Source: Globodera rostochiensis
Lineage: Eukaryota; Nematoda; Chromadorea; Rhabditida; Heteroderidae
NCBI GenBank assembly: GCA_018350325.1
Contig: JAEVLN010000001.1
Location: 3,089,501 to 3,153,500 of the forward strand
DNA length: 64,000 nt
Reading direction: 5' to 3'
A program made the position numbers and the translations under genes. Positions 1 through 64,000 of the stretch are shown one piece after another; the first letter of the stretch is position 1; each line of letters opens with the position of its first letter. The notes beneath the pieces are model-generated. The model was not told where the DNA came from and ran no database searches. It saw only the letters and a list, made by a program, of their open reading frames with translations.

Positions 1-838
1 CCATTTCGAACCTTGAACCCGAATCCGAAAAATTCTTCAAAAACTCAAAATTTCCCAAAAATTAATTTTGGCCTCAAAATCATTCCAGGGCTCGAATAGG
101 TCGAAATGGAGGTCGGATTCGGATTCTAAGCCCCGGAATACCCCTAGAAACATCATTTTATCGACTTTGAAAAAAACATGTATTTTTTCAAAAATGGGGG
201 GGGGCAACAAACAAGTATTACCGTGCATAGATATAACCGGTTCAAATTCCTGTGAGACAAGGGCATTAAGAATCTGTCTACAAATTTGGCCAATTTCCAA
301 ATGGCATAGTTTTAAAATCTTTTCAATCCCCTCAAATGTAATCGCCGAGAAGTGAAGGCGTTTTATTCTTTCCATTCATTGACAATCTCGTCGATTAAAG
401 CAAATTTACTTTCCATTCTGTAGTCGGTTCGGTTTTTTTAAGGCTTGTCATAAATTCCAAAATTCGCATTCTTTCTGGAACTTGTCGAAAACGATGGAGC
501 AGTTTGCCGAGCAGGATTTGGACAAAAAATCAACTTCTACAAAAAACAAATGCAAAAAAAAAAAAATAGGAGTATCCTATTTTTCCAACTAACCGATCGA
601 TGGAGCAATAATATTGATGAATTGAAATATCGAACCATAGCTTTGATTTAGTAAATAGCCCAGGTTAAAAAGTGAAAAATTCTTATAAAAATTTAAATCT
701 TGCGCTTTTAATTCAACAACTTTATGACAATTTGAAATTTTCAATATTACCGTCTGCAATTTTTTATTGGCCAAACACAAAAAAAAATGTTGAAAATAAT
801 AAATAAAAGCAAGCCGCTTGCGTTCATTTGAAACTTGT
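1..838. other. Intergenic, no gene seen
   Basis: AT-rich sequence with homopolymer runs and no convincing coding frame. Around 108-150 there is one arm of a dispersed repeat (GGATTCTAxGCCCCxGAATACCCC) that recurs near 17270, 17410 and 26470, so this stretch is at least partly old transposon sequence. Confidence 0.5.
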
Positions 839-854
839 GGCCCTAAAGAGGGCC
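839..854 (-). promoter_or_regulatory. Histone mRNA 3' stem-loop of H3
   Basis: On the minus strand the sequence GGCCCTCTTTAGGGCC gives a perfect 6-bp stem and CTTT loop, flanked by CCAAAC and ACAAG. It begins 45 nt past the H3 stop codon. This is the classic replication-dependent histone 3' processing element bound by SLBP; C as first loop base is the nematode form. Confidence 0.93.
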
Positions 855-898
855 GTTTGGGATAATTTTTGGTTGCGATCACTCCTCCTCCACCTCGC

Positions 899-2312
<1,414 letters not shown>

Positions 2313-2348
2313 GCGGAGAACGATGGAAGACTAAAAATTAACCCAAAC

Positions 2349-2364
2349 GGCCCTCTTTAGGGCC
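2349..2364 (+). promoter_or_regulatory. Histone mRNA 3' stem-loop of H2A
   Basis: GGCCCTCTTTAGGGCC, identical in stem and loop to the H3 element and with the same CCAAAC upstream flank. Confidence 0.93.
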
Positions 2365-3049
2365 ACAATTGCCAAATGGATGAAAGTGACTTTGTTTTAA
2401 AACTCGTTTTCGCAAAACATTTAATTGTTACCTTCACATTTCCTATCATTAGAATTTGAATGTTTTCCAAATAATGTGTGAATTTTCTTTATTATAGGTT
2501 AATTTAAATTGCTTTTGCAGTTTATTTCAGTAAGCCAATTTCGGTGTGGTGAGTTTCTTGTTGAGGAAAAAGGTTTATATTCTATGTAACGTATCTTGGA
2601 AAGCTTTTTCGAGTTCGGGTTAGGGGAAACGGAAAGGGCGTACCATTCGAATTGAATTCTTTCACCTTCAGGAGCTATCGATTGAAAAAATTAAAAAATC
2701 AATATAGAAATCCTGCAAATTTGTTTTTCAAAAAAATGGGGGGGACCAACTTAAGTATTACCCATTTGATATTCAAAAAATCAACTTGCTCAAGTGATCG
2801 GATTCTGGAAACTGTTTTGGTTGGGTGCATCCCATTAACACAAACCTATGCATATATCGCTTTAAAAATAAGTAAAAGGTTTGCATTGGTCTTGTCTGAC
2901 CCAGTTTAGGATCAGGCTGATCTCAGAGAGAGCATTGCCGGATCTTTGATCGCTCATTTCTTATTTTTATGATAGAATAAGCAACAAAGAATGTGTGCTG
3001 ATTATGTCTAAATTTCCACCATTAAATTCGTTCGCCATATGCCGTCCAT
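2365..3049. other. Intergenic, no gene seen
   Basis: AT-rich spacer between H2A and the convergent F-box-like gene A. No supported coding frame, RNA gene or transposon ends. Confidence 0.5.
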
Positions 3050-4272
3050 TTACTTCTTCGGCTCACTCGGACCTTCCTTGTCGTTAAGCATTCTGAAATA
3101 AGGAAAATTTTAACGATGGTAATGGGAATTTTGAGACAAATTTCATTGCCTTTACCCGTCTCCGATATCACTGTCTTTGAAGTTAATGTAGATGCGGCAA
3201 TTCGTTTGACAGATGAAATCCCACATAGATGCCTCCTCCTCCCACTCGCGCCATTTCGCCTCGTCTCGCCCAATCGGACAACGCACCAACAGGCAATTGC
3301 CTCCGATGAATTGCTCCCCCGTCGAATTGTTCGTCAGCTCAAACGGCTCAATGACAGAATAACGCACCCGGATGATGAAGTTGACCGGCTCCAAAGCGTT
3401 GACAAATGCCTATAAAACGAATGGAATATATAAAAAATAAGATTAGTTTTAATTACCCCTTTGAGTTCTTCCATTTCTCCCGCAGAAAAACAAAAGAGCA
3501 TCTTCGGCAGACCATCCCCGCGGGGAGTGAACAACCATTTGGCCACGGCTTGGCTGGAAGAAGCGCCGGCGTTGCCTTCGGCCGGAAATTCGGGGAAAAG
3601 CCCATAGCAAGACAGCGATCGGAGATTTGCGCAGTTGCAAAGAATGGCCGGAGAAAATTGTCGCAGACAGTCCAATCGAGCGGGGCCCAAAACCAAGCTG
3701 TAAATGTTGCCGTTGAACAACGGCCAAATCTTTTGCCGAATGATTTCCCAGCTGCGGCTTTGGTCGGCGGAAGTTGCGAGGTAAACATTTGTCTCGGCCG
3801 AGTCGAAGAGACGGCGAATGCTTTGAAGAAATTCGATGACGGTTTGGTCGACGTAACTGAAAGATCAAACCTTTTAAATTTTGTTAACTTTTTGGGAAGG
3901 AAGCGACCTGATTTGAATCTGTTTGAATCCGGGCACTTTGGATGGAAGCGGTCCTTGAGCAATTGGCAGCAGTTTGTCAGAGCGTTTAATCTGTGCGCCA
4001 TTTCCGTCCGTTGCACGAAGAATAGTCAACCAACCCAACAGCGGCCATTTCCTCAATTTGAAGTGCAGGTCAACCAAAGCGTCGAATCGATCACTGATCA
4101 GAGCCATTTTCAGTCCAAGCTCAAGAAGGCCAATGAAGGCGAAGACTTCAAGCCAAACATCGTCACAAATGAAACTGAAAATTTGGGGATTAATGGCTTT
4201 TGATTTGACTCTTTAAACTTACACTTCTTCCATTTGCTGTTGCTGCTCTTCGTCGCTTACGTTGTCTGACAT
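3050..4272 (-). CDS. F-box-like family protein, copy A
   Basis: Five exons (4272-4223, 4174-3908, 3856-3457, 3409-3156, 3092-3050) join in frame to 337 residues. After an acidic/Gln N-terminus ([13 protein letters not shown]) residues about 18-60 look like an F-box: [13 protein letters not shown] followed by [17 protein letters not shown]. The rest is a family-specific region with conserved [20 protein letters not shown] and [16 protein letters not shown] blocks. F-box proteins usually recruit targets to SCF ubiquitin ligases; nothing here shows the target. The tail [13 protein letters not shown] sits on a tiny last exon. Three intact paralogues with the same intron positions lie at 18774, 24922 and 34789. 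All introns are GT-AG and no stop interrupts the frame. Confidence 0.8.
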
Positions 4273-4612
4273 TTTGTTGGAAATTCAATATCTAGGGTTA
4301 CGATAAACTTAGCTAAAAACAATTTGAGGCTCTATTGCAGTTTACACGACCATAAGAAAGTTTAATATTTTTTATAAAATTTTCAAAAACATGTAAAAAA
4401 TAATACATTTACAAGGTGAGAAAATTAATAGATTGACGAATTTTGAAGGGTTGGATTTGGGCAGCTGTAGCCCATTTTTTCAATATTTTGGCACTTTTTG
4501 GGTTTGGTCAATATTTTGGGGTTTTTTGGTCAATATTTCACATTTTTTAGTAATCTCGTCCCTACACATGATTGCCAAAAAAAATTTAGAAATGTTGTTG
4601 AGATTTGATCAA

Positions 4613-5207
4613 CAGGACTGGCACTTTTAGGCACTAAAAATTGCAAAATAGGCGCCTAAATAGGCACAAAAAAGTTCTAAAATAGGCATGAAATAGGCAC
4701 AAAAGTCCTCAAATAGGCACAAAAATAGGCAAATAAAATTTTTTACAGAAGGTTTTAACAAAAAAAAAGAAAAAATATTTCTGATACAAATCAAAAATTT
4801 TTCGATGTTTTCCGGGTAAAGCGCATCCGAATTTGTTTACAAACACGATTTAGACCATGACATAAACACCTGAGATGTATAAGATTCGGGTAAAAGAGTT
4901 TGAAGCCCTAAATTTAATTTTTGTTATCCAGGTAGCTTTTGCCTTTATTTTTTGGCATTTTTTGCAAAATATCTCAAAATCCTGAAAAAAGTCGCCAAAA
5001 ATGCCGAAATAGGCACGAAATAGGCACAAAAATGTCGAAATAGGCACAAATAGGCATTAGGCACAAAAACTCCAAAATAGGCATAAATAGGCATTATAAA
5101 GTCCACTCTAGAAGCTCCAAATAAAGCTAAAAACATGTTTTTCGTGCTTAACTCACTGTGCCAAGTTCGCAGAAAAAATAGGCATTTGCCTAAAAGTGCC
5201 AGCCCTG
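4613..5207. mobile_element. hAT-like MITE, 595 bp
   Basis: Terminal inverted repeats CAGGRCTGGCACTTTTAGGCA (20 of 21 identical) bound the element. It is flanked by perfect 8-bp direct repeats TTGATCAA at 4605-4612 and 5208-5215. The 8-bp duplication and CAG ends are hAT superfamily features. The interior is AT-rich with many degenerate AATAGGCAC(A/G)AA repeats and no transposase, so it is non-autonomous. Confidence 0.92.
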
Positions 5208-5376
5208 TTGATCAATCAAAAAAAAAATTCAAAATAAAATTATAAATATTTAAAAATTTGGCGATCTGTCTCAATTACAAGTGAAATCTCAAAAAAAATA
5301 TGCAACGCTTTGCCTAATTAAGCCTAATTTGTTTTTAAAATTAAATTGCAATTTCAATTTGGCAAAGTTCAAAAAA

Positions 5377-6582
5377 ATGCAACGACGCTCAATTTCGTTA
5401 TTGGCTCGTGGCGGTGTTTCGCGTGTGGCTGCATTTTCGCCATCGTGGCAAGTTGAAGGTTATTTTTTGCAACTATCCCTTTTTATTCCTTTTTGTTAAG
5501 CAATTTTCTCAAAAAAATGTTTGATTTTAGGGGGGAGGGGGTGCGATGAAGTCTCTTCGCTTAATTTTTGGGTATTTTTTGTCATTTTTTTGTGCTTTAA
5601 GGAAGAGGCCCCAATTTCGTCGCCAAAAAGTCCGTGAGTACGTCTCGCCCGGCTTATGTTGCTGCAGAAGCAGCAACTTCCCAACCATCTACTCCTAAGG
5701 CGGCAGTTACAGGTTCGGAGGGGCGTGTTGTTGCGGTTATCGGGGATATATCCAGGGGCGAAAGCCCTGCCCAAATTTGCCCCTCCCCGAAATGTTTTTA
5801 AGAAAAAAACATCGGTGACCCTTTTTTTGTTGTTGTAAAATTCATAATTTTTGGTCAATTTTCTTAACAAATTCTATCATAAAATTTTTCGGCGGATTTT
5901 TGTGTTTTGACCGAGGCCAGTGCCGTAGAAGTCCAGGAAAATTTTTTTTTGAAGATTTCACGATAATTTTTAAGAAAATTGGTCATTTTGCAATTTTCGG
6001 GGGGAGGGGCTGGATACGTACGCACGCTCTTGGACCTGACACCGTCGACCTTCCCCCTTAGATTAAGCAGAATTCTTAAAAAAAAAATTGTTTTTTTAAT
6101 AATTCATGAAAAAAATGCTTAAAAAAAATGAAAAATATTGTACACCCCTTAAACATCTAGATGAAGTGGTGAACATAACATATGTTACTCGGGATGGAAC
6201 AGAAAAACGTATACAAGGAAAAATCGGCGACAATGTCATGTATCTCGCGCACAAGTACTACTATACTTATAAATTTTTTTGTTTGTTGCTAACAATCATT
6301 TTAAATTTAAATTTCAGTCATAACATCGAAATTGAGGGAGCCTGTGAGGCGTCATTGGCGTGCTGTACTTGTCATGTTTACGTTGACGAAAATTTCTACA
6401 ACAAATTGCCGGCGCCGGTTGAGGACGAAGAGGACATGCTGGACATGGCCCCGTTGTTGAAGCCGAACTCGCGGCTTTCGTGTCAGATCATTTTGAACAA
6501 GGAATTGGATGGGATCAAAGTGACCCTCCCAAATATCACCAGAAATTTTTATGTTGATGGACATGTGCCCGAACCTCATTGA
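5377..6582 (+). CDS. fdx-2: Mitochondrial [2Fe-2S] ferredoxin, FDX2 type
   Basis: Adrenodoxin-like ferredoxin of mitochondrial iron-sulfur cluster assembly. Proposed exons 5377-5458, 5602-5712, 6161-6254 and 6318-6582 join in frame to 183 residues. The N-terminus (MQRRSISLLARGG) is basic and hydroxylated, like a matrix-targeting signal. The cluster ligands are visible: GACEASLACCTCHVY supplies three cysteines with C-x5-C-x2-C spacing and LSCQI the fourth. DMLDMAPLL and the C-terminal ITRNFYVDGHVPEPH match FDX2 rather than FDX1. The exon 3/4 junction exactly restores the LAxxH...EGAC spacing of the family. Exon 2 rests only on an open frame and phase match, and its donor (GTTCGG) is weak, so the middle of the transit region is uncertain. 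Confidence 0.88.
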
Positions 6583-7107
6583 TTGTTATCAATTTTGTTT
6601 GTTTGTACTTTATTTTATTTCTTTTAGAGTTTGGACTTTTCGGAACAAATTTCCCCGAATACCCCTACAGGTCCGAACTCTAATTTCCATAGTATTTATT
6701 CCCGGTTGAATAAAAATTTAACTGAATTTTTTTATGTAAATGCACCCTTGCCCACGAATAAAGTACTGGTTTTAACACAATTTTTTGAAATTTTAACACC
6801 ATTTCTTAACAAAAAGCAATGAAGAAATAACAAATTGTGGAAAGCAGTTTTTGAATCGCTTGGAATTTTTGAAAAAAAATTTCTTATGAAAAGTAAAGGG
6901 CCTCCCAAAGGTTTTGCGACCCTCGGCGTAAAAATCGGCGACCCCCCGGCTAGAGAAATACCAAAAGTTTAGTTCAATCAAACACCAAAATTTAGGCGTG
7001 TTGGCGCGTTCTGTTGGCAGATACAAAAACACGTGCAATGATTTACTGTGCTTCAACAAAAAATAAAACAACAATTTTCGGGCGATCAAATCAAAAAACG
7101 CCTCCAC

Positions 7108-8935
7108 TCAGAAGACCATTTTGTGCGGGTGCATTCCCTTGGCGAGATGAAAGCGGGACCCCAAGTAGCCGAACAGGAACTTCTTCTCGGAATGCTTGCG
7201 GATCACTTCCAAAACCTGCGAGTCCACACTCTTCTGGTCCTGCTTGCGCTGGTCGGACACGGCGTACTGCTGCAAAAATGCCGTAAATAATCCAACGTCC
7301 ATGCCGATCATTGAGAAAAGACCCCCCCCCCCCTCGGGGGAAAAATTGCCTGTTTCGTTCCTTCCGCAAAGATTCCGGCCTTTGATTTGTCCGCCACTTT
7401 GTTGCTGCGCCGTTTGAAGTAATTGTCGTCCAAATTCTCTGGCACATTCACAGACGAAATGTCCAATTTTGTCTTTGTCGCAATGACAAATGCTTGCGCA
7501 ATGCGACGCAATGGCGTGGCGTTCAGTTTCAGGGGACCTAAACAAACACAAAGGCGCGGTGAAATTGTATCAAAAGACAGTGCCGTTCTTTAATCCGGTT
7601 CATCTACCGTTGGCATTATCCCTTTTTTGTATTCACTAATGACCAACCAAGGGCGTGTAGCCAAAACATGGGAGGGGCAAGCATAAAAAAAAACACTTTT
7701 TGAGGGTGTGCTTTTTGGGCGAAATTTTAAGTGGGGAGCTAGAAATTTGTTTTGAAGATTATAACAATATTGTTAACATTTGTCTAAACTGCTTAGTGAC
7801 AATTCTTCCGCTAAAAATGTGTTTTTTGAGTTTTTCTCAGAGTTTTTCGTAAATGGACAAATATTCTCCAAAAATTCTCTTTGTTGGAAGTCAGATTTTT
7901 GCGAATTTCCATTACTGAACAAATTTTTAAGGGGATAGGGGCTTGGTGGTTCCGAAATAGGCATCACCGATGAAGCATATTAATATGTTTCTTAACAAAT
8001 ATTGCTCTTTGAACCTCTAAAATTATTAAATTTTTGGATTTCGGTGGTATGCCCTTTGCTAATGAATGTTTTCTCAAATTCATTTTGGATTGAAACGACT
8101 TGAAAGTGCAAACCTGTCACGAGAAGAAGTCCGGACTTCGGAAGCTGTTTGAGAAAGATGACGCGCTTTCCCCGGTGACGGCCAGCCAAAATGATGAGAA
8201 TGGTGCCCGGCGTGATTGATTTACGCAACGGCACTTTCTTCGTCCTGTTCTTGGCCTTCGTTTGGATTGTTGGCACTTGTGGCAGAAGTTTTGGCTTAAA
8301 TTGAATAGTTTTTGGGGTTCTACGACATTTCGGTCCATTCTACGACATTTCGGTCCAGACTTTTGCGGGCAAGATCATGTTAGCTTAACCCTTAACCGAT
8401 TCAGGCATTCGTAAAACCATTTGAAAGCTCTTGAGAGTTTCTAACATAATTTTGTAAAAAAAATTTGGGTATTTCTACTTTTATTTTTCCAAAAAATCAA
8501 ATTTAGCCTCAAAGTCATTCAAAAAGGCATAAAATTATAACGAAAAAGAAAATAATGATCTAATTCATGCTTTGAATGATTTTAAGGCTAAAATTGATGC
8601 CTTTCGGTTTTTGAAAGTCCAAATCGCAACTGACGAAGCGCAGTTTTTGGATAAGGAAAAGCCTATTTTTATTTATTTAATTAATAAGCCTTATGCTTTC
8701 AAATTCCAACCTCTTTCGTCTTGAGAACTTTCCGCTCGCCTCCGTTTTTCTCTCCACCGATTTTTTTGACAACAAACTTTTCCGCTTCTTGGACTTGCTT
8801 CGTCTTCTTTTCGAAGGGTTTGTTGAGTTTAATCCACATGCCCTTGGCATGGAACATGCGCGCCTTGGTAAAGCGCTGAAGTCCGGGCGCAATTTGATAA
8901 TTGCGCGGCATCCGAGGCGTCGTTTTGCCGGTCAT
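7108..8935 (-). CDS. rpl-6: Ribosomal protein L6 (eL6)
   Basis: Large-subunit ribosomal protein eL6. Exons 8935-8711, 8294-8114, 7537-7350 and about 7266-7108 give about 250 residues. The core [48 protein letters not shown] and the C-terminal [20 protein letters not shown] match eL6 of C. elegans and vertebrates in order. Exon 1 carries the lysine-rich N-terminal extension. The third intron must start AAACAG|GCAATT, a GC donor; no GT site keeps the conserved frame. The acceptor is a tandem GCAGCAG, so one Gln is optional. The intron contains a 13-base C run. Confidence 0.94.
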
Positions 8936-9389
8936 TTTTTCTTTAAAAATTATTTCGTTTTTTGTCTGTTAAAAGTTGAGTGTATATTATTAGCTGAACA
9001 TAGATAATATGTATGTAGATGGCACGGGGTAAATGCGCTTTTTATGATCCCCAAAGCCAGAGACATAAAATTCTAACGCCGGTCATAGCTGCTACATATT
9101 CTCAGGCGTCAGAACTGACTGCTCTGCGGCTCCAACCCAGAGCTTTATTATTGGGCGCCGTCTTGACGTGGTTGGGGATTTAAATTAGTGGGAAATTTCG
9201 CGTAAAAATAATTGTTCGAAAATTCAGTGCTGAGAGACGATGAAAGTTTTGTAAACAAAGATTTTTTGTAAGTTTTTGATTAATGCTTTTAGCATTTCCA
9301 TTCCCCCGATTTTGAACCCCAAATCGAATTCGAACATTTTTGAAATCAAATGCAATAACAAATTTTTTATATTGCATCATTATAACAAC

Positions 9390-9440
9390 CAGGGCTCCCA
9401 GATCTGAGGTTTTAGCCTCATTTTGTGGCTTTTTGGAGTT
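9390..9440 (+). mobile_element. Orphan hAT-like terminus
   Basis: CAGGGCTCCCAGATCTGAGG followed by TTTTAGCCTCATTTT resembles, base for base with a few changes, the end at 14745-14784 read on the minus strand (CAGGGTTCTCAGATTTGATG). Neither has a visible partner end, so these are single-ended remnants of one family. Confidence 0.4.
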
Positions 9441-9554
9441 TGATGAGGCTTTTTGGGAATTGCCCTAATAAAATGGAATATTTCTATTAATTTTGAATAT
9501 TTGGCGAAATGTTCATATATTTTTTTCTGTATTTTCATTTTTAATGAAAACGCT

Positions 9555-9778
9555 TCCGATCCGAGTGCCAAATGGTCCGAGTACCGAATAGTGCAAAAAA
9601 TATCCGAGTGCCGAATTGAACAAAAATATTCGAGTGCCGAACGTTCCCAGTGCCGAAAACTCTGAGTGCTGAATAGAACAAATACTGTCCGAGTACCGAA
9701 TAGTGCAAAAAATGCCCGAGTGTCGAAATTCTGAGCGTCGAATGGTTCGAGTGTCGAATAGTGCAAAATATCTCAGTT
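9555..9778. repeat. Degenerate tandem CCGAGTGCCGAATAGTGCAAA repeat
   Basis: About eight diverged copies of a 25- to 28-bp unit built on CCGAGTRCCGAATAGTGCAAAA. A related stretch lies inverted at about 21098-21145 (GGTCCGAGTGTC, CGCTTCCGATCCCAGTG), showing a dispersed family. Confidence 0.65.
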
Positions 9779-9937
9779 CGACTGCTAATTTTTTTGAGTG
9801 TACGGTGTAATTTTCAGATTTATTACCCTACTTTTTATACAAATGAATTTTTTCAAACCCCGCACCCGAATTCGAACTTTTTCAAAAAAACAAAATTTTC
9901 CAAAAATCTATGTTGACCTTCCCCGACCCCTCGGGGG

Positions 9938-10074
9938 CAGGGTTGCCGCGGGTTAAGAAAAATGTCGGGTCGGGTTCCGGATCAGGTCGGCCAAAAAAAC
10001 CTCGGGTCGGGTCTCGGGTCGAGAACAAGACCGGGTTTCGGCTCTCGGGTTTCGGGTAACCCGCGGCAACCCTG
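9938..10074. mobile_element. hAT-like MITE, 137 bp
   Basis: Perfect 18-bp terminal inverted repeats CAGGGTTGCCGCGGGTTA enclose a CGGGTCGGG-rich interior. Perfect 8-bp target duplications CTCGGGGG flank it at 9930-9937 and 10075-10082. Confidence 0.92.
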
Positions 10075-10461
10075 CTCGGGGGGCGGGAAAGTCAGGGTCG
10101 GGTTGGCCATGTCGGGGTTTTCAACGTCTCTTCCCCAGTTGGACAAAGTTGCCTCCGTGGCACTTAATCTTCGGCAATTATCCGATGGTTTTGCCTTTGG
10201 CAGCGGAGACAAACTTCAATGGCATTTTGTTAGCATATTTTTAAGTTTGCTTTTGTCTGAATACTAATCGATAAGCGCGCCTTTCCATTCTCAATTTTAA
10301 ATCGATCGAATTGAACTTATCAATGGCTTTGATCAGATGGATGATATTTCAATTCGCCATTTTGTTGCCGTGGACTATGTACAAACATTTCGAACAAATT
10401 GGTCCTTAACAATTTTAGGAACTTTTGGAAGACCGGTGTGTCTGTGCAAATTAGAGCCCGG

Positions 10462-10843
10462 GGAAAAATTGCAGTTTATGGGGGTGTGACCGAATTGGAC
10501 TTTTTATAGCTCAATCGACAGAGCTCGCTGAGCTGAGCACGAAACGCACACCTTTCGACTACCCCTTAATTCGCCACCCTCCGTCGGGGTCGCGTTAGGC
10601 TTAGGTTCGGGGTCGCGTTAGGCTTAGGTTCGGGGGTGCGTTAGGCTTAGAACATTTTATTGTGGTACTGAGTTTAATGACAAAAATAGTGTTAAAAAAT
10701 TTTGAATTTTCAAATGGCCATAACTTTCTTCATAGTGCTTGCCCTGCTTAATTTTTGCATATTCGTGCTCAGCTCAGCGAGCTCTGTCGATTGAGCTATA
10801 AAAAGTTCAATTCGGTCACACCCCCATAAACTGCAATTTTACC
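10462..10843. mobile_element. Foldback MITE, 382 bp, with 8-bp duplication
   Basis: Inverted arms of about 80 bp start GG(A/T)AAAATTGCAG and TTTATGGGGGTGTGACCG (10462-10541 and 10760-10843). They are flanked by GAGCCCGG at 10454-10461 and 10844-10851. The loop holds three copies of a 24-bp unit GGTTCGGGGTCGCGTTAGGC + TTAG (about 10580-10650). Confidence 0.9.
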
Positions 10844-11216
10844 GAGCCCGGAAGTTCATTTCTGGGCAAACCTCCGAACCAAAACAATTGGCAAATTCAA
10901 ACTTTTTTATCCCTCCCCCCGCCACTCGACTACCGGTTTGGTGACCAGTGAGTGAGTGGTAAAAGGTAAACCGAATCATAGAGAAACGAATTTGGGAGGA
11001 GAGTTGACGATGGCGATGATCCATGTAAATAGAGTGAGACAATACTCCAAACCAAGTAAAATATTTCATTTATCCAAGCTGAATGTAAAGCAGACTTACA
11101 CACTTTTTTAAATGCACATTGATCACATTAATCACAAAAATATATGCTTAAAGTGGTGGGTATCACAGATCAAAACAATGGTTAGGAGGCAAAATTTAAG
11201 TTATATTATCACTCAT

Positions 11217-13471
11217 TCAGCAGACAATACTCGTCGTGTTCTTTGGCTTCATCATCTCCGAAATATTCGCTTTTAACCCGGCGACCATTCCAAACAGTCC
11301 GACACACGTTAGCAGAATGTTTATGCAAAGTCGAAGATGCGCCTTTCGTTGTTGGCCTTCCTTGAGCAAGAACGGGACGAAGGTGAACAGATCGATCAGA
11401 GCGGGGAACACGAAGGCGAGCAGCATCCCTACAAAAAAAACATAAACATTATGAAGCGGCAAAATACTCTCATCAAAAGTCTTCACCAGTAGTGCTCCCG
11501 ACCAAGGGAATTATACGCTCCAAGTCTGGCACGGCAACAGCAAATGAAACTGAAAATTAAATAATATTTGGAATAACAAAAAGAATAAACAAAATCAAAA
11601 TCACTCACAGCACACAGCGACCATGAGCACTCGGAACATCAATTCACAGGGAAACTTGAAGCTTGGAGGCAATTGCCACCACTGCTTCTCCTCTTCAACG
11701 TGCGTCCGTTTGGCATTTTCCCCCACAATAATCATTCGCGCGGTCCGAGACCACATCACTTCGATGATCACGTACATTTGGAGCAGAAAGCACGAGAAGA
11801 TGGACAGACAGAGGGCCGCTTTGACCAAAATGATTGGACTAAAAAAGAGACAAAAAATAGGGTAATTAGTGAATGTAATTGCTTTCATTTGCACTCACAG
11901 CTCTTTCCGTTCCAAATTCTGCGTGATGCTGCCCTTCACGTTGTCCCCATAGGCGACGTATCCGAGAAAGCCGACGCTCCCATAAATAATGGTCGCGATG
12001 AAAATGCCACCGGACAGAATGCCAAAGAATCCCAACATTTGCTTGGGCCGTTTCAGCTTTTTCTCCAACGGAAGGACCTGACAAAAAAAAAAGAGGCGTC
12101 GATTAGTTTTGTTTAATGAACACCAATTAAACAAACCAGCGTCTGAGCTTCAAACGAGAAGATAATTGTGCCAGAAGCGGTGAGAAGGCCGTCAAAAGTG
12201 TTCCAAGACTTCAGATGATCGATGGGCTGCCATTTCGCGATCAGTTTCTATGATTTAAAAGGTTGATCATTAATTTGTAAGAGAAACAGCACTCACATAG
12301 AGTATGAACGCCAAACTGATCAGCATCAAAATGTTCCCAATCAGGCTGAAGACGGACAACACGCGCAGAGATCGAATGAAAGTCTTAATTTTGTTGCCTT
12401 TTACACCACGGACCGTCAATTATAAATGAAATCTCACCAGAACGGCAATTGGAATGAATATGATGACAAGCCAAGCGTTAATGTCCAACACGCACAACAA
12501 CTTAAATGGGAGGGGAATTAATGGTAAAAGCGCAGGAAAAGCATCCTCCTCACCTCTTGCAATGTCGTGGCGATGAACAGGTAGTAGGTGCTGCAGAAAC
12601 CGAATTCTAGCACGAGAATGGAGGCGTTGACAATTCGCCTAAATTTGCAAAAGTTAGAACCCAGCGGATCGGCTCTCACAAAGCACGGTTCTCAGAAAAA
12701 AAATTTCGGGATTTTCCATAAAACTTCGGAGGCCCTCCCTGGTCAAATGCCTTCAAACCGGCGCTGACTTGGCAAGTATTCCATGAGGTTGCGCCCATGG
12801 GAAGCTGGCCCTGCACGCCTCCTTTGCCAAGTTGCCGTAACTGATGTACGGGATGTTGAGGCTAAAAGGAGAAGAACAGTTACAGACAATGGCGGCTCCC
12901 TCTCTCTCTTCTGAACAGCGTAACGCACCGTCTGTAGTGGAATTGGGTACATTCGACGAGTTGGGTCATGCCGTAATAGTTGAGCAGGGAGGCGACGATG
13001 AGCAAAGTTAACCCGGACTTAAATGGTGGCGTTATTCGGAAGCTCAAAAAAAAGAAACAACAAACCCAATGACCAGCTTCTTTAAAGGCCAAAGGAAGGG
13101 CAAGGAATCCGGCACCAACGAGCGTTTTCAGGAAGCTGATCAGAACAGCGAAATATCTGAAAAGGGGCACAGATTACAATCAAATTGTGAATGGAACTGA
13201 AGGACCGTAACATTTGGGTGCCCCACTACTCTCCCGGAAGTGCCACAAAACTTACGAAAGTCCCTTCTCCCGGACAAATGCTCCGGTTGAGTCAGTTGTC
13301 AGTCCCGCTGTCTTTAGTGATCGCTGTTCTTCACTCGCTGCCTGGGAATCCTAAAAAAAACAATTTTTGGGAGGTCCAACTTTACTTTCAGCCTCCGGTT
13401 ACCTCATCGGCTCCGAAAATATGCTTAACCGCCACCTCCTCATCGCTGCGATTGCCTTGTTCAATCGCCAT
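11217..13471 (-). CDS. Amino-acid/proton transporter, SLC36-like (AAAP family)
   Basis: Multi-pass membrane transporter of the amino acid/auxin permease family. Thirteen exons can be joined with GT-AG introns and consistent phases to about 488 residues. The first membrane helix carries the family motif FLKTLVGAGFLALPLAFKEAG (exon at about 13165-13076). Further hydrophobic segments include SGLTLLIVASLLNYYGMTQL, LLCVLDINAWLVIIFIPIAV and FGILSGGIFIATIIYGSVGF. FSFAVAVPDLERIIPLVGS and the final FVFPALIDLFTFVPFLL match the last helices of SLC36 proteins, and the gene ends at 11217. I start at 13471 (MAIEQGNRSDEEV), a hydrophilic cytosolic N-terminus; an open upstream extension runs through a short direct repeat and looks artificial. 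No lesion seen. Substrate is not evident. Confidence 0.9.
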
Positions 13472-13479
13472 ATTTGTAT

Positions 13480-13545
13480 TAAGGGAATGGACTGAATGGA
13501 GACTATTGGAAGTCATACGGACTGAATGGAGACTATTGGAAGTCA
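13480..13545. repeat. Two-copy direct repeat upstream of the transporter
   Basis: GACTGAATGGAGACTATTGG followed by AAGTCAT occurs twice in tandem just before the transporter start, in its likely 5' UTR. Confidence 0.7.
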
Positions 13546-13559
13546 TTTGGAAATGAAAG

Positions 13560-15930
13560 ACTGAAAAAGATAAAACAAGCATTAGATTAGTGCTCGCATT
13601 CATGAATTTTACGCAAATATAAGTTTTAGCTCACAGTGAAAGTTTATATGTTTTGTAAAAGTAAAAGGAATGAAAAAATTACGCTGATTTTTTTTTCTGC
13701 ATTTGGGTGAAAATGAAAATCTCAGTAAATGTCGCGCGAAAAGCAAAAAAGTGGGAGAGATGGGACACGAAACGGACGGGGGGGGGGGAATGATGACTTT
13801 TATTGTTATTATATTTGTCCGTATAGTGGGGGAGGGACTATAAACAGAAGCAACGGACGCTTCCGTCGAACGCGGGGGAAAGGTGATCAATGTTTTTTTT
13901 TGATTTTAAAAGGGTGGGGGGGGGAGGGGAAGTGGAGAGATCAAAATGTGAATATAGACTCAAACAAATGAAAACTTTTATGCCAATCCATTGACGGCAA
14001 AAAAGAAAAAATTAAAATTTGGACGAATTTGGCGTTCTGTCAAATTAAGTAAAAAAACAAATTAAAAATGGAAATCGCGTTGGCCGCACATCGAAAAACG
14101 TGCAGATCTTCCTTATTTTGCACAGAGCTTGCCAACTAAATTGTCTATCCAAAAGCAAAACGTTTTAGGGCAAAAACTTTTTTAACATTTTTCAGCAAAT
14201 TCAAATTGAAAAAATAGTTTGAAAAATCACCGCAGAAAGCGATTTCTCCAAAAAAAATGCTCTAAACTCCACCAGATTTTGGTAGAGTAGGCTGGGGATG
14301 CTAAAGAATGTCTTCAAAATTTGGTCATTTTTGCAAAACAGGCATTTTTGCCTAAAAATCCGCTCGCTAGTGTTGGCGGTTTGGAGATTTAAGAATCAAA
14401 AGTCAAAAACATCATTTAGGTAGCAAAAAAGTATCATTCGGGACCAAAAAGCAATCATTTTTTAAAAACTTTGTCTTAACCGGTAAATAATGAGTGTGCA
14501 ATGTTCAAATGACATATTTTTGATTATTCATGATCGATGTAAGCAGTTTTTGTTGTTTGAAATTAGCATTTGGTAAACTCGGGGCACGAATAATGGAAAC
14601 TGGTAAAATAAAAATGGTTTTTTGTTTTGTGAAGATGGGTGTCCGCCGGTTCAAAACACCCAAAAAAACATCAAAAAGCATCAGAAGAATCCAAAAAACA
14701 ACAAAAAGCATCATTTTTAAATTTTAGCATCATTGTATTTCCAAAACATCAAAATGATGCTAAAGCATCAAATCTGAGAACCCTGATCAAAAGTGATCGG
14801 CAAACAAAATGAATGAATTTGGTGAAGAGCCAACAAACAGAAGACATTAAGCAAGCAATGCATAAAATCCATCGCTTTTTGCTCTCTTACCCGACGTGGC
14901 GCGTCCACCACCCATTTATGACGACTTACAAAGCCCCCCCCCCCTCTTTTCTCTGTTGCCCCCTAAACTCCTTGGCCATTTAATGTAACGCCCTCTCCAC
15001 CGCTTTTGTACACATTCCTCGCGTTTATCATTCCATTCCATTCATTCTCATCGCCCGCCCATTTCTGGCCAAACAATAACTTTTTAAACGGTCCCTTCAA
15101 TTAGAAAGAAAATGGAAGCGAACGACGAGAGCGCCATTCATTCGCTCGCTTCCCATCAAATCAAATCACATTCATTTTCATTGGTAATCAACTCTCTTAT
15201 TTTTAGTATCGAATCACTTTTTTATTACACTGGCTAAAAAAGACATCAAACAATGGGAATTTTTGAACGCCATTTGTACATATATGTAGGGTAAATACCC
15301 AACTCGTTACTTTGTCCTGACTCGCTACCCCAATTTTTTACTTTTTCAAAAACCGTTTAATTTGTAAAACATTTTTACAATTAAAAATGCATTTATTTTT
15401 CATCTCCTCGATGAGACAAAACGAACGGTACCATTTTTCTGCTCGAGTAACAACAATGAGCTGAGTTATAGAGATTTAAAAAAGAAGCGAGGCGGGGTTC
15501 GTCCATATAGTACATGCCACAGAAAACCGTTCAGTGATTTGTTTGGACTGTTTGATATTTTAGTCGCCGAGTTAGCTTTATTTTAAAAATTAATCCTCAA
15601 GACTATTTTTATCATTTATATATAATAATAACATATTAGCAGAGCTGACCCAGCACAATTCTAATTGTTTTTAAATCAGTGGACACAATTTTCGTTCTCC
15701 TCACTCGTTTCATTATCTTTTCTTCTCAAACATTGTTTGTGTCTGATTTTCACAAATTGACATAATTAGGTAATTAATTAATTGCCTTTTGCACTGTTTA
15801 CGACGATAGGCAGTCGAAATTTGTCGTTCATATTCCAAATTATGGCCAACAAAACGAAAAAGGCGACAAAAAACGTTGGAAGCTTAATTTGGGTGGTGCG
15901 AGGCAAAAACGACAACAGTTCATGATTATT
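13560..15930. other. Intergenic with simple repeats
   Basis: No convincing gene. G-rich tracts at 13778-13790 and 13910-13930; AAAACATCAAAAAGCATC-type repeats at 14650-14780 ending in an orphan hAT-like terminus; a C-run at 14935-14944. Confidence 0.5.
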
Positions 15931-15934
15931 GGGG

Positions 15935-16420
15935 TCATCGATTGATCGTGCCTCGAGAGAACAAATGCCGAAAAGGTCGGTCGCCGGTGCGGAATGTGCC
16001 GACTTTAGGCTTTATCTTGGTGAAATACTGCTTGGACATCTTGGCCATGTCAATGGGATCTCTGGCGAGTTCATCAGGCGTGTACAGTCTCTCTCAGATC
16101 GGTGCGACTAATGGGAAAGGTCACAAAATATTTGTCTCACCTATCTCCACAAACGTCTTGCAAGCGGTGGGTTGGTTGGTCACTTCCAACGGCACCTCGT
16201 AAAGTCGGGGGGGGGGGGGGGCACCAAACGGCGCACAAAGTCGCGTGCCTTGGCTGGCCATTTCCATCGCACCGACCGGTGCCAACAGAGATTCGACTGC
16301 AACGTTTGTTGGGAGGGAGGGATTTCTGCAATTCGGACCACGGGATGGAGGCCCAACTGATTTGTGAGTGGCCAACTCAACGAACGCCGACATGGAAGCA
16401 ATTCGGGAAGCCACACGTAC
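15935..16420 (-). pseudogene. Unidentified gene remnant
   Basis: On the minus strand two stretches look coding: one containing KARDFVRRLV then RLYEVPLEVTNQPTACKTF (about 16270-16145) and one containing LARDPIDMAKMSKQYFTKI (about 16075-16010). A 12- to 13-base G tract (plus strand, about 16207-16219) breaks the frame within the first. A plausible GTGAG donor follows TFVEI. I do not recognise the protein, and the frame does not stay open, so this is either a decayed gene or one whose G tract is misassembled. Confidence 0.3.
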
Positions 16421-17268
16421 AATAAATTCCTGACATTGCTATTCTATTCACTAAGGATGTTCGAGACTTGAAATTTACCGAGAACCGAGACCGAGAAATG
16501 ACACCGAGACTCGAGACCGAGACCCAAAAAAACCAGAAATTTCTCGACTCAAGAACGAGAAAATCGAATTTTTTTTTTGAAATTCACTAAACAAATTTTG
16601 ATTTTAAGTTTTACATCGCTTTTTAGGGTGCATTTTCCGTTTTTACTGCTATTTTGTTAAGGAATTTTCAAAAATACGATTTTTTTTTTGTTGCAAATTC
16701 TGTTCACTTTTAGGCGGGGGGGGGGGGGGGGGGGGGTCGGCGGTGCCGATAGGCGCCGCCGGAGAAAATTTTGAATTTTTTACTCAATTTGTTAAGAGAT
16801 TTGCAACCAAAATTTTAGAAATGCGGTAATTTTTTGAGACTTTAGCAATAGGAGGAGTCCGTTTAATTTCAGTTAACCGAAACCGATAAACGAACCTTCC
16901 TAAGCGTAAACATTCCGGTTCGGTATCGGTTCGGTTTGAAACCGACAGACTTACTAGTGATTGATTGCATCCTTTTTTAAGAACGTAAATTGAATTGGCG
17001 AAATAACCATACACTAAAATTTGCAAAAAAAACACCATTTTATAAGGGTTTCTGAGTGATTTTTGTGTTTTTGACTAACAAATAAGAATCAAAAATAAGA
17101 AACAATTCATTAAATTAAAAGAATAAAATAGGTTCGCAGTAGGGGAATAGAACCTCGGGTACATAAATCATCATATGACATCATCTAATCTAAGATTTCG
17201 ACATCTATGTTTTTGTAAAAAAATTAAAAAATTTTTTTTTCAAAGTTGAGCAAAAAGCTGTTTTTAGG

Positions 17269-17445
17269 GGTATTCGGGGGCGTAGAATCAGAATCTGGCA
17301 TTTATATAGACCAATTTTGAACTATGGATCCGAATTCGAATTTTTTTCAAATTTTCAAAAATCATATTTATTGCTCAAAATCGATGGAAATACATGAAAT
17401 TACAACAAGAGAGTCGGATTCGGATTCTACGCCCCCGAATACCCT
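17269..17445. mobile_element. MITE-like inverted-repeat element
   Basis: Arms GGGTATTCGGGGGCGTAGAA at about 17271 and its reverse complement at about 17415-17445 enclose AT-rich sequence. The same arm occurs alone near 110-150 and 26470-26505, showing a dispersed family. Confidence 0.6.
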
Positions 17446-17838
17446 CATAAATGCTTTTTTCTTACTAAAAAGCGAATGGTCCCAAAAAAAGCGAATGGTC
17501 CCAAAAAAAGCGAATGGTCCCAAAAAAAGCGAATGGTCCCAAAAAAAGTGAATGGTCCCAAAAAAAGTGAATCGGGTATTTACCTGAGTTGGGTGGGATC
17601 CCGATCAGCGTGTCGTCCATCTCGGGAATGTGCGGAAATTCGGAGGGATAGTTCCTGTGAAGGGCGGGAAAGTTTTTGCCGCGATTGGACCGACCCCGGC
17701 AACAAAAACCAGACGAATTTCAGGAGGTAAATACCCAATTTGTTTTTGGCCAATTCGTTTTTTACCCAATTCGTTTTTTTGGGACGATTCGTTTTTTTGG
17801 GACGATTCGTTTTTCTAGTAACAAAAAGCATTTATGAG
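17444..17838. mobile_element. Foldback element with terminal tandem repeats
   Basis: CTCATAAATGC at the left and GCATTTATGAG at the right bound a foldback structure. The left arm is five to six copies of GCGAATGGTCCCAAAAAAA (17471-17572). The right arm carries the inverted form TTTTTTTGGGACGATTCG (about 17755-17815). Inside, GGGTATTTACCT and AGGTAAATACCC form a second inverted pair around about 130 bp of unique, coding-like sequence (17590-17725). Confidence 0.65.
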
Positions 17839-18773
17839 CGGAATTTGAAGGTTTTATGCAATTCTTTAAGTGTATTAAATGTGTCTCGAATCCACCACAG
17901 GCAAAACTTCCCGAGTCTCTAACGTCAGGGATCTCAACTTAACTGCCAGAAAAAATGGCAAACGGCTTCTAAGAAATGGCATTATAATGGCAATTTAGAA
18001 TTTTTTTAAAGCATTTGTGTTAAGGAATTTTCAAACACATTTTTGTTTGAGAATTCTGTTTCTCTTGGGGGAGGGGTCGGCGCTGCCGAGCAAAATTTGA
18101 ATTTTCGACTCAATTTGTCAGGAAAATTTTTTGGAAGATATAACGATATTTGTTTGAAATTTAAAACTTTTTTTTCTTCTTTGATTTTTCTTTCTAAAAA
18201 TTCTATTGTTGCTTTAAAATCGAGTGCTTCAGCTTTTCTCTTGATCAAACAATTTTTTCATCTGGAATGGCAAAATGATGGAAAGTGTGGAGAAATGGCA
18301 AAGTAATGGCAAATTTTCAAAATAATGGCATTTGCCATTAAAAGTGGGCAATACCCAGGGTGGCTTAGGCCTAAGTTAGGGCTTAATCTTAGTCAGTACG
18401 GGACTGAATTAGCCGTCGTGGGGGGGGGGGATTCAGACAGAGCGCCACGATTCGGCGCGCACGTTTCGGCGCGGCACGATTCGGTGCCCAAAGCAAATCT
18501 TCTTCGTTTAAGTCGAATCGCTTAGCTTTTGCCTTTGGGCTTCTACTCATTGCATGCTTTTTTTTTGAATGATACCAAGAATCTTTGGTTTAGTCAAATT
18601 TAAATTTTATATTTTTACACCTTTTATTATCGTTCTTTTTAGTCATAAAACCAATTTTGCAATTCCACTCACATTCATTCAATCATCAAGACAAAAATAT
18701 TGTTTAAATCGAATTGTTTTAGGCAAATTTGTAAGCTTTATCGGAACCCCTAAATAATCGGATTTTCTACAAA
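17839..18773. other. Intergenic, repeat-derived
   Basis: Repeats of the AATGGCAAA type (17950-18340) and part of a family seen also at 23220-23450 (GGTCGGCGSTGCCGA). Bases about 18690-18730 match, in inverted orientation, the region upstream of F-box-like copies C and D and are probably the promoter of copy B. Confidence 0.5.
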
Positions 18774-20029
18774 ATGTCAGACAACGTAAGCGACGAAGAG
18801 CAGCAACAGCAAATGAAGGAAATGTGAGTTTATTTCCTAATTAATCGAATCAAAAGCCCTAAATCCCCAAATTTCAGTTCCATTTGTGCCGACGTTTGGC
18901 TCGAAATCTTCGCCTTCGTCAGACGTGTTGAGCTCGGACATTTAATGGCATTGATCAGTGATCGATTCGACGTTTTGGTGGACAAATACTTCAAATTGAA
19001 GAAATGGTCGTTGGGTTCACTGCAAATTCTTCGTGAAATTGACGGAAATGACGCAGAAATTGCCTACAAACGCTCTGGTGAACTGGTGCCAATTCCTCAA
19101 GGACCGCTGCCAGACAAAGTGATCGGCTTCGAATTGATTGAAATCTGGTCAGTTCTTTCTTAAAAAGTTTACAAATTAAAATGTTTTAAACTTTCAGTTA
19201 CATCGACCAAAACGTCATAGAATTCCTTCAACGCATCCGCCGTCTTTTCGACTCTTCCGGGACAAGTGTTGACATTGATACCTTCGTCTACAAAAGCCGC
19301 AGCTTGGGAATCATTTGGCAAAAGATTTGGCCTTTGATCAACAACAACATTTGCCGCCTTCGTTTGGACAACTCTCAATTGCACCATTTGCGACAATTCT
19401 CTCCGGCAATTCTTCGCAACTGCCCAAATCTCCGATCGATCATTTCCATTGGACTTTCCCCCGAATTTCCGGCCGAAGACAACGCCGGCGCTTCTTGTCA
19501 TCAAGCCATGGCCACCTGGTTGCTCGCTCCTCGTGAAGATGAACTTCCGAAGATGCTTGATTGTGGCATTGATTCGGCGGAAGTGGAAGGACTCAAAGAG
19601 GTAATTCTTTCATGTTTATAATCAATTTGAGAGTAATTATTCCCTCCCTTCGTTTAGGCCTTTGTCAATGCCATCGATCCGGTCAATTTCATCATCAACG
19701 CCATCATTTTGAATGATGAAGACGGTGACGTTGTGCCATTTGAGCTGAAGAACTTTTGGACGCGGGAGCGATTGACTTTGCGACGCCCCAACGAATTCTT
19801 TTGGCTATTGGTGCGTTGTCCGATTGCGCGAGAAGAGGCGAAATGGGCCGAGTGGGAGGAGGAAGCACAAGCGCTGTGGATTGATCAGTATAATATCTTC
19901 ATCAACTTCAAACACAGCGACATCGGCGACGGGTACGGGAATGAATAGTCTCGGAATTTCTTCTCCCATTGTTAAAACTTTTCTTTTTTTAGGATGTTTA
20001 TGGCAGGACGAAGGTGTCTGATCGCTTGA
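18774..20029 (+). CDS. F-box-like family protein, copy B
   Basis: Five exons (18774-18823, 18878-19147, 19198-19600, 19658-19932, 19993-20029) join in frame to 344 residues. N-terminal [17 protein letters not shown], then an F-box-like segment (ICADVWLEIFAFV, then [14 protein letters not shown]). It is the most diverged copy: exon 4 codes seven extra residues (IILNDEDGDVVPFELKNFW) and the last exon ends GMFMAGRRCLIA instead of the GPSEPKK tail of the other three. Intron positions match the paralogues. It is the only copy on the plus strand. Role in substrate recognition for ubiquitination is inferred from the F-box only. Confidence 0.78.
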
Positions 20030-21420
20030 GTAAGCATTGCGCTTGAGTAAGCATTGAAGTGAATGGACGAACAGAGAGGACGAACGAATTTAATGGAAGA
20101 AATTCAAAACAGAAAATCGGATTAATGGGATTATAATTGTTGGGTTCACTCATTTACTGTATTAATATTGGAAGCTGCGGTCATTATTTGTTGTACTCAT
20201 TCTATCATGAAAATAAAAGTGACGGGGGCTGATCGCCGGATTTTTGATCATTTCCAAAAATGTCTGATCACTTTGGGCAAGCATTTGGCCTATCCGTCCA
20301 CCTTTACAGTCCCAATGATTTGTGGTCGAAAGATGCTTCTTCCCAAATCCCAATGCACCCCAACCAACCACAGCAGTTTCCATTTAATCTCCCCCCCCCC
20401 TCCCCCCATATGCCGTATAAACTAAAATATTGCTTAAAAATTATATAACAAATGAATTTGCCAATTTTAAATAAAAATTATATAATAAATGAATTTGTCA
20501 ATTTCAAATTTAGTTTATTTGATCTTGAGTTTTTAGATGTGTGTCTTCTAAACAAAATATATTTTTGAATATCAAATTGACAATTATGACACGGGGGTGG
20601 TCACAGTTTTAGGGGGAGGGGCGCAACTGGATTAAAAATCAGGGGTTTTTGAATATTCATCTCCAGGTGTTCCGATGAAAATATCTGGATTCCCGAGCTG
20701 GGGACAAATCCAGGCCCTGTCCGATCTCTCTAGTTTCGGGATTAATTGCAGCAGCGCAAAGCTGGTGAATGTCGCCGAACCGATTTTTCCGTCATTTCTA
20801 ATGATTTAAAATTTTTTTGTATTATCAATAGCGCCCAATTTTCCGATTAATTTTAAGGGTGCCAAATTTCTGAATTCCTTTCCGAAGGTCCCCCTAAGCG
20901 ATCTGATAATTACGAAAAAAGTTATGGCCTGAAAACCTCCCAAAATGGCCATTTTTGGAGTTTTTCCTTTTTTGGCCATAACTTTTTTAAGCATTGGTCA
21001 CTTAGCTTTAACTTAATGATAACTCTAACTCATCCCAAGCTTTCACTTGGTATAATGTTCGACCTAATCGGTTTAGGTTGAGAAAGTTACAACACTTTTG
21101 ACACTCGGACCATTCGACACTGGGATCGGAAGCGTTTTTCCCATTAAGAAAATGTTGGTATTTCGCTCCCTAATTGAAAATTTTGATCATCAAAATGCCA
21201 AATCGTGAGCTCTTTCATAAAATTTCAAAATTTTTAACACACACGCCAAATTCTCATTTTCCAAATACATTCTTGCAAATAAGTACGGTTCTAAATTCAC
21301 CGGGCCCCCGAAAATGCGCGAAATTGTTGTTTTGACATTTTTTCCATTTAATTTTTCTCAACATTTTTACAATACAATTACGTAAAATGATTTTTATTTA
21401 CGTCCATTTTTCCAGAAAAA
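20030..21420. other. Intergenic with dispersed repeats
   Basis: No gene. A block at about 20770-20895 (GCGCCCAATTTTYCGATTAA and flanks) recurs at 24660-24740 and 34540-34620 downstream of copies C and D. C-tract at 20391-20406. Confidence 0.5.
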
Positions 21421-23825
21421 ATGACTTCTTCACGTCCTGAATATTCGGGCCCCCCTGAACAATATTATGACGACACAGAAGCACGCAAATACACTGCAAA
21501 TTCACGTATTCGAAAGGTGTTTAAAGAAAATTTTGAGTCAAAATTTGAAAAACCTGAAAAATAGAACATTTTTTTTTTGCAAAATTTAATGTTTTCAGTG
21601 TTCAGGTACAGCGCGAGCTTGCCCAACGCGCCTATGAACTGCTCGAACTTCCGGACACCGGCCAGGCGTCTGCGCCCGCTCTGTTGTTGGACATTGGCTG
21701 CGGCTCGGGCCTCAGCGGCGAGGTGTTGGCCGAGTACGGCCACCGCTGGGTGGGCCTGGACATCAGCCGAGCAATGCTAAGTCCGTCGTCATTTTTTTTT
21801 GATTTTATAAATTTTTCCCGTTTTTGGGTTTAATTTTTATAAATTATGAGCACTCCAAACCTTCAGTTTTATTTGAATAACTTTGCATTTTGCCAAGTCA
21901 GTTATTTTTTGGTTGGGGTTTTGCTTAAATTTATAAATTTTGAGGTTACCCCCCGGAAATCAGCCGAATTTAAAAAGGAAATGGTTGGGTTTTTTTTTGC
22001 AAATTTTCTGGCTAACCCTCCCGTTTTCGGGTTTTAATTTCTATAAATTTTCTAAAACACTTCCAACCCTTCCTTTTTGTAATGGCCTAACAGAAAACGT
22101 AAATTTTTGTGATTTTTTTAAAAATGTAAATAAAATCAAAATTTATTCGTCAGACGTCGCGCGGGAGGACAACGAATCGGACGGACAACTTTTGCTGGCG
22201 GATATGGGCGCCGGGCTGCCCTTTCGGCCGGCATGTTTTGACGGCGCAATTAGGTTCATTAAATTTATATAAAATTCCTTAAAAAAATTCGAAATCAGAA
22301 AAAAAAATTAAAGAAAATATGAGAAAACAGCTTTTAAAATCGAACATTTCGAACTTTTTTGAGTAAAATTTTAAGTAGAAAAAAGAAAAATCATTTAGTG
22401 TTGAGTAGGGAGGGGCCAACATTTCTACTAAATTTCTGTTAAAATCTTTCCAAAAAAAGTTTTATAATGCTTAAAAATTTAGAAAAAATGAGGAAAAAAG
22501 GCAACGATTTTAGAAGGAAAAAACAAACAAACAATCGTAGCGCGTGTGTTTATTGCAACATTTCGAAATTTTGTTAGGATTTTAGGCCTTTAGGGTGGGG
22601 GCTTCAACATTTTATGAAGTTTCTAAAATAAAAAATGTTTTTGTTTAAGCATTTCCGCGGTCCAATGGCTGTGCCATTCCAACGCAAAGGCGGAGGAGCC
22701 GCGCCGGCGACTACGGCATTTCTTCGAGTCACTGCACGCGTGTTTATGCAGGTCATTTTTTAGCTACATTTTTTACATTTTTTGTTAGAAAAATTGCTTT
22801 AAAAAATGAAAATTTCCGCTTTTCGAATTTTTCAAATTTGGGGGGGGGGGGGGAGGGAATTCTGCTTTACTTTTGGGGGTGGGGTCGAGAGAAAAAAATT
22901 ATGAATTTTTTTTTGATGAAATTTGTTATGAAAATTGTCCCAAAATTTTGATAGTCACAGTTTTTATACCCTCCCGGTTTTTAAATATATAATTTACTAT
23001 AATTGCAGGTCCGCGCGCGCGGTCTTCCAATTGTACGCGGACAGTGACGCGCAGCAGCAGCTGATCAGCACGCAGGCGCTGCGCGCTGGATTCCAGGCGC
23101 GTGCACACTTTTTAACTAACCTATTTTTAAATTTTAAATTTTGCTGTTTTAATTAGGGCCGTAGCCAGAAAAATTTTTCGAAGGAGGCCAAGCCAAAAAA
23201 AAGTCGATTTCTTAGGAGTGCATTTTCCGGGTTTTAAATTTATTTTTGTTAAGGAATTTTTTCCCCAAAAAGTTGGATTTTAGAGGTGTGTTTCGCTTTT
23301 TTATTGCGTTTTTCTTAAGCAATTTTCCGAAAAGCTCGCTTAAATGGAAGACCAACTGAGCGCCGGAACCAATTTCCGTGTTTTTTTCGCGCATTTTTTT
23401 CAAAACTTTTCAAGCGAGGGGGCGGGCGGGTCGGCGGTGCCGACAGGTGCCGCCGGGGGAATTTTTTGAAGTTTTGTTAAGAAAATTGGTCCAAAAATGA
23501 TTCATTTTTGCAAAACAAAAGCGTCCCCCCTGTGGTTTTTTTTTCAAAAAACATTTCGGGGGGGGGGGGACATGGCCCCCTCGGCCCCCCCCCTGGCTAC
23601 AGGCCTGATTTTAATCTTTTGGATTTGGATCAATTTTTAGTAAATATCGTGAAAAAAAAGTTTCAAAGTTTTTGATTGGACCATATTTAGTAGTTTTTTA
23701 TTTAATTTTTCTCCCATTTTCAGGGTGGCATTATTGTCGACCGTCCGGACTCGGCAAAGCATCGCAAAGTGTTTTTGGTGTTGAGTGCTGGCAAGGCGGG
23801 CGCATTTGGGTCTTTTTTTTTTTAA
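21421..23825 (+). CDS. bud-23: 18S rRNA (guanine-N7) methyltransferase BUD23
   Basis: SAM-dependent methyltransferase acting with TRMT112 on 18S rRNA in 40S biogenesis. Exons 21421-21516, 21606-21780, 22154-22253, 22650-22751, 23009-23096 and from 23724 join in frame. N-terminal SSRPEYSGPPEQYYDDTEAR is the family start. The SAM-binding loop is LLLDIGCGSGLSGEVL; LADMGAGLPFRP, FDGAISISAVQWLC and ARAVFQLY follow in the expected order. The fifth intron appears to begin TTCCAG|GCGCGT, a GC donor. If no further intron exists the frame stops at 23825, giving about 220 residues against about 280 in human, so the basic C-terminal tail would be missing. An Arg-rich open stretch at 23990-24130 could be part of that tail but I cannot join it convincingly. 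Confidence 0.88.
22800..22860. repeat. G-tract within BUD23 intron
   Basis: G12AG3-type homopolymer near 22840-22857 in the fourth intron; typical of the G/C runs in transposon remnants here. Confidence 0.5.
23154..23607. mobile_element. hAT-like MITE inside BUD23 intron 5
   Basis: Ends TAGGGCCGTAGCCAG and CTGGCTACAGGCCTG are inverted relative to each other, with flanks GTTTTAAT and ATTTTAAT (7 of 8). Same family as the 290-bp element at 32982. Interior contains GGTCGGCGGTGCCGACAGG also seen at 16736 and 28045. Confidence 0.85.
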
Positions 23826-23829
23826 ATTT

Positions 23830-24921
23830 CCTAATTTAATTGAGCAATTTTGGAATTTGAAAAAAGAATCCTTAAAATTGGAAGTTTCTTAAAAACATAA
23901 ATATTAATTAAGGCCCAGCGCCTCACTGTTGCGGACGACAGCGCCGAGCGGTGACGGCTGCCAGCAGATAATCAAAGAACAAATTCAAAATGTCGGACGG
24001 AGCCGGCCTTGGCAGAACGCCAAACAGAAATTGTCGGCACGGACGGGCGGTGGTGGCGGACGAATAGAGAAGAGACGGCGCCGAAGGGAGGCGAAGAGAG
24101 AGCGCCGGAAGGGCGGAGAGTGCCGGGCGGGAGGGACGGAAGACTGTGACGAGGGCATGGAGCAGTGATGAGAGAGCGGCAGAGAGAGGAGGGGGGGGAG
24201 AGAGTGTAATGAATGGAGAGAGAATTTTATGTTTTGTGTATTTCACTTTTTTTTTAATAAATTTGTTTTGGTTGAAATCAGCAAAGTGTGCTCACTAATT
24301 TTTGATTAGGTTTCCATCCATAACCGGGAGCCTCCGCCTGCAACTAAAAAAATCAGAAAAAAAAGTAAAAATGATGACATCCGACGTTGATCAATCAATC
24401 AATCGCCGAACCGATACGCCGACATAAGCCGGACCCGAATCAAACTACCTAAGTATTCATCGCCAAAATCAACGGAATTGAGAAACTTTATCCTTTCAAT
24501 GAGATATTTACGATATACACTTCTAATTGTGCCAATATTTTATTGTTTTGCAGAGGGTCTTCTGATTTTGCTCAGCCCTTTTAAGATCGAGATTTAGAAT
24601 GTTCAATGACAATAGTTCTAGTGATTTAAAAGCAATAATTTTCATAATAGTTATCAGTTTATTATATTATCAATAGCGCCCAATTTTTCGATTAATTTAC
24701 GGGTGCCAAGTTTCTGAATTCTTTTCCGAATGTCCCCCCCCCCCCTCCATTTTTGAAAAGATTTATAGTCAAGAAAAAGGCTCCCTTGGGGCTTATTGAA
24801 ATCATAAAATCCGAATTTTAACTACTCTCCACCGATTTCGAATTCATACACAGCAAATTAACAATTATAATCATTTAATCTATTTTCTGATCGAATTCCT
24901 CATTCAAATTTCTACGGCCAT
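23830..24921. other. Intergenic; purine-rich tract and repeats
   Basis: Arg/Gly-rich open frame at 23990-24168 (GAGAGAGCGCCGGAAGGGCG type, purine-biased) of uncertain coding status. From about 24370 to 24921 the sequence parallels 34420-34788 downstream of F-box copy D, so C and D were duplicated with several hundred bases of 3' flank. Confidence 0.5.
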
Positions 24922-26155
24922 TCACTTCTTGGGCTCGCTTGGACCGGCGTCGTTTGCGTCAAGCATTCTGAAAATTTAAACAATTGGAGAGGAAATTTCG
25001 AGACTATTCCCTTACCCGTCGCCGATATCACTGTCTTTGAAGTCAATGAGCATGCGGTAATTCGGTTGAAAGATGAAATCCCACAAACATGCCTCCTTCT
25101 GCCACTCGCGCCATTTCGCCTCTTCTCGCCCAATCGGACAACGCACCAACAGATCATAGCCTCCGATGAATTGCTCCCCCGTCGAATTGTTCGTCAGCTC
25201 AAACGGTTCAATGACAGAATAACGCACCCGAATGATGAAGTTGACCGGCTCCAAAGCGTTGACAAATGCCTATAAAACGAATGGAATAATTATTATTCTT
25301 CTCAAATTGATTATAAAATGAGATTAATTACCCCTTTGAGTTCTTCCATTTTTCCCGCAGAAAAACAAAAGAGCATCTTCGGACGATCGTCTTCACGGGG
25401 GGTCAGCAACCATTTGGACACGGCTTGGGCAGAAGAAGCGCCGGCGTTGTCTTCGGCCGGGAATTCGGGGAAAAGCCCATAGCAAGACAGCGATCGGAGA
25501 TTTGGGCAGTTCCGAAGAATGGCCGGAGCAAATTGTCGCAGACAGTCCAATCGAGCGGGGCCCAAAACCAAGCTGTAAATGTTGCCGTTGAACAACGGCC
25601 AAATCTTTTGCCGAATGATTTCCCAGCTGCGGCTTTGGTCGGAGGAAGTTGCGAGATAAACATTTGTCTCGGCCGAGTCGAAGAGACGGCGAATGCTTTG
25701 TAGCAATTCGATGACGCTTTGGTCGACGTAACTGAAAGTTCAAAAACATTTAAAATCTGTAAACTTAATTAACAAAGAAGCGACCTGATTCCAATCTGGT
25801 TGTAGCCGATCACTTTGCCTGGCACCGGTCCTTGAGCAATTGGCAGCTGTTCACCGGAGAGTTTCACAATTTGTGCGCCATTTCCATCAGTCGCACGACG
25901 AATGTCCAGCCAACTCAGCGACCATTTCCTCGATTTGAGGTGCATGTCAACCAAAGCGTCGAATCGATCATCGATCAGCGCGATTTTCAGTCCGAGCTCA
26001 ACAAGGCCAACGAAGGCGAATACTTCGAGCCAAACGTCGGCACAAATAGAACTGAAATTTGGGGATTTATTGCTTTTGGTTTGACTCTTCAGGAAATAAA
26101 CTCACATTTCCTCCATTTGTTGTTGCTGTTTTTCGTCGCTTACGTTGTCTGACAT
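24922..26155 (-). CDS. F-box-like family protein, copy C
   Basis: Five exons (26155-26106, 26051-25785, 25731-25332, 25269-25016, 24967-24922) join in frame to 338 residues. F-box-like segment [18 protein letters not shown] then [15 protein letters not shown]. Middle region shares SYVDQSVIEL and [20 protein letters not shown] with copy A, and the tail is MLDANDAGPSEPKK. It is closest to A in exon 3 and to D in its 3' flank. All introns GT-AG, no lesion. The upstream block TTAGCTAAAAACAATTCGAT is shared with copies A and D and, inverted, with B, and is the likely promoter element. Confidence 0.8.
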
Positions 26156-27382
26156 TTTGTAGAAAATCCAATTATTTTAGAGTTCCGATAATACTTAGCT
26201 AAAAACAATTCGATTTAGACAATATTTTTGCGCTTATTAGAATTGAAGGTAATAGTGCAGACGAATCTGACCTCAATTTTGACCAATTTCGAATCGCTGA
26301 CCCGAATTCGAACAATTTTTGCAAATTCAAAATTTCCTAAAATTTTTTGACCTCGAAATCGTTCAAAGCATAATTCGATCATTAATTGCCTATTCGGTGA
26401 AATCGATTTTGAGCAATACATAAATGTGAATGTTGAAAAAATTTGAATTTTCGAATTTGGTCGAAATAAAGGTCAGATTTGGATTCTACGCCCCCCGAAA
26501 CCCCGACTTTGAAAACAATTTTTATTTTTTTTAAAAAGAGGGGCACCATCTACACTATTACCAAATTGAACGAATGTGAGTGGAAAAGGTAAAAAGTTTA
26601 ACTACATACCACAAATTGAAAATGTCCTTAGAAAATGTTCCGTTTCGGGGATTTTCCAATATTTGTTGATTTCTTTCTATCCGTGTCTCCCTCCATTTGC
26701 ATTCCAATCCACTCATAAACACATTGATTGTCATTGAAATGCCCCCCTCCCCCTTCTCTTTGGTTTGTGTAAAAAGGCTGTGGAGACCATTTGGCAGATG
26801 TTTAAACCAAAAACGGTGGGGACAAAGAAATCTTTGGCAGCAAAGTGATCGGAGATCCCCCCAGATCAGATAAAAGCGAGCGAAGCCTAGGATTTTGATC
26901 CTGCTAAATCCTGATCCCAGCCATTTCCAAAGTCCTGATCCTGATCCGAGATTTTCAAAAATCCGGTCTCTAGTTACCGTACCCTTTTTCGATGATTTGT
27001 TTGTGTTATGTGCTGCCTATCTGTTTTTGGCTCTTCCTCCGTTTTTCCGCTAAATCATTTGGGCAGAAAATGTTTATCAATTTTGGTCTTATTTCTTCAC
27101 AAAAAAACGTGAAAAGCAAATCGCCTGTAGCGTTTAACCCTAAAAAATTAGTTTAAAAAGTCCGAGGGGGTGGGGGATGGCACCAAACAGAAAACTAAAC
27201 GGATTTTTATTTTTTTAATTCTTTTTGGAATCTGGGGACCCAACAACTCACTAAAAATGGGGGCAGGGGTGGAAAATTCGGGAAAAATCCCTGAGGGCTT
27301 GGTAAAATGTTATGCTAAAAACCGTCTTGGAATAGCCCCCACAAAATTAATTGTCTACAAACGCCAAAAGACCGCTCACTTA
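26156..27382. other. Intergenic, no gene seen
   Basis: Upstream region of F-box copy C, then AT-rich repeats. GATCCTGATCCGAGATTTTC-type degenerate repeats at 26875-26985 resemble the interiors of the small hAT-like MITEs. Confidence 0.45.
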
Positions 27383-28346
27383 CCGTATTCACTCTTGTAA
27401 TTCCACACTCTCTGATAATTCCGCACTTTCTGAAGATGTTGAAAAATAATTCCACACTCTCTAATAATTCCCCACCTCATTTAACGACTAATTCGAAAAA
27501 ATTCAATCTTTAGGAGTGCCTTTTTTGTAGAGTTGGTCATTTTTCCCGGTTCCGGGACTAAGGTACTGAAAAAAAGTACAAACGAGTACCTCAGTCCCGG
27601 GTCTCACCGGGACCGGGAAAAAACCGGGAATTCCCGGTTTTATCCCCTATTAAATTCCCGGTTTTAAATTTGCTGAAATCCCGGTCCCGGTTTTTCCCAA
27701 AAATCCCGGTCCCGACCAACTCTACTTTTTTGGGATTATTGCATTTTTATTAAGGAATTATAGGGGTGCATTTTTTAAAAATTTGAAAAGTCAATCTTTA
27801 GGGGTGCATTTTTGGAGTTTATTGCATTTTTCTTAAGGAATTTTTTTGGAAAAAAATTGGATGTTAGAGGTGCATTTTTGGGTTTTATTACATTTTTCTC
27901 AAAGAATTTTTCCAGAAGAAAATTTTTCTCCAAAATCAATTTAGGGGTCAAATTTTTGTGTTTTACCCAGGGGTCGTTTCGAAAATTTCAAAAATAAGGA
28001 TAGATACGACTTCTGGTCTTACTCGATACCAGGGCCGTAAAAGGCCCGGCGGTGCCAACCGATAGGCGCCGCCGGGAAAATTTTTGAATTTTTTGATGGG
28101 ATTTGGTAAAAAATTGGTCAAAAAACTACAAAGTTACAAACCAAAAGGGTCCTCAAAAATTTTTTGTGAGAAGTTGGAAGGAAATTGGGTGAAATGAAGA
28201 AGAATTTTCGTGTAGAAAGAACATATCACCAAACAGTTGAAAAATAATTCCACACTCTCTGATAATTCCACACTCTCTAATAATTCCGCCCTTTCTGAGG
28301 AGGTTGAAAAATAATTCCACATGTGGAATTACAAGAGTGAATACGG
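27383..28346. mobile_element. Mariner-like MITE flanked by TA, with nested insertion
   Basis: Inverted ends CCGTATTCACTCTTGTAATT and AATTACAAGAGTGAATACGG, each bordered outside by TA (27381-27382 and 28347-28348), as in Tc1/mariner elements. Subterminal AATTCCACACTCTCTGATAA repeats occur near both ends. The interior has about 70-bp direct repeats (TTTAGGGGTGCATTTTTGG, 27500-27960) and no transposase. Confidence 0.85.
27528..27724. mobile_element. Nested hAT-like MITE, 197 bp
   Basis: TAGAGTTGGTC and GACCAACTCTA ends, perfect 8-bp flanks CTTTTTTG at 27520-27527 and 27725-27732, interior rich in CCCGGTTCCGGGAC-type motifs. It sits inside one of the internal repeats of the mariner-like element, so it inserted later. 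Confidence 0.88.
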
Positions 28347-28394
28347 TACATTGGCTTTTTCGTCAAATGCTGTGGCGATTTGAATGGTACGCGG

Positions 28395-28489
28395 CAGGGA
28401 TGTGACCGGATTCCGGTTCCCGGATGTCTGGACATTTTTGGGACCGGAATTCCGGACATTTTTTTTGTAGGCGTCCGGTTACATCCTGG
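28395..28489. mobile_element. Very short hAT-like MITE, 95 bp
   Basis: CAGGGATGTGACCGG and CCGGTTACATCCTGG ends with flanks GTACGCGG and TTACGCGG (7 of 8). The interior is CCGGA-rich. Confidence 0.7.
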
Positions 28490-29230
28490 TTACGCGGTGA
28501 CCTTTTACAAATTTTGTAAAACACAAAGGTCCCCCTTTGGTTATTTTTCTCAAAAAATTTCCCCTGGGTACACCCTTGTGCACACCAAAAAGGTTTTTCC
28601 GGATCGGAGGGTCAGTGTCAGTCCGCCCAACTGCTGAATAATTCTGCTACGCGCCCAGAAAGTTCCCCGATTTGAACACTCTCGACTCGAGCGAGCATTC
28701 ACTCGAGAACTGAACCAAAAAATATTGTGAACTGGCGCGCCAAATCCCACCAAATTTGAAAGCGGGTTTGAAAACAAAAACAAAAAAAGTTGTCCCTGGA
28801 AAAACATTGTGACTTTTATCGAGTAAAAAAAAACGTCGATCAATTGACATTATTTATACAATCCATCCGTCCTATTCGTTGCTGATCCGTCCGTGTCCAT
28901 GGGTTGGCCGGTCCGTTCGCTACACTTGTGTATGTGCGCATGTCCAATTCCTGTAAAAGCCAATTAATTTTGCTTCGTAAAAGTCGATGAACCCAAATTT
29001 CGAAGTCGTCAAGCAAACACTTATCGTCTCTCTCGTGCATTTGGCATTTTGTAATTTTTGTTTAAAAATTTTGACGACTGCTGCTTGGCTATGGAATTGC
29101 CAATCCGGTTTATGTGGTCCATACCCAACTTTCGCTATACGTTCTAAACGTGTTGCAGGAGGCCCGATTTCTGCTAGGACTAATGACCAAAGAGGAACAA
29201 CAACAAAAAAACGCTTGTCTCTGAGTGACT
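28490..29230. other. Intergenic, no gene seen
   Basis: Short open frames exist on both strands (for example 28987-29232) but none has a recognisable motif or splice context. Confidence 0.4.
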
Positions 29231-32131
29231 GACTGACCAGGTTGATGTACACGCGAGCATGGCCTAATGACCAGGTTGATGTACACGCGAGGATGGCCTA
29301 ATGACCAGGTTGATGTACACGCGAGGATGGCCTAATGACCAGGTTGATGTACACGCGAGGATGGCCTAATGACCAGGTTGATGTACACGCGAGGATGGCC
29401 TAATGACCAGGTTGATGTACACGCGAGGATGGCCTAATGACCAGGTTGATGTACACGCGAGGATGGCCTAATGACCAGGTTGATGTACACGCGAGGATGG
29501 CCTAATGACCAGGTTGATGTACACGCGAGGATGGCCTAATGACCAGGTTGATGTACACGCGAGGATGGCCTAATGACCAGGTTGATGTACATGCGAGGAT
29601 GGCCTAATGACCAGGTTGATGTACACGCGAGGATGGCCTAATGACCAGGTTGATGTACACGCGAGGATGGCCTAATGACCAGGTTGATGTACACGCGAGG
29701 ATGGCCTAATGACCAGGTTGATGTACACGCGAGGATGGCCTAATGACCAGGTTGATGTACACGCGAGGATGGCCTAATGACCAGGTTGATGTACACGCGA
29801 GGATGGCCTAATGACCAGGTTGATGTACACGCGAGGATGGCCTAATGACCAGGTTGATGTACACGCGAGGATGGCCTAATGACCAGGTTGATGTACACGC
29901 GAGGATGGCCTAATGACCAGGTTGATGTACACGCGAGGATGGCCTAATGACCAGGTTGATGTACACGCGAGGATGGCCTAATGACCAGGTTGATGTACAC
30001 GCGAGGATGGCCTAATGACCAGGTTGATGTACACGCGAGGATGGCCTAATGACCAGGTTGATGTACATGCGAGGATGGCCTAATGACCAGGTTGATGTAC
30101 ATGCGAGGATGGCCTAATGACCAGGTTGATGTACATGCGAGGATGGCCTAATGACCAGGTTGATGTACATGCGAGGATGGCCTAATGACCAGGTTGATGT
30201 ACATGCGAGGATGGCCTAATGACCAGGTTGATGTACACGCGAGGATGGCCTAATGACCAGGTTGATGTACACGCGAGGATGGCCTAATGACCAGGTTGAT
30301 GTACACGCGAGGATGGCCTAATGACCAGGTTGATGTACACGCGAGGATGGCCTAATGACCAGGTTGATGTACACGCGAGGATGGCCTAATGACCAGGTTG
30401 ATGTACACGCGAGGATGGCCTAATGACCAGGTTGATGTACACGCGAGGATGGCCTAATGACCAGGTTGATGTACACGCGAGGATGGCCTAATGACCAGGT
30501 TGATGTACACGCGAGGATGGCCTAATGACCAGGTTGATGTACACGCGAGGATGGCCTAATGACCAGGTTGATGTACACGCGAGGATGGCCTAATGACCAG
30601 GTTGATGTACACGCGAGGATGGCCTAATGACCAGGTTGATGTACACGCGAGGATGGCCTAATGACCAGGTTGATGTACACGCGAGGATGGCCTAATGACC
30701 AGGTTGATGTACACGCGAGGATGGCCTAATGACCAGGTTGATGTACACGCGAGGATGGCCTAATGACCAGGTTGATGTACACGCGAGGATGGCCTAATGA
30801 CCAGGTTGATGTACACGCGAGGATGGCCTAATGACCAGGTTGATGTACACGCGAGGATGGCCTAATGACCAGGTTGATGTACACGCGAGGATGGCCTAAT
30901 GACCAGGTTGATGTACACGCGAGGATGGCCTAATGACCAGGTTGATGTACACGCGAGGATGGCCTAATGACCAGGTTGATGTACACGCGAGGATGGCCTA
31001 ATGACCAGGTTGATGTACATGCGAGGATGGCCTAATGACCAGGTTGATGTACATGCGAGGATGGCCTAATGACCAGGTTGATGTACATGCGAGGATGGCC
31101 TAATGACCAGGTTGATGTACATGCGAGGATGGCCTAATGACCAGGTTGATGTACATGCGAGGATGGCCTAATGACCAGGTTGATGTACACGCGAGGATGG
31201 CCTAATGACCAGGTTGATGTACACGTGAGGATGGCCTAATGACCAGGTTGATGTACACGCGAGGATGGCCTAATGACCAGGTTGATGTACACGCGAGGAT
31301 GGCCTAATGACCAGGTTGATGTACACGCGAGGATGGCCTAATGACCAGGTTGATGTACACGCGAGGATGGCCTAATGACCAGGTTGATGTACATGCGAGG
31401 ATGGCCTAATGACCAGGTTGATGTACACGCGAGGATGGCCTAATGACCAGGTTGATGTACACGCGAGGATGGCCTAATGACCAGGTTGATGTACACGCGA
31501 GGATGGCCTAATGACCAGGTTGATGTACACGCGAGGATGGCCTAATGACCAGGTTGATGTACACGCGAGGATGGCCTAATGACCAGGTTGATGTACACGC
31601 GAGGATGGCCTAATGACCAGGTTGATGTACACGCGAGGATGGCCTAATGACCAGGTTGATGTACATGCGAGGATGGCCTAATGACCAGGTTGATGTACAT
31701 GCGAGGATGGCCTAATGACCAGGTTGATGTACACGCGAGGATGGCCTAATGACCAGGTTGATGTACACGCGAGGATGGCCTAATGACCAGGTTGATGTAC
31801 ATGCGAGGATGGCCTAATGACCAGGTTGATGTACATGCGAGGATGGCCTAATGACCAGGTTGATGTACACGCGAGGATGGCCTAATGACCAGGTTGATGT
31901 ACATGCGAGGATGGCCTAATGACCAGGTTGATTGATGTACATGCGAGGATGGCCTAATGACCAGGTTGATTGATGTACATGCGAGGATGGCCTAATGACC
32001 AGGTTGATGTACATGCGAGGATGGCCTAATGACCAGGTTGATGTACATGCGAGGATGGCCTAATGACCAGGTTGATGTACATGCGAGGATGGCCTAATGA
32101 CCAGGTTGATGTACACGCGAGGATGGCCTAA
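29231..32131. repeat. 34-bp minisatellite, about 85 copies
   Basis: Unit TAATGACCAGGTTGATGTAC + ACGCGAGGATGGCC. Copies are nearly identical; the main variant changes ACACGCG to ACATGCG. Two runs of five consecutive variant copies begin at 30060 and 31012, exactly 28 units (952 bp) apart, a higher-order duplication. Two copies near 31920 and 31965 carry a 4-bp insertion (GATTGATG). The unit length is not a multiple of three and TAATGA recurs, so it does not code. Confidence 0.97.
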
Positions 32132-32981
32132 CTTCTTGCGATGGCCACCGTCGCAGCGGAAAGAGGGTGCACTGCTCGCTGGGCCCGGGCGCCTGCTGTT
32201 CAGCGATCAGATGGGCGGCAATGTTCGGGTTCACCTACTTCGGCGAGTACTCGAAGCGCGTGAGGCGCCAGTCGGCCTTGTCTCAGGCCTGAAAAAGTGC
32301 AATAAAATGGACCACCTCTTTTTTAATTTTTCAGTAAACCCTCGCGGACGTTTTCAATTTATTCAACCGCTGAAAAACATTCTCCCCGGAATTGTTGGGG
32401 ACGACAAAAATGCTCCCGCATTGTGTGCCACCAACTTAATGTGCCAATGCCATAAACAAATACTCGTACCTATTTAGTGTGAGTGAGCTGATCGAACTCA
32501 GTCGGCTGCTTCCCTTAAATGGAGCAATTTAAAATGAAATTCGATCTATTCTTAAGTCTCATTTGTCAGTCATTTTTTTTATTGTTAAAAATGTGCAGAA
32601 AAACTGATTTTTCGGGGGGTCACATTTTTGTTTTGGAAAAATGTCCCCTTTTCGTTGAGTAACATTTTTTTTCATCTCGGAAGGCCTTCTTGATACGACC
32701 CAAACCCTAAATTGCCAAATTTTTTTTCAAGCCATTAAATTTAGACTTCATTTATATCACTTTAGAAGACATTCAAAAAGCAAACTTTTGGCAAGATTTG
32801 TGCCGCTTAAATCGTCGCCCTTCTGGTGCGCAATGCGCAATTTGCCTTCTCGACTTCTCGGAGGCGCCGAGGCGTTTGCTGTACGACAGAAGTGCACAAT
32901 GGTTGAGCTGCTGCGAGCCGGACTTGCCCAGCTTGGCGAGAAGAACACGGGACGACGACAAAAGCTGAGACTCATCAGAAC
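32132..32981 (+). other. Unique sequence with possible unidentified exons
   Basis: GC-richer than its surroundings. Open stretches include one reading CCSAIRWAAMFGFTYFGEYS (about 32195-32260) and one reading GAQCAICLLDFSEAPRRLLY (about 32825-32885). They have protein-like composition but no start, end or family I can name. The sequence following is broken by the MITE at 32982. Confidence 0.25.
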
Positions 32982-33271
32982 CAGGGCCGTAGCCAGGGGG
33001 GGGGAAGGGGGGGGGGAATTCCCCCCCCCAAAATGAAATTTTAGAAAAAAAAACAAGAGGGGGGACCCTTTTGTTTCGCACTTTTATAATTTTTTGACCA
33101 ATTTTTTAACAAATTGCCATCAAAAATCAAAAAAAAATTTGCATTTTTGAAACTTTTTTGAAAATTCCTTCAAATAAAATACCTTGGCGCTCAAATGGGA
33201 AAGCCATTTGAGCGCCGCGCTCAAATGGTTCAAATTCCCCCTCCCAAAATTTTTTTCTGGCTACGGCCCTG
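32982..33271. mobile_element. hAT-like MITE, 290 bp
   Basis: CAGGGCCGTAGCCAG and CTGGCTACGGCCCTG ends, perfect 8-bp duplications ATCAGAAC at 32974-32981 and 33272-33279. Interior has G and C homopolymers and an inverted CAAATGGGAAAGCCATTTG. Confidence 0.93.
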
Positions 33272-33595
33272 ATCAGAACAATAATTTTGGCTAAATGTGA
33301 ATAAAAAATTTTTGGCCCCTTACACCACTAATTTTGAAACTTTTTAGGAACAATTTAGGCAATTTTAGTGCCTATTTTGAGGCTTTTGAGGAACTATTGA
33401 ACTTAGGGTAACTTTTTCGGGGGTTTTTAGGAAATAAATTCCTAACCCACATTTAATTTGTGCGGTTATTGTTGTGACGTTTGGCGTTATGTTTTATCAT
33501 TTTCCACAAATTCCTTACTGAAATGTCTATAAAAGCCCAGTTCTTCTGCTCAGTTGATCATTACATCTATTTTTTTAAATTAACTTTTCTAATAA
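33272..33595. other. AT-rich spacer
   Basis: No gene or RNA motif seen between the MITE and the 25-bp array. Confidence 0.45.
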
Positions 33596-34176
33596 AAGAG
33601 CCAATCCATTCATTGCAAAAAGAGAAAAGAGCCAATTCATTCATTGCAAAAAAGAGCCAATTCATTCATTGCAAAAAGAGCCAATTCATTCATTGCAAAA
33701 AAGAGCCAATTCATTCATTGCAAAAAAGAGCCAATTCATTCATTGCAAAAAAGAGCCAATTCATTCATTGCAAAAAAGAGCCAATTCATTCATTGCAAAA
33801 AAGAGCCAATTCATTCATTGCAAAAAAGAGCCAATCCATTCATTGCAAAAAAGAGCCAATCCATTCATTGCAAAAAAGAGCCAATCCATTCATTGCAAAA
33901 AAGAGCCAATCCATTCATTGCAAAAAAGAGCCAATCCATTCATTGCAAAAAGAGAAAAGAGCCAATTCATTCATTGCAAAAAAGAGCCAATTCATTCATT
34001 GCAAAAAGAGAGAAAAGAGCCAATTCATTCATTGCAAAAAGAGAGAAAAGAGCCAATCCATTCATTGCAAAAAAGAGCCAATTCATTCATTGCAAAAAAG
34101 AGCCAATTCATTCATTGCAAAAAAGAGCCAATTCATTCATTGCAAAAAAGAGCCAATTCATTCATTGCAAAAAAGA
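33596..34176. repeat. 25-bp minisatellite, about 23 copies
   Basis: Unit AAAAAAGAGCCAATTCATTC + ATTGC, with a block of C-variant copies (AATCCATTC) at 33830-33950 and a few copies with an extra GAGAAA. All three frames stay open through the array because the unit lacks stops, which makes long but meaningless frames. Confidence 0.96.
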
Positions 34177-34788
34177 CGGACGCGCATTGTAAGACAAAAT
34201 TTAACGAATTTTTACTGTCCGAAGCGAAACAGCGTTAACCGCTACTTCAAAATTCCCCGGGCTGTCGTCGAAAATTATTCCAAAATTCGGACCCAATTTG
34301 AATAATATTGCCAATTTTAACTTATTTGTTTTCTGTTTCCTTTTTTGTTTGTTTCATTATGCAAAATATATATTTAAAACCTCTGACCCCTGGGTTGGTT
34401 TTTGTCCGAAAAATAACGGCATCCGACACTGATCAATCAATCGCCGAGCCGATTTTTCCGTCACAAATGAAGTCCAGATCGATCAAAAATTTTACGGCTA
34501 ACGATGACAGTAACTCTAATGGTTAAAATCATATTTTAAATGTATTATCAAAAGCGCCCAATTTCTCGATTAATTTTACGGCGCCAAACTTCTGAGCTCC
34601 TTTCCGAATGTCTTTCCTCCCCCCCACAATTTTAAACGGTCTTTTTGGGATTATTGAAGTCATAGAATCCGAATTTGAACTCCTTTCCGACCGATTACGA
34701 ATTCATACACAGCGAAGAAGGAAATCAACAATTATAATCATTTAATCTATTTCTGATCGAATTCCTCCTTCAAATTCCATCCGGCCAT
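34177..34788. repeat. Duplicated 3' flank of F-box copies
   Basis: From about 34420 the sequence (GCATCCGACACTGATCAATC, then GCGCCCAATTTCTCGATTAA) follows 24370-24921 in the same order relative to F-box copy C. Confidence 0.6.
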
Positions 34789-36021
34789 TCACTTCTTGGG
34801 CTCGCTTGGACCTTCGATGTTTTCGTCGAGCATTCTGAAAATTAAACAATTGGAGGGAATTTCGAGACTATTTCAACACTTACCCGTCGCCGATGTCAAT
34901 GTCTTTGATGTCAATGAAGACGCGATTCCATTGGCGGCAGAAATCCCACATAGCTGCCTCCATCTGCCACTCGCGGCATTTCGCCTCGTCTCGCCCAATC
35001 GGACAACGCACCAACAGCTCATAGCCTCCGATGAATCGCTCCCCCGTCGAATTGTTCGTCAGCACAAATGGTTCAATGTCCGAACAACGCACCCGGATGA
35101 TGAAGTTGACCGGCTCCGAAGCGTTGACAAATGCCTAAAACGAAGGGAATAATTACTTTCTCAAGATTATAAAAATGAGAAAGAAATTAATTACCTCTTT
35201 GAGTCCGTCCATTCCTCCCGAAAACAAACAAAAGAGCATCTTCGGCAGACCGTCCCCGCGGGGAGTCAGCACCCATTTGGCCACGGCTTGGCTGGAAGAG
35301 GCGCCGGCGTTGTCTTCGGCCGGAAATTCGGGGCAAAGTCCATAGCACGACAGCGATCGGAGATTTGGACAGTCGAGAAGAATGGCCGGAGAGAATTGCC
35401 GCAAACGGTTCAATCGAGCGGGGTCCAAAACCAAGCTGTAAATGTTGTCGTTGATCAACGGCCAAATCTTTTGCCGAATGATTTCCCAGCTGCGGCTTTG
35501 GTCGTCGGAGGTCCAAACGTACACACTGGTTTCTGCAGAGTCGAAAAGACGACGAATGCGTTGAAGGAATTCGATGACGTTTTGGTCGATGTAACTAAAA
35601 GTTCAAAAACATTTTAAATTCCGTTAACTTTTTAGGAAAGAAACGACCAGATTTCAATCTCTTGGAATCCGATCACTTTGTCTGGCAGCGGTCCTTGAGG
35701 AATTGGCACCAGTTCACCAGAGCGTTTGTAGGCAATTCCTGCGCCATTTCCGTCAATTTCACGAAGAATTTTCAGCCGACCCAACGACCATTTCCTCGAC
35801 ATGAAGTGTTTGTCCACCAAAACGTCGAATCGCTCACTGATCAATGCCACTTTCAGTCCAAGTTCAAGAGGGTCAAGAAAAGCGAAGACTCCGAGCCAAA
35901 CGTCGGCACAAATGAAACTGAAATTTGGGGATTTAGGGCTTTTGATTAGATTAATTAGGAAATAAACTCACATTTCCTGCATTTGCTGCTGCTGCTCTTC
36001 GTCGCTTACGTTGTCTGACAT
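34789..36021 (-). CDS. F-box-like family protein, copy D
   Basis: Five exons (36021-35972, 35917-35648, 35594-35195, 35134-34884, 34834-34789) join in frame to 338 residues. F-box-like segment [18 protein letters not shown] then [15 protein letters not shown]. Exon 2 is closest to copy B ([19 protein letters not shown]) while exons 3-5 are closest to A and C, suggesting gene conversion among paralogues. Tail ends GPSEPKK. Intact, GT-AG introns throughout. Same upstream block TTAGCTAAAAACAATTCAAT as A and C. Confidence 0.8.
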
Positions 36022-37053
36022 TTTGTTAAAAATCTGATTGATTTTAGAGTTCCTATAAACTTAGCTAAAAACAATTCAATTTTAAACAATATTTTTGTCT
36101 TAATGATTGAATGAATGTGAGTGGAATTGCAAATTTGGAAGCAAGAAACAACTCTATGAAGAAAAAAAAAATCCGAATTTTATTGTATTTTTTATGAAAA
36201 TTTTTCAAAAAATTAGTGCAAACTTGGCTGACAAATGAGAAAGGAAATAATTATGCCAGGCCCGTAGCCAGAAACTTTTTTCGGAGGGGGGGGGGTGCAG
36301 TTGGGGGAAAAGTCAATTTTTAGGGGGTGCATTTCAGTACCAAAATGGGAAAAATTACCATTTCAGTACTGGTCCCGGTCCCGGCCTACCCTAGATAAAA
36401 CTAAAGAACGGACTTGAGGACCGATCGAGACTTCGATCGAGAATCTGCATTGGTCCGATCCGCGAATGTATAAAGGACACAATGGCGTTTTGTCAGAATT
36501 GGGTGTCCGACTTTTGCGGCCTCAGCCAAAATAAGACATTTGCGGCTAGACATTTTGCCAAAATTCAAAAACATTAATTAGTAAGTCCATAATTTGGCAA
36601 AAAATGACAACAGTTTATTTAAGAACCCAGGGGTGCTCTATCCACCCACCAAGTTTTGTTCGGATCCGCCACGGACACCCGAAGACCTTCCTTTGTCAGT
36701 AAAGCTCTTTGTTTTGATTAGTATCATTTAGTATCATTATCGTATCGCAAAATCAAGCTTTAACAAAGTTTCTTGCGTTTTTCACTGACACCTCACCTCT
36801 TGGATCAAGCTTGTAAGACTTGCATTATTAGTCCGATGTAGGTTTAAAATGGTTGAGTTAAGCATATTCCAATCATAGTGTGAAGCAAGAGTCAAGGAAT
36901 CTATTATACTATTTGGGTGTTGTACGTAATTTATCGAGAACTTTGAATTATTTATCGACGCGATTGTTTTTGTTAAAATTGAAAGAGACAAATTGAGTAA
37001 ACATACATACATAGATAGCATATAAAGCGAATTAAAAGAAATGAGAGTAGATA
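36022..37053. other. Intergenic with transposon remnant
   Basis: A left end of the CAGGCCCGTAGCCAG hAT-like family lies at about 36259 followed by a G tract, with no matching right end. A 93-codon minus-strand frame (37063-36782) has no recognisable feature. Nothing else seen. Confidence 0.45.
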
Positions 37054-37121
37054 ATATTCCCAATCAAATTATCGATTGATGACGTCAGAGACGCCATCAA
37101 CCGATATTTGATTGGGAATAT
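37054..37121. repeat. Near-perfect 68-nt hairpin
   Basis: ATATTCCCAATCAAA at the left pairs with TTTGATTGGGAATAT at the right, and the pairing continues inward (TATCGATTGATG with CATCAACCGATA, then CGTC with GACG) to a 3-nt loop. About 31 bp of stem. It could be a pre-miRNA-like hairpin or a compact transposon relic. Confidence 0.6.
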
Positions 37122-37139
37122 CCTACTTTCTTTTTTTTT

Positions 37140-37470
37140 TGTATTTTAGTTTTTCAAAATTTTTACCCCCTCCCCTCCCCCATACCTATAGACCAATTAG
37201 GTTATCGACATTTTTCTTTAGACCCCCCCCCCCCCCCATACGTATAGGCTATAGCCCCATTAAATTATCGACTTTTTCCCTCCCCCCCCCCATACCTATA
37301 GACCAATTAGGTTATCGACATTTTTCTTTAGACCCCCCCCCCCCCATACGTATAGGCTATAGGCCCCATTAAATTATCGACTTTTTTCTTTACCCCCCCC
37401 CCCCCTCCCCCGAACGATCACCGTCGCTTATCTCTTCTCTTTCATCTTTTCCATTACCCCCCCCCCCAGC
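37140..37470. repeat. C-tract-containing tandem duplication
   Basis: A unit of about 120 bp (CATACCTATAGACCAATTAG ... GTATAGGCTATAGCCCCATT) occurs about twice, each part separated by runs of 9 to 16 C. Confidence 0.8.
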
Positions 37471-38110
37471 CATTTTTTACATTTACAAATTCTTCCAGGA
37501 AAACAAACTGTTTTTTTCCGAAAATATTTCAATCAATATTCGCATTCCTGTGAATACAATGAATGATTGGCGGGGTAGCTTACGAAATTCTGTTTCCGAT
37601 AAAGAATTTTCAGAAAAATAAAGAAGTGTTGAATATTCTAAAAAATTCCCAAAATTTAAGCGCAATAAATTGTTGACCATTTATTTTTACTAAGTCCGAC
37701 CTATTTTATTCGTAAAATTCTGTTTTCGATAAAGAATTTTCAGAAAAAAAAGATGTGTTGAATTTTATAAAAATTTAGACGCAACAAATTGTTGCACATT
37801 TATTTTTACGAAGCCTGATTATTTTATTCGTAAATTCTGTTTCCGATAAAGAATTTTCAGAAAAATAAAGAGGTGCTGAATATTCTAAAAATTCCCAAAA
37901 TTTATACGCAACAAATTGTTGACAATTTATTTTTACTTGATTCGTAAAATTCTGTTTTCGCCCCCCCCCCCCCCCTGAGCCATTTTTTTGCATTTAACAA
38001 ATTCTTCCAGGAAAACAAAAACTGTTTTTTTTTCCGAAAACATGGCAATCAATATTCGCATTCCTGTGAATACAAGGAATAGATGGCGGGGGTAGCTTGT
38101 GAAAGAGTTA
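37471..38110. repeat. AT-rich tandem repeats
   Basis: Three copies of about 118 bp around GATAAAGAATTTTCAGAAAA (37585-37930) are flanked by two copies of a longer block containing TTCTTCCAGGAAAACAAA and CAATCAATATTCGCATTCCT (37480-37580 and 37985-38095). Confidence 0.8.
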
Positions 38111-38781
38111 TGATGCTTTCCGCCCATCCATTTCATTGTCATTCTCGTGAGAAGCCGCATTCTTTTTTTTATTTAAAAAATAAAATATATTTCATTATTT
38201 TATTATATTTTGACAAATGAATTTGTTCTATCAAAATAATCACAAGATTAGAAAAGCCCTCTTTGATATCCAAATACTTAAACCTTTGTTTTAATTGGAT
38301 GGTTATTATGAATACTGGACAACTGCCAGACTGATCAGTCCTAATCATAACGAAACCGAATTTTTTGGGGGGCGGGGTTCCAGTAATCAAATTGAACCTG
38401 ATTTTTTCCAAGGGTCCGCCGTGATCAAATTTAATTAATTTTTTGGGGCCCCAGTGATCAAACTTAACCGAATTTTTTCCAAAGTTCCCCCGTGATCAAA
38501 TTGTACAATTTTTTGAAATCATCCTTGAGTAAATTGGACAAATTTTTTGTGCGAGCGTAGTGATTAAATAGTAAAATTTTTTGAAAAAAATCCTTGAGTA
38601 AAATTGAACTAATTTTTTGGGGCAACCGTAATCAAATTTAATTAATTTTTGGGGCACCAGTGAACAAACTGAACCTAATTTTTTTCATGCGTCCCGTGAT
38701 CAAATTGTACAATTTTTTTGAAAACATGTGCTTGATTAAATTTATGTTCAGTTTGTTTACAAATAAATATGCTTTTGCTTT
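38111..38781. repeat. Degenerate GTGATCAAATTGAAC repeats
   Basis: Repeated motif GTGATCAAATTxAACxxATTTTTTGG every 45-60 bp from about 38370 to 38745. No gene. Confidence 0.6.
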
Positions 38782-38863
38782 GGGGGCGCCGTGGTGTAAT
38801 GGTTAAGCACACGGATGGCTGATCACCATTCGAGGTTTGGGTTGGAATCCCAACGGTGCCCCC
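38782..38863 (+). ncRNA. tRNA-like sequence (SINE head or tRNA relic)
   Basis: Ends GGGGGCGCCG and CGGTGCCCCC pair over 10 bp with one G-U. The box A-like TGGTGTAATGGTTAAGCAC and a T-arm TTGGG-TTGGAAT-CCCAA are present. The T-loop is TTGGAAT rather than TTCGAAT and the acceptor is too long for a normal tRNA, so a tRNA-derived SINE head is more likely. The tandem array starts directly after it. Confidence 0.6.
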
Positions 38864-38879
38864 ATTTAGGTAGGAATAA

Positions 38880-40500
38880 CAAATACCATACCATACAATC
38901 CAATAACACTAATAATACGAAACTAACAATACAATACAATCCAATACAATCCAATACAATCCAATACAATACAATCCAATACAATCCAATCAATCAAATA
39001 CAATCCATACAATACAATCAATACAGTCCAATCAATCAAATACAATGCAATACTAACAATCCAATCAATCAAATACAATGCAATACTAACAATACAATCC
39101 AATACAATCAAATACAATACAATCAAATACAATAAAATCCAATACAATACAATACAATCCAATACAACCCCGTGTAATCCAATACAATCCAGTGTAATCC
39201 AATCCAGTGTAATCCAATACAATCCAGTGTAATCCAATACAAAACCAGTGTAATACAATACAATCCAGTGTAATCCAATCCAGTGTAATCCAATACAATC
39301 CAGTGTAATCCAATACAATCCAGTGTAATCCAATACAATCCAGTGTAATCCAATCCAGTGTAATCCAATACAATCCAGTGTAATCCAATACAATCCAGTG
39401 TAATCCAATACAATCCAGTGTAATCCAATACAATTCAGTGTAATCCAGTGTAATACAATAATCCAATACAATTCAGTGTAATCCAGTGTAAAACAATACA
39501 ATCCAGTGTAATCCAATACAATCCAGTGTAATCCAATACAATCCAGTGTAATCCAGTGTAATTCAGTGTAATCCAATACAAACCAGTGTAATACAATACA
39601 ATCCAGTGTAATCCAATACAATCCAGTGTAATCCAGTCTAATCCAATACAATACAATCAAATACAATAAAAACCAATACAATACAATACAATCCAATACA
39701 ATCCAGTGCAATCCAGTGTAATCCAATACAATACAATCAAATACAATAAAATCCAATACAATACAATACAATCCAGTGTAATCCAATACAATCCAGTGTA
39801 ATCCAATACAATCCAGTGTAATCCAATACAATCCAGTGTAATCCAATACAATCCAGTGTAATCCAATCCAGTGTAATCCAATACAATCCAGTGTAATCCA
39901 ATACAATCCAGTGTAATCCAATACAATCCAGTGTAATCCAATACAATCCAGTGTAATCCAGTGTAATACAATACAATCCAGTGTAATACAATACAATCCA
40001 GTGTAATCCAATACAATCCAGTGTAATCCAATACAAACCAGTGTAATACAATACAATCCAGTGTAATCCAATACAATCCAGTGTAATCCAATACAATCCT
40101 GTGTAATCCAATACAATCCAGTGTAATCCAATACAATCCAGTGTAATCCAGTGTAATACAATACAATCCAGTGTAATACAATACAATCCAGTGTAATCCA
40201 ATACAATCCAGTGTAATCCAGTGTAATCCAATACAAACCAGTGTAATACAATACAATCCAGTGTAATACAATACAATCCAGTGTAATACAATACAATCCA
40301 GTGTAATACAATACAATCCAGTGTAATACAATACAATCCAGTGTAATACAATACAATCCAGTGTAATACAATACAATCCAGTGTAATCCAATACAATCCA
40401 GTGTAATCCAATACAATCCAGTGTAATCCAATACAATCCAGTGTAATCCAATACAATCCAGTGTAATCCAATACAATCCAGGGTAATCCAGTGTAATACC
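38880..40500. repeat. Tandem array of CCAATACAAT / CCAGTGTAAT units
   Basis: About 1.6 kb of 10-bp units alternating mainly as CCAATACAATCCAGTGTAAT. The left part (38935-39170) is less regular and mostly CCAATACAAT. On the minus strand the array lacks stops and opens frames of several hundred codons reading (C/W)ITLDCIGLHWIVLDYTGLYW, a by-product of the repeat. Confidence 0.96.
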
Positions 40501-40523
40501 CTCCCATCAAATGCAAATACCAT

Positions 40524-40697
40524 CACTACATTAAGTACACACCTTTTTTATCGATTTTTTCCAATCAAGTTTTTTCCGATCAAAAATTTTCAGGCGTGAC
40601 TTTGAACATTTTTTAAAAATTATTTTATTAATTTTTTCATTGCGCGGGATTCGAACTATATTTTAAAATGTACCACACTAACCAATCGGCCACAGCA
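40524..40697 (-). mobile_element. tRNA-derived SINE-like element
   Basis: Read on the minus strand: tRNA-like head GCTGTGGCCGATTGGTTAGT (box A) and AGTTCGAATCCCG (box B), an AT-rich body, and a 3' tail TCGATAAAAAAGGTGTGTAC + TTAATGTAGTG. Head and tail are shared with the plus-strand copy at 58687-58964. Confidence 0.6.
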
Positions 40698-40725
40698 TCA
40701 TTAAAACAAATGTTGATGCATTGCT

Positions 40726-41124
40726 TTATTTTATATTAATTTTGGCGGCATTTGAACGCCTGCGGGTGTTAACCCCCCCCCCCCCCCCCCCGCAGGCGCT
40801 ATTCCAATGGAAACAGCATATTATTGATTCGGCCGTCAACAAATCCGCTTTTCGCTTCAAGTGTGAAGGATAAGCAAATTTGCATTTTTTAGCAATGTTT
40901 TTGTTTTTGCCAATACAATTTCTGGTGTTAATACCCAAATGATTTGCAGGTCCAATTTCTTTCGCTTTTTCTAACGATTTGGCTGGCGATCCCCGAATGT
41001 TCCAATTTGTCTTGCCTAATTCTATGCAAATCTCCTCGATTTTCTGTCCGGACAAATGCCGAAAAAGGAAATCAAAAGGTTTGGCTTCATTCGTTTTTAT
41101 TCTAAGAAAAGGGGGGGGGGTCAT
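40726..41124 (-). CDS. Hypothetical open frame, function unknown
   Basis: A 132-codon frame containing NEAKPFDFLFRHLSGQKIEE and a Lys-rich centre. Composition is protein-like up to a C16 tract (plus strand, 40771-40788), after which it is low-complexity. No domain recognised; it may be an exon of a lost gene near the Polinton's left side. Confidence 0.25.
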   Translation of the reverse strand: MTPPPFLRIKTNEAKPFDFLFRHLSGQKIEEICIELGKTNWNIRGSPAKSLEKAKEIGPANHLGINTRNCIGKNKNIAKKCKFAYPSHLKRKADLLTAESIICCFHWNSACGGGGGGVNTRRRSNAAKINIK

Positions 41125-41342
41125 TGGTTAATTGTCATACGCTTAGTCCCCCAATATTTGCTGGACATTGAAAAACTTTAAATTTGGGCAGTTTGAACTT
41201 TCCCTGGGGCAGCACACGACTGCAACATTTTCTTCTGAAATCAATCTCAAGATTGGCACTTTAACTCTTTTTCTTCTGATGGTAAGAAAGCAAAATTTTC
41301 TAATTTTCTAGGAACAACTTATCGAAAATGTTTTGGAATTGA

Positions 41343-41594
41343 ATGGACGGCATTACGAATAACATTTTAGAAAAACACGGAGGCACCAATGATCAAAATG
41401 CATTTGCCCGGGCGATTGCTTCCCTTTACTCGGAATGGCTTCGAATGGTCTGCGCAGTTCGAATTCGGCCTTTCCAGCTAGCCTCGAAATTTGAACGTGA
41501 TTTTGTGCCGATCCCAAAGTTGGCAATCGGAATGGACAGCGTAAGTAATCAAATCGATTTTGAACTTTTGTCAATCTGGCAAACGGCACCCTAG
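41343..41594 (+). CDS. Hypothetical open frame, function unknown
   Basis: An 83-codon frame from ATG 41344 region with protein-like segments ARAIASLYSEWLRMVCAV and FERDFVPIPKLAIGM. No family recognised. It lies between the SINE-like element and the OB/RING gene in the same orientation as the latter. Confidence 0.25.
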   Translation: MDGITNNILEKHGGTNDQNAFARAIASLYSEWLRMVCAVRIRPFQLASKFERDFVPIPKLAIGMDSVSNQIDFELLSIWQTAP

Positions 41595-41990
41595 TTTATT
41601 GAGATCAAAAAAAATGCCGGAAGGGAGAATTTAAGAATGAAAAATGCAAACAAATGTATTTAGAATATTAAAACAAATATTTAACACTTCTATTAACGTC
41701 AGATAACAAATTTTTTTATTCTAAATATTTCTTTCTTTGTTTGAGCTTTAATTTGAATCGCCTAACCCATAAAAAAAATACAAACTGCGATTTTATGCAT
41801 GCTTAACAGAGATTGTTATTTCTTAACAGAGATTGTTATCTCTGTTAATATAATAATTTTCTCAAGCTGATCGAGAGACTGAAAAAAGGGTGGGAAAGTT
41901 CAATTTCAGTTTAGAGTTCCGCGGCAATTTTACGCACATTCATTTCATTTTTTTCTGCGTAATAAAAAATTTTTTTTTCAGCAAAAGAAA
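41595..41990. other. Leader region of the OB/RING gene
   Basis: AT-rich; CTTAACAGAGATTGTTAT occurs twice at 41807-41845. A strong splice acceptor TTTTTTTTCAG lies 10 nt before the ATG at 41991, consistent with spliced-leader trans-splicing or a further upstream exon. Confidence 0.5.
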
Positions 41991-44492
41991 ATGCAACAAA
42001 ATACTCAACAAGTGCAATCGCCAACGACCGGCCCTCCACAACAACAATATCAACAAATGCAATCGCCGCCAAACGGAACGCAACCGTGGCAGCCGGTTCA
42101 GGGGCATCAACCGCCAGCGCCCGGACCTCCACAACATTGGCAGCCGGTTTTAGGCCAGCAACAACGCCAAATGCTGCCGAGTCCAAATGGGCCTCAACAA
42201 TGGCCGCCTTTGGCCGGTCTTCAGCAAGAACCGGCGAGCTCTCAGAACTGGCAGACGCCCACTTTTGGGCAGCAACAACGTGCGTTCGGACAACAGCAAT
42301 GGCAGCACCACCAGATCGGGGTTCAGCAATGGCAGGCGCCCTCAACAGGCGCGCAACAACCGGCGGTCGGGCATCAGCATTGGCAGTCCCCCTCAACAGT
42401 GCCACAGCAGCAGCATCAGCGACAGCCGACCGGGCTTCAACAATGGCAGAACTTTGCCGCGCTGCCACAACAACAACAACAATGGACCGGCGGTGCCCCA
42501 AACATGGCATTGCAAGGAATGACACTTGCGCAGCAATTCCAGGTCCAGTTTTTTAAATAAAAAAACTGTTTTCCTGTCTAAATTTAAACACTTTTGTTTT
42601 TTTGCAGACAGCAAATCCGGGCTTTGAATTATGCCAGGACGGAACAACAACAGCGGCAGAGATCAACGGAATGGCATTCATGTTTCGTCAAATGCTTCCG
42701 TAAGGCATTTTTTTAAATTTATCTCAAAAATTTTTAAAATTGAAACAAATTTTTAGCCCTGTTCGACTTCGCGCGGAGTTTGTCGACTTTCGAGAGGGCC
42801 AACAAACGGTCAATGGTCCAATGCCGGTTGCAAATGCGGTGATGATCAACGGGGCGGGAGAGCGCTTTGAAGTGTCTGCTTGGAACGACCAAGCTGTGGA
42901 ATTGGTCCGAATGCAACGTGGCGCAATTTACATCATCTACGGTGGACGGGCGTTGGAACCACGCATGCGGGCGAGTGCCTGGTTCAGAATTGGGCTGTCG
43001 TTCAATTCTGCCATCGAGCTGGCAACGGTAGTTTTAAAATTTTGCAATTAATTAATAAACGTATATTTATCAGCAACATCAACAAATGGTTCAACCAATC
43101 GCCCAAGCACCTCCGGCGCCAATTCAACAGGCAGGGGAACAGCCGCAGCAGCAACCGCTCAACGTGAAAAATTTTTTTGTGTTGCTTTATAAATTTGAAT
43201 ATTTTTAAAGGTTCAACCGCCAGTTCAACCACCTCTCGAATCTGCCGCTTCTTCAACAGGCGTTCCACAACAACAACAACAACATCAACAGCAAGAGGAC
43301 GGTCCGAATCGAAATGTGGGAAAATGATTTACTTTGGAAGCGATATGAATTTGCATGTGGTTGTTTTTCTAAGTTGAAAACGAGTTTGAAATTTGGTTTT
43401 TAATTCAATTTTCATTCGAGTTATAAATTTTTGCCTTAATTTGTCTCAAATTCGTTTTACTTTGTTCAATTAAAATTTGAATTTTTTTCAACTGTTAAAC
43501 TCGTAATTTTATTAATTCATTTGAATTCGAGTTATTGTTGTCTCAAATGCGTTTTACATTGTTTAATTAGAATTTGCATTTTAAAATTTTTTGTTCAATT
43601 TTTAAATTTAATTTTATTCGAGTTCCTAATTTGTTCTTAATGTGTCTAATATTTAAGTTTTGCCGCATTTTGTCTCAAATTCGTTTTACTTTGTTCGATT
43701 AAAATTAGAATTTTTAAAAAATTTTTTCACTTGTTAAACACGTAAGTATTAATTCGTTTAATTTGAGTTATTGCCTTAATTTGTCTCAAATTCGTTTTAA
43801 TTTGTTCAATCAGTTTAAAATTTTTATTCAATTTTTAAATTTGTAATTTTATTCGATTTTTAAATTTGTTCTTAATTGTCTAATATTAATTTTAATTTGT
43901 CCATTATAGAATTTATATTTTGCAATATTTTTTTAATTCGAAATTTGATTTGTAATAAATTTTGAATTTAATTTTTTACATTCGCCGGGTATTTGAAGGA
44001 ATTTATTCGTTATAGCGCCCCTACCCGCGTCGTCGTCCTCCGCGCTCTAATTCGTCTGGGCGTCCACCTCAACGCCAGGCCGCGCGGGAGGTACGGGGTC
44101 GAGTCAATGCCGTTTACGGGCATCTCAACCAGCCCCATGCTGTTGAACAACCTGAAATAGAGATAATCCCTGTCCGTGCTGCTCAATCATCATCATCTTC
44201 AGCTAGGGGTAGAACTGGCCGCCGCCCTCCCTCCCCAGATCCAAATTATGAGGTTCCAGGGTTAAACGAACGGCTATTGCAATCAGTGATCACGACCATT
44301 GAGCTCACGTTAAGTCAAGTCGAAAATACAGAAAATTGCCCAATTTGTTCAGAGGCATTTTGGGTGGGTGAACCGGCTGCCTTCCTTCCATGTCTTCACT
44401 TTTTTTGCGGTCATTGTATAAGGCGGTGGCTTAGGCGAACTGGCACCTGCCCACTTTGCAAAGCCAATGTCTTACAACACGGCCATGCTTAG
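41991..44492 (+). CDS. Gln-rich protein with RPA-like OB fold and C-terminal RING finger
   Basis: Exons 41991-42542, 42608-42699, 42757-43027, 43074-43163, 43211-43315 and 44016-44492 join in frame to 528 residues. Residues 1-184 are Gln/Pro-rich. Exon 3 holds an OB fold resembling RPA70 DNA-binding domains: ANAVMINGAGERFEVSAWND then AVELVRMQRGAIYIIYGGRA. More Gln-rich linkers follow. The last exon is Arg/Pro-rich, then a C3HC4 RING: CPIC, CLHFFC, GHC and CPLC. The last exon has no ATG before the RING and begins at a clean TTATAG acceptor in phase 0, which is why I join it. The alternative is read-through to a TGA at about 43327, ending the OB protein and leaving the RING orphaned. ssDNA binding and E3 ligase activity are inferred from the folds. 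It is adjacent to and colinear with the Polinton polymerase; membership in the element is likely but not proven. Confidence 0.7.
43330..44015. repeat. AT-rich tandem repeats in the long last intron
   Basis: About five diverged copies of a roughly 100-bp unit containing TTAATTTGTCTCAAATTCGT + TTTACTTTGTTCAATTAAAATT. Confidence 0.7.
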
Positions 44493-44617
44493 AAAGTGAA
44501 AACACGCAAGGAAGGCAGCCGGTTCAGCCACCCAAAATGCTTCTGAGCAAATTGGGCAATTTTCTGTATTTTCGACTTGGCTTGGCGTGAGCTCGAGGGT
44601 CGTGATCACTGATTGAA
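44280..44617. repeat. Inverted duplication of the RING exon
   Basis: 44280-44403 (RING coding) reappears inverted at about 44491-44617 with roughly 90% identity, separated by about 90 bp. A transcript running past the stop at 44492 would fold into a hairpin of about 120 bp. Confidence 0.88.
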
Positions 44618-44619
44618 TT

Positions 44620-45336
44620 TCCGGGTGTTTAACCCGGGAATTTTATTGTTTTCATGTTATTTCTATTCAAATTTTTAAATTGAACAGCTGACCTTGAAAA
44701 TTAAGTTTTTTCTTTTTCTTATATTTCTATGTAAATTTCTTTGTTAATTGCTTTCATCTTGCCTTAATTTTAAAAATTTATAAGGTTTTTGGCATTCAAA
44801 CTTTTTATTATTAGTCATTGTTGTTTTTTCGTCTAATTTTAATCTTGATTTTTTAAAATTAAATGCTTGTCCTTAAAATTGTCACTCAAAATTTTTTAAA
44901 TTAAATGCTTGTCCTTAAAATTGTCACTCAAAATTTTTTAAATTAAATGCTTGTCCTTAAAATTGTCACTTAAAAATTTTTAAATTAAATGCTTGTCCTT
45001 AAAACTGTCACTTTTTTTTTTTTGTATTTTTTTTGACATTCAATTTTTTGTTATTATTCCTTGTTGTATTTTTCTTCTAATTTTAATCTAAATAAATGCT
45101 TGACCTTAAAATTGGCACTTTAAATTTGTATTTTTTTTTTTGACATTTTTAACTTTTTGTTATTGTTCATTGTAGTATTTTTCTTCTAATTTTAATCTAA
45201 ATTAAATGCTTGACCTTAAGATTGTCATTGTTATGTCATTTTTTAAAGTAACAATTGATAATTGAGTGTTTTTTACCATTTAAATCCTTATTGAAATTAA
45301 AATCAACAAATAAATTTCTTTCATTTGGCATGCCAG
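44620..45336. repeat. AT-rich spacer with 42-bp tandem repeats
   Basis: Four copies of AAATTAAATGCTTGTCCTTA + AAATTGTCACTCAAAATTTTTT at 44865-45012, with diverged copies to 45235. No gene. Confidence 0.75.
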
Positions 45337-48300
45337 ATGGCAACGGATAGGCTGTTTGTGATTGAACAAACGACGCCGATGCGCAATGTGCTTCGTAACA
45401 CGAGGGGCGAAATTGCGCATGTGCGTTTTTTGCCGCTCGAGGAGGCGCAGCGTCCCGACCTGGTGATGGAGACGCTGATCCAACATTTGTTGGATCGCGT
45501 CTTACTCGGCCACCCACCACCAATGCTGGTCGGCCTACAGCTCCAGGCCCCGGGCCTTGAGCGCCCATATGTTGTTCGGCTTCGACCGCCTGAACAAAAC
45601 AATGCAGCGGCGCTCGCTGCAGCAATTGAACGGCTCAATGAACAGTCGGCGGCCGGCATTGACTTGATGTCTGGCACCACGCAGACAAAAGTCCTGGCAG
45701 TTTGGCCTTTGGAGCCAAATAGAGATGCCGAAAACCAAGGAGGTGCTGCTATTTTTTTTTAAATTTTTCAAAATGTCAATCTTGGAGGGGGTTGTGACCT
45801 TGGCGATGAACATCACGTCTCCCACAATGTTCAATCCCTGGTCCGTGTTCACAACCCGAATGATCGGTTCTGTCTGGCCCGGGCCATACTTTTGGGATTG
45901 CGCGACCATCGTTGTCGGACAGTGATGCCTGGGAGGGCGGGGCGAGTTGCGTTCCAACTGCATGGCGCACAACAACATCGGCATGGCCCCGAAGCGCGCC
46001 ACTTGCTGAGGAGGGCTGGAATAGCGCGCGACAAGCACCTGTACACCTTGGAGGATGTCGCCATTTTTCAAAATTGGCTTAACAACACCCATGGGGTGGG
46101 CCAAATTCGCTTGGTTGTCTTTGAGAAGGAGAGAGAGTACAGCATTGTCTACAAAGGAGAGGGGTAAGTCATTATTATTTTTTTTGAAAAATTTAAAAAA
46201 TAGGCGCGCGGCACGCTTTAATTTGTGTCTTTTGTTGGAGCGAGGGCATTACAACTATATCGGCCGCATCGAACAGCTATTCAAAGCGCCGCAATATTGT
46301 GTTGATTGTGAGAGACCGGCCTACCGTCTCTTCCACGCTTTTGGCTGCACCGTTGTTTGTCGGCTCTGTCTTCGCTTTGGAACAGACTATCCATGCCAAC
46401 CACAACAGGTTTTTTCGGTTGGCTGTCAAAATTTATGTACTCTCTTTAGCTTCCAAATGGGGAGAGCTCATCCCGTTTGTGTAACGATTGTCAATTTGTG
46501 TTCCCAAATGACAACTGCTTCGCCTATCACCTAACCAACCGTGCTCCGGACCCAATGGATGGTCGAGGTCAACGCCCGTGGCGTCCCATTTGTGAGTGGC
46601 GTCGGGTGTGCCGTGTATGTGGCCGAATTGCATATGCTGACGGCGGCCATCAATGTAATGTACCAATTGGCGCCGGTGGAAATTGTAGACGATGCAAGGG
46701 CCCACATGGGACGGACCAGCCCTGTTTCATCCAACCAATTGGTGACGGCGGTGTTATTGGTGGCGGGGGTGGCGGTGCTCAAGCAGCAGTTGCAAATGGT
46801 CCAAACAACAACGAAGACAACGACAACGACGACGACGACGACGAGGAGGTTGATGAGGAGGACAATTTGCCAATTCGCCTCTGCTTCTTCGACGCGGAGA
46901 CTTCGCAAGAATTACCATTACAGCTGCATGGACGAATTGTTCAAAAACATGTCCCAATGCTCATCATTGCCGAGGTGATTTGCGAGCGATGCATTCGCGC
47001 GGGCATCCGCATCCACGACGGACATGGAAGACGGGCGGCCAACTGTGTTTGCGGTTCGCCAAGGGGGCCACTCATGCGCCAATGGTCTTCACCACCATTT
47101 TTTCCACCCCCCTCGCCGCAGGATGCGCCGACCTACAACCCGAGGCGATTTTATTTCCACTCCTTTGACGACCCAGCCGCCGATCCGGTTGACCAATTTT
47201 TGGACTTTTTAACCAAACATGGCTCAAGAAAAGTGCACACAGTGTGCATTGCCCACAATGGAGGCAAATTCGACTTCCATCTTGTATTGGAAGCGTTGCA
47301 CCGCAGAAGCCTGCCGCCAAAGCGCCTCTGCACAACGGGGCTGAAGATCTACTCCATGAGTCTGCGCGGCAATCACCAACGACGCATCACCTTCAAGGAT
47401 TCCCTGAATTACTTCTTTTGTGAACTCGATGCGCTCGTCAAAAGTTTTGATCTTCCGTCTGATTTGGCAACAGCAAAACCGTTCTTTCCGTATCTCTACA
47501 TCAAGAGACAACATTTGCACGAGCGGCTCCAAGGACTTCCGCCTGCCGAGTTCTACGCGCCGGACACAATGAAACCGGACAAGAGGGCAAAGTTTTTGCG
47601 GTGGTATGAAACTACCAACAATGCATTTCAACTGCGCGAGCAGCTCATCATGTACTGTGTGAACGACGTGGGTATTCTGCGCGAGTCGGTCATCCGTTTT
47701 CGGCGCTTGATTGGCGAACACACCCAGGGGCTGGACCCGTTCCTCGTCGCCTCAACAGCCGCTGGGCTCGCACTGGCAACACTTCGCCGCTGCTTTTTGC
47801 CCCACAATCGGCTCGTCAACTCACCCGAAGGCGGATATCTGCGAGGGCGGCGCGCGTCCGCCGAGTCGCAGCGCTACATTCGCTTCTTTGAGCTGGAACA
47901 CCCGGGGGCTCAAGTGCAGTGCGCGAGCTGGTCTGTTGGTGAGGCACAAATTGAGGACACTGGATACCGAGTGGATGGGCTTTGGCGGCGCCAGCCTCCA
48001 TTACGGCCACTGGCCATTGAGTGGCTCGGCTGTTATTACCATGGTAATTTTTTTAAACTTGTAAAAAAACAACAAAAAAAAGTAGGTTGTCCCGTGTGCT
48101 TTTTGGATCGCCATCAAAGGCTGGCGGCCGGGCGAACAGCGGAAGACTTGTACGAGAGTACAGTGCGACGCCTGTGGGAGTTGGAGCACCTGCACGGGTG
48201 TGAACTGCACGTGGTGTGGGCCTGTGCGTGGAAGGAGCAGCTGCGCCACGATTCGGCACTGAAACGGCGCTACGAAGCGGTGTTTGTGTCTCGCCCGCTG

Positions 48301-49939
48301 GACCCGAGACATGATGCACTCCGCGGTGGGCGCACGGAGCCGTTCAAACTCCACCACGTGTGTGGGCCGGATGAGGAAATTTTGTGCATCGATATTGTCA
48401 GCCTGTATCCTTATGTCATGGTAAAAAAAGTGGAATTTTTTTTACAACTCTAATACTATTAGAAGGTCAATCCGTTTCCGGTCGGCAACCCACGGGTGCT
48501 CACCCGAGAAGTGTTGCTTCAACCACCGGTACCCCCACTGCCCTGGACAGCACCAACAGAGGCGCGCGGACTGTTGTTGGTCCGAGTGTTGGCGCCACGC
48601 GATATTCGAGTGCCGCTGCTCGGCTATCGCACCCCCGATGGGCGATTCACGTTCCCGCTGTGTGCCTGGTGCGCCGACCGACGTCAACAACGCCCGTGTC
48701 GTCATGGTCCGGACAAGAGGGCATGGGTCTCCGCGTACACGCATGTGGAGCTGAACAAGGCGTTGGAGCTCGGCTACCAAGTCACGGACGTCTTTGAAGT
48801 ATATTTATGGTGTACAAAAAAAAAATTGCAAAACAAAAAAAAAAGGTGTGGCACTACGATGAGTGGGACGACACGCTCTTTCGTTCTTACGTCAACACCT
48901 TTGTCGGCCTAAAGGTGCAGGCAAGCGGATGGCCGGATGGCTGTGTGACGGAGGAACAGCGGCGGGACTATCTGGACGCCTTTTGGCAAACGGAGGGCAT
49001 CCGATTGGACCCTGCCAAAATTGCGCCCAATCCGGGCCTTCGCCTAATTGCCAAAACGCTTGCCAACTCGCTTTGGGGAAAATTAGCACAGCGTGTCGGT
49101 CACACCGAGATTCGCTATACGCGCACTCCGGCCGAGTTCCACCGGCTGCTGGTCGACCAAAGCGTAGACAAGCTGGACTTTGTGCACGTCTCCCCGCACA
49201 TGGACCGTTGCGTGGTGCGCAAGAGGCCCGAGTTTTCAAAAGCGGCGCCAACCAACTGTCTCCCCGTCTCAATTTTTGTGACCTCTTATGCGCGCCTACA
49301 CCTATACGGCTACATGGAGCAGGTGCTGACGCTGCAAGGAGCGGAGCTTTTATATTGCGGTAATTTTTTTAAAATGTTTTTTGTACAAAATAACTTAGAC
49401 ACCGACTCCCTCTACTACGTCAAAAAGATGGGTGGTCCTTGTGTGCCGGAGGGAGAGGCGCTGGGCCAGATGAAACGTGAACACTCGGATCGCCGAATCG
49501 TCGAGTTTGTGGCTGGTGGCCCAAAGAACTATGGGATCCGGCATGTGAACAGGGCGGATGGGACTGACGAACGAGCCAACCTCAAAATCCGCAGTTTTCG
49601 CCTCTCCTACGCCGCGCAGCAGTTGCTCAATTTTGATGCAATGAAGAGGCTCACGCTGGCCACCTACAACATTGATGGCCCAATGTTTGTTCTTTTTCCA
49701 AAAAATTTTAAAAAAACGGTTTTAGTGACGACGTGCTGGACAACGACGACGACGACAACGACCTTTACGTGTATGGCGGAGGAGAGCATCGCGCCATCCA
49801 CGTGCCGTTTCCGCAAATTGGGCGCACCGTTTACGCCGACTTGTACACGGAGCAGGCGCACAAGGACTACCGCCCCTTCTACGCAAAGGGGCGCGTTCGA
49901 CCAGGGATGCAAACACGGCCATTTGGCTACAGTGACAAT

Positions 49940-49971
<32 letters not shown>

Positions 49972-50298
49972 CGGGGGAGGGGGGCCGCCGCCGCCGCCCG
50001 GGGGAGGGGGCCGCCGCCGCCGCCCGGGGGAGGGGGGCCGCCGCCGCCGCCGCCGCCCGGGGGAGAGGGGCCGCCGCCGCCGCCGCCCGGGGAAGGGGTT
50101 GACCATTTGCCTTTGCTCAGGCAAGTCGCCAGAGCGAGGCAAAGCGAGGAGCCGTCACCAGCGACGTCCCGCCGGGCTTCGCCTCCGGAACCGCGCGAGG
50201 GAGGCACCCTTCAAACTGGGATTACAAGGCATTCTGATGATGATGGTGATGATGAGCCCGACCCGACCCAACCTGGACATTCCGGATGGTTTTTGTGA
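45337..50298 (+). CDS. polB: Polinton protein-primed DNA polymerase B
   Basis: Replicative polymerase of the transposon. Nine exons (45337-45742, 45788-46163, 46204-46408, 46450-48043, 48086-48420, 48463-48798, 48846-49359, 49399-49684, 49726-50298) separated by 38- to 47-nt introns give about 1,540 codons. An N-terminal NPNDRFCLARAILLGL block and Cys-rich segments precede the exonuclease: CFFDAETSQ (Exo I), AHNGGKFDFHL (Exo II), YCVNDVGIL (Exo III). Polymerase motifs follow: DIVSLYPYV (A), KTLANSLWGKLAQR (B), YCDTDSLYYV (C, restored across an intron) and GGPKNYG. The C-terminus has a (CCG)n/G-rich tract coding Pro/Gly; one G fewer in one tract unit (about 50018) shifts the frame relative to the acidic tail that ends at 50298. 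This may be a real lesion or an assembly error in the homopolymer. Confidence 0.93.
49937..50099. repeat. CCG / G-run tandem tract in polB
   Basis: Five units of (CCG)4-8 CCGGGGGAGGGG(G). Units differ by single G, so the reading frame changes within the tract. Such sequence is prone to slippage in vivo and in sequencing. Confidence 0.9.
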
Positions 50299-50313
50299 TA
50301 CGCGTTCAAACAT

Positions 50314-50865
50314 TTATCTTGTATATTTTGGAATAATTTCAAACAAATGCTCAAATGAACGGTTCATATCATCGAGAGTGCAAACACCGGTGACAATAAC
50401 TTTTCCAGAAATGTAAATGAGACAAGAGGCATTACAGGCTAATATTTTGCAACGTAGGGCCGGGAAAATTGTTGGATCGTAAATGGCTCCTTCTATTGCG
50501 CGCTCAAGCCCTTCCAGATTGATTCGTGAAGAGCACTTTTTCACGCCCACAATGTTTACCACACGCAAATTTTGTACAAAAAATTGTTGTTGTTGTTGTT
50601 GTGTGTGTTGCAATCGTCTCCGGACTCGCTCGGCCATCTTTCTTGACAAACAAGGGTGAGGAACACCGGTGAGCACCACCCGCCCCGAACGAAACACAAG
50701 TGCGGACACCGTTCTCTCTCGACAACGCACACGCATGATGATGGCGTGGAAGCGCCGAGGGTTGAACACCGTGTTAACCCCGTTTTGGGCAATTTCCAAA
50801 TATTGTTGTTTGGTAAAAGAATTTATTGTTTGAAATACAACAGTACAATTGGAAATGGAAACCAT
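50314..50865 (-). CDS. TATA-binding-protein-like protein in the Polinton
   Basis: A 183-residue single-exon frame homologous to the TBP core, which is two direct repeats that form the DNA saddle. Repeat 1: NPRRFHAIIMRVRCRERTVS and ALVFRSGRVVLTGV. Repeat 2: FPALRCKI and CLIYISGKVIVTGV, ending FEHLFEIIPKY. Of the four intercalating Phe of TBP (yeast F99, F116, F190, F207) three are present (NPRRF, LVF, FPAL) and the fourth is Tyr (LIY). A short poly-Gln run sits in the linker. It starts 9 bp after the stop of the PAZ gene on the same strand and ends 15 bp from the convergent polB stop, so it is embedded in the element rather than a host gene. The likely role is transcription initiation at element promoters. 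It is too diverged to be a fresh copy of host tbp-1, though old capture from a host is possible. Confidence 0.87.
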   Translation of the reverse strand: MVSISNCTVVFQTINSFTKQQYLEIAQNGVNTVFNPRRFHAIIMRVRCRERTVSALVFRSGRVVLTGVPHPCLSRKMAERVRRRLQHTQQQQQQFFVQNLRVVNIVGVKKCSSRINLEGLERAIEGAIYDPTIFPALRCKILACNASCLIYISGKVIVTGVCTLDDMNRSFEHLFEIIPKYTR

Positions 50866-50874
50866 CTAAAAAAA

Positions 50875-51594
50875 TCACTCTTTGATCACAACACTGAGCA
50901 CTTCAAGCGGGAAAAATGTTTTGTGATCGCTTCCTCCGTGTTCGACGACGCAAGGCAAATTGGGGTGGCGGAGACGGATGCCATGCTTGATATAGTAATG
51001 CATTCGAACCTAAAATTAGGAAATGGGCAAGAGTTGCCAAAAAAGCATTAACCGTGATGCCCAAGTAGCCGCGATAAGCAGGCGCCAACAGGGCGCCGAG
51101 GATGGAAAGGTCGTTGCATCGGACGCCAAAATTGCGGGTGACAGGGCGCAAATGGGCGGTGCGCAGTTGCACCCCTGAGCGCAGGTATTCGACAATGGCT
51201 CGGCGATGCTCCAAGTTTTGCACGAGGACGTGCAGTTCATGAATGTTGCAACCAAAATGCTGGCAGAGATGTTCAACGAGCGGCTGTGTCCGCTTGTTGC
51301 CGCCACCACAGTTGCAGCGTATCGGCACTGTCTCTTGATCAAACATTTAAACGATAAAAACAAACCGAGGGAACCTAGTTTTTCCTCCTTTTCGTTGTCC
51401 ATTTCCTTTGCCGGCTCGTTGTCCATTTCCTTTGCTTGCTCTTCGTCAATGATTCGTAGCCAGCTAATTTCCTCCTCCTCCTTTTTGTTTTCCTTTGGTT
51501 TTTTGGGAGGAGGGATGTTTTCCTTGTTGCTGTCGTTGTTGTCAATTTCTGGGTAAGCGTTGTGCATCCAATCGGTAGCAAGAATATATTCCAT
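50875..51594 (-). CDS. PAZ-domain protein in the Polinton (no MID/PIWI)
   Basis: Exons 51594-51375, 51327-51053 and 51009-50875 join in frame to 209 residues; introns are 47 and 43 nt, as in polB. Residues 1-75 are charged and Lys/Glu-rich. From about residue 100 on the sequence matches the Argonaute PAZ fold: GVQLRTAHLRPVTRNFGVRC, AYRGYLGIT (about 157-165), then HGIRLRHPNLPCVV (about 174-187) and FFPLEVLSVV (about 197-206), the counterparts of the family's L-R-Y-P-x-L-P-C and L-P-x-E segments. The protein ends three residues later, so there is no MID or PIWI domain and no slicer residues. PAZ domains bind the 3' ends of small RNAs. The first intron donor (GTTCCC) is weak, so the N-terminal join is less sure than the PAZ part. 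No such gene is among the usual Polinton genes I know. Confidence 0.82.
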
Positions 51595-51617
51595 TTAAAT
51601 TCTATAAATAAATGTGA
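51595..51617. promoter_or_regulatory. 23-bp divergent promoter between PAZ and ATPase genes
   Basis: TATAAATA at 51603-51610 (read TATTTATA on the minus strand) lies 8 nt before the ATPase ATG and 9 nt before the PAZ ATG. Such a short shared spacer is virus-like. Start sites may lie within the neighbouring coding sequence. Confidence 0.55.
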
Positions 51618-52304
51618 ATGAACAAAAATGCAACAATGGATTCGTTCCAGACATTTGAACACGTGGATGTACAGCTTCGTCATCCATTTACAATGATTGT
51701 TTCGGGAAGCACAGGGAGCGGGAAATCGGAATGGATTCTGCGACTTTTGCGCAATTTGGACAAAATGGTCACAGAACCAATTGAACGCATTATTTACTGT
51801 TATGGGGAGCTGAATGCAAATGTGCTAAATCTGCAGCGCGCTGGAAAAATTGGAACCGTGCCAGTGACAGTTCACAACGGGGTGCCACCTGAAGATCAGA
51901 TTCGCGAGCGCGCCAAACTTGGCAGAATGTTGTTAATTTTGGACGATCTTGTAGTGGGGATGAGCAACCATTTTTTGGACACTCTCTTCACTCGGGGTTC
52001 ACACAATTGGGGGGTGAGCGTAATTTTGGTGACACAGCATTTGTTCAACAAGGAACTGCGCGTCGCCCGAAACAATTCCCATTATCTGGTATTGATGAGG
52101 AACCCGGCCGGTGAGCTGCAAACCCGTACCCTGGCAACCCATTTGTTTACGTCGAGGTCTGCCCATTTCTTAGAGGCGTACCGAGATGCTTGTGCCAAAA
52201 ATTTTGGTTACCTACTAGTGGACATGCATCCGCAGAGTCCGGAAGCATTGCGTTTGAGAACACATATATATGATAATTTTGTAACCGTTTATATGCCAAA
52301 ATGA
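51618..52304 (+). CDS. atp: Polinton packaging ATPase (FtsK/HerA-A32 type)
   Basis: 228-residue genome-packaging ATPase. Walker A SGSTGSGKSEW (about residues 30-40), Walker B MLLILDDLVV, and a conserved sensor-like VILVTQHLF. FTRGSHNWGVS and DNFVTVYMP near the end are typical of Maverick ATPases. The ATG at 51636 is an equally good start. The stop overlaps the next ATG by 4 bp (ATGA). Confidence 0.93.
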   Translation: MNKNATMDSFQTFEHVDVQLRHPFTMIVSGSTGSGKSEWILRLLRNLDKMVTEPIERIIYCYGELNANVLNLQRAGKIGTVPVTVHNGVPPEDQIRERAKLGRMLLILDDLVVGMSNHFLDTLFTRGSHNWGVSVILVTQHLFNKELRVARNNSHYLVLMRNPAGELQTRTLATHLFTSRSAHFLEAYRDACAKNFGYLLVDMHPQSPEALRLRTHIYDNFVTVYMPK

Positions 52305-52660
52305 TCGTGTCAAAATTGATTAAAAATAATTTGCCCTTTTTGGAGCGTGTTCAACAAAAATCTCGTTCCAACCGTGCTCAAAGGGAACTGATTCGCCGAG
52401 CGTCCGATGAACAGCTGCTCTGTCTTGTTGAGATTTGCCTGAACATTATAAAAGGGCGTGTCCCACTGCGTTCAAAACACGTAAAAAAGTTGCAAACACA
52501 TGCGCCGTTGCTTCGCCGTCTCGCACGAACACGTTGTTCAAAATCTGCCAAAAACTTGTTGACGCCGCCAAATCAACAGGGCGGTGGCCTTCCCGCTATT
52601 GCTGGACTCGTGGCTAGCATTGTGGTGCCACTCATTGTTAATGCGCTAGAAAATAAATAA
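52301..52660 (+). CDS. Small basic Polinton virion-type protein
   Basis: 119 residues: basic N-terminal half (RSNRAQRELIRRASDEQLLC, then RLARTRCSKSAKNLL), a Gly-rich turn QQGGGLPAIAG and a hydrophobic C-terminus VASIVVPLIVNAL. Mavericks commonly carry a similar basic/GGG/hydrophobic protein after the ATPase; a minor virion role, possibly matured by the protease at the Gly-Gly site, is inference. Overlaps the ATPase stop by 4 bp. Confidence 0.75.
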   Translation: MIVSKLIKNNLPFLERVQQKSRSNRAQRELIRRASDEQLLCLVEICLNIIKGRVPLRSKHVKKLQTHAPLLRRLARTRCSKSAKNLLTPPNQQGGGLPAIAGLVASIVVPLIVNALENK

Positions 52661-52693
52661 ATAGACTTGGGCTACTATTAATTTATAGTAAAA

Positions 52694-53425
52694 ATGCAGC
52701 TCACAAGGCGTTATTTGCTCGTGCCTGAAGAACTTTACGCGAGTTTATCACAACCGTTGGATGGAACCGCTGTAGGTTTGGTCCGTTCACGGATTCAACA
52801 AACCAAAAATGCCGGAGATGAGATCAACTATCAACAGGAGTTTAAGCGTTTGAACAAGTTGTCAAAAGAAGAAGAGGCGCGACCTGTTGACGTTCGTCTA
52901 CAAAATTTGGAGGAGATTTTGCCCAAACAAACAAAAATGCCGCAACCACGCCAACAACGGAAAAGAAGAATTGCAGTTGTCCGCCGCGCAACCAGGCCCA
53001 AAAAGGAGGAGGACAACGAGGATGATGAAGTTTGGGAAGATGCCAGTCCTCGAAACTTGCGTTCAAGCAAAACATCCGCGTCTTCAGAAAGGCCGGATGT
53101 CAATTATCCAATAACCAAATCTGGGATCCTTGAGCACATTCGCCAAAACGCTAGCACATTGGGCGTGTCCGAGGATGGGAAAATTTTGAAAACAGACGGA
53201 AACGTGTACAAAACTAGCAACTTTGAAGACATTGTGGTTTACTTGTTAAACAAAGACAAGCGGAGCCAATTTAAAAACGCTCCCGTTGGGCTCAAGGAGT
53301 TTGTTGAAAAAGCAAAACAAAATGTTTTTTTGAAAAAGCATCTTTTGCCCGAACAGCCTCCCCAATTTGGTAAGGGTTCTTATAAAAAGGCTTTAATAAA
53401 ATTCAAACCAGTGTTATGGATGTAA
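52694..53425 (+). CDS. Conserved Polinton protein of unknown function
   Basis: 243 residues. Charged, likely helical N-terminal half (EINYQQEFKRLNKLSKEEEA), a central acidic patch (EEDNEDDEVWED) after a basic stretch, and a compact C-terminal region with TKSGILEHIRQNA and GVSEDGKILKTDGN. Proteins of this design precede the integrase in many Mavericks, but I know no assigned function. The last 10 bp overlap the integrase start; a TATAAAAAG motif for the integrase lies in its 3' end. Confidence 0.75.
   Translation: MQLTRRYLLVPEELYASLSQPLDGTAVGLVRSRIQQTKNAGDEINYQQEFKRLNKLSKEEEARPVDVRLQNLEEILPKQTKMPQPRQQRKRRIAVVRRATRPKKEEDNEDDEVWEDASPRNLRSSKTSASSERPDVNYPITKSGILEHIRQNASTLGVSEDGKILKTDGNVYKTSNFEDIVVYLLNKDKRSQFKNAPVGLKEFVEKAKQNVFLKKHLLPEQPPQFGKGSYKKALIKFKPVLWM
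53381..53389 (+). promoter_or_regulatory. TATA motif before integrase
   Basis: TATAAAAAG, 26 nt before the integrase ATG, inside the upstream gene. Confidence 0.5.
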
Positions 53426-54513
53426 AAAAATTACTTGAATATTTGTACAAGGATGTAAATTCAGCCGCCTCTTTCACCAGTGTTGAACCTTTGTTGAGAG
53501 AGGCAAAAGCACGCAACAAGCAAATTACTCGCCGTGACGTCCAAAATTTTTTGGCAACCCAGAACGCGTACACTCTCCATCGACAGGCCAAGAGGCGTTA
53601 TCCCCGTTTGCCAACACTAGCCCCCGGGCTGCACACTGAATGGCAAGCAGATTTGGCAATGTTTGACCGTCTTTCCCGTCAAAACCGCGGGTACAAATAT
53701 TTGCTTGTGTGCATCGACACGCTGAGTAGACAGATTTTTGTTGAACCGGTCAAATCAAAGTCGAGCAAAGACATGATTTTTGCCTTTGGTCAAATATTTG
53801 CAAGATCAAAATATGTCCCCTGGAAATTGTTGACCGACCAAGGCAAAGAATTTACAGCCAAAGCTGTTCAAATCTATTTTCGGTCAAAAGATGTTGAACA
53901 TTTTTGTATGTTCACCTCTCCTCAGTTCCATGCTGGAATGGCTGAGAGAGCAAATAGAAGTATCAAAGAACGGTTGTATCGCTATTTCACCGAGCGCAAC
54001 ACACAAAAGTGGATAGGCGTTGTGCAACAGTTGGTCAAAGCTATCAATCACTCGTATAACTCGAGCATCGGTATGAGACCTGTGGACGTCAATTTTAAAA
54101 ATGCTGAAGCTCTTAGACAAAAATTATATGACAACGCTGCCAAAATTCCCAGACGAGGGCCAAAATTTAAGGTGGGTGACCGAGTGCGCATTGAAAAGTA
54201 CAAGCATGTGTTCCAAAAGGGATACTTGCCCCGGTTCACCGTCGAAGTGTTCACCGTGGCGGAAGTGCATAGCGAACGCTCGCCTGTTGTGTACCGCCTC
54301 CGTGACGACAAAAACGAGATAATAAAAGGGTGGTTTTACGCAAATGATCTTTGTAAAACATTGGAAAACAAGGAACAAATGTACGACATTGAAAAAATTA
54401 TCAAAAAAAAGAAACAACACGGCGTGGACCATGTCTTTGTAAAATGGAAAGGATTCAATGCTCGCTTCAACAGCTGGATTCCTGCGAGCTCCGTTACGTG
54501 GAAAAATATATAA
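53416..54513 (+). CDS. int: Polinton integrase (rve) with chromodomain
   Basis: 365-residue retroviral-type integrase. Catalytic DDE: D in EWQADLAMFDR (about residue 77), D in LLTDQGKEF (about 138), E in HAGMAERANRSIKE (about 175). A helical N-terminal region precedes it. A C-terminal chromodomain reads YDIEKIIKKKKQHGVDHVFV + KWKGFNARFNSWIPAS, which would bind histone-tail marks and steer insertion. Intact; typical Maverick length and order. Confidence 0.96.
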   Translation: MDVKKLLEYLYKDVNSAASFTSVEPLLREAKARNKQITRRDVQNFLATQNAYTLHRQAKRRYPRLPTLAPGLHTEWQADLAMFDRLSRQNRGYKYLLVCIDTLSRQIFVEPVKSKSSKDMIFAFGQIFARSKYVPWKLLTDQGKEFTAKAVQIYFRSKDVEHFCMFTSPQFHAGMAERANRSIKERLYRYFTERNTQKWIGVVQQLVKAINHSYNSSIGMRPVDVNFKNAEALRQKLYDNAAKIPRRGPKFKVGDRVRIEKYKHVFQKGYLPRFTVEVFTVAEVHSERSPVVYRLRDDKNEIIKGWFYANDLCKTLENKEQMYDIEKIIKKKKQHGVDHVFVKWKGFNARFNSWIPASSVTWKNI

Positions 54514-54514
54514 A
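54507..54514 (+). promoter_or_regulatory. TATA motif before minor capsid gene
   Basis: TATATAAA, overlapping the integrase stop codon and 30 nt before the next ATG. Confidence 0.5.
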
Positions 54515-54544
54515 CGAACCGCGTTGTCTCAACAGAACAAAAAA

Positions 54545-55738
54545 ATGCCTTCCAATTCGTTTTATGTAGTGCTTCCGTCAAACACCAGTGTTGATGGAAA
54601 TAGAACAAATTCCTTTCGAGTTCGTTTGCCGCGAAAACTGCAGTTCAATTCTGAGTGGGAGGTCGGTCTGGCCGTCATTGTGTACCCTCATTCTTGGCCC
54701 TCCATAGGGACTATAGAAGAACAATTTGTTCAAATTGATTGGAAAACTGGGAACACCGTGCGGATATCAGTTCCGCCCTCAAATGTGACAAATCCGTATG
54801 AATTGAGCAAAAATCTCTACAAACTTTTGGGTGAAGGAAGCGAGCCGTTGGCACAAAAGGTGCGTACGGCTCAAATTGCACATACATCTTCTACCAGCGT
54901 TGCAAGTAAATGGGCAAGACAAGAGTACATTAATCGGAGAACCACCAGGGAAAAGCGAAGTGTCTTGGGCCAAGAAGAACAGCTCCAAAAGGACCTTGAT
55001 ACATTGATAGCTTTTTACGGTGTTGACGAAGAGGTTGTGGAACGTGAAAAACGTGCAACAACAAGTAGAATTCCAACAAAAAGAGCGGGCGATACCGCCG
55101 AGTCATATCAAAAGAAACTGGATGAATATTTCACATCATTGAAAGGCGCCGATTTGAAGCTCCTTGACGAGCTGGAGCGGATTAAATTAAACGAGGAAAT
55201 TTCAAGAATGCATAAAGATGACCGAGCAATATTGGACGCTACCAAAGAAATGGGAATGGAGGCATGGATACAGGCGTATCGCAAGGTGACCAATGCCTGC
55301 CAATTTGTGTTTGACACATTTAAAAATCGCTTCTCATTAACGTTTGACCCTCGTTATGTAAAAAGCGTCAAAATCTCGTCACAGCTCTCATACATTCTCG
55401 GATTCACCACCCCCGAGTTTGTAAACGAAAAAAACGAAGCACGGTTCATGCCAGATATGAGCGGTGGGGTTTCCTCGTTTCATGTTTACGCCCCCGACTT
55501 GATTGAACCAATGATGATTGGTGATGTCACTGCTCCTGTTTTACGTATTGTCACAATACGCGGGAAACCTGATGAAAATGTCGAAGAACAATTTTTAGCC
55601 ATTCAATATCATAAACTGTTGTTAAAGGAAATTGCTGAACTGTTTATTGAAATTCGTACAAATAGCGGAAGTTTGATGCCATTCCAATATGGTACATGTA
55701 CTTTAACATTGCACTTTCGGAAATTGTCTTATTTTTAA
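54545..55738 (+). CDS. Putative Polinton minor capsid (penton-like) protein
   Basis: 397 residues from ATG 54545. N-terminus SFYVVLPSNTSVDGNRTNSF then WEVGLAVIVYPHSW, and C-terminal ADLIEPMM-type region (YAPDLIEPMMIGDVTAPVLR, FLAIQYHKLLLKEI, GTCTLTLHFRKLSYF) form the conserved beta-rich halves seen in nematode Mavericks. About 130 charged, coiled-coil-like residues are inserted between them (RREKRSVLGQEEQLQKDLDT and on). Assignment as the penton/minor capsid is from size, context and beta-rich look; the jelly-roll itself cannot be verified by eye. Confidence 0.65.
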   Translation: MPSNSFYVVLPSNTSVDGNRTNSFRVRLPRKLQFNSEWEVGLAVIVYPHSWPSIGTIEEQFVQIDWKTGNTVRISVPPSNVTNPYELSKNLYKLLGEGSEPLAQKVRTAQIAHTSSTSVASKWARQEYINRRTTREKRSVLGQEEQLQKDLDTLIAFYGVDEEVVEREKRATTSRIPTKRAGDTAESYQKKLDEYFTSLKGADLKLLDELERIKLNEEISRMHKDDRAILDATKEMGMEAWIQAYRKVTNACQFVFDTFKNRFSLTFDPRYVKSVKISSQLSYILGFTTPEFVNEKNEARFMPDMSGGVSSFHVYAPDLIEPMMIGDVTAPVLRIVTIRGKPDENVEEQFLAIQYHKLLLKEIAELFIEIRTNSGSLMPFQYGTCTLTLHFRKLSYF

Positions 55739-55741
55739 TCA

Positions 55742-56215
55742 ATGATGAACACCATTGAGATTGACAAAACTCTGTCCGGAAACCCAGCCACACGCCACTC
55801 ATATATTGGTTGTTTTGCTGCAGATCAGATACCCCCAGCGGGTTCAATTGCAAAATTTCCCCATTGCATGGTGTTGAACATTGATCCAAGCAACTCCCGG
55901 GGTTCCCACTGGGTTACTGTTTATTGTGCGTCCCAAAACAGCTTGGAATATTATGATTCGCTGGGGATTTGGCCACCACCCAGTGTTTTCATTGTAGATT
56001 ATTTGAGCCGGTTTGGCCAAATTCGTTACAATAGACTTTTGTTGCAGTCTGCCAAATCAGATGCGTGTGGGCGTCATGTAATTTTCTTTTTGTATAACCG
56101 ATGTCTGGGGGTACCCTTTGAAAAATTGGTCCACTTTTTACACTTTACAAAAACATCGCCAGATACTATTGTCAACACATTTGTGAAAAGGGTAATCTTT
56201 AAACATTATAAATAG
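55742..56215 (+). CDS. pro: Polinton adenain-like cysteine protease
   Basis: 157-residue C5/Ulp1-type maturation protease. Catalytic His in RGSHWVTVYC (about residue 60), acidic partner in LEYYDSLGIWP, oxyanion Gln region near LLQSAKSDACGRHVIFFLYN with nucleophile Cys (about residue 119). It lies 3 bp after the upstream stop. Substrates are presumably the Gly-Gly containing virion proteins at 52301 and 56242. Confidence 0.93.
   Translation: MMNTIEIDKTLSGNPATRHSYIGCFAADQIPPAGSIAKFPHCMVLNIDPSNSRGSHWVTVYCASQNSLEYYDSLGIWPPPSVFIVDYLSRFGQIRYNRLLLQSAKSDACGRHVIFFLYNRCLGVPFEKLVHFLHFTKTSPDTIVNTFVKRVIFKHYK
56207..56214 (+). promoter_or_regulatory. TATA motif before 56242 gene
   Basis: TATAAATA overlapping the protease stop, 27 nt before the next ATG. 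Confidence 0.5.
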
Positions 56216-56241
56216 CCCAATCATTTTTACAACAAGCAAAA

Positions 56242-56745
56242 ATGCATGTTGATTTTGACCCCCTCCTGGTGGATTGGTCCACATTTGCAGAAGCGTCGCC
56301 CGAGTTGTTGCTCCAGTTTGGTGGCTACAACGTCTTTCGCGGCATTCCATACCAGCGAGGTGGTGGAGTGGGCTCCGTGTTTAGAAGCCTCATGCGATAT
56401 CTGCTGCCTATTGGAAAGCAAATTGGTGCCGCTATTGGTCGACAGGGACTTGAAAGTGGGAATCGGGCCCTAACAAATGTGCTGGAAGGCAAAGATATAA
56501 AAGAATCGCTTATCACCGAAAGCAAATCGGGTCTTGCAAATCTCCTCGAGAAGGCAGCTAGCAATCTCAATGCACAAAAAGGGCAAGGATTTGACTTTAA
56601 ACGATATCGCAAAGATGCCGCTACCGGACAATTTGGAAAGGGCCGTGGAAAAAATATAAATAAGCTCCAATCAACAATTGGACCACCAGTGGTTGGAAAA
56701 GCCAAAAATAAAAAACTTCGAGTTGATTTCTTGGGAACTTATTGA
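56242..56745 (+). CDS. Polinton virion protein, adenovirus pVI/pX-like
   Basis: 167 residues. QRGGGVGSVFRSLMRYLLPI followed by a GKQIGAAIGRQGLESGNRAL amphipathic stretch is the pattern of Maverick proteins placed between protease and major capsid. The C-terminus is basic (KDAATGQFGKGRGKNINKLQ, KAKNKK). The RGGG site fits protease processing. A role as internal cement or membrane-lytic protein is by analogy only. Confidence 0.7.
   Translation: MHVDFDPLLVDWSTFAEASPELLLQFGGYNVFRGIPYQRGGGVGSVFRSLMRYLLPIGKQIGAAIGRQGLESGNRALTNVLEGKDIKESLITESKSGLANLLEKAASNLNAQKGQGFDFKRYRKDAATGQFGKGRGKNINKLQSTIGPPVVGKAKNKKLRVDFLGTY
56655..56662 (+). promoter_or_regulatory. TATA motif upstream of major capsid gene
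   Basis: TATAAATA inside the preceding coding region, 85 nt before the MCP ATG; the weakest of the series by position. Confidence 0.35.
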
Positions 56746-56747
56746 AA

Positions 56748-58073
56748 ATGACGTGTCCTCAAAAAATTAGTGAAAACAGTCCAATTGCAATAAACAGTGC
56801 ATTAAACATTTTTTCTGTACCCCCCACCAATGTTTCTGTTGTCCGTTCTTTCTTTCGCCAAGTGCTCCCGCTTGCCACAATTACCCAGGAATCTCCCTAC
56901 CTCTTTCGTCTCTATAGCGACAATTTATGGAGCGATTTATCCCGAATTTACCTTTATCTTGAACTGTCCATTGAAAAACTAGGAGAAAAAGATAAATGGG
57001 TTGCAATTGAAAATAAAGACGTAAATGTAAGTGCCATTCAGGGAATTGGGCAAACTTTTGTTCAACAACTCAAAGTCAATGTTGGGAACACCGAGGTTTA
57101 TGACAGTGGCAATTTGTACCCCTTCAAAGCATACATCACTAATGAACTGAGTTTTCCAAGCAATGCAAAAAAACATTTTCTTGGATCCATCGGATATCGG
57201 CATAGCAAAACACATAACAATGAGAATGATGAAGGGTTCAAAGAACGTTGCAAAATATTTCAAGGTGGGAAAAAGGCTCAATTCCTTTCGCGTGTAGACT
57301 TTGACCTGGGAAATCAGGAACTATACCTTCTAAATAATTTGGATTTGTTGTTCACTATTTACAAGGCCAAAGATTCCTTTCTCTTGCAAACCCTTTTGGG
57401 CAACGATACAAACAAATACCGGTTGGCGGTTCATGACGTAAAAATTTACGCAAAGATGATTGAAGTGCAGCCATCCTTTAATATGAGCTTGTACAAGTCG
57501 TTGGAAAAACAGCCCGCAACTTATGCTGTTCGAAAAACGGAAATCAAATCGTCGTATATAAGCGCTGGACGCTATGAGTTTGAATACAACGTTTTTAGTG
57601 CAACAATTCCGCGTCGAATGACGATTGCAATGGTTGAAAATGCGGCATTCAACGGCGATTACAAGACGACACCGTTTAAATTTGAACCTTTTGACGTTCG
57701 CGAAATTTCTGTACATGCAGGTGGAATGATATATCCCGTTGTACCCTACAAACTTAATTTTGGTGAAAACTTTTTTGTTAGAGCATTTGTAGACACGTAT
57801 GAGGCATTGGGAATGACAAACTCTGAAAGATCATTTGACATTTCCATGGAAAAATTCAAAAATGGCTGGACATTTTTTGTAATCCCATTAACTTCCACGC
57901 TGGACGACAGTTGCGGTTTTGAGCTATTACGAAGCGGAACAACATGCATTCGTGCCACGTTCAACACTCCTATACCAAAAGGAGGAGTGGAAATGATTGT
58001 CCTTGGAGAATTTGATCAGATGATCATGGTTGATTATAATCGTCACATTGTATCTGACTCAAAAATTTTATAA
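56748..58073 (+). CDS. mcp: Polinton major capsid protein (double jelly-roll)
   Basis: 441 residues from ATG 56748, 2 nt after the previous stop. Typical MCP features for nematode Mavericks: N-terminal YLFRLYSDNLWSDLSRIYLY, VYDSGNLYPFKAYITNELSF, DFDLGNQELYLLNNLDLLFT, RLAVHDVKIYAKMIEVQPSF, RYEFEYNVFSATIPRRMTIA and C-terminal TPIPKGGVEMIVLGEFDQMI + MVDYNRHI. Frame intact. Would form the hexameric capsomers of an icosahedral particle; double jelly-roll fold is inferred from homology, not visible in sequence. Confidence 0.88.
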   Translation: MTCPQKISENSPIAINSALNIFSVPPTNVSVVRSFFRQVLPLATITQESPYLFRLYSDNLWSDLSRIYLYLELSIEKLGEKDKWVAIENKDVNVSAIQGIGQTFVQQLKVNVGNTEVYDSGNLYPFKAYITNELSFPSNAKKHFLGSIGYRHSKTHNNENDEGFKERCKIFQGGKKAQFLSRVDFDLGNQELYLLNNLDLLFTIYKAKDSFLLQTLLGNDTNKYRLAVHDVKIYAKMIEVQPSFNMSLYKSLEKQPATYAVRKTEIKSSYISAGRYEFEYNVFSATIPRRMTIAMVENAAFNGDYKTTPFKFEPFDVREISVHAGGMIYPVVPYKLNFGENFFVRAFVDTYEALGMTNSERSFDISMEKFKNGWTFFVIPLTSTLDDSCGFELLRSGTTCIRATFNTPIPKGGVEMIVLGEFDQMIMVDYNRHIVSDSKIL

Positions 58074-58076
58074 ATA
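58069..58076 (+). promoter_or_regulatory. TATA motif before 58104 gene
   Basis: TATAAATA overlapping the MCP stop, 27 nt before the next ATG. Confidence 0.5.
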
Positions 58077-58103
58077 AGATTGTCAATTAAACGGTGCTTT
58101 AAA

Positions 58104-58355
58104 ATGAATAATACAACCTTCCCTGCGCTTCAAATATTGACTGACCCCGGAAACAAAAAACAAAATTGGTTACAATTTTTATTGTTTTTTTTTCAATATT
58201 TGCTAGTCTTTCCAGTATTTTTATTATGTTGGTTCTCCGTGATTGGCTTTTTAAAAAGACGTGGCCACCTTTCCCCGAGGGACGCCCAGTTGATGATTGA
58301 AGAAATGCAAAAAATTCCTAACCATTCTCCCATTTTATTTACACCTCCAAAATGA
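58104..58355 (+). CDS. Small single-pass membrane protein
   Basis: 83 residues with one strong hydrophobic helix (LQFLLFFFQYLLVFPVFLLC) followed by RRGHLSPRDAQLMIEEMQK. It is the last gene of the cluster and shares its TATA pattern. Function unknown; a virion-membrane or exit-related role would be speculation. Its last codons are duplicated in the downstream tandem repeat. Confidence 0.6.
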   Translation: MNNTTFPALQILTDPGNKKQNWLQFLLFFFQYLLVFPVFLLCWFSVIGFLKRRGHLSPRDAQLMIEEMQKIPNHSPILFTPPK

Positions 58356-58620
58356 ATTTCCAGACAGGGGGTTCTGTGGCGTAACACTAAAACTCTATGT
58401 TGCTTAAGCAGTTCCCCTTTTTGGTCAAGTTCGACCCCAAGATCAAAACCCGGCGAATGCAAATTCTTTTAAAAGCCCATTTTATTTACACCATCCAAAT
58501 GAATTTCAAGAACAAGGGGTTCTGTGGCGTAACACTAAAACTCTTTGTTGCGTAGACAGTTCCCCTTTTTGCCCAAGTTAGACCCCAAGATCGAATCCCG
58601 GCGCATGCAAATTCTTTTTA
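58329..58620 (+). repeat. Tandem duplication containing tRNA-like sequences
   Basis: Two copies of about 145 bp. Each has CCCATTTTATTTACACC, then GGGTTCTGTGGCGTAACACT (box A-like) and CAAGATCxAAxCCCGGCG (box B-like), then ATGCAAATTCTTTT. These look like tRNA-derived heads about 95 nt long. Confidence 0.65.
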
Positions 58621-58686
58621 AAAATTTTAAATTTGAGTAGCAAGTGCTTGCTGTTAACTGAATTGTATTGCTTGCAATTTAATTTT

Positions 58687-58964
58687 GCTGTGGCCAGGTG
58701 GTTGTGTCCTGGATTGGTAAAGGTTCGAGTCCCGACCAGGAAAAATAATTTTATAAATTACAAAAAAATGTCTCGGCGCTCTCTCCCAATCGTCAAAGCC
58801 TTTTGATTGGGAAAAAAATCGATAAAATTTTATAAATTATAAAAAAAGTCGCGCAGAGCGATAAGTAAGAGACGCAGACTTTAATGTCTCTGCGCTCTCT
58901 CCCAATCGTCAAACCCTTTTGATTGGAAAAAAATCGATAAAAAAGGTGTGTACTTAATGTAGTG
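58687..58964 (+). mobile_element. tRNA-derived SINE-like element
   Basis: Head GCTGTGGCCAGGTGGTTGTG with box B GGTTCGAGTCCC, an internal tandem duplication (GCGCTCTCTCCCAATCGTCA at 58774 and 58889), and the tail TCGATAAAAAAGGTGTGTAC + TTAATGTAGTG shared with the inverted copy at 40524-40697. Its 3' end abuts the interrupted polymerase pseudogene exactly. Confidence 0.6.
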
Positions 58965-61900
58965 GCAACAAACTCCATAATATCGCTCTCCGCATACTCC
59001 CTAGTCATTTCCCCCAAAAATTTCCCCTCTTTCAAAGGACAGAGACCCTTCGGGTGGGTGAAGATGAGGGAGTCTGAATGAAAAATTATATATTTTTTTA
59101 TAATTTTTATGTTTTACCCGTGTCGCAATACAACAATTTGCACCCCTCGGTCCTGTACACCTGCTCCATGTAATCATACAGTTTAATTCGGGCAGCACTC
59201 GTTGTCCTAAATAAAAATTTATTCCTTAGTTTTTTTCTAAAAAACAAACCATAACGACAAAAAGATATTCGACACACTGTGTTCTTTGATGAACTCCACC
59301 TTCTTCGCATAGTTAACACGAACCACCCCCGGCATGATCATTGTTTCCATGGTTATTTCTAACGTGTCATCCCCATCGAGCTTCAGATACCTCTCCATGT
59401 CGCTCACTATCTCCGTCATCGAAAGCGTGTTCCTCATGGAAAACTTCCCCCACAAACTATTTAGACCCAATTTCGCAATCAACCTTAGCCCCGGATTATA
59501 TCTGATGTTGTCATACTCCAACACAATGTTATACTTTGCTCTATACAAATCGACAAACGCCCTCTTCTCTTCTTCAGTCTTCACTTCTGGGGGCCACCCC
59601 GACGCCTCAACTTTAACCCTCAAAAACATCCTGACATACTCTTTGAACAACTGGCTGTCAAACTCCTCAAAGTGGTACGCCCGATAAAATCGGATGACCT
59701 TGTACCCCAGCTCCAACGCCTTCCTCAACTCAATCGATGTGAAAGTCCCCAACAGCGCCCTTTCTTCATCATTATGTTCACATTTTTTCATATTTTTCGC
59801 CAAAACAAAACTCTTCTTTGGGATCTTGGCACAAATCCCACAATTCGCAAACAATAACATATCATCCGCATGAATCGACAAAAGGGGGTACAACATATTC
59901 TTCGGGGGGACGACTTTCACTTTCAACAATCCGTCATATGGCACATGGTCGGGCTCAGTCCTTAAAAAATCGGCGTCTTATGGGAATGAAATATTTTTCG
60001 TACCAATTCACAATATAATTCGGGCTTTGGACAATTTTCTTCACATCACATTCCTAAAAATTTGAATTTTACCCAGACATAAAACTTAGGTGCAAGCACT
60101 TACCCAGACATAAACATATGTCCAGGTTAGCTGTTTTATGCTTAATAAACACTTACCCAGACATAAAACATATGTCCAGGTTAGCTGTTTCTTAAACATT
60201 TTGGGAAGATGTTTAATAAACACTTACCCAAACTTGCTCCACTGAGAAATTCTTGAACGATGCTCTCAAACGATCTATTTTATACTCCGTCCTTCCCAAA
60301 TTCTCCTCAGCACACAGGCCATTCGGCCCGATTGTCCACGGCATAAAACATCTCTCACACCCATGCCATGCGCAGCCCTTGAAAAACTTTTAACAGAATT
60401 TGACGTTGTTTTTACCTGAAACTCAATTATCCTCTTCTGAGCCCCAATCACGCAATCCACTTTGAAACCCCCAAATTTTATTTCGCCCCCGTTCAAAGCA
60501 TGTCTGACTTTCACCCCCTCCCTGTACGCCAACCATTCAAAATATTGTGTCGCAATTCTGCTCTGCTTATCCGCCTTTTCATAACCCCCCTCCGGAACGA
60601 TCGGGATGTGTCTCTCCTTTAAAAACTTTGCCCTGAACACTTTCATCACTACCCCCGCAATGGTCACGCTGTTTTTGACCACGTCCATGTCTTTCGTTAT
60701 TCCCAAAAACAATTTCCTGAACTTCAACACCGCCGCCATCAAAATCGCCACATCGCTCTCACAATAAATCCTGAGCTGCTCACCTAAATTTTTAATTGTT
60801 TTGTTGCTGAATTTTAAAAGATAATACCCAGTTCAAACTCCGTCTCATAGTTCTCGTTGTACCATTTCTCCAATTTTGCACACGTCTCCTCTCTTAAGTT
60901 GTCAGGACAATAATCGGTGAGCGGTGGGAGGTGGGGGAGCCTGATCCCGAAGTTGGCGTTCTTGTTGTATTTGTGGGGGAAATACAACTTGGCCGGAATG
61001 TCCAACTCCAGAGTCTTGGGCAGCTCGGCCAAAGGATTTTGACTGAGGAGCCAAAAATCCCTAAAGAACACTTTTTTCGACGTGATCTGGTAAATTTTTT
61101 GATCTGCCATCAACAATTCCGTCAAGAACCCTTTATTTGTCAGCTCTCTCAAAACAAAATGAGAATCAAACCGGACTAAAATTTTTAATGTCATTAAAAA
61201 TCTCAGCTTTTTTTTTACCTGCATAATGTGCAAATGCCACGGTTTCAAATCCTTTAAACCCCATAATCCAATCCACAAAACTGCTCATAGGATCAATAAC
61301 CCCCTCTGCCATCGACCACGTCATCCGTTTTGGCCCTTCCCCACAAATTTCACATTCCTTCTCCTCTCCGACACAAACGCTGCATGTCACTGCCGCAGAA
61401 ACCAGATTTGGCAGATGCTCACCATTCAACACCGTCGTCTCAAGATCGTATGCCACAATACGGTACCGAGGGAGGTTAGGACGAATTTTGGTCTTTTTAA
61501 TGAAACATTGCCTCTCCGGATGGTATACCATACACCGCTTGCAAAATTTCTCCCCACAAGTGTGAATGTCGCGCGTTCTATACAATGCTCCACATTTTTT
61601 GCACTTCTTACACAGTTGACACACTTTCTTCTTATGCGCCTCAAAACACTCCTCATTACGAAATTTTCGGTTGCATTCTTCGCAATAAATCTCAACTCCT
61701 TCGTCTACACACGGAAAGCCGAACCCCATACGGCAACAATTTTTACAGCGCTCCTTACACTCCATTCGATGCTTTTCCGGTCGGTCGTAGGTTACCTCAC
61801 AACTCACGCAGAAATTCCTTACTTTAAAGAACTGGGTTACGCTCTTCATCCCGTCCCAATGCCCATTGTTCGATATCACACACACTTCATATTTTCGCAT

Positions 61901-62291
61901 ACCTTGCCCTTTAAACGTTGGCTTAAGGCCCGCAACCTGAAATTTTTTTTGAAAAAATGCCCTATCGTTTTTCCCATACCAGGTCGAAAGCCACGATTCG
62001 ATACATGTCCGGAAACTCCTTGTCCCAAAAAGCCTGAACGACTCCCAGATGCCCAAGCCCATAAGATTTCGCATTCCCGACCATTCCTACGTTTCCCATC
62101 AAATCCAAGACCATTTCCCTTTGCTTTTTGTCCGTTTTAATCAGATAACGGAATTTATCCTCCGTAATCCCCTTATTGATCATTTGATAGGTTCGGGCAA
62201 GCTCCAGGGCATAAAACAAACTAAATTTCCCCTTGGGCGTAGGAAGACGACCCAACTCCTTAACTTCGACCAAAGGATTGAAGCGAACCAT
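58965..62291 (-). pseudogene. Decayed second Polinton DNA polymerase B
   Basis: Starts MVRFNPLVEVKELG at 62291 and runs through several short GT-AG introns. Zinc-rich region (CVSCEVTYDRPEKHRMECKE, CKKCGALYRTRDIHTCGEKF), Exo I YDLETTV, Exo II AHYAG ... FDSHFVL, Exo III YCESDVAIL, then YNPGLRLIAKLGLNSLWGKF (motif B) and LLYCDTDSLIF (motif C across an intron). Motif A (DxxSLYP) is missing: after ECDVKKIVQSPN the text jumps to YIVNWYEKY, about 60 residues short, and the frame is then broken near 59965. The 3' end stops at EFVA where the SINE-like element begins. It is a different Polinton lineage from the intact polymerase, and catalytically dead. Confidence 0.85.
60069..60235. repeat. Tandem repeat of a splice-donor segment in the polB pseudogene
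   Basis: Three copies of CACTTACCCAGACATAAA(C)ATATGTCCAGG. On the minus strand each carries a TCTGG|GTAAGTG donor. Confidence 0.75.
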
Positions 62292-63056
62292 TTTCAAAAA
62301 AAGGTTGAAAATAGTAAAGAAAATAGAGAGCAAATTGAGAGTATTTATCTAAAATAAATAAAAAGGTTATGAATAATTGCTAGTAACACAGAATATTTTC
62401 TTAAAATGAAGACAAAAATGCAAAGTTTGAGGAGGAATGCCTCCTTAAAAAGGGGATAGCGGGTTAGGCGGGGCTTAGGCTATCACTACGAAATTGGGAT
62501 AGGCGTGGCGTTGAGTGGCGGTGGGTGAAGAGTGCAAGTGTATGGTGACAGCTGGGGCCTGGCACGCGGGCATTCATTCGACGGCGACCGGGCAATTTGA
62601 TTGATGGGTTTTTGAAAGAGGGGTGACACATGGGCAAAATTTTGTTCCATATTTGGACCGACCGGTCGCAAAAGCAGGGTTATTTTGATTGACAGGTGAG
62701 TAATGACCAGTCGATGGGACGGTCTATTGAGCATTAATGCCTGGCACCGATCACGAAAATAGGATATTTTGATTGATGGGGTTTAGAGTCGCTAGCACAA
62801 AGGCCTATTTTATTTCTTTATTTGAATGAAAATAACGACCGGTGACCGTTGAGAACAGAATGAATCAGTTTGATTGATGGGGTTTTAGAGAAGGTTGGCA
62901 CGAGCCGAATTTTTATTTCTTTATTAGGCTATCCGTTTTGCAAAATAATGTGCCAGTGCTATCGATCACGAATGACAGCTAACAAAATGACATTGATAGT
63001 TGGCAAATGGCTCAATAGATTAGGGAAAAATGTTTAATCAAAAATTTATAAACTTA
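62292..63056. other. Intergenic with degenerate repeats
   Basis: No gene. TTTTGATTGATGGGGTTT occurs at about 62597, 62770 and 62868 in blocks of about 100 bp. Confidence 0.5.
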
Positions 63057-63850
63057 GTTTGGCAGACCCCCCTGCCCCCCCCCAGTCAGCGGGAAATTAA
63101 CCAATGGCTGGGGGCCTGAAAAGAGGGCAGACCCCCCTCCCCCCCCCCCCAGTCAGCGGGAACTTACCCAATGGCTGGGGGCTGAAAGGGGGCAGACCCC
63201 CCTGCCCCCCCCCCAGTCAGCCGGAACTTTAAACAATGGCTGGGGGCTGAAAAGGGGGCAGCCCCCCTGCCCCCCCCCCCCAGTCAGCGGGAACTACCCA
63301 ATGGCTGGGGGCTGAAAAGGGGGCAGACCCCCCTGCCCCCCCCAGTCAGCGGGAACTTACCCAATGGTTGGGGGCTGAAAAGGGGGCAGACCCCTCTGCC
63401 ACCCGCCCCCCCCCCTCCAGTCAGCGGGAATTTACCCAGTGGCTGGGGGCTGAAAAGGGGGCAGACCCCCCTGCCCCCCCCCAGTCAGCGGGAACTTACC
63501 CAATGGCTGGGGGCTGAAAAGGGGGCAGACCCCCCTGCCCCCCCAGTCAGCGGGAACTTACCCAATGGCTGGGGGCTGAAAAGGGGGCAGACCCCCCTGC
63601 CCCCCCCCCAGTCAGCGGGAACTTACCCAATGGCTGGGGGCTGAAAAGGGGGCAGACCCCCCTGCCCCCCCCCCAGTCAGCGGGAACTTACCCAATGGCT
63701 GGGGGCTGAAAAGGGGGCAGACCCCCCTGCCCCCCCCAGTCAGCGGGAACTTACCCAATGGTTGGGGGCTGAAAAGGGGGCAGACCCCTCTGCCACCCGC
63801 CCCCCCCCCCCCCTCCAGTCAGCGGGAATTTACCCAGTGGCTGGGGAAGG
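63057..63850. repeat. 65-bp G/C-rich tandem array, about 12 copies
   Basis: Unit CAGTCAGCGGGAACTTACCC + AATGGCTGGGGGCTGAAAAG + GGGGCAGACCCCCCTGCCCC. Each unit contains a GGGGGCAG...CTGCCCCC inverted repeat. Copies differ mostly in C-run length. Confidence 0.95.
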
Positions 63851-64000
63851 GCTGCCTTTCTGCCGCCGCACACCCGGCCTTCGCTCGTTGGTTGGAGAGG
63901 AATCGACCCTGTGCCCGCTTGCCTTTGGTTCACACAAGAGTAGTCAATTCGTTTGAATTACAGGATTACTTTGAATTTCGGATTTTTCAATACCAATACC
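63851..64000. other. Window end, nothing identified
   Basis: Unique sequence without recognisable coding or structural feature in the visible part. Confidence 0.4.

What the first reader, a model, noticed from the sequence alone, without database searches (positions are those of the whole stretch)
50875..51594. A Polinton encodes a PAZ-only protein
Seen: a three-exon gene inside an otherwise typical Polinton ends in a PAZ-like sequence (HGIRLRHPNLPCVV, FFPLEVLSVV) and stops before any MID/PIWI. Known: Argonaute PAZ domains grip small-RNA 3' ends, and small-RNA pathways silence transposons in nematodes. Inference: the protein may sequester siRNA/piRNA/22G ends or compete with Argonautes, i.e. 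a transposon-borne silencing suppressor. I know of no Polinton described with a PAZ gene.
Basis: partly seen in the sequence, partly recalled or inferred. Interest (0 to 1): 0.92.

Follow-up and report, generated by a model that had tools for sequence, protein, structure and literature searches.

The report
Virus-like transposons carrying Argonaute PAZ genes
In a potato cyst nematode, dozens of virus-like DNA transposons carry a gene for one lone piece of the Argonaute silencing protein, predicted to fold as the part that grips small-RNA ends, so it is likely a tool the transposon uses against the worm's gene-silencing defence.

The parts
51375..51594 (-). PAZ gene exon 1, acidic N-terminus; start motif MEYILATDWMHNAYPE
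   Evidence: alignment to P0091; motif recurs in Heterodera proteins P0095-P0097; low model confidence
51053..51334 (-). PAZ gene exon 2, N-terminal half of the PAZ domain
   Evidence: no Pfam hit alone; in the modelled PAZ fold
50875..51009 (-). PAZ gene exon 3 with stop, C-terminal half of the PAZ domain
   Evidence: PF02170 E 4.1e-5
50314..50865 (-). TBP-like gene, starts 9 nt after the PAZ stop
   Evidence: PF00352 E 4.7e-27, two stretches
46450..50102 (+). type-B DNA polymerase in two open frames (46450-48453, 48798-50102), convergent to the PAZ gene
   Evidence: PF03175 E 6.3e-18 and 0.0032
51618..52304 (+). A32-like packaging ATPase
   Evidence: PF04665 E 7.9e-6
53386..54513 (+). integrase with C-terminal chromodomain
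   Evidence: PF00665 E 1.5e-12, PF00385 E 6.7e-6
55739..56215 (+). adenain-like cysteine protease
   Evidence: profile A7 against PDB: S273R E 6.5e-7, adenain E 0.003
56727..58073 (+). putative major capsid protein (name inferred from size and place)
   Evidence: 86 matches in the genome; no Pfam hit, no PDB hit
40524..40560 (.). left terminal inverted repeat
   Evidence: 37 nt, 100% complementary to the right one
58928..58964 (.). right terminal inverted repeat

Best explanation
The gene encodes a protein predicted to fold as a lone Argonaute PAZ domain, it recurs beside the polymerase gene in dozens of this nematode's Polintons, and it likely acts as a silencing suppressor that would hold the 3' ends of host small RNAs. 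Shown here: gene structure, PAZ homology, linkage to Polintons, absence of PIWI, purifying selection. Predicted: the fold. Inferred: capture of a PAZ from a nematode Argonaute, loss of MID and PIWI, binding of siRNA, 22G or piRNA 3' ends or competition with Argonautes for loading, so that the element's transcripts escape silencing while it replicates.
Against: No binding, expression or silencing data. F294 aligns to a variable column and Y311 is His in 30 of 33; P0089 has Tyr in place of the 316 His. Window gene below the Pfam cut-off. The gene's place beside polB would also fit a replication role. Not every Polinton has it: PAZ within 15 kb of 38 of 55 capsid, 38 of 51 ATPase, 26 of 52 polB loci. 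Some copies carry stops or frame breaks.
Confidence: 0.5

Rival explanations
1. The lone PAZ is a replication or packaging factor: it would bind 3' ends of the element's own DNA during protein-primed replication.
For: Always beside and convergent to polB where polB is near (24 of 24); type-B polymerase present. A review passage says DNA can bind the PAZ domain of AGO2 (PMC6361761).
Against: Polintons of other animals are not known to need it (recall); several polB and capsid loci here have no PAZ within 15 kb, though some are fragments.
Confidence: 0.22
2. The protein is a protein-protein module: it would bind Argonaute partners or work with the adjacent TBP-like protein in transcription of the element, without gripping RNA.
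For: TBP-like gene 9 nt downstream; Heterodera gene models join PAZ and TBP sequences; pocket only partly conserved.
Against: Only 12 of 41 merged TBP hits have a Polinton-type PAZ within 10 kb; pocket positions 271, 315, 316 and 339 are kept in character.
Confidence: 0.13
3. It directs silencing instead of blocking it, for instance against competing elements.
For: PAZ is a guide-handling domain (recall).
Against: No MID or PIWI to hold a 5' end or cut.
Confidence: 0.1
4. Chance resemblance, or the remnant of a host Argonaute that happens to lie in a Polinton.
For: The window gene alone is below the Pfam cut-off.
Against: Dozens of diverged copies with purifying selection and the same position; relatives in three genera.
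Confidence: 0.03

Closest known systems
PAZ domain of eukaryotic Argonautes (PF02170; hAgo2 8thq, hAgo1 1si2)
   Same: fold and several pocket positions
   Different: stands alone without N, MID and PIWI domains; about 20% identity; carried by a transposon
Nematode Mavericks/Polintons with cargo (wosp proteases, krma kinases, fusogen; Widen, as told in PMC10680173, passage seen)
   Same: nematode Polintons that carry genes beyond the core
   Different: no PAZ gene in the passage seen; the original paper was not held
Viral suppressors of RNA silencing that bind small RNA (p19, B2 and others; recalled)
   Same: proposed mode of action: hold small RNA away from Argonaute
   Different: those folds are unrelated and none is a captured Argonaute PAZ (recall); the viral structure library gave 0 matches at E <= 0.001 for the type A model

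Membership tests
Polinton/Maverick | type-B DNA polymerase, integrase, A32-like ATPase | tested here: met
Polinton/Maverick | adenain-like protease | tested here: met
   profile match to S273R and adenain; Pfam alone E 0.17
Polinton/Maverick | double jelly-roll capsid protein | tested here: inconclusive
   conserved 448-aa protein in the expected place, no Pfam or PDB match; not folded
Polinton/Maverick | terminal inverted repeats | tested here: met
   37 nt, 100%
Polinton/Maverick | 6-bp target-site duplication | tested here: inconclusive
   none seen by eye beside the repeats
PAZ domain (PF02170) | score over Pfam's curated cut-off | tested here: inconclusive
   window protein 22.0 bits and exon 3 23.9 bits, under 28.8; relative L010 37.6 bits, over it
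PAZ domain (PF02170) | PAZ fold | tested here: met
PAZ domain (PF02170) | 3'-end pocket residues | tested here: inconclusive
   271, 315, 316, 339 kept in character in 33 chosen sequences; 294 and 311 not
Argonaute | MID and PIWI domains after PAZ | tested here: not met
   the frame stops at 50875; no PIWI match within 5 kb of any of the 42 Polinton-linked PAZ loci
Suppressor of RNA silencing | binds small RNA or Argonaute and lowers silencing | not testable with these tools
   needs assays

The most novel reading that the evidence does not exclude
Polintons of plant-parasitic nematodes have captured an Argonaute's PAZ domain and kept it as a core gene: a stand-alone small-RNA 3'-end binder used as an anti-silencing weapon, the first PAZ known in any virus or transposon.
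Probability: 0.4. Interest if true: 0.95.

Novelty: new variant of a known kind. Interest (0 to 1): 0.82.

Why it matters
Nematodes silence transposons with several small-RNA pathways, yet anti-silencing genes of their transposons are hardly known (recall). A conserved, selected, stand-alone PAZ in virus-like transposons is a concrete and testable candidate, and would show an element turning a piece of the host's own Argonaute against it. It also offers a minimal natural PAZ for biochemistry.

Tried and rejected
Led nowhere: the viral-contig scan with A1 gave 52 pattern matches and no confirmed relative. The viral structure library gave no match at E <= 0.001 for the type A model; the window model was not searched there. 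The prokaryote-type promoter and terminator scan equalled its shuffles. The putative capsid profile found nothing in the PDB. A Dicer PAZ did not appear among the rows shown, which does not exclude it. Pfam PAZ alone gave 24 matches in the genome and missed the window gene; protein queries were needed.

Rejected: chance hit or truncated host Argonaute (recurrence, selection, position). Also rejected: that every Polinton has the gene (38 of 55 capsid, 38 of 51 ATPase, 26 of 52 polB loci have a PAZ within 15 kb). I merged the rows (86; 100; 56; 38; 58) into loci by hand before counting, so totals are approximate and include fragments. Of the 21 best capsid rows, 20 have a PAZ within 15 kb; the exception is C65:62900. 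The binomial figure printed treats copies as independent and is not used. Capture from a WAGO-like Argonaute is only a lead: the tree has 120 columns after trimming, partial host exons, support 89 for the clade of Polinton PAZs, and that clade includes C5:2617645, a locus with neither marker nor PIWI hit; WAGO-like is my label.

Literature: searches (20 of 32 listed; 3 of 3; 25 of 247; 15 of 35; 6 of 6; 11 of 11; 3 of 3; 12 of 746; 9 of 9) and 93 (10 of 259). Of the 6 papers with 'PAZ' and 'Polinton' as whole words, all were opened at the passages: in 5 'Paz' is a place or an author, in 1 a domain check of host PIWI genes. PMC6361761, which holds both terms, treats them in separate sections. 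PMC11071308 holds neither PAZ nor Argonaute; PMC11118728 names Maverick once and PAZ never. Not held: PMC11426020 and PMC10748475, the nematode polinton paper; the Widen paper was not found. An earlier description there cannot be excluded.

Full report
What is there. The window lies in contig C1 of a 92.6 Mb genome. A relative of the gene elsewhere in this genome, 188 aa, is 100% identical to a Globodera rostochiensis protein, A0A914I439, and the window gene's own product is in UniRef as A0A914HFS0, 211 aa, 'PAZ domain-containing protein' of the same species. The start motif ILATDWxxNAYPE recurs in Heterodera proteins, so exon 1 is conserved. The element is bounded by 37-nt perfect inverted repeats 18.4 kb apart and holds polB, integrase with chromodomain, A32-like ATPase, adenain-like protease and a putative capsid gene, a RING-finger ORF and a TBP-like gene.

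Recurrence. Pfam PAZ finds 24 matches in the genome. With three protein queries at E <= 0.01 the union is 58 loci. Forty-two lie within 15 kb of a capsid, ATPase or polB match and have no PIWI match within 5 kb; ten have PIWI within 5 kb and no Polinton marker; none has both; six have neither. Of these six, C44:3708 has an integrase match about 2 kb away, and C26:664094 has a PAZ frame identical to that of the Polinton-linked copy C13:618284. The marker zone is 2.9% of the genome; copies are not independent. All 24 PAZ loci with polB within 6 kb are convergent to it. At least four types exist: A (about 170-220 aa with an acidic tail), B (about 117-150 aa), the window type with introns, and C (L033-L038), interrupted at about the same place as the window gene.

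Selection. Of 19 Nei-Gojobori comparisons between copies, 17 give omega 0.09-0.21, one 0.52 (11 changes in all) and one pair is identical; the window's exons 2 and 3 against the C14 copy give 0.21 and 0.15. Pairs overlap in ancestry.

Pocket. I aligned 33 chosen proteins (20 of this genome, 13 of the database hits; type C and P0089 were not among them) with the hAgo2 PAZ. Position 316 is His in 33, 315 Arg/Lys in 33, 271 His/Tyr in 33, 339 Tyr/Phe in 33, and 311 is His in 30 and Tyr in 3. P0089 has Tyr at 316. Passages of PMC5896489 name H271, R315, H316 and Y311 as contacts of the 3' overhang; a passage of PMC7265490 names F294 and L339 as the pocket core. F294 falls on a variable column with a conserved Tyr near by, and positions 277-294 are not aligned reliably. 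So binding is plausible, not shown.

Distribution. Every hit with an organism name (90 proteins; 7; 75; only the 7986 best candidates were scored) is from Globodera, Heterodera or Meloidogyne; the others come from metagenome sources without organism. Linkage to Polintons outside this genome was tested only through Heterodera gene models: P0096 joins PAZ exon 2 to a TBP-like part that aligns to the window's TBP gene at 58% identity, which implies the same gene order. For Meloidogyne the context is untested. IMG/VR gave no relative, the viral structure library no match.

Known or new. The protein name in UniRef is automatic; no paper seen describes a PAZ gene in a Polinton (searches and passages listed under Tried and rejected), but the main nematode Polinton papers could not be read.

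Mechanism. A protein that is only the 3'-end-binding part of Argonaute, kept under selection by an element that its host would silence with small RNAs, is best read as a decoy or competitor. Shown: gene, linkage, selection. Predicted: fold. Inferred: binding, suppression, origin.

Noticed in passing
window 50314-50865 (-): TBP-like gene (PF00352 E 4.7e-27) that starts 9 nt after the PAZ stop, with TTTTTTTAG before its ATG, like a nematode trans-splice site (recall); a 73% identical copy lies in C14 beside another PAZ. 12 of 41 merged TBP hits in the genome have a Polinton-type PAZ within 10 kb.
   Followed up: partly
window 44016-44492 (+): RING-finger ORF (PF13639 E 1.2e-12) inside the inverted repeats, with a 123-nt inverted repeat at 44280-44615 over its 3' part.
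   Followed up: no
window 59237-62086 (-): A second polymerase remnant just outside the right inverted repeat; 59237-59977 hits PF03175 with E 2.9e-14. Probably another Polinton.
   Followed up: no
window 38923-40506 (-): A 527-aa open frame of WITLDCIGLH-like repeats beside the left inverted repeat; looks like a microsatellite, not a gene.
   Followed up: no
L033-L038; capsid matches in C11, C12, C16, C19, C45: A further Polinton group whose capsid frame has an internal TAG in most copies and whose PAZ is interrupted near the site of the window gene's second intron.
   Followed up: partly
L013:4303-4584: Heterodera proteins P0074, P0086 and P0087 have an N-terminal part of about 100 residues that matches a stretch upstream of the type B PAZ in L013, so this type may have a further exon or a neighbour gene.
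   Followed up: no
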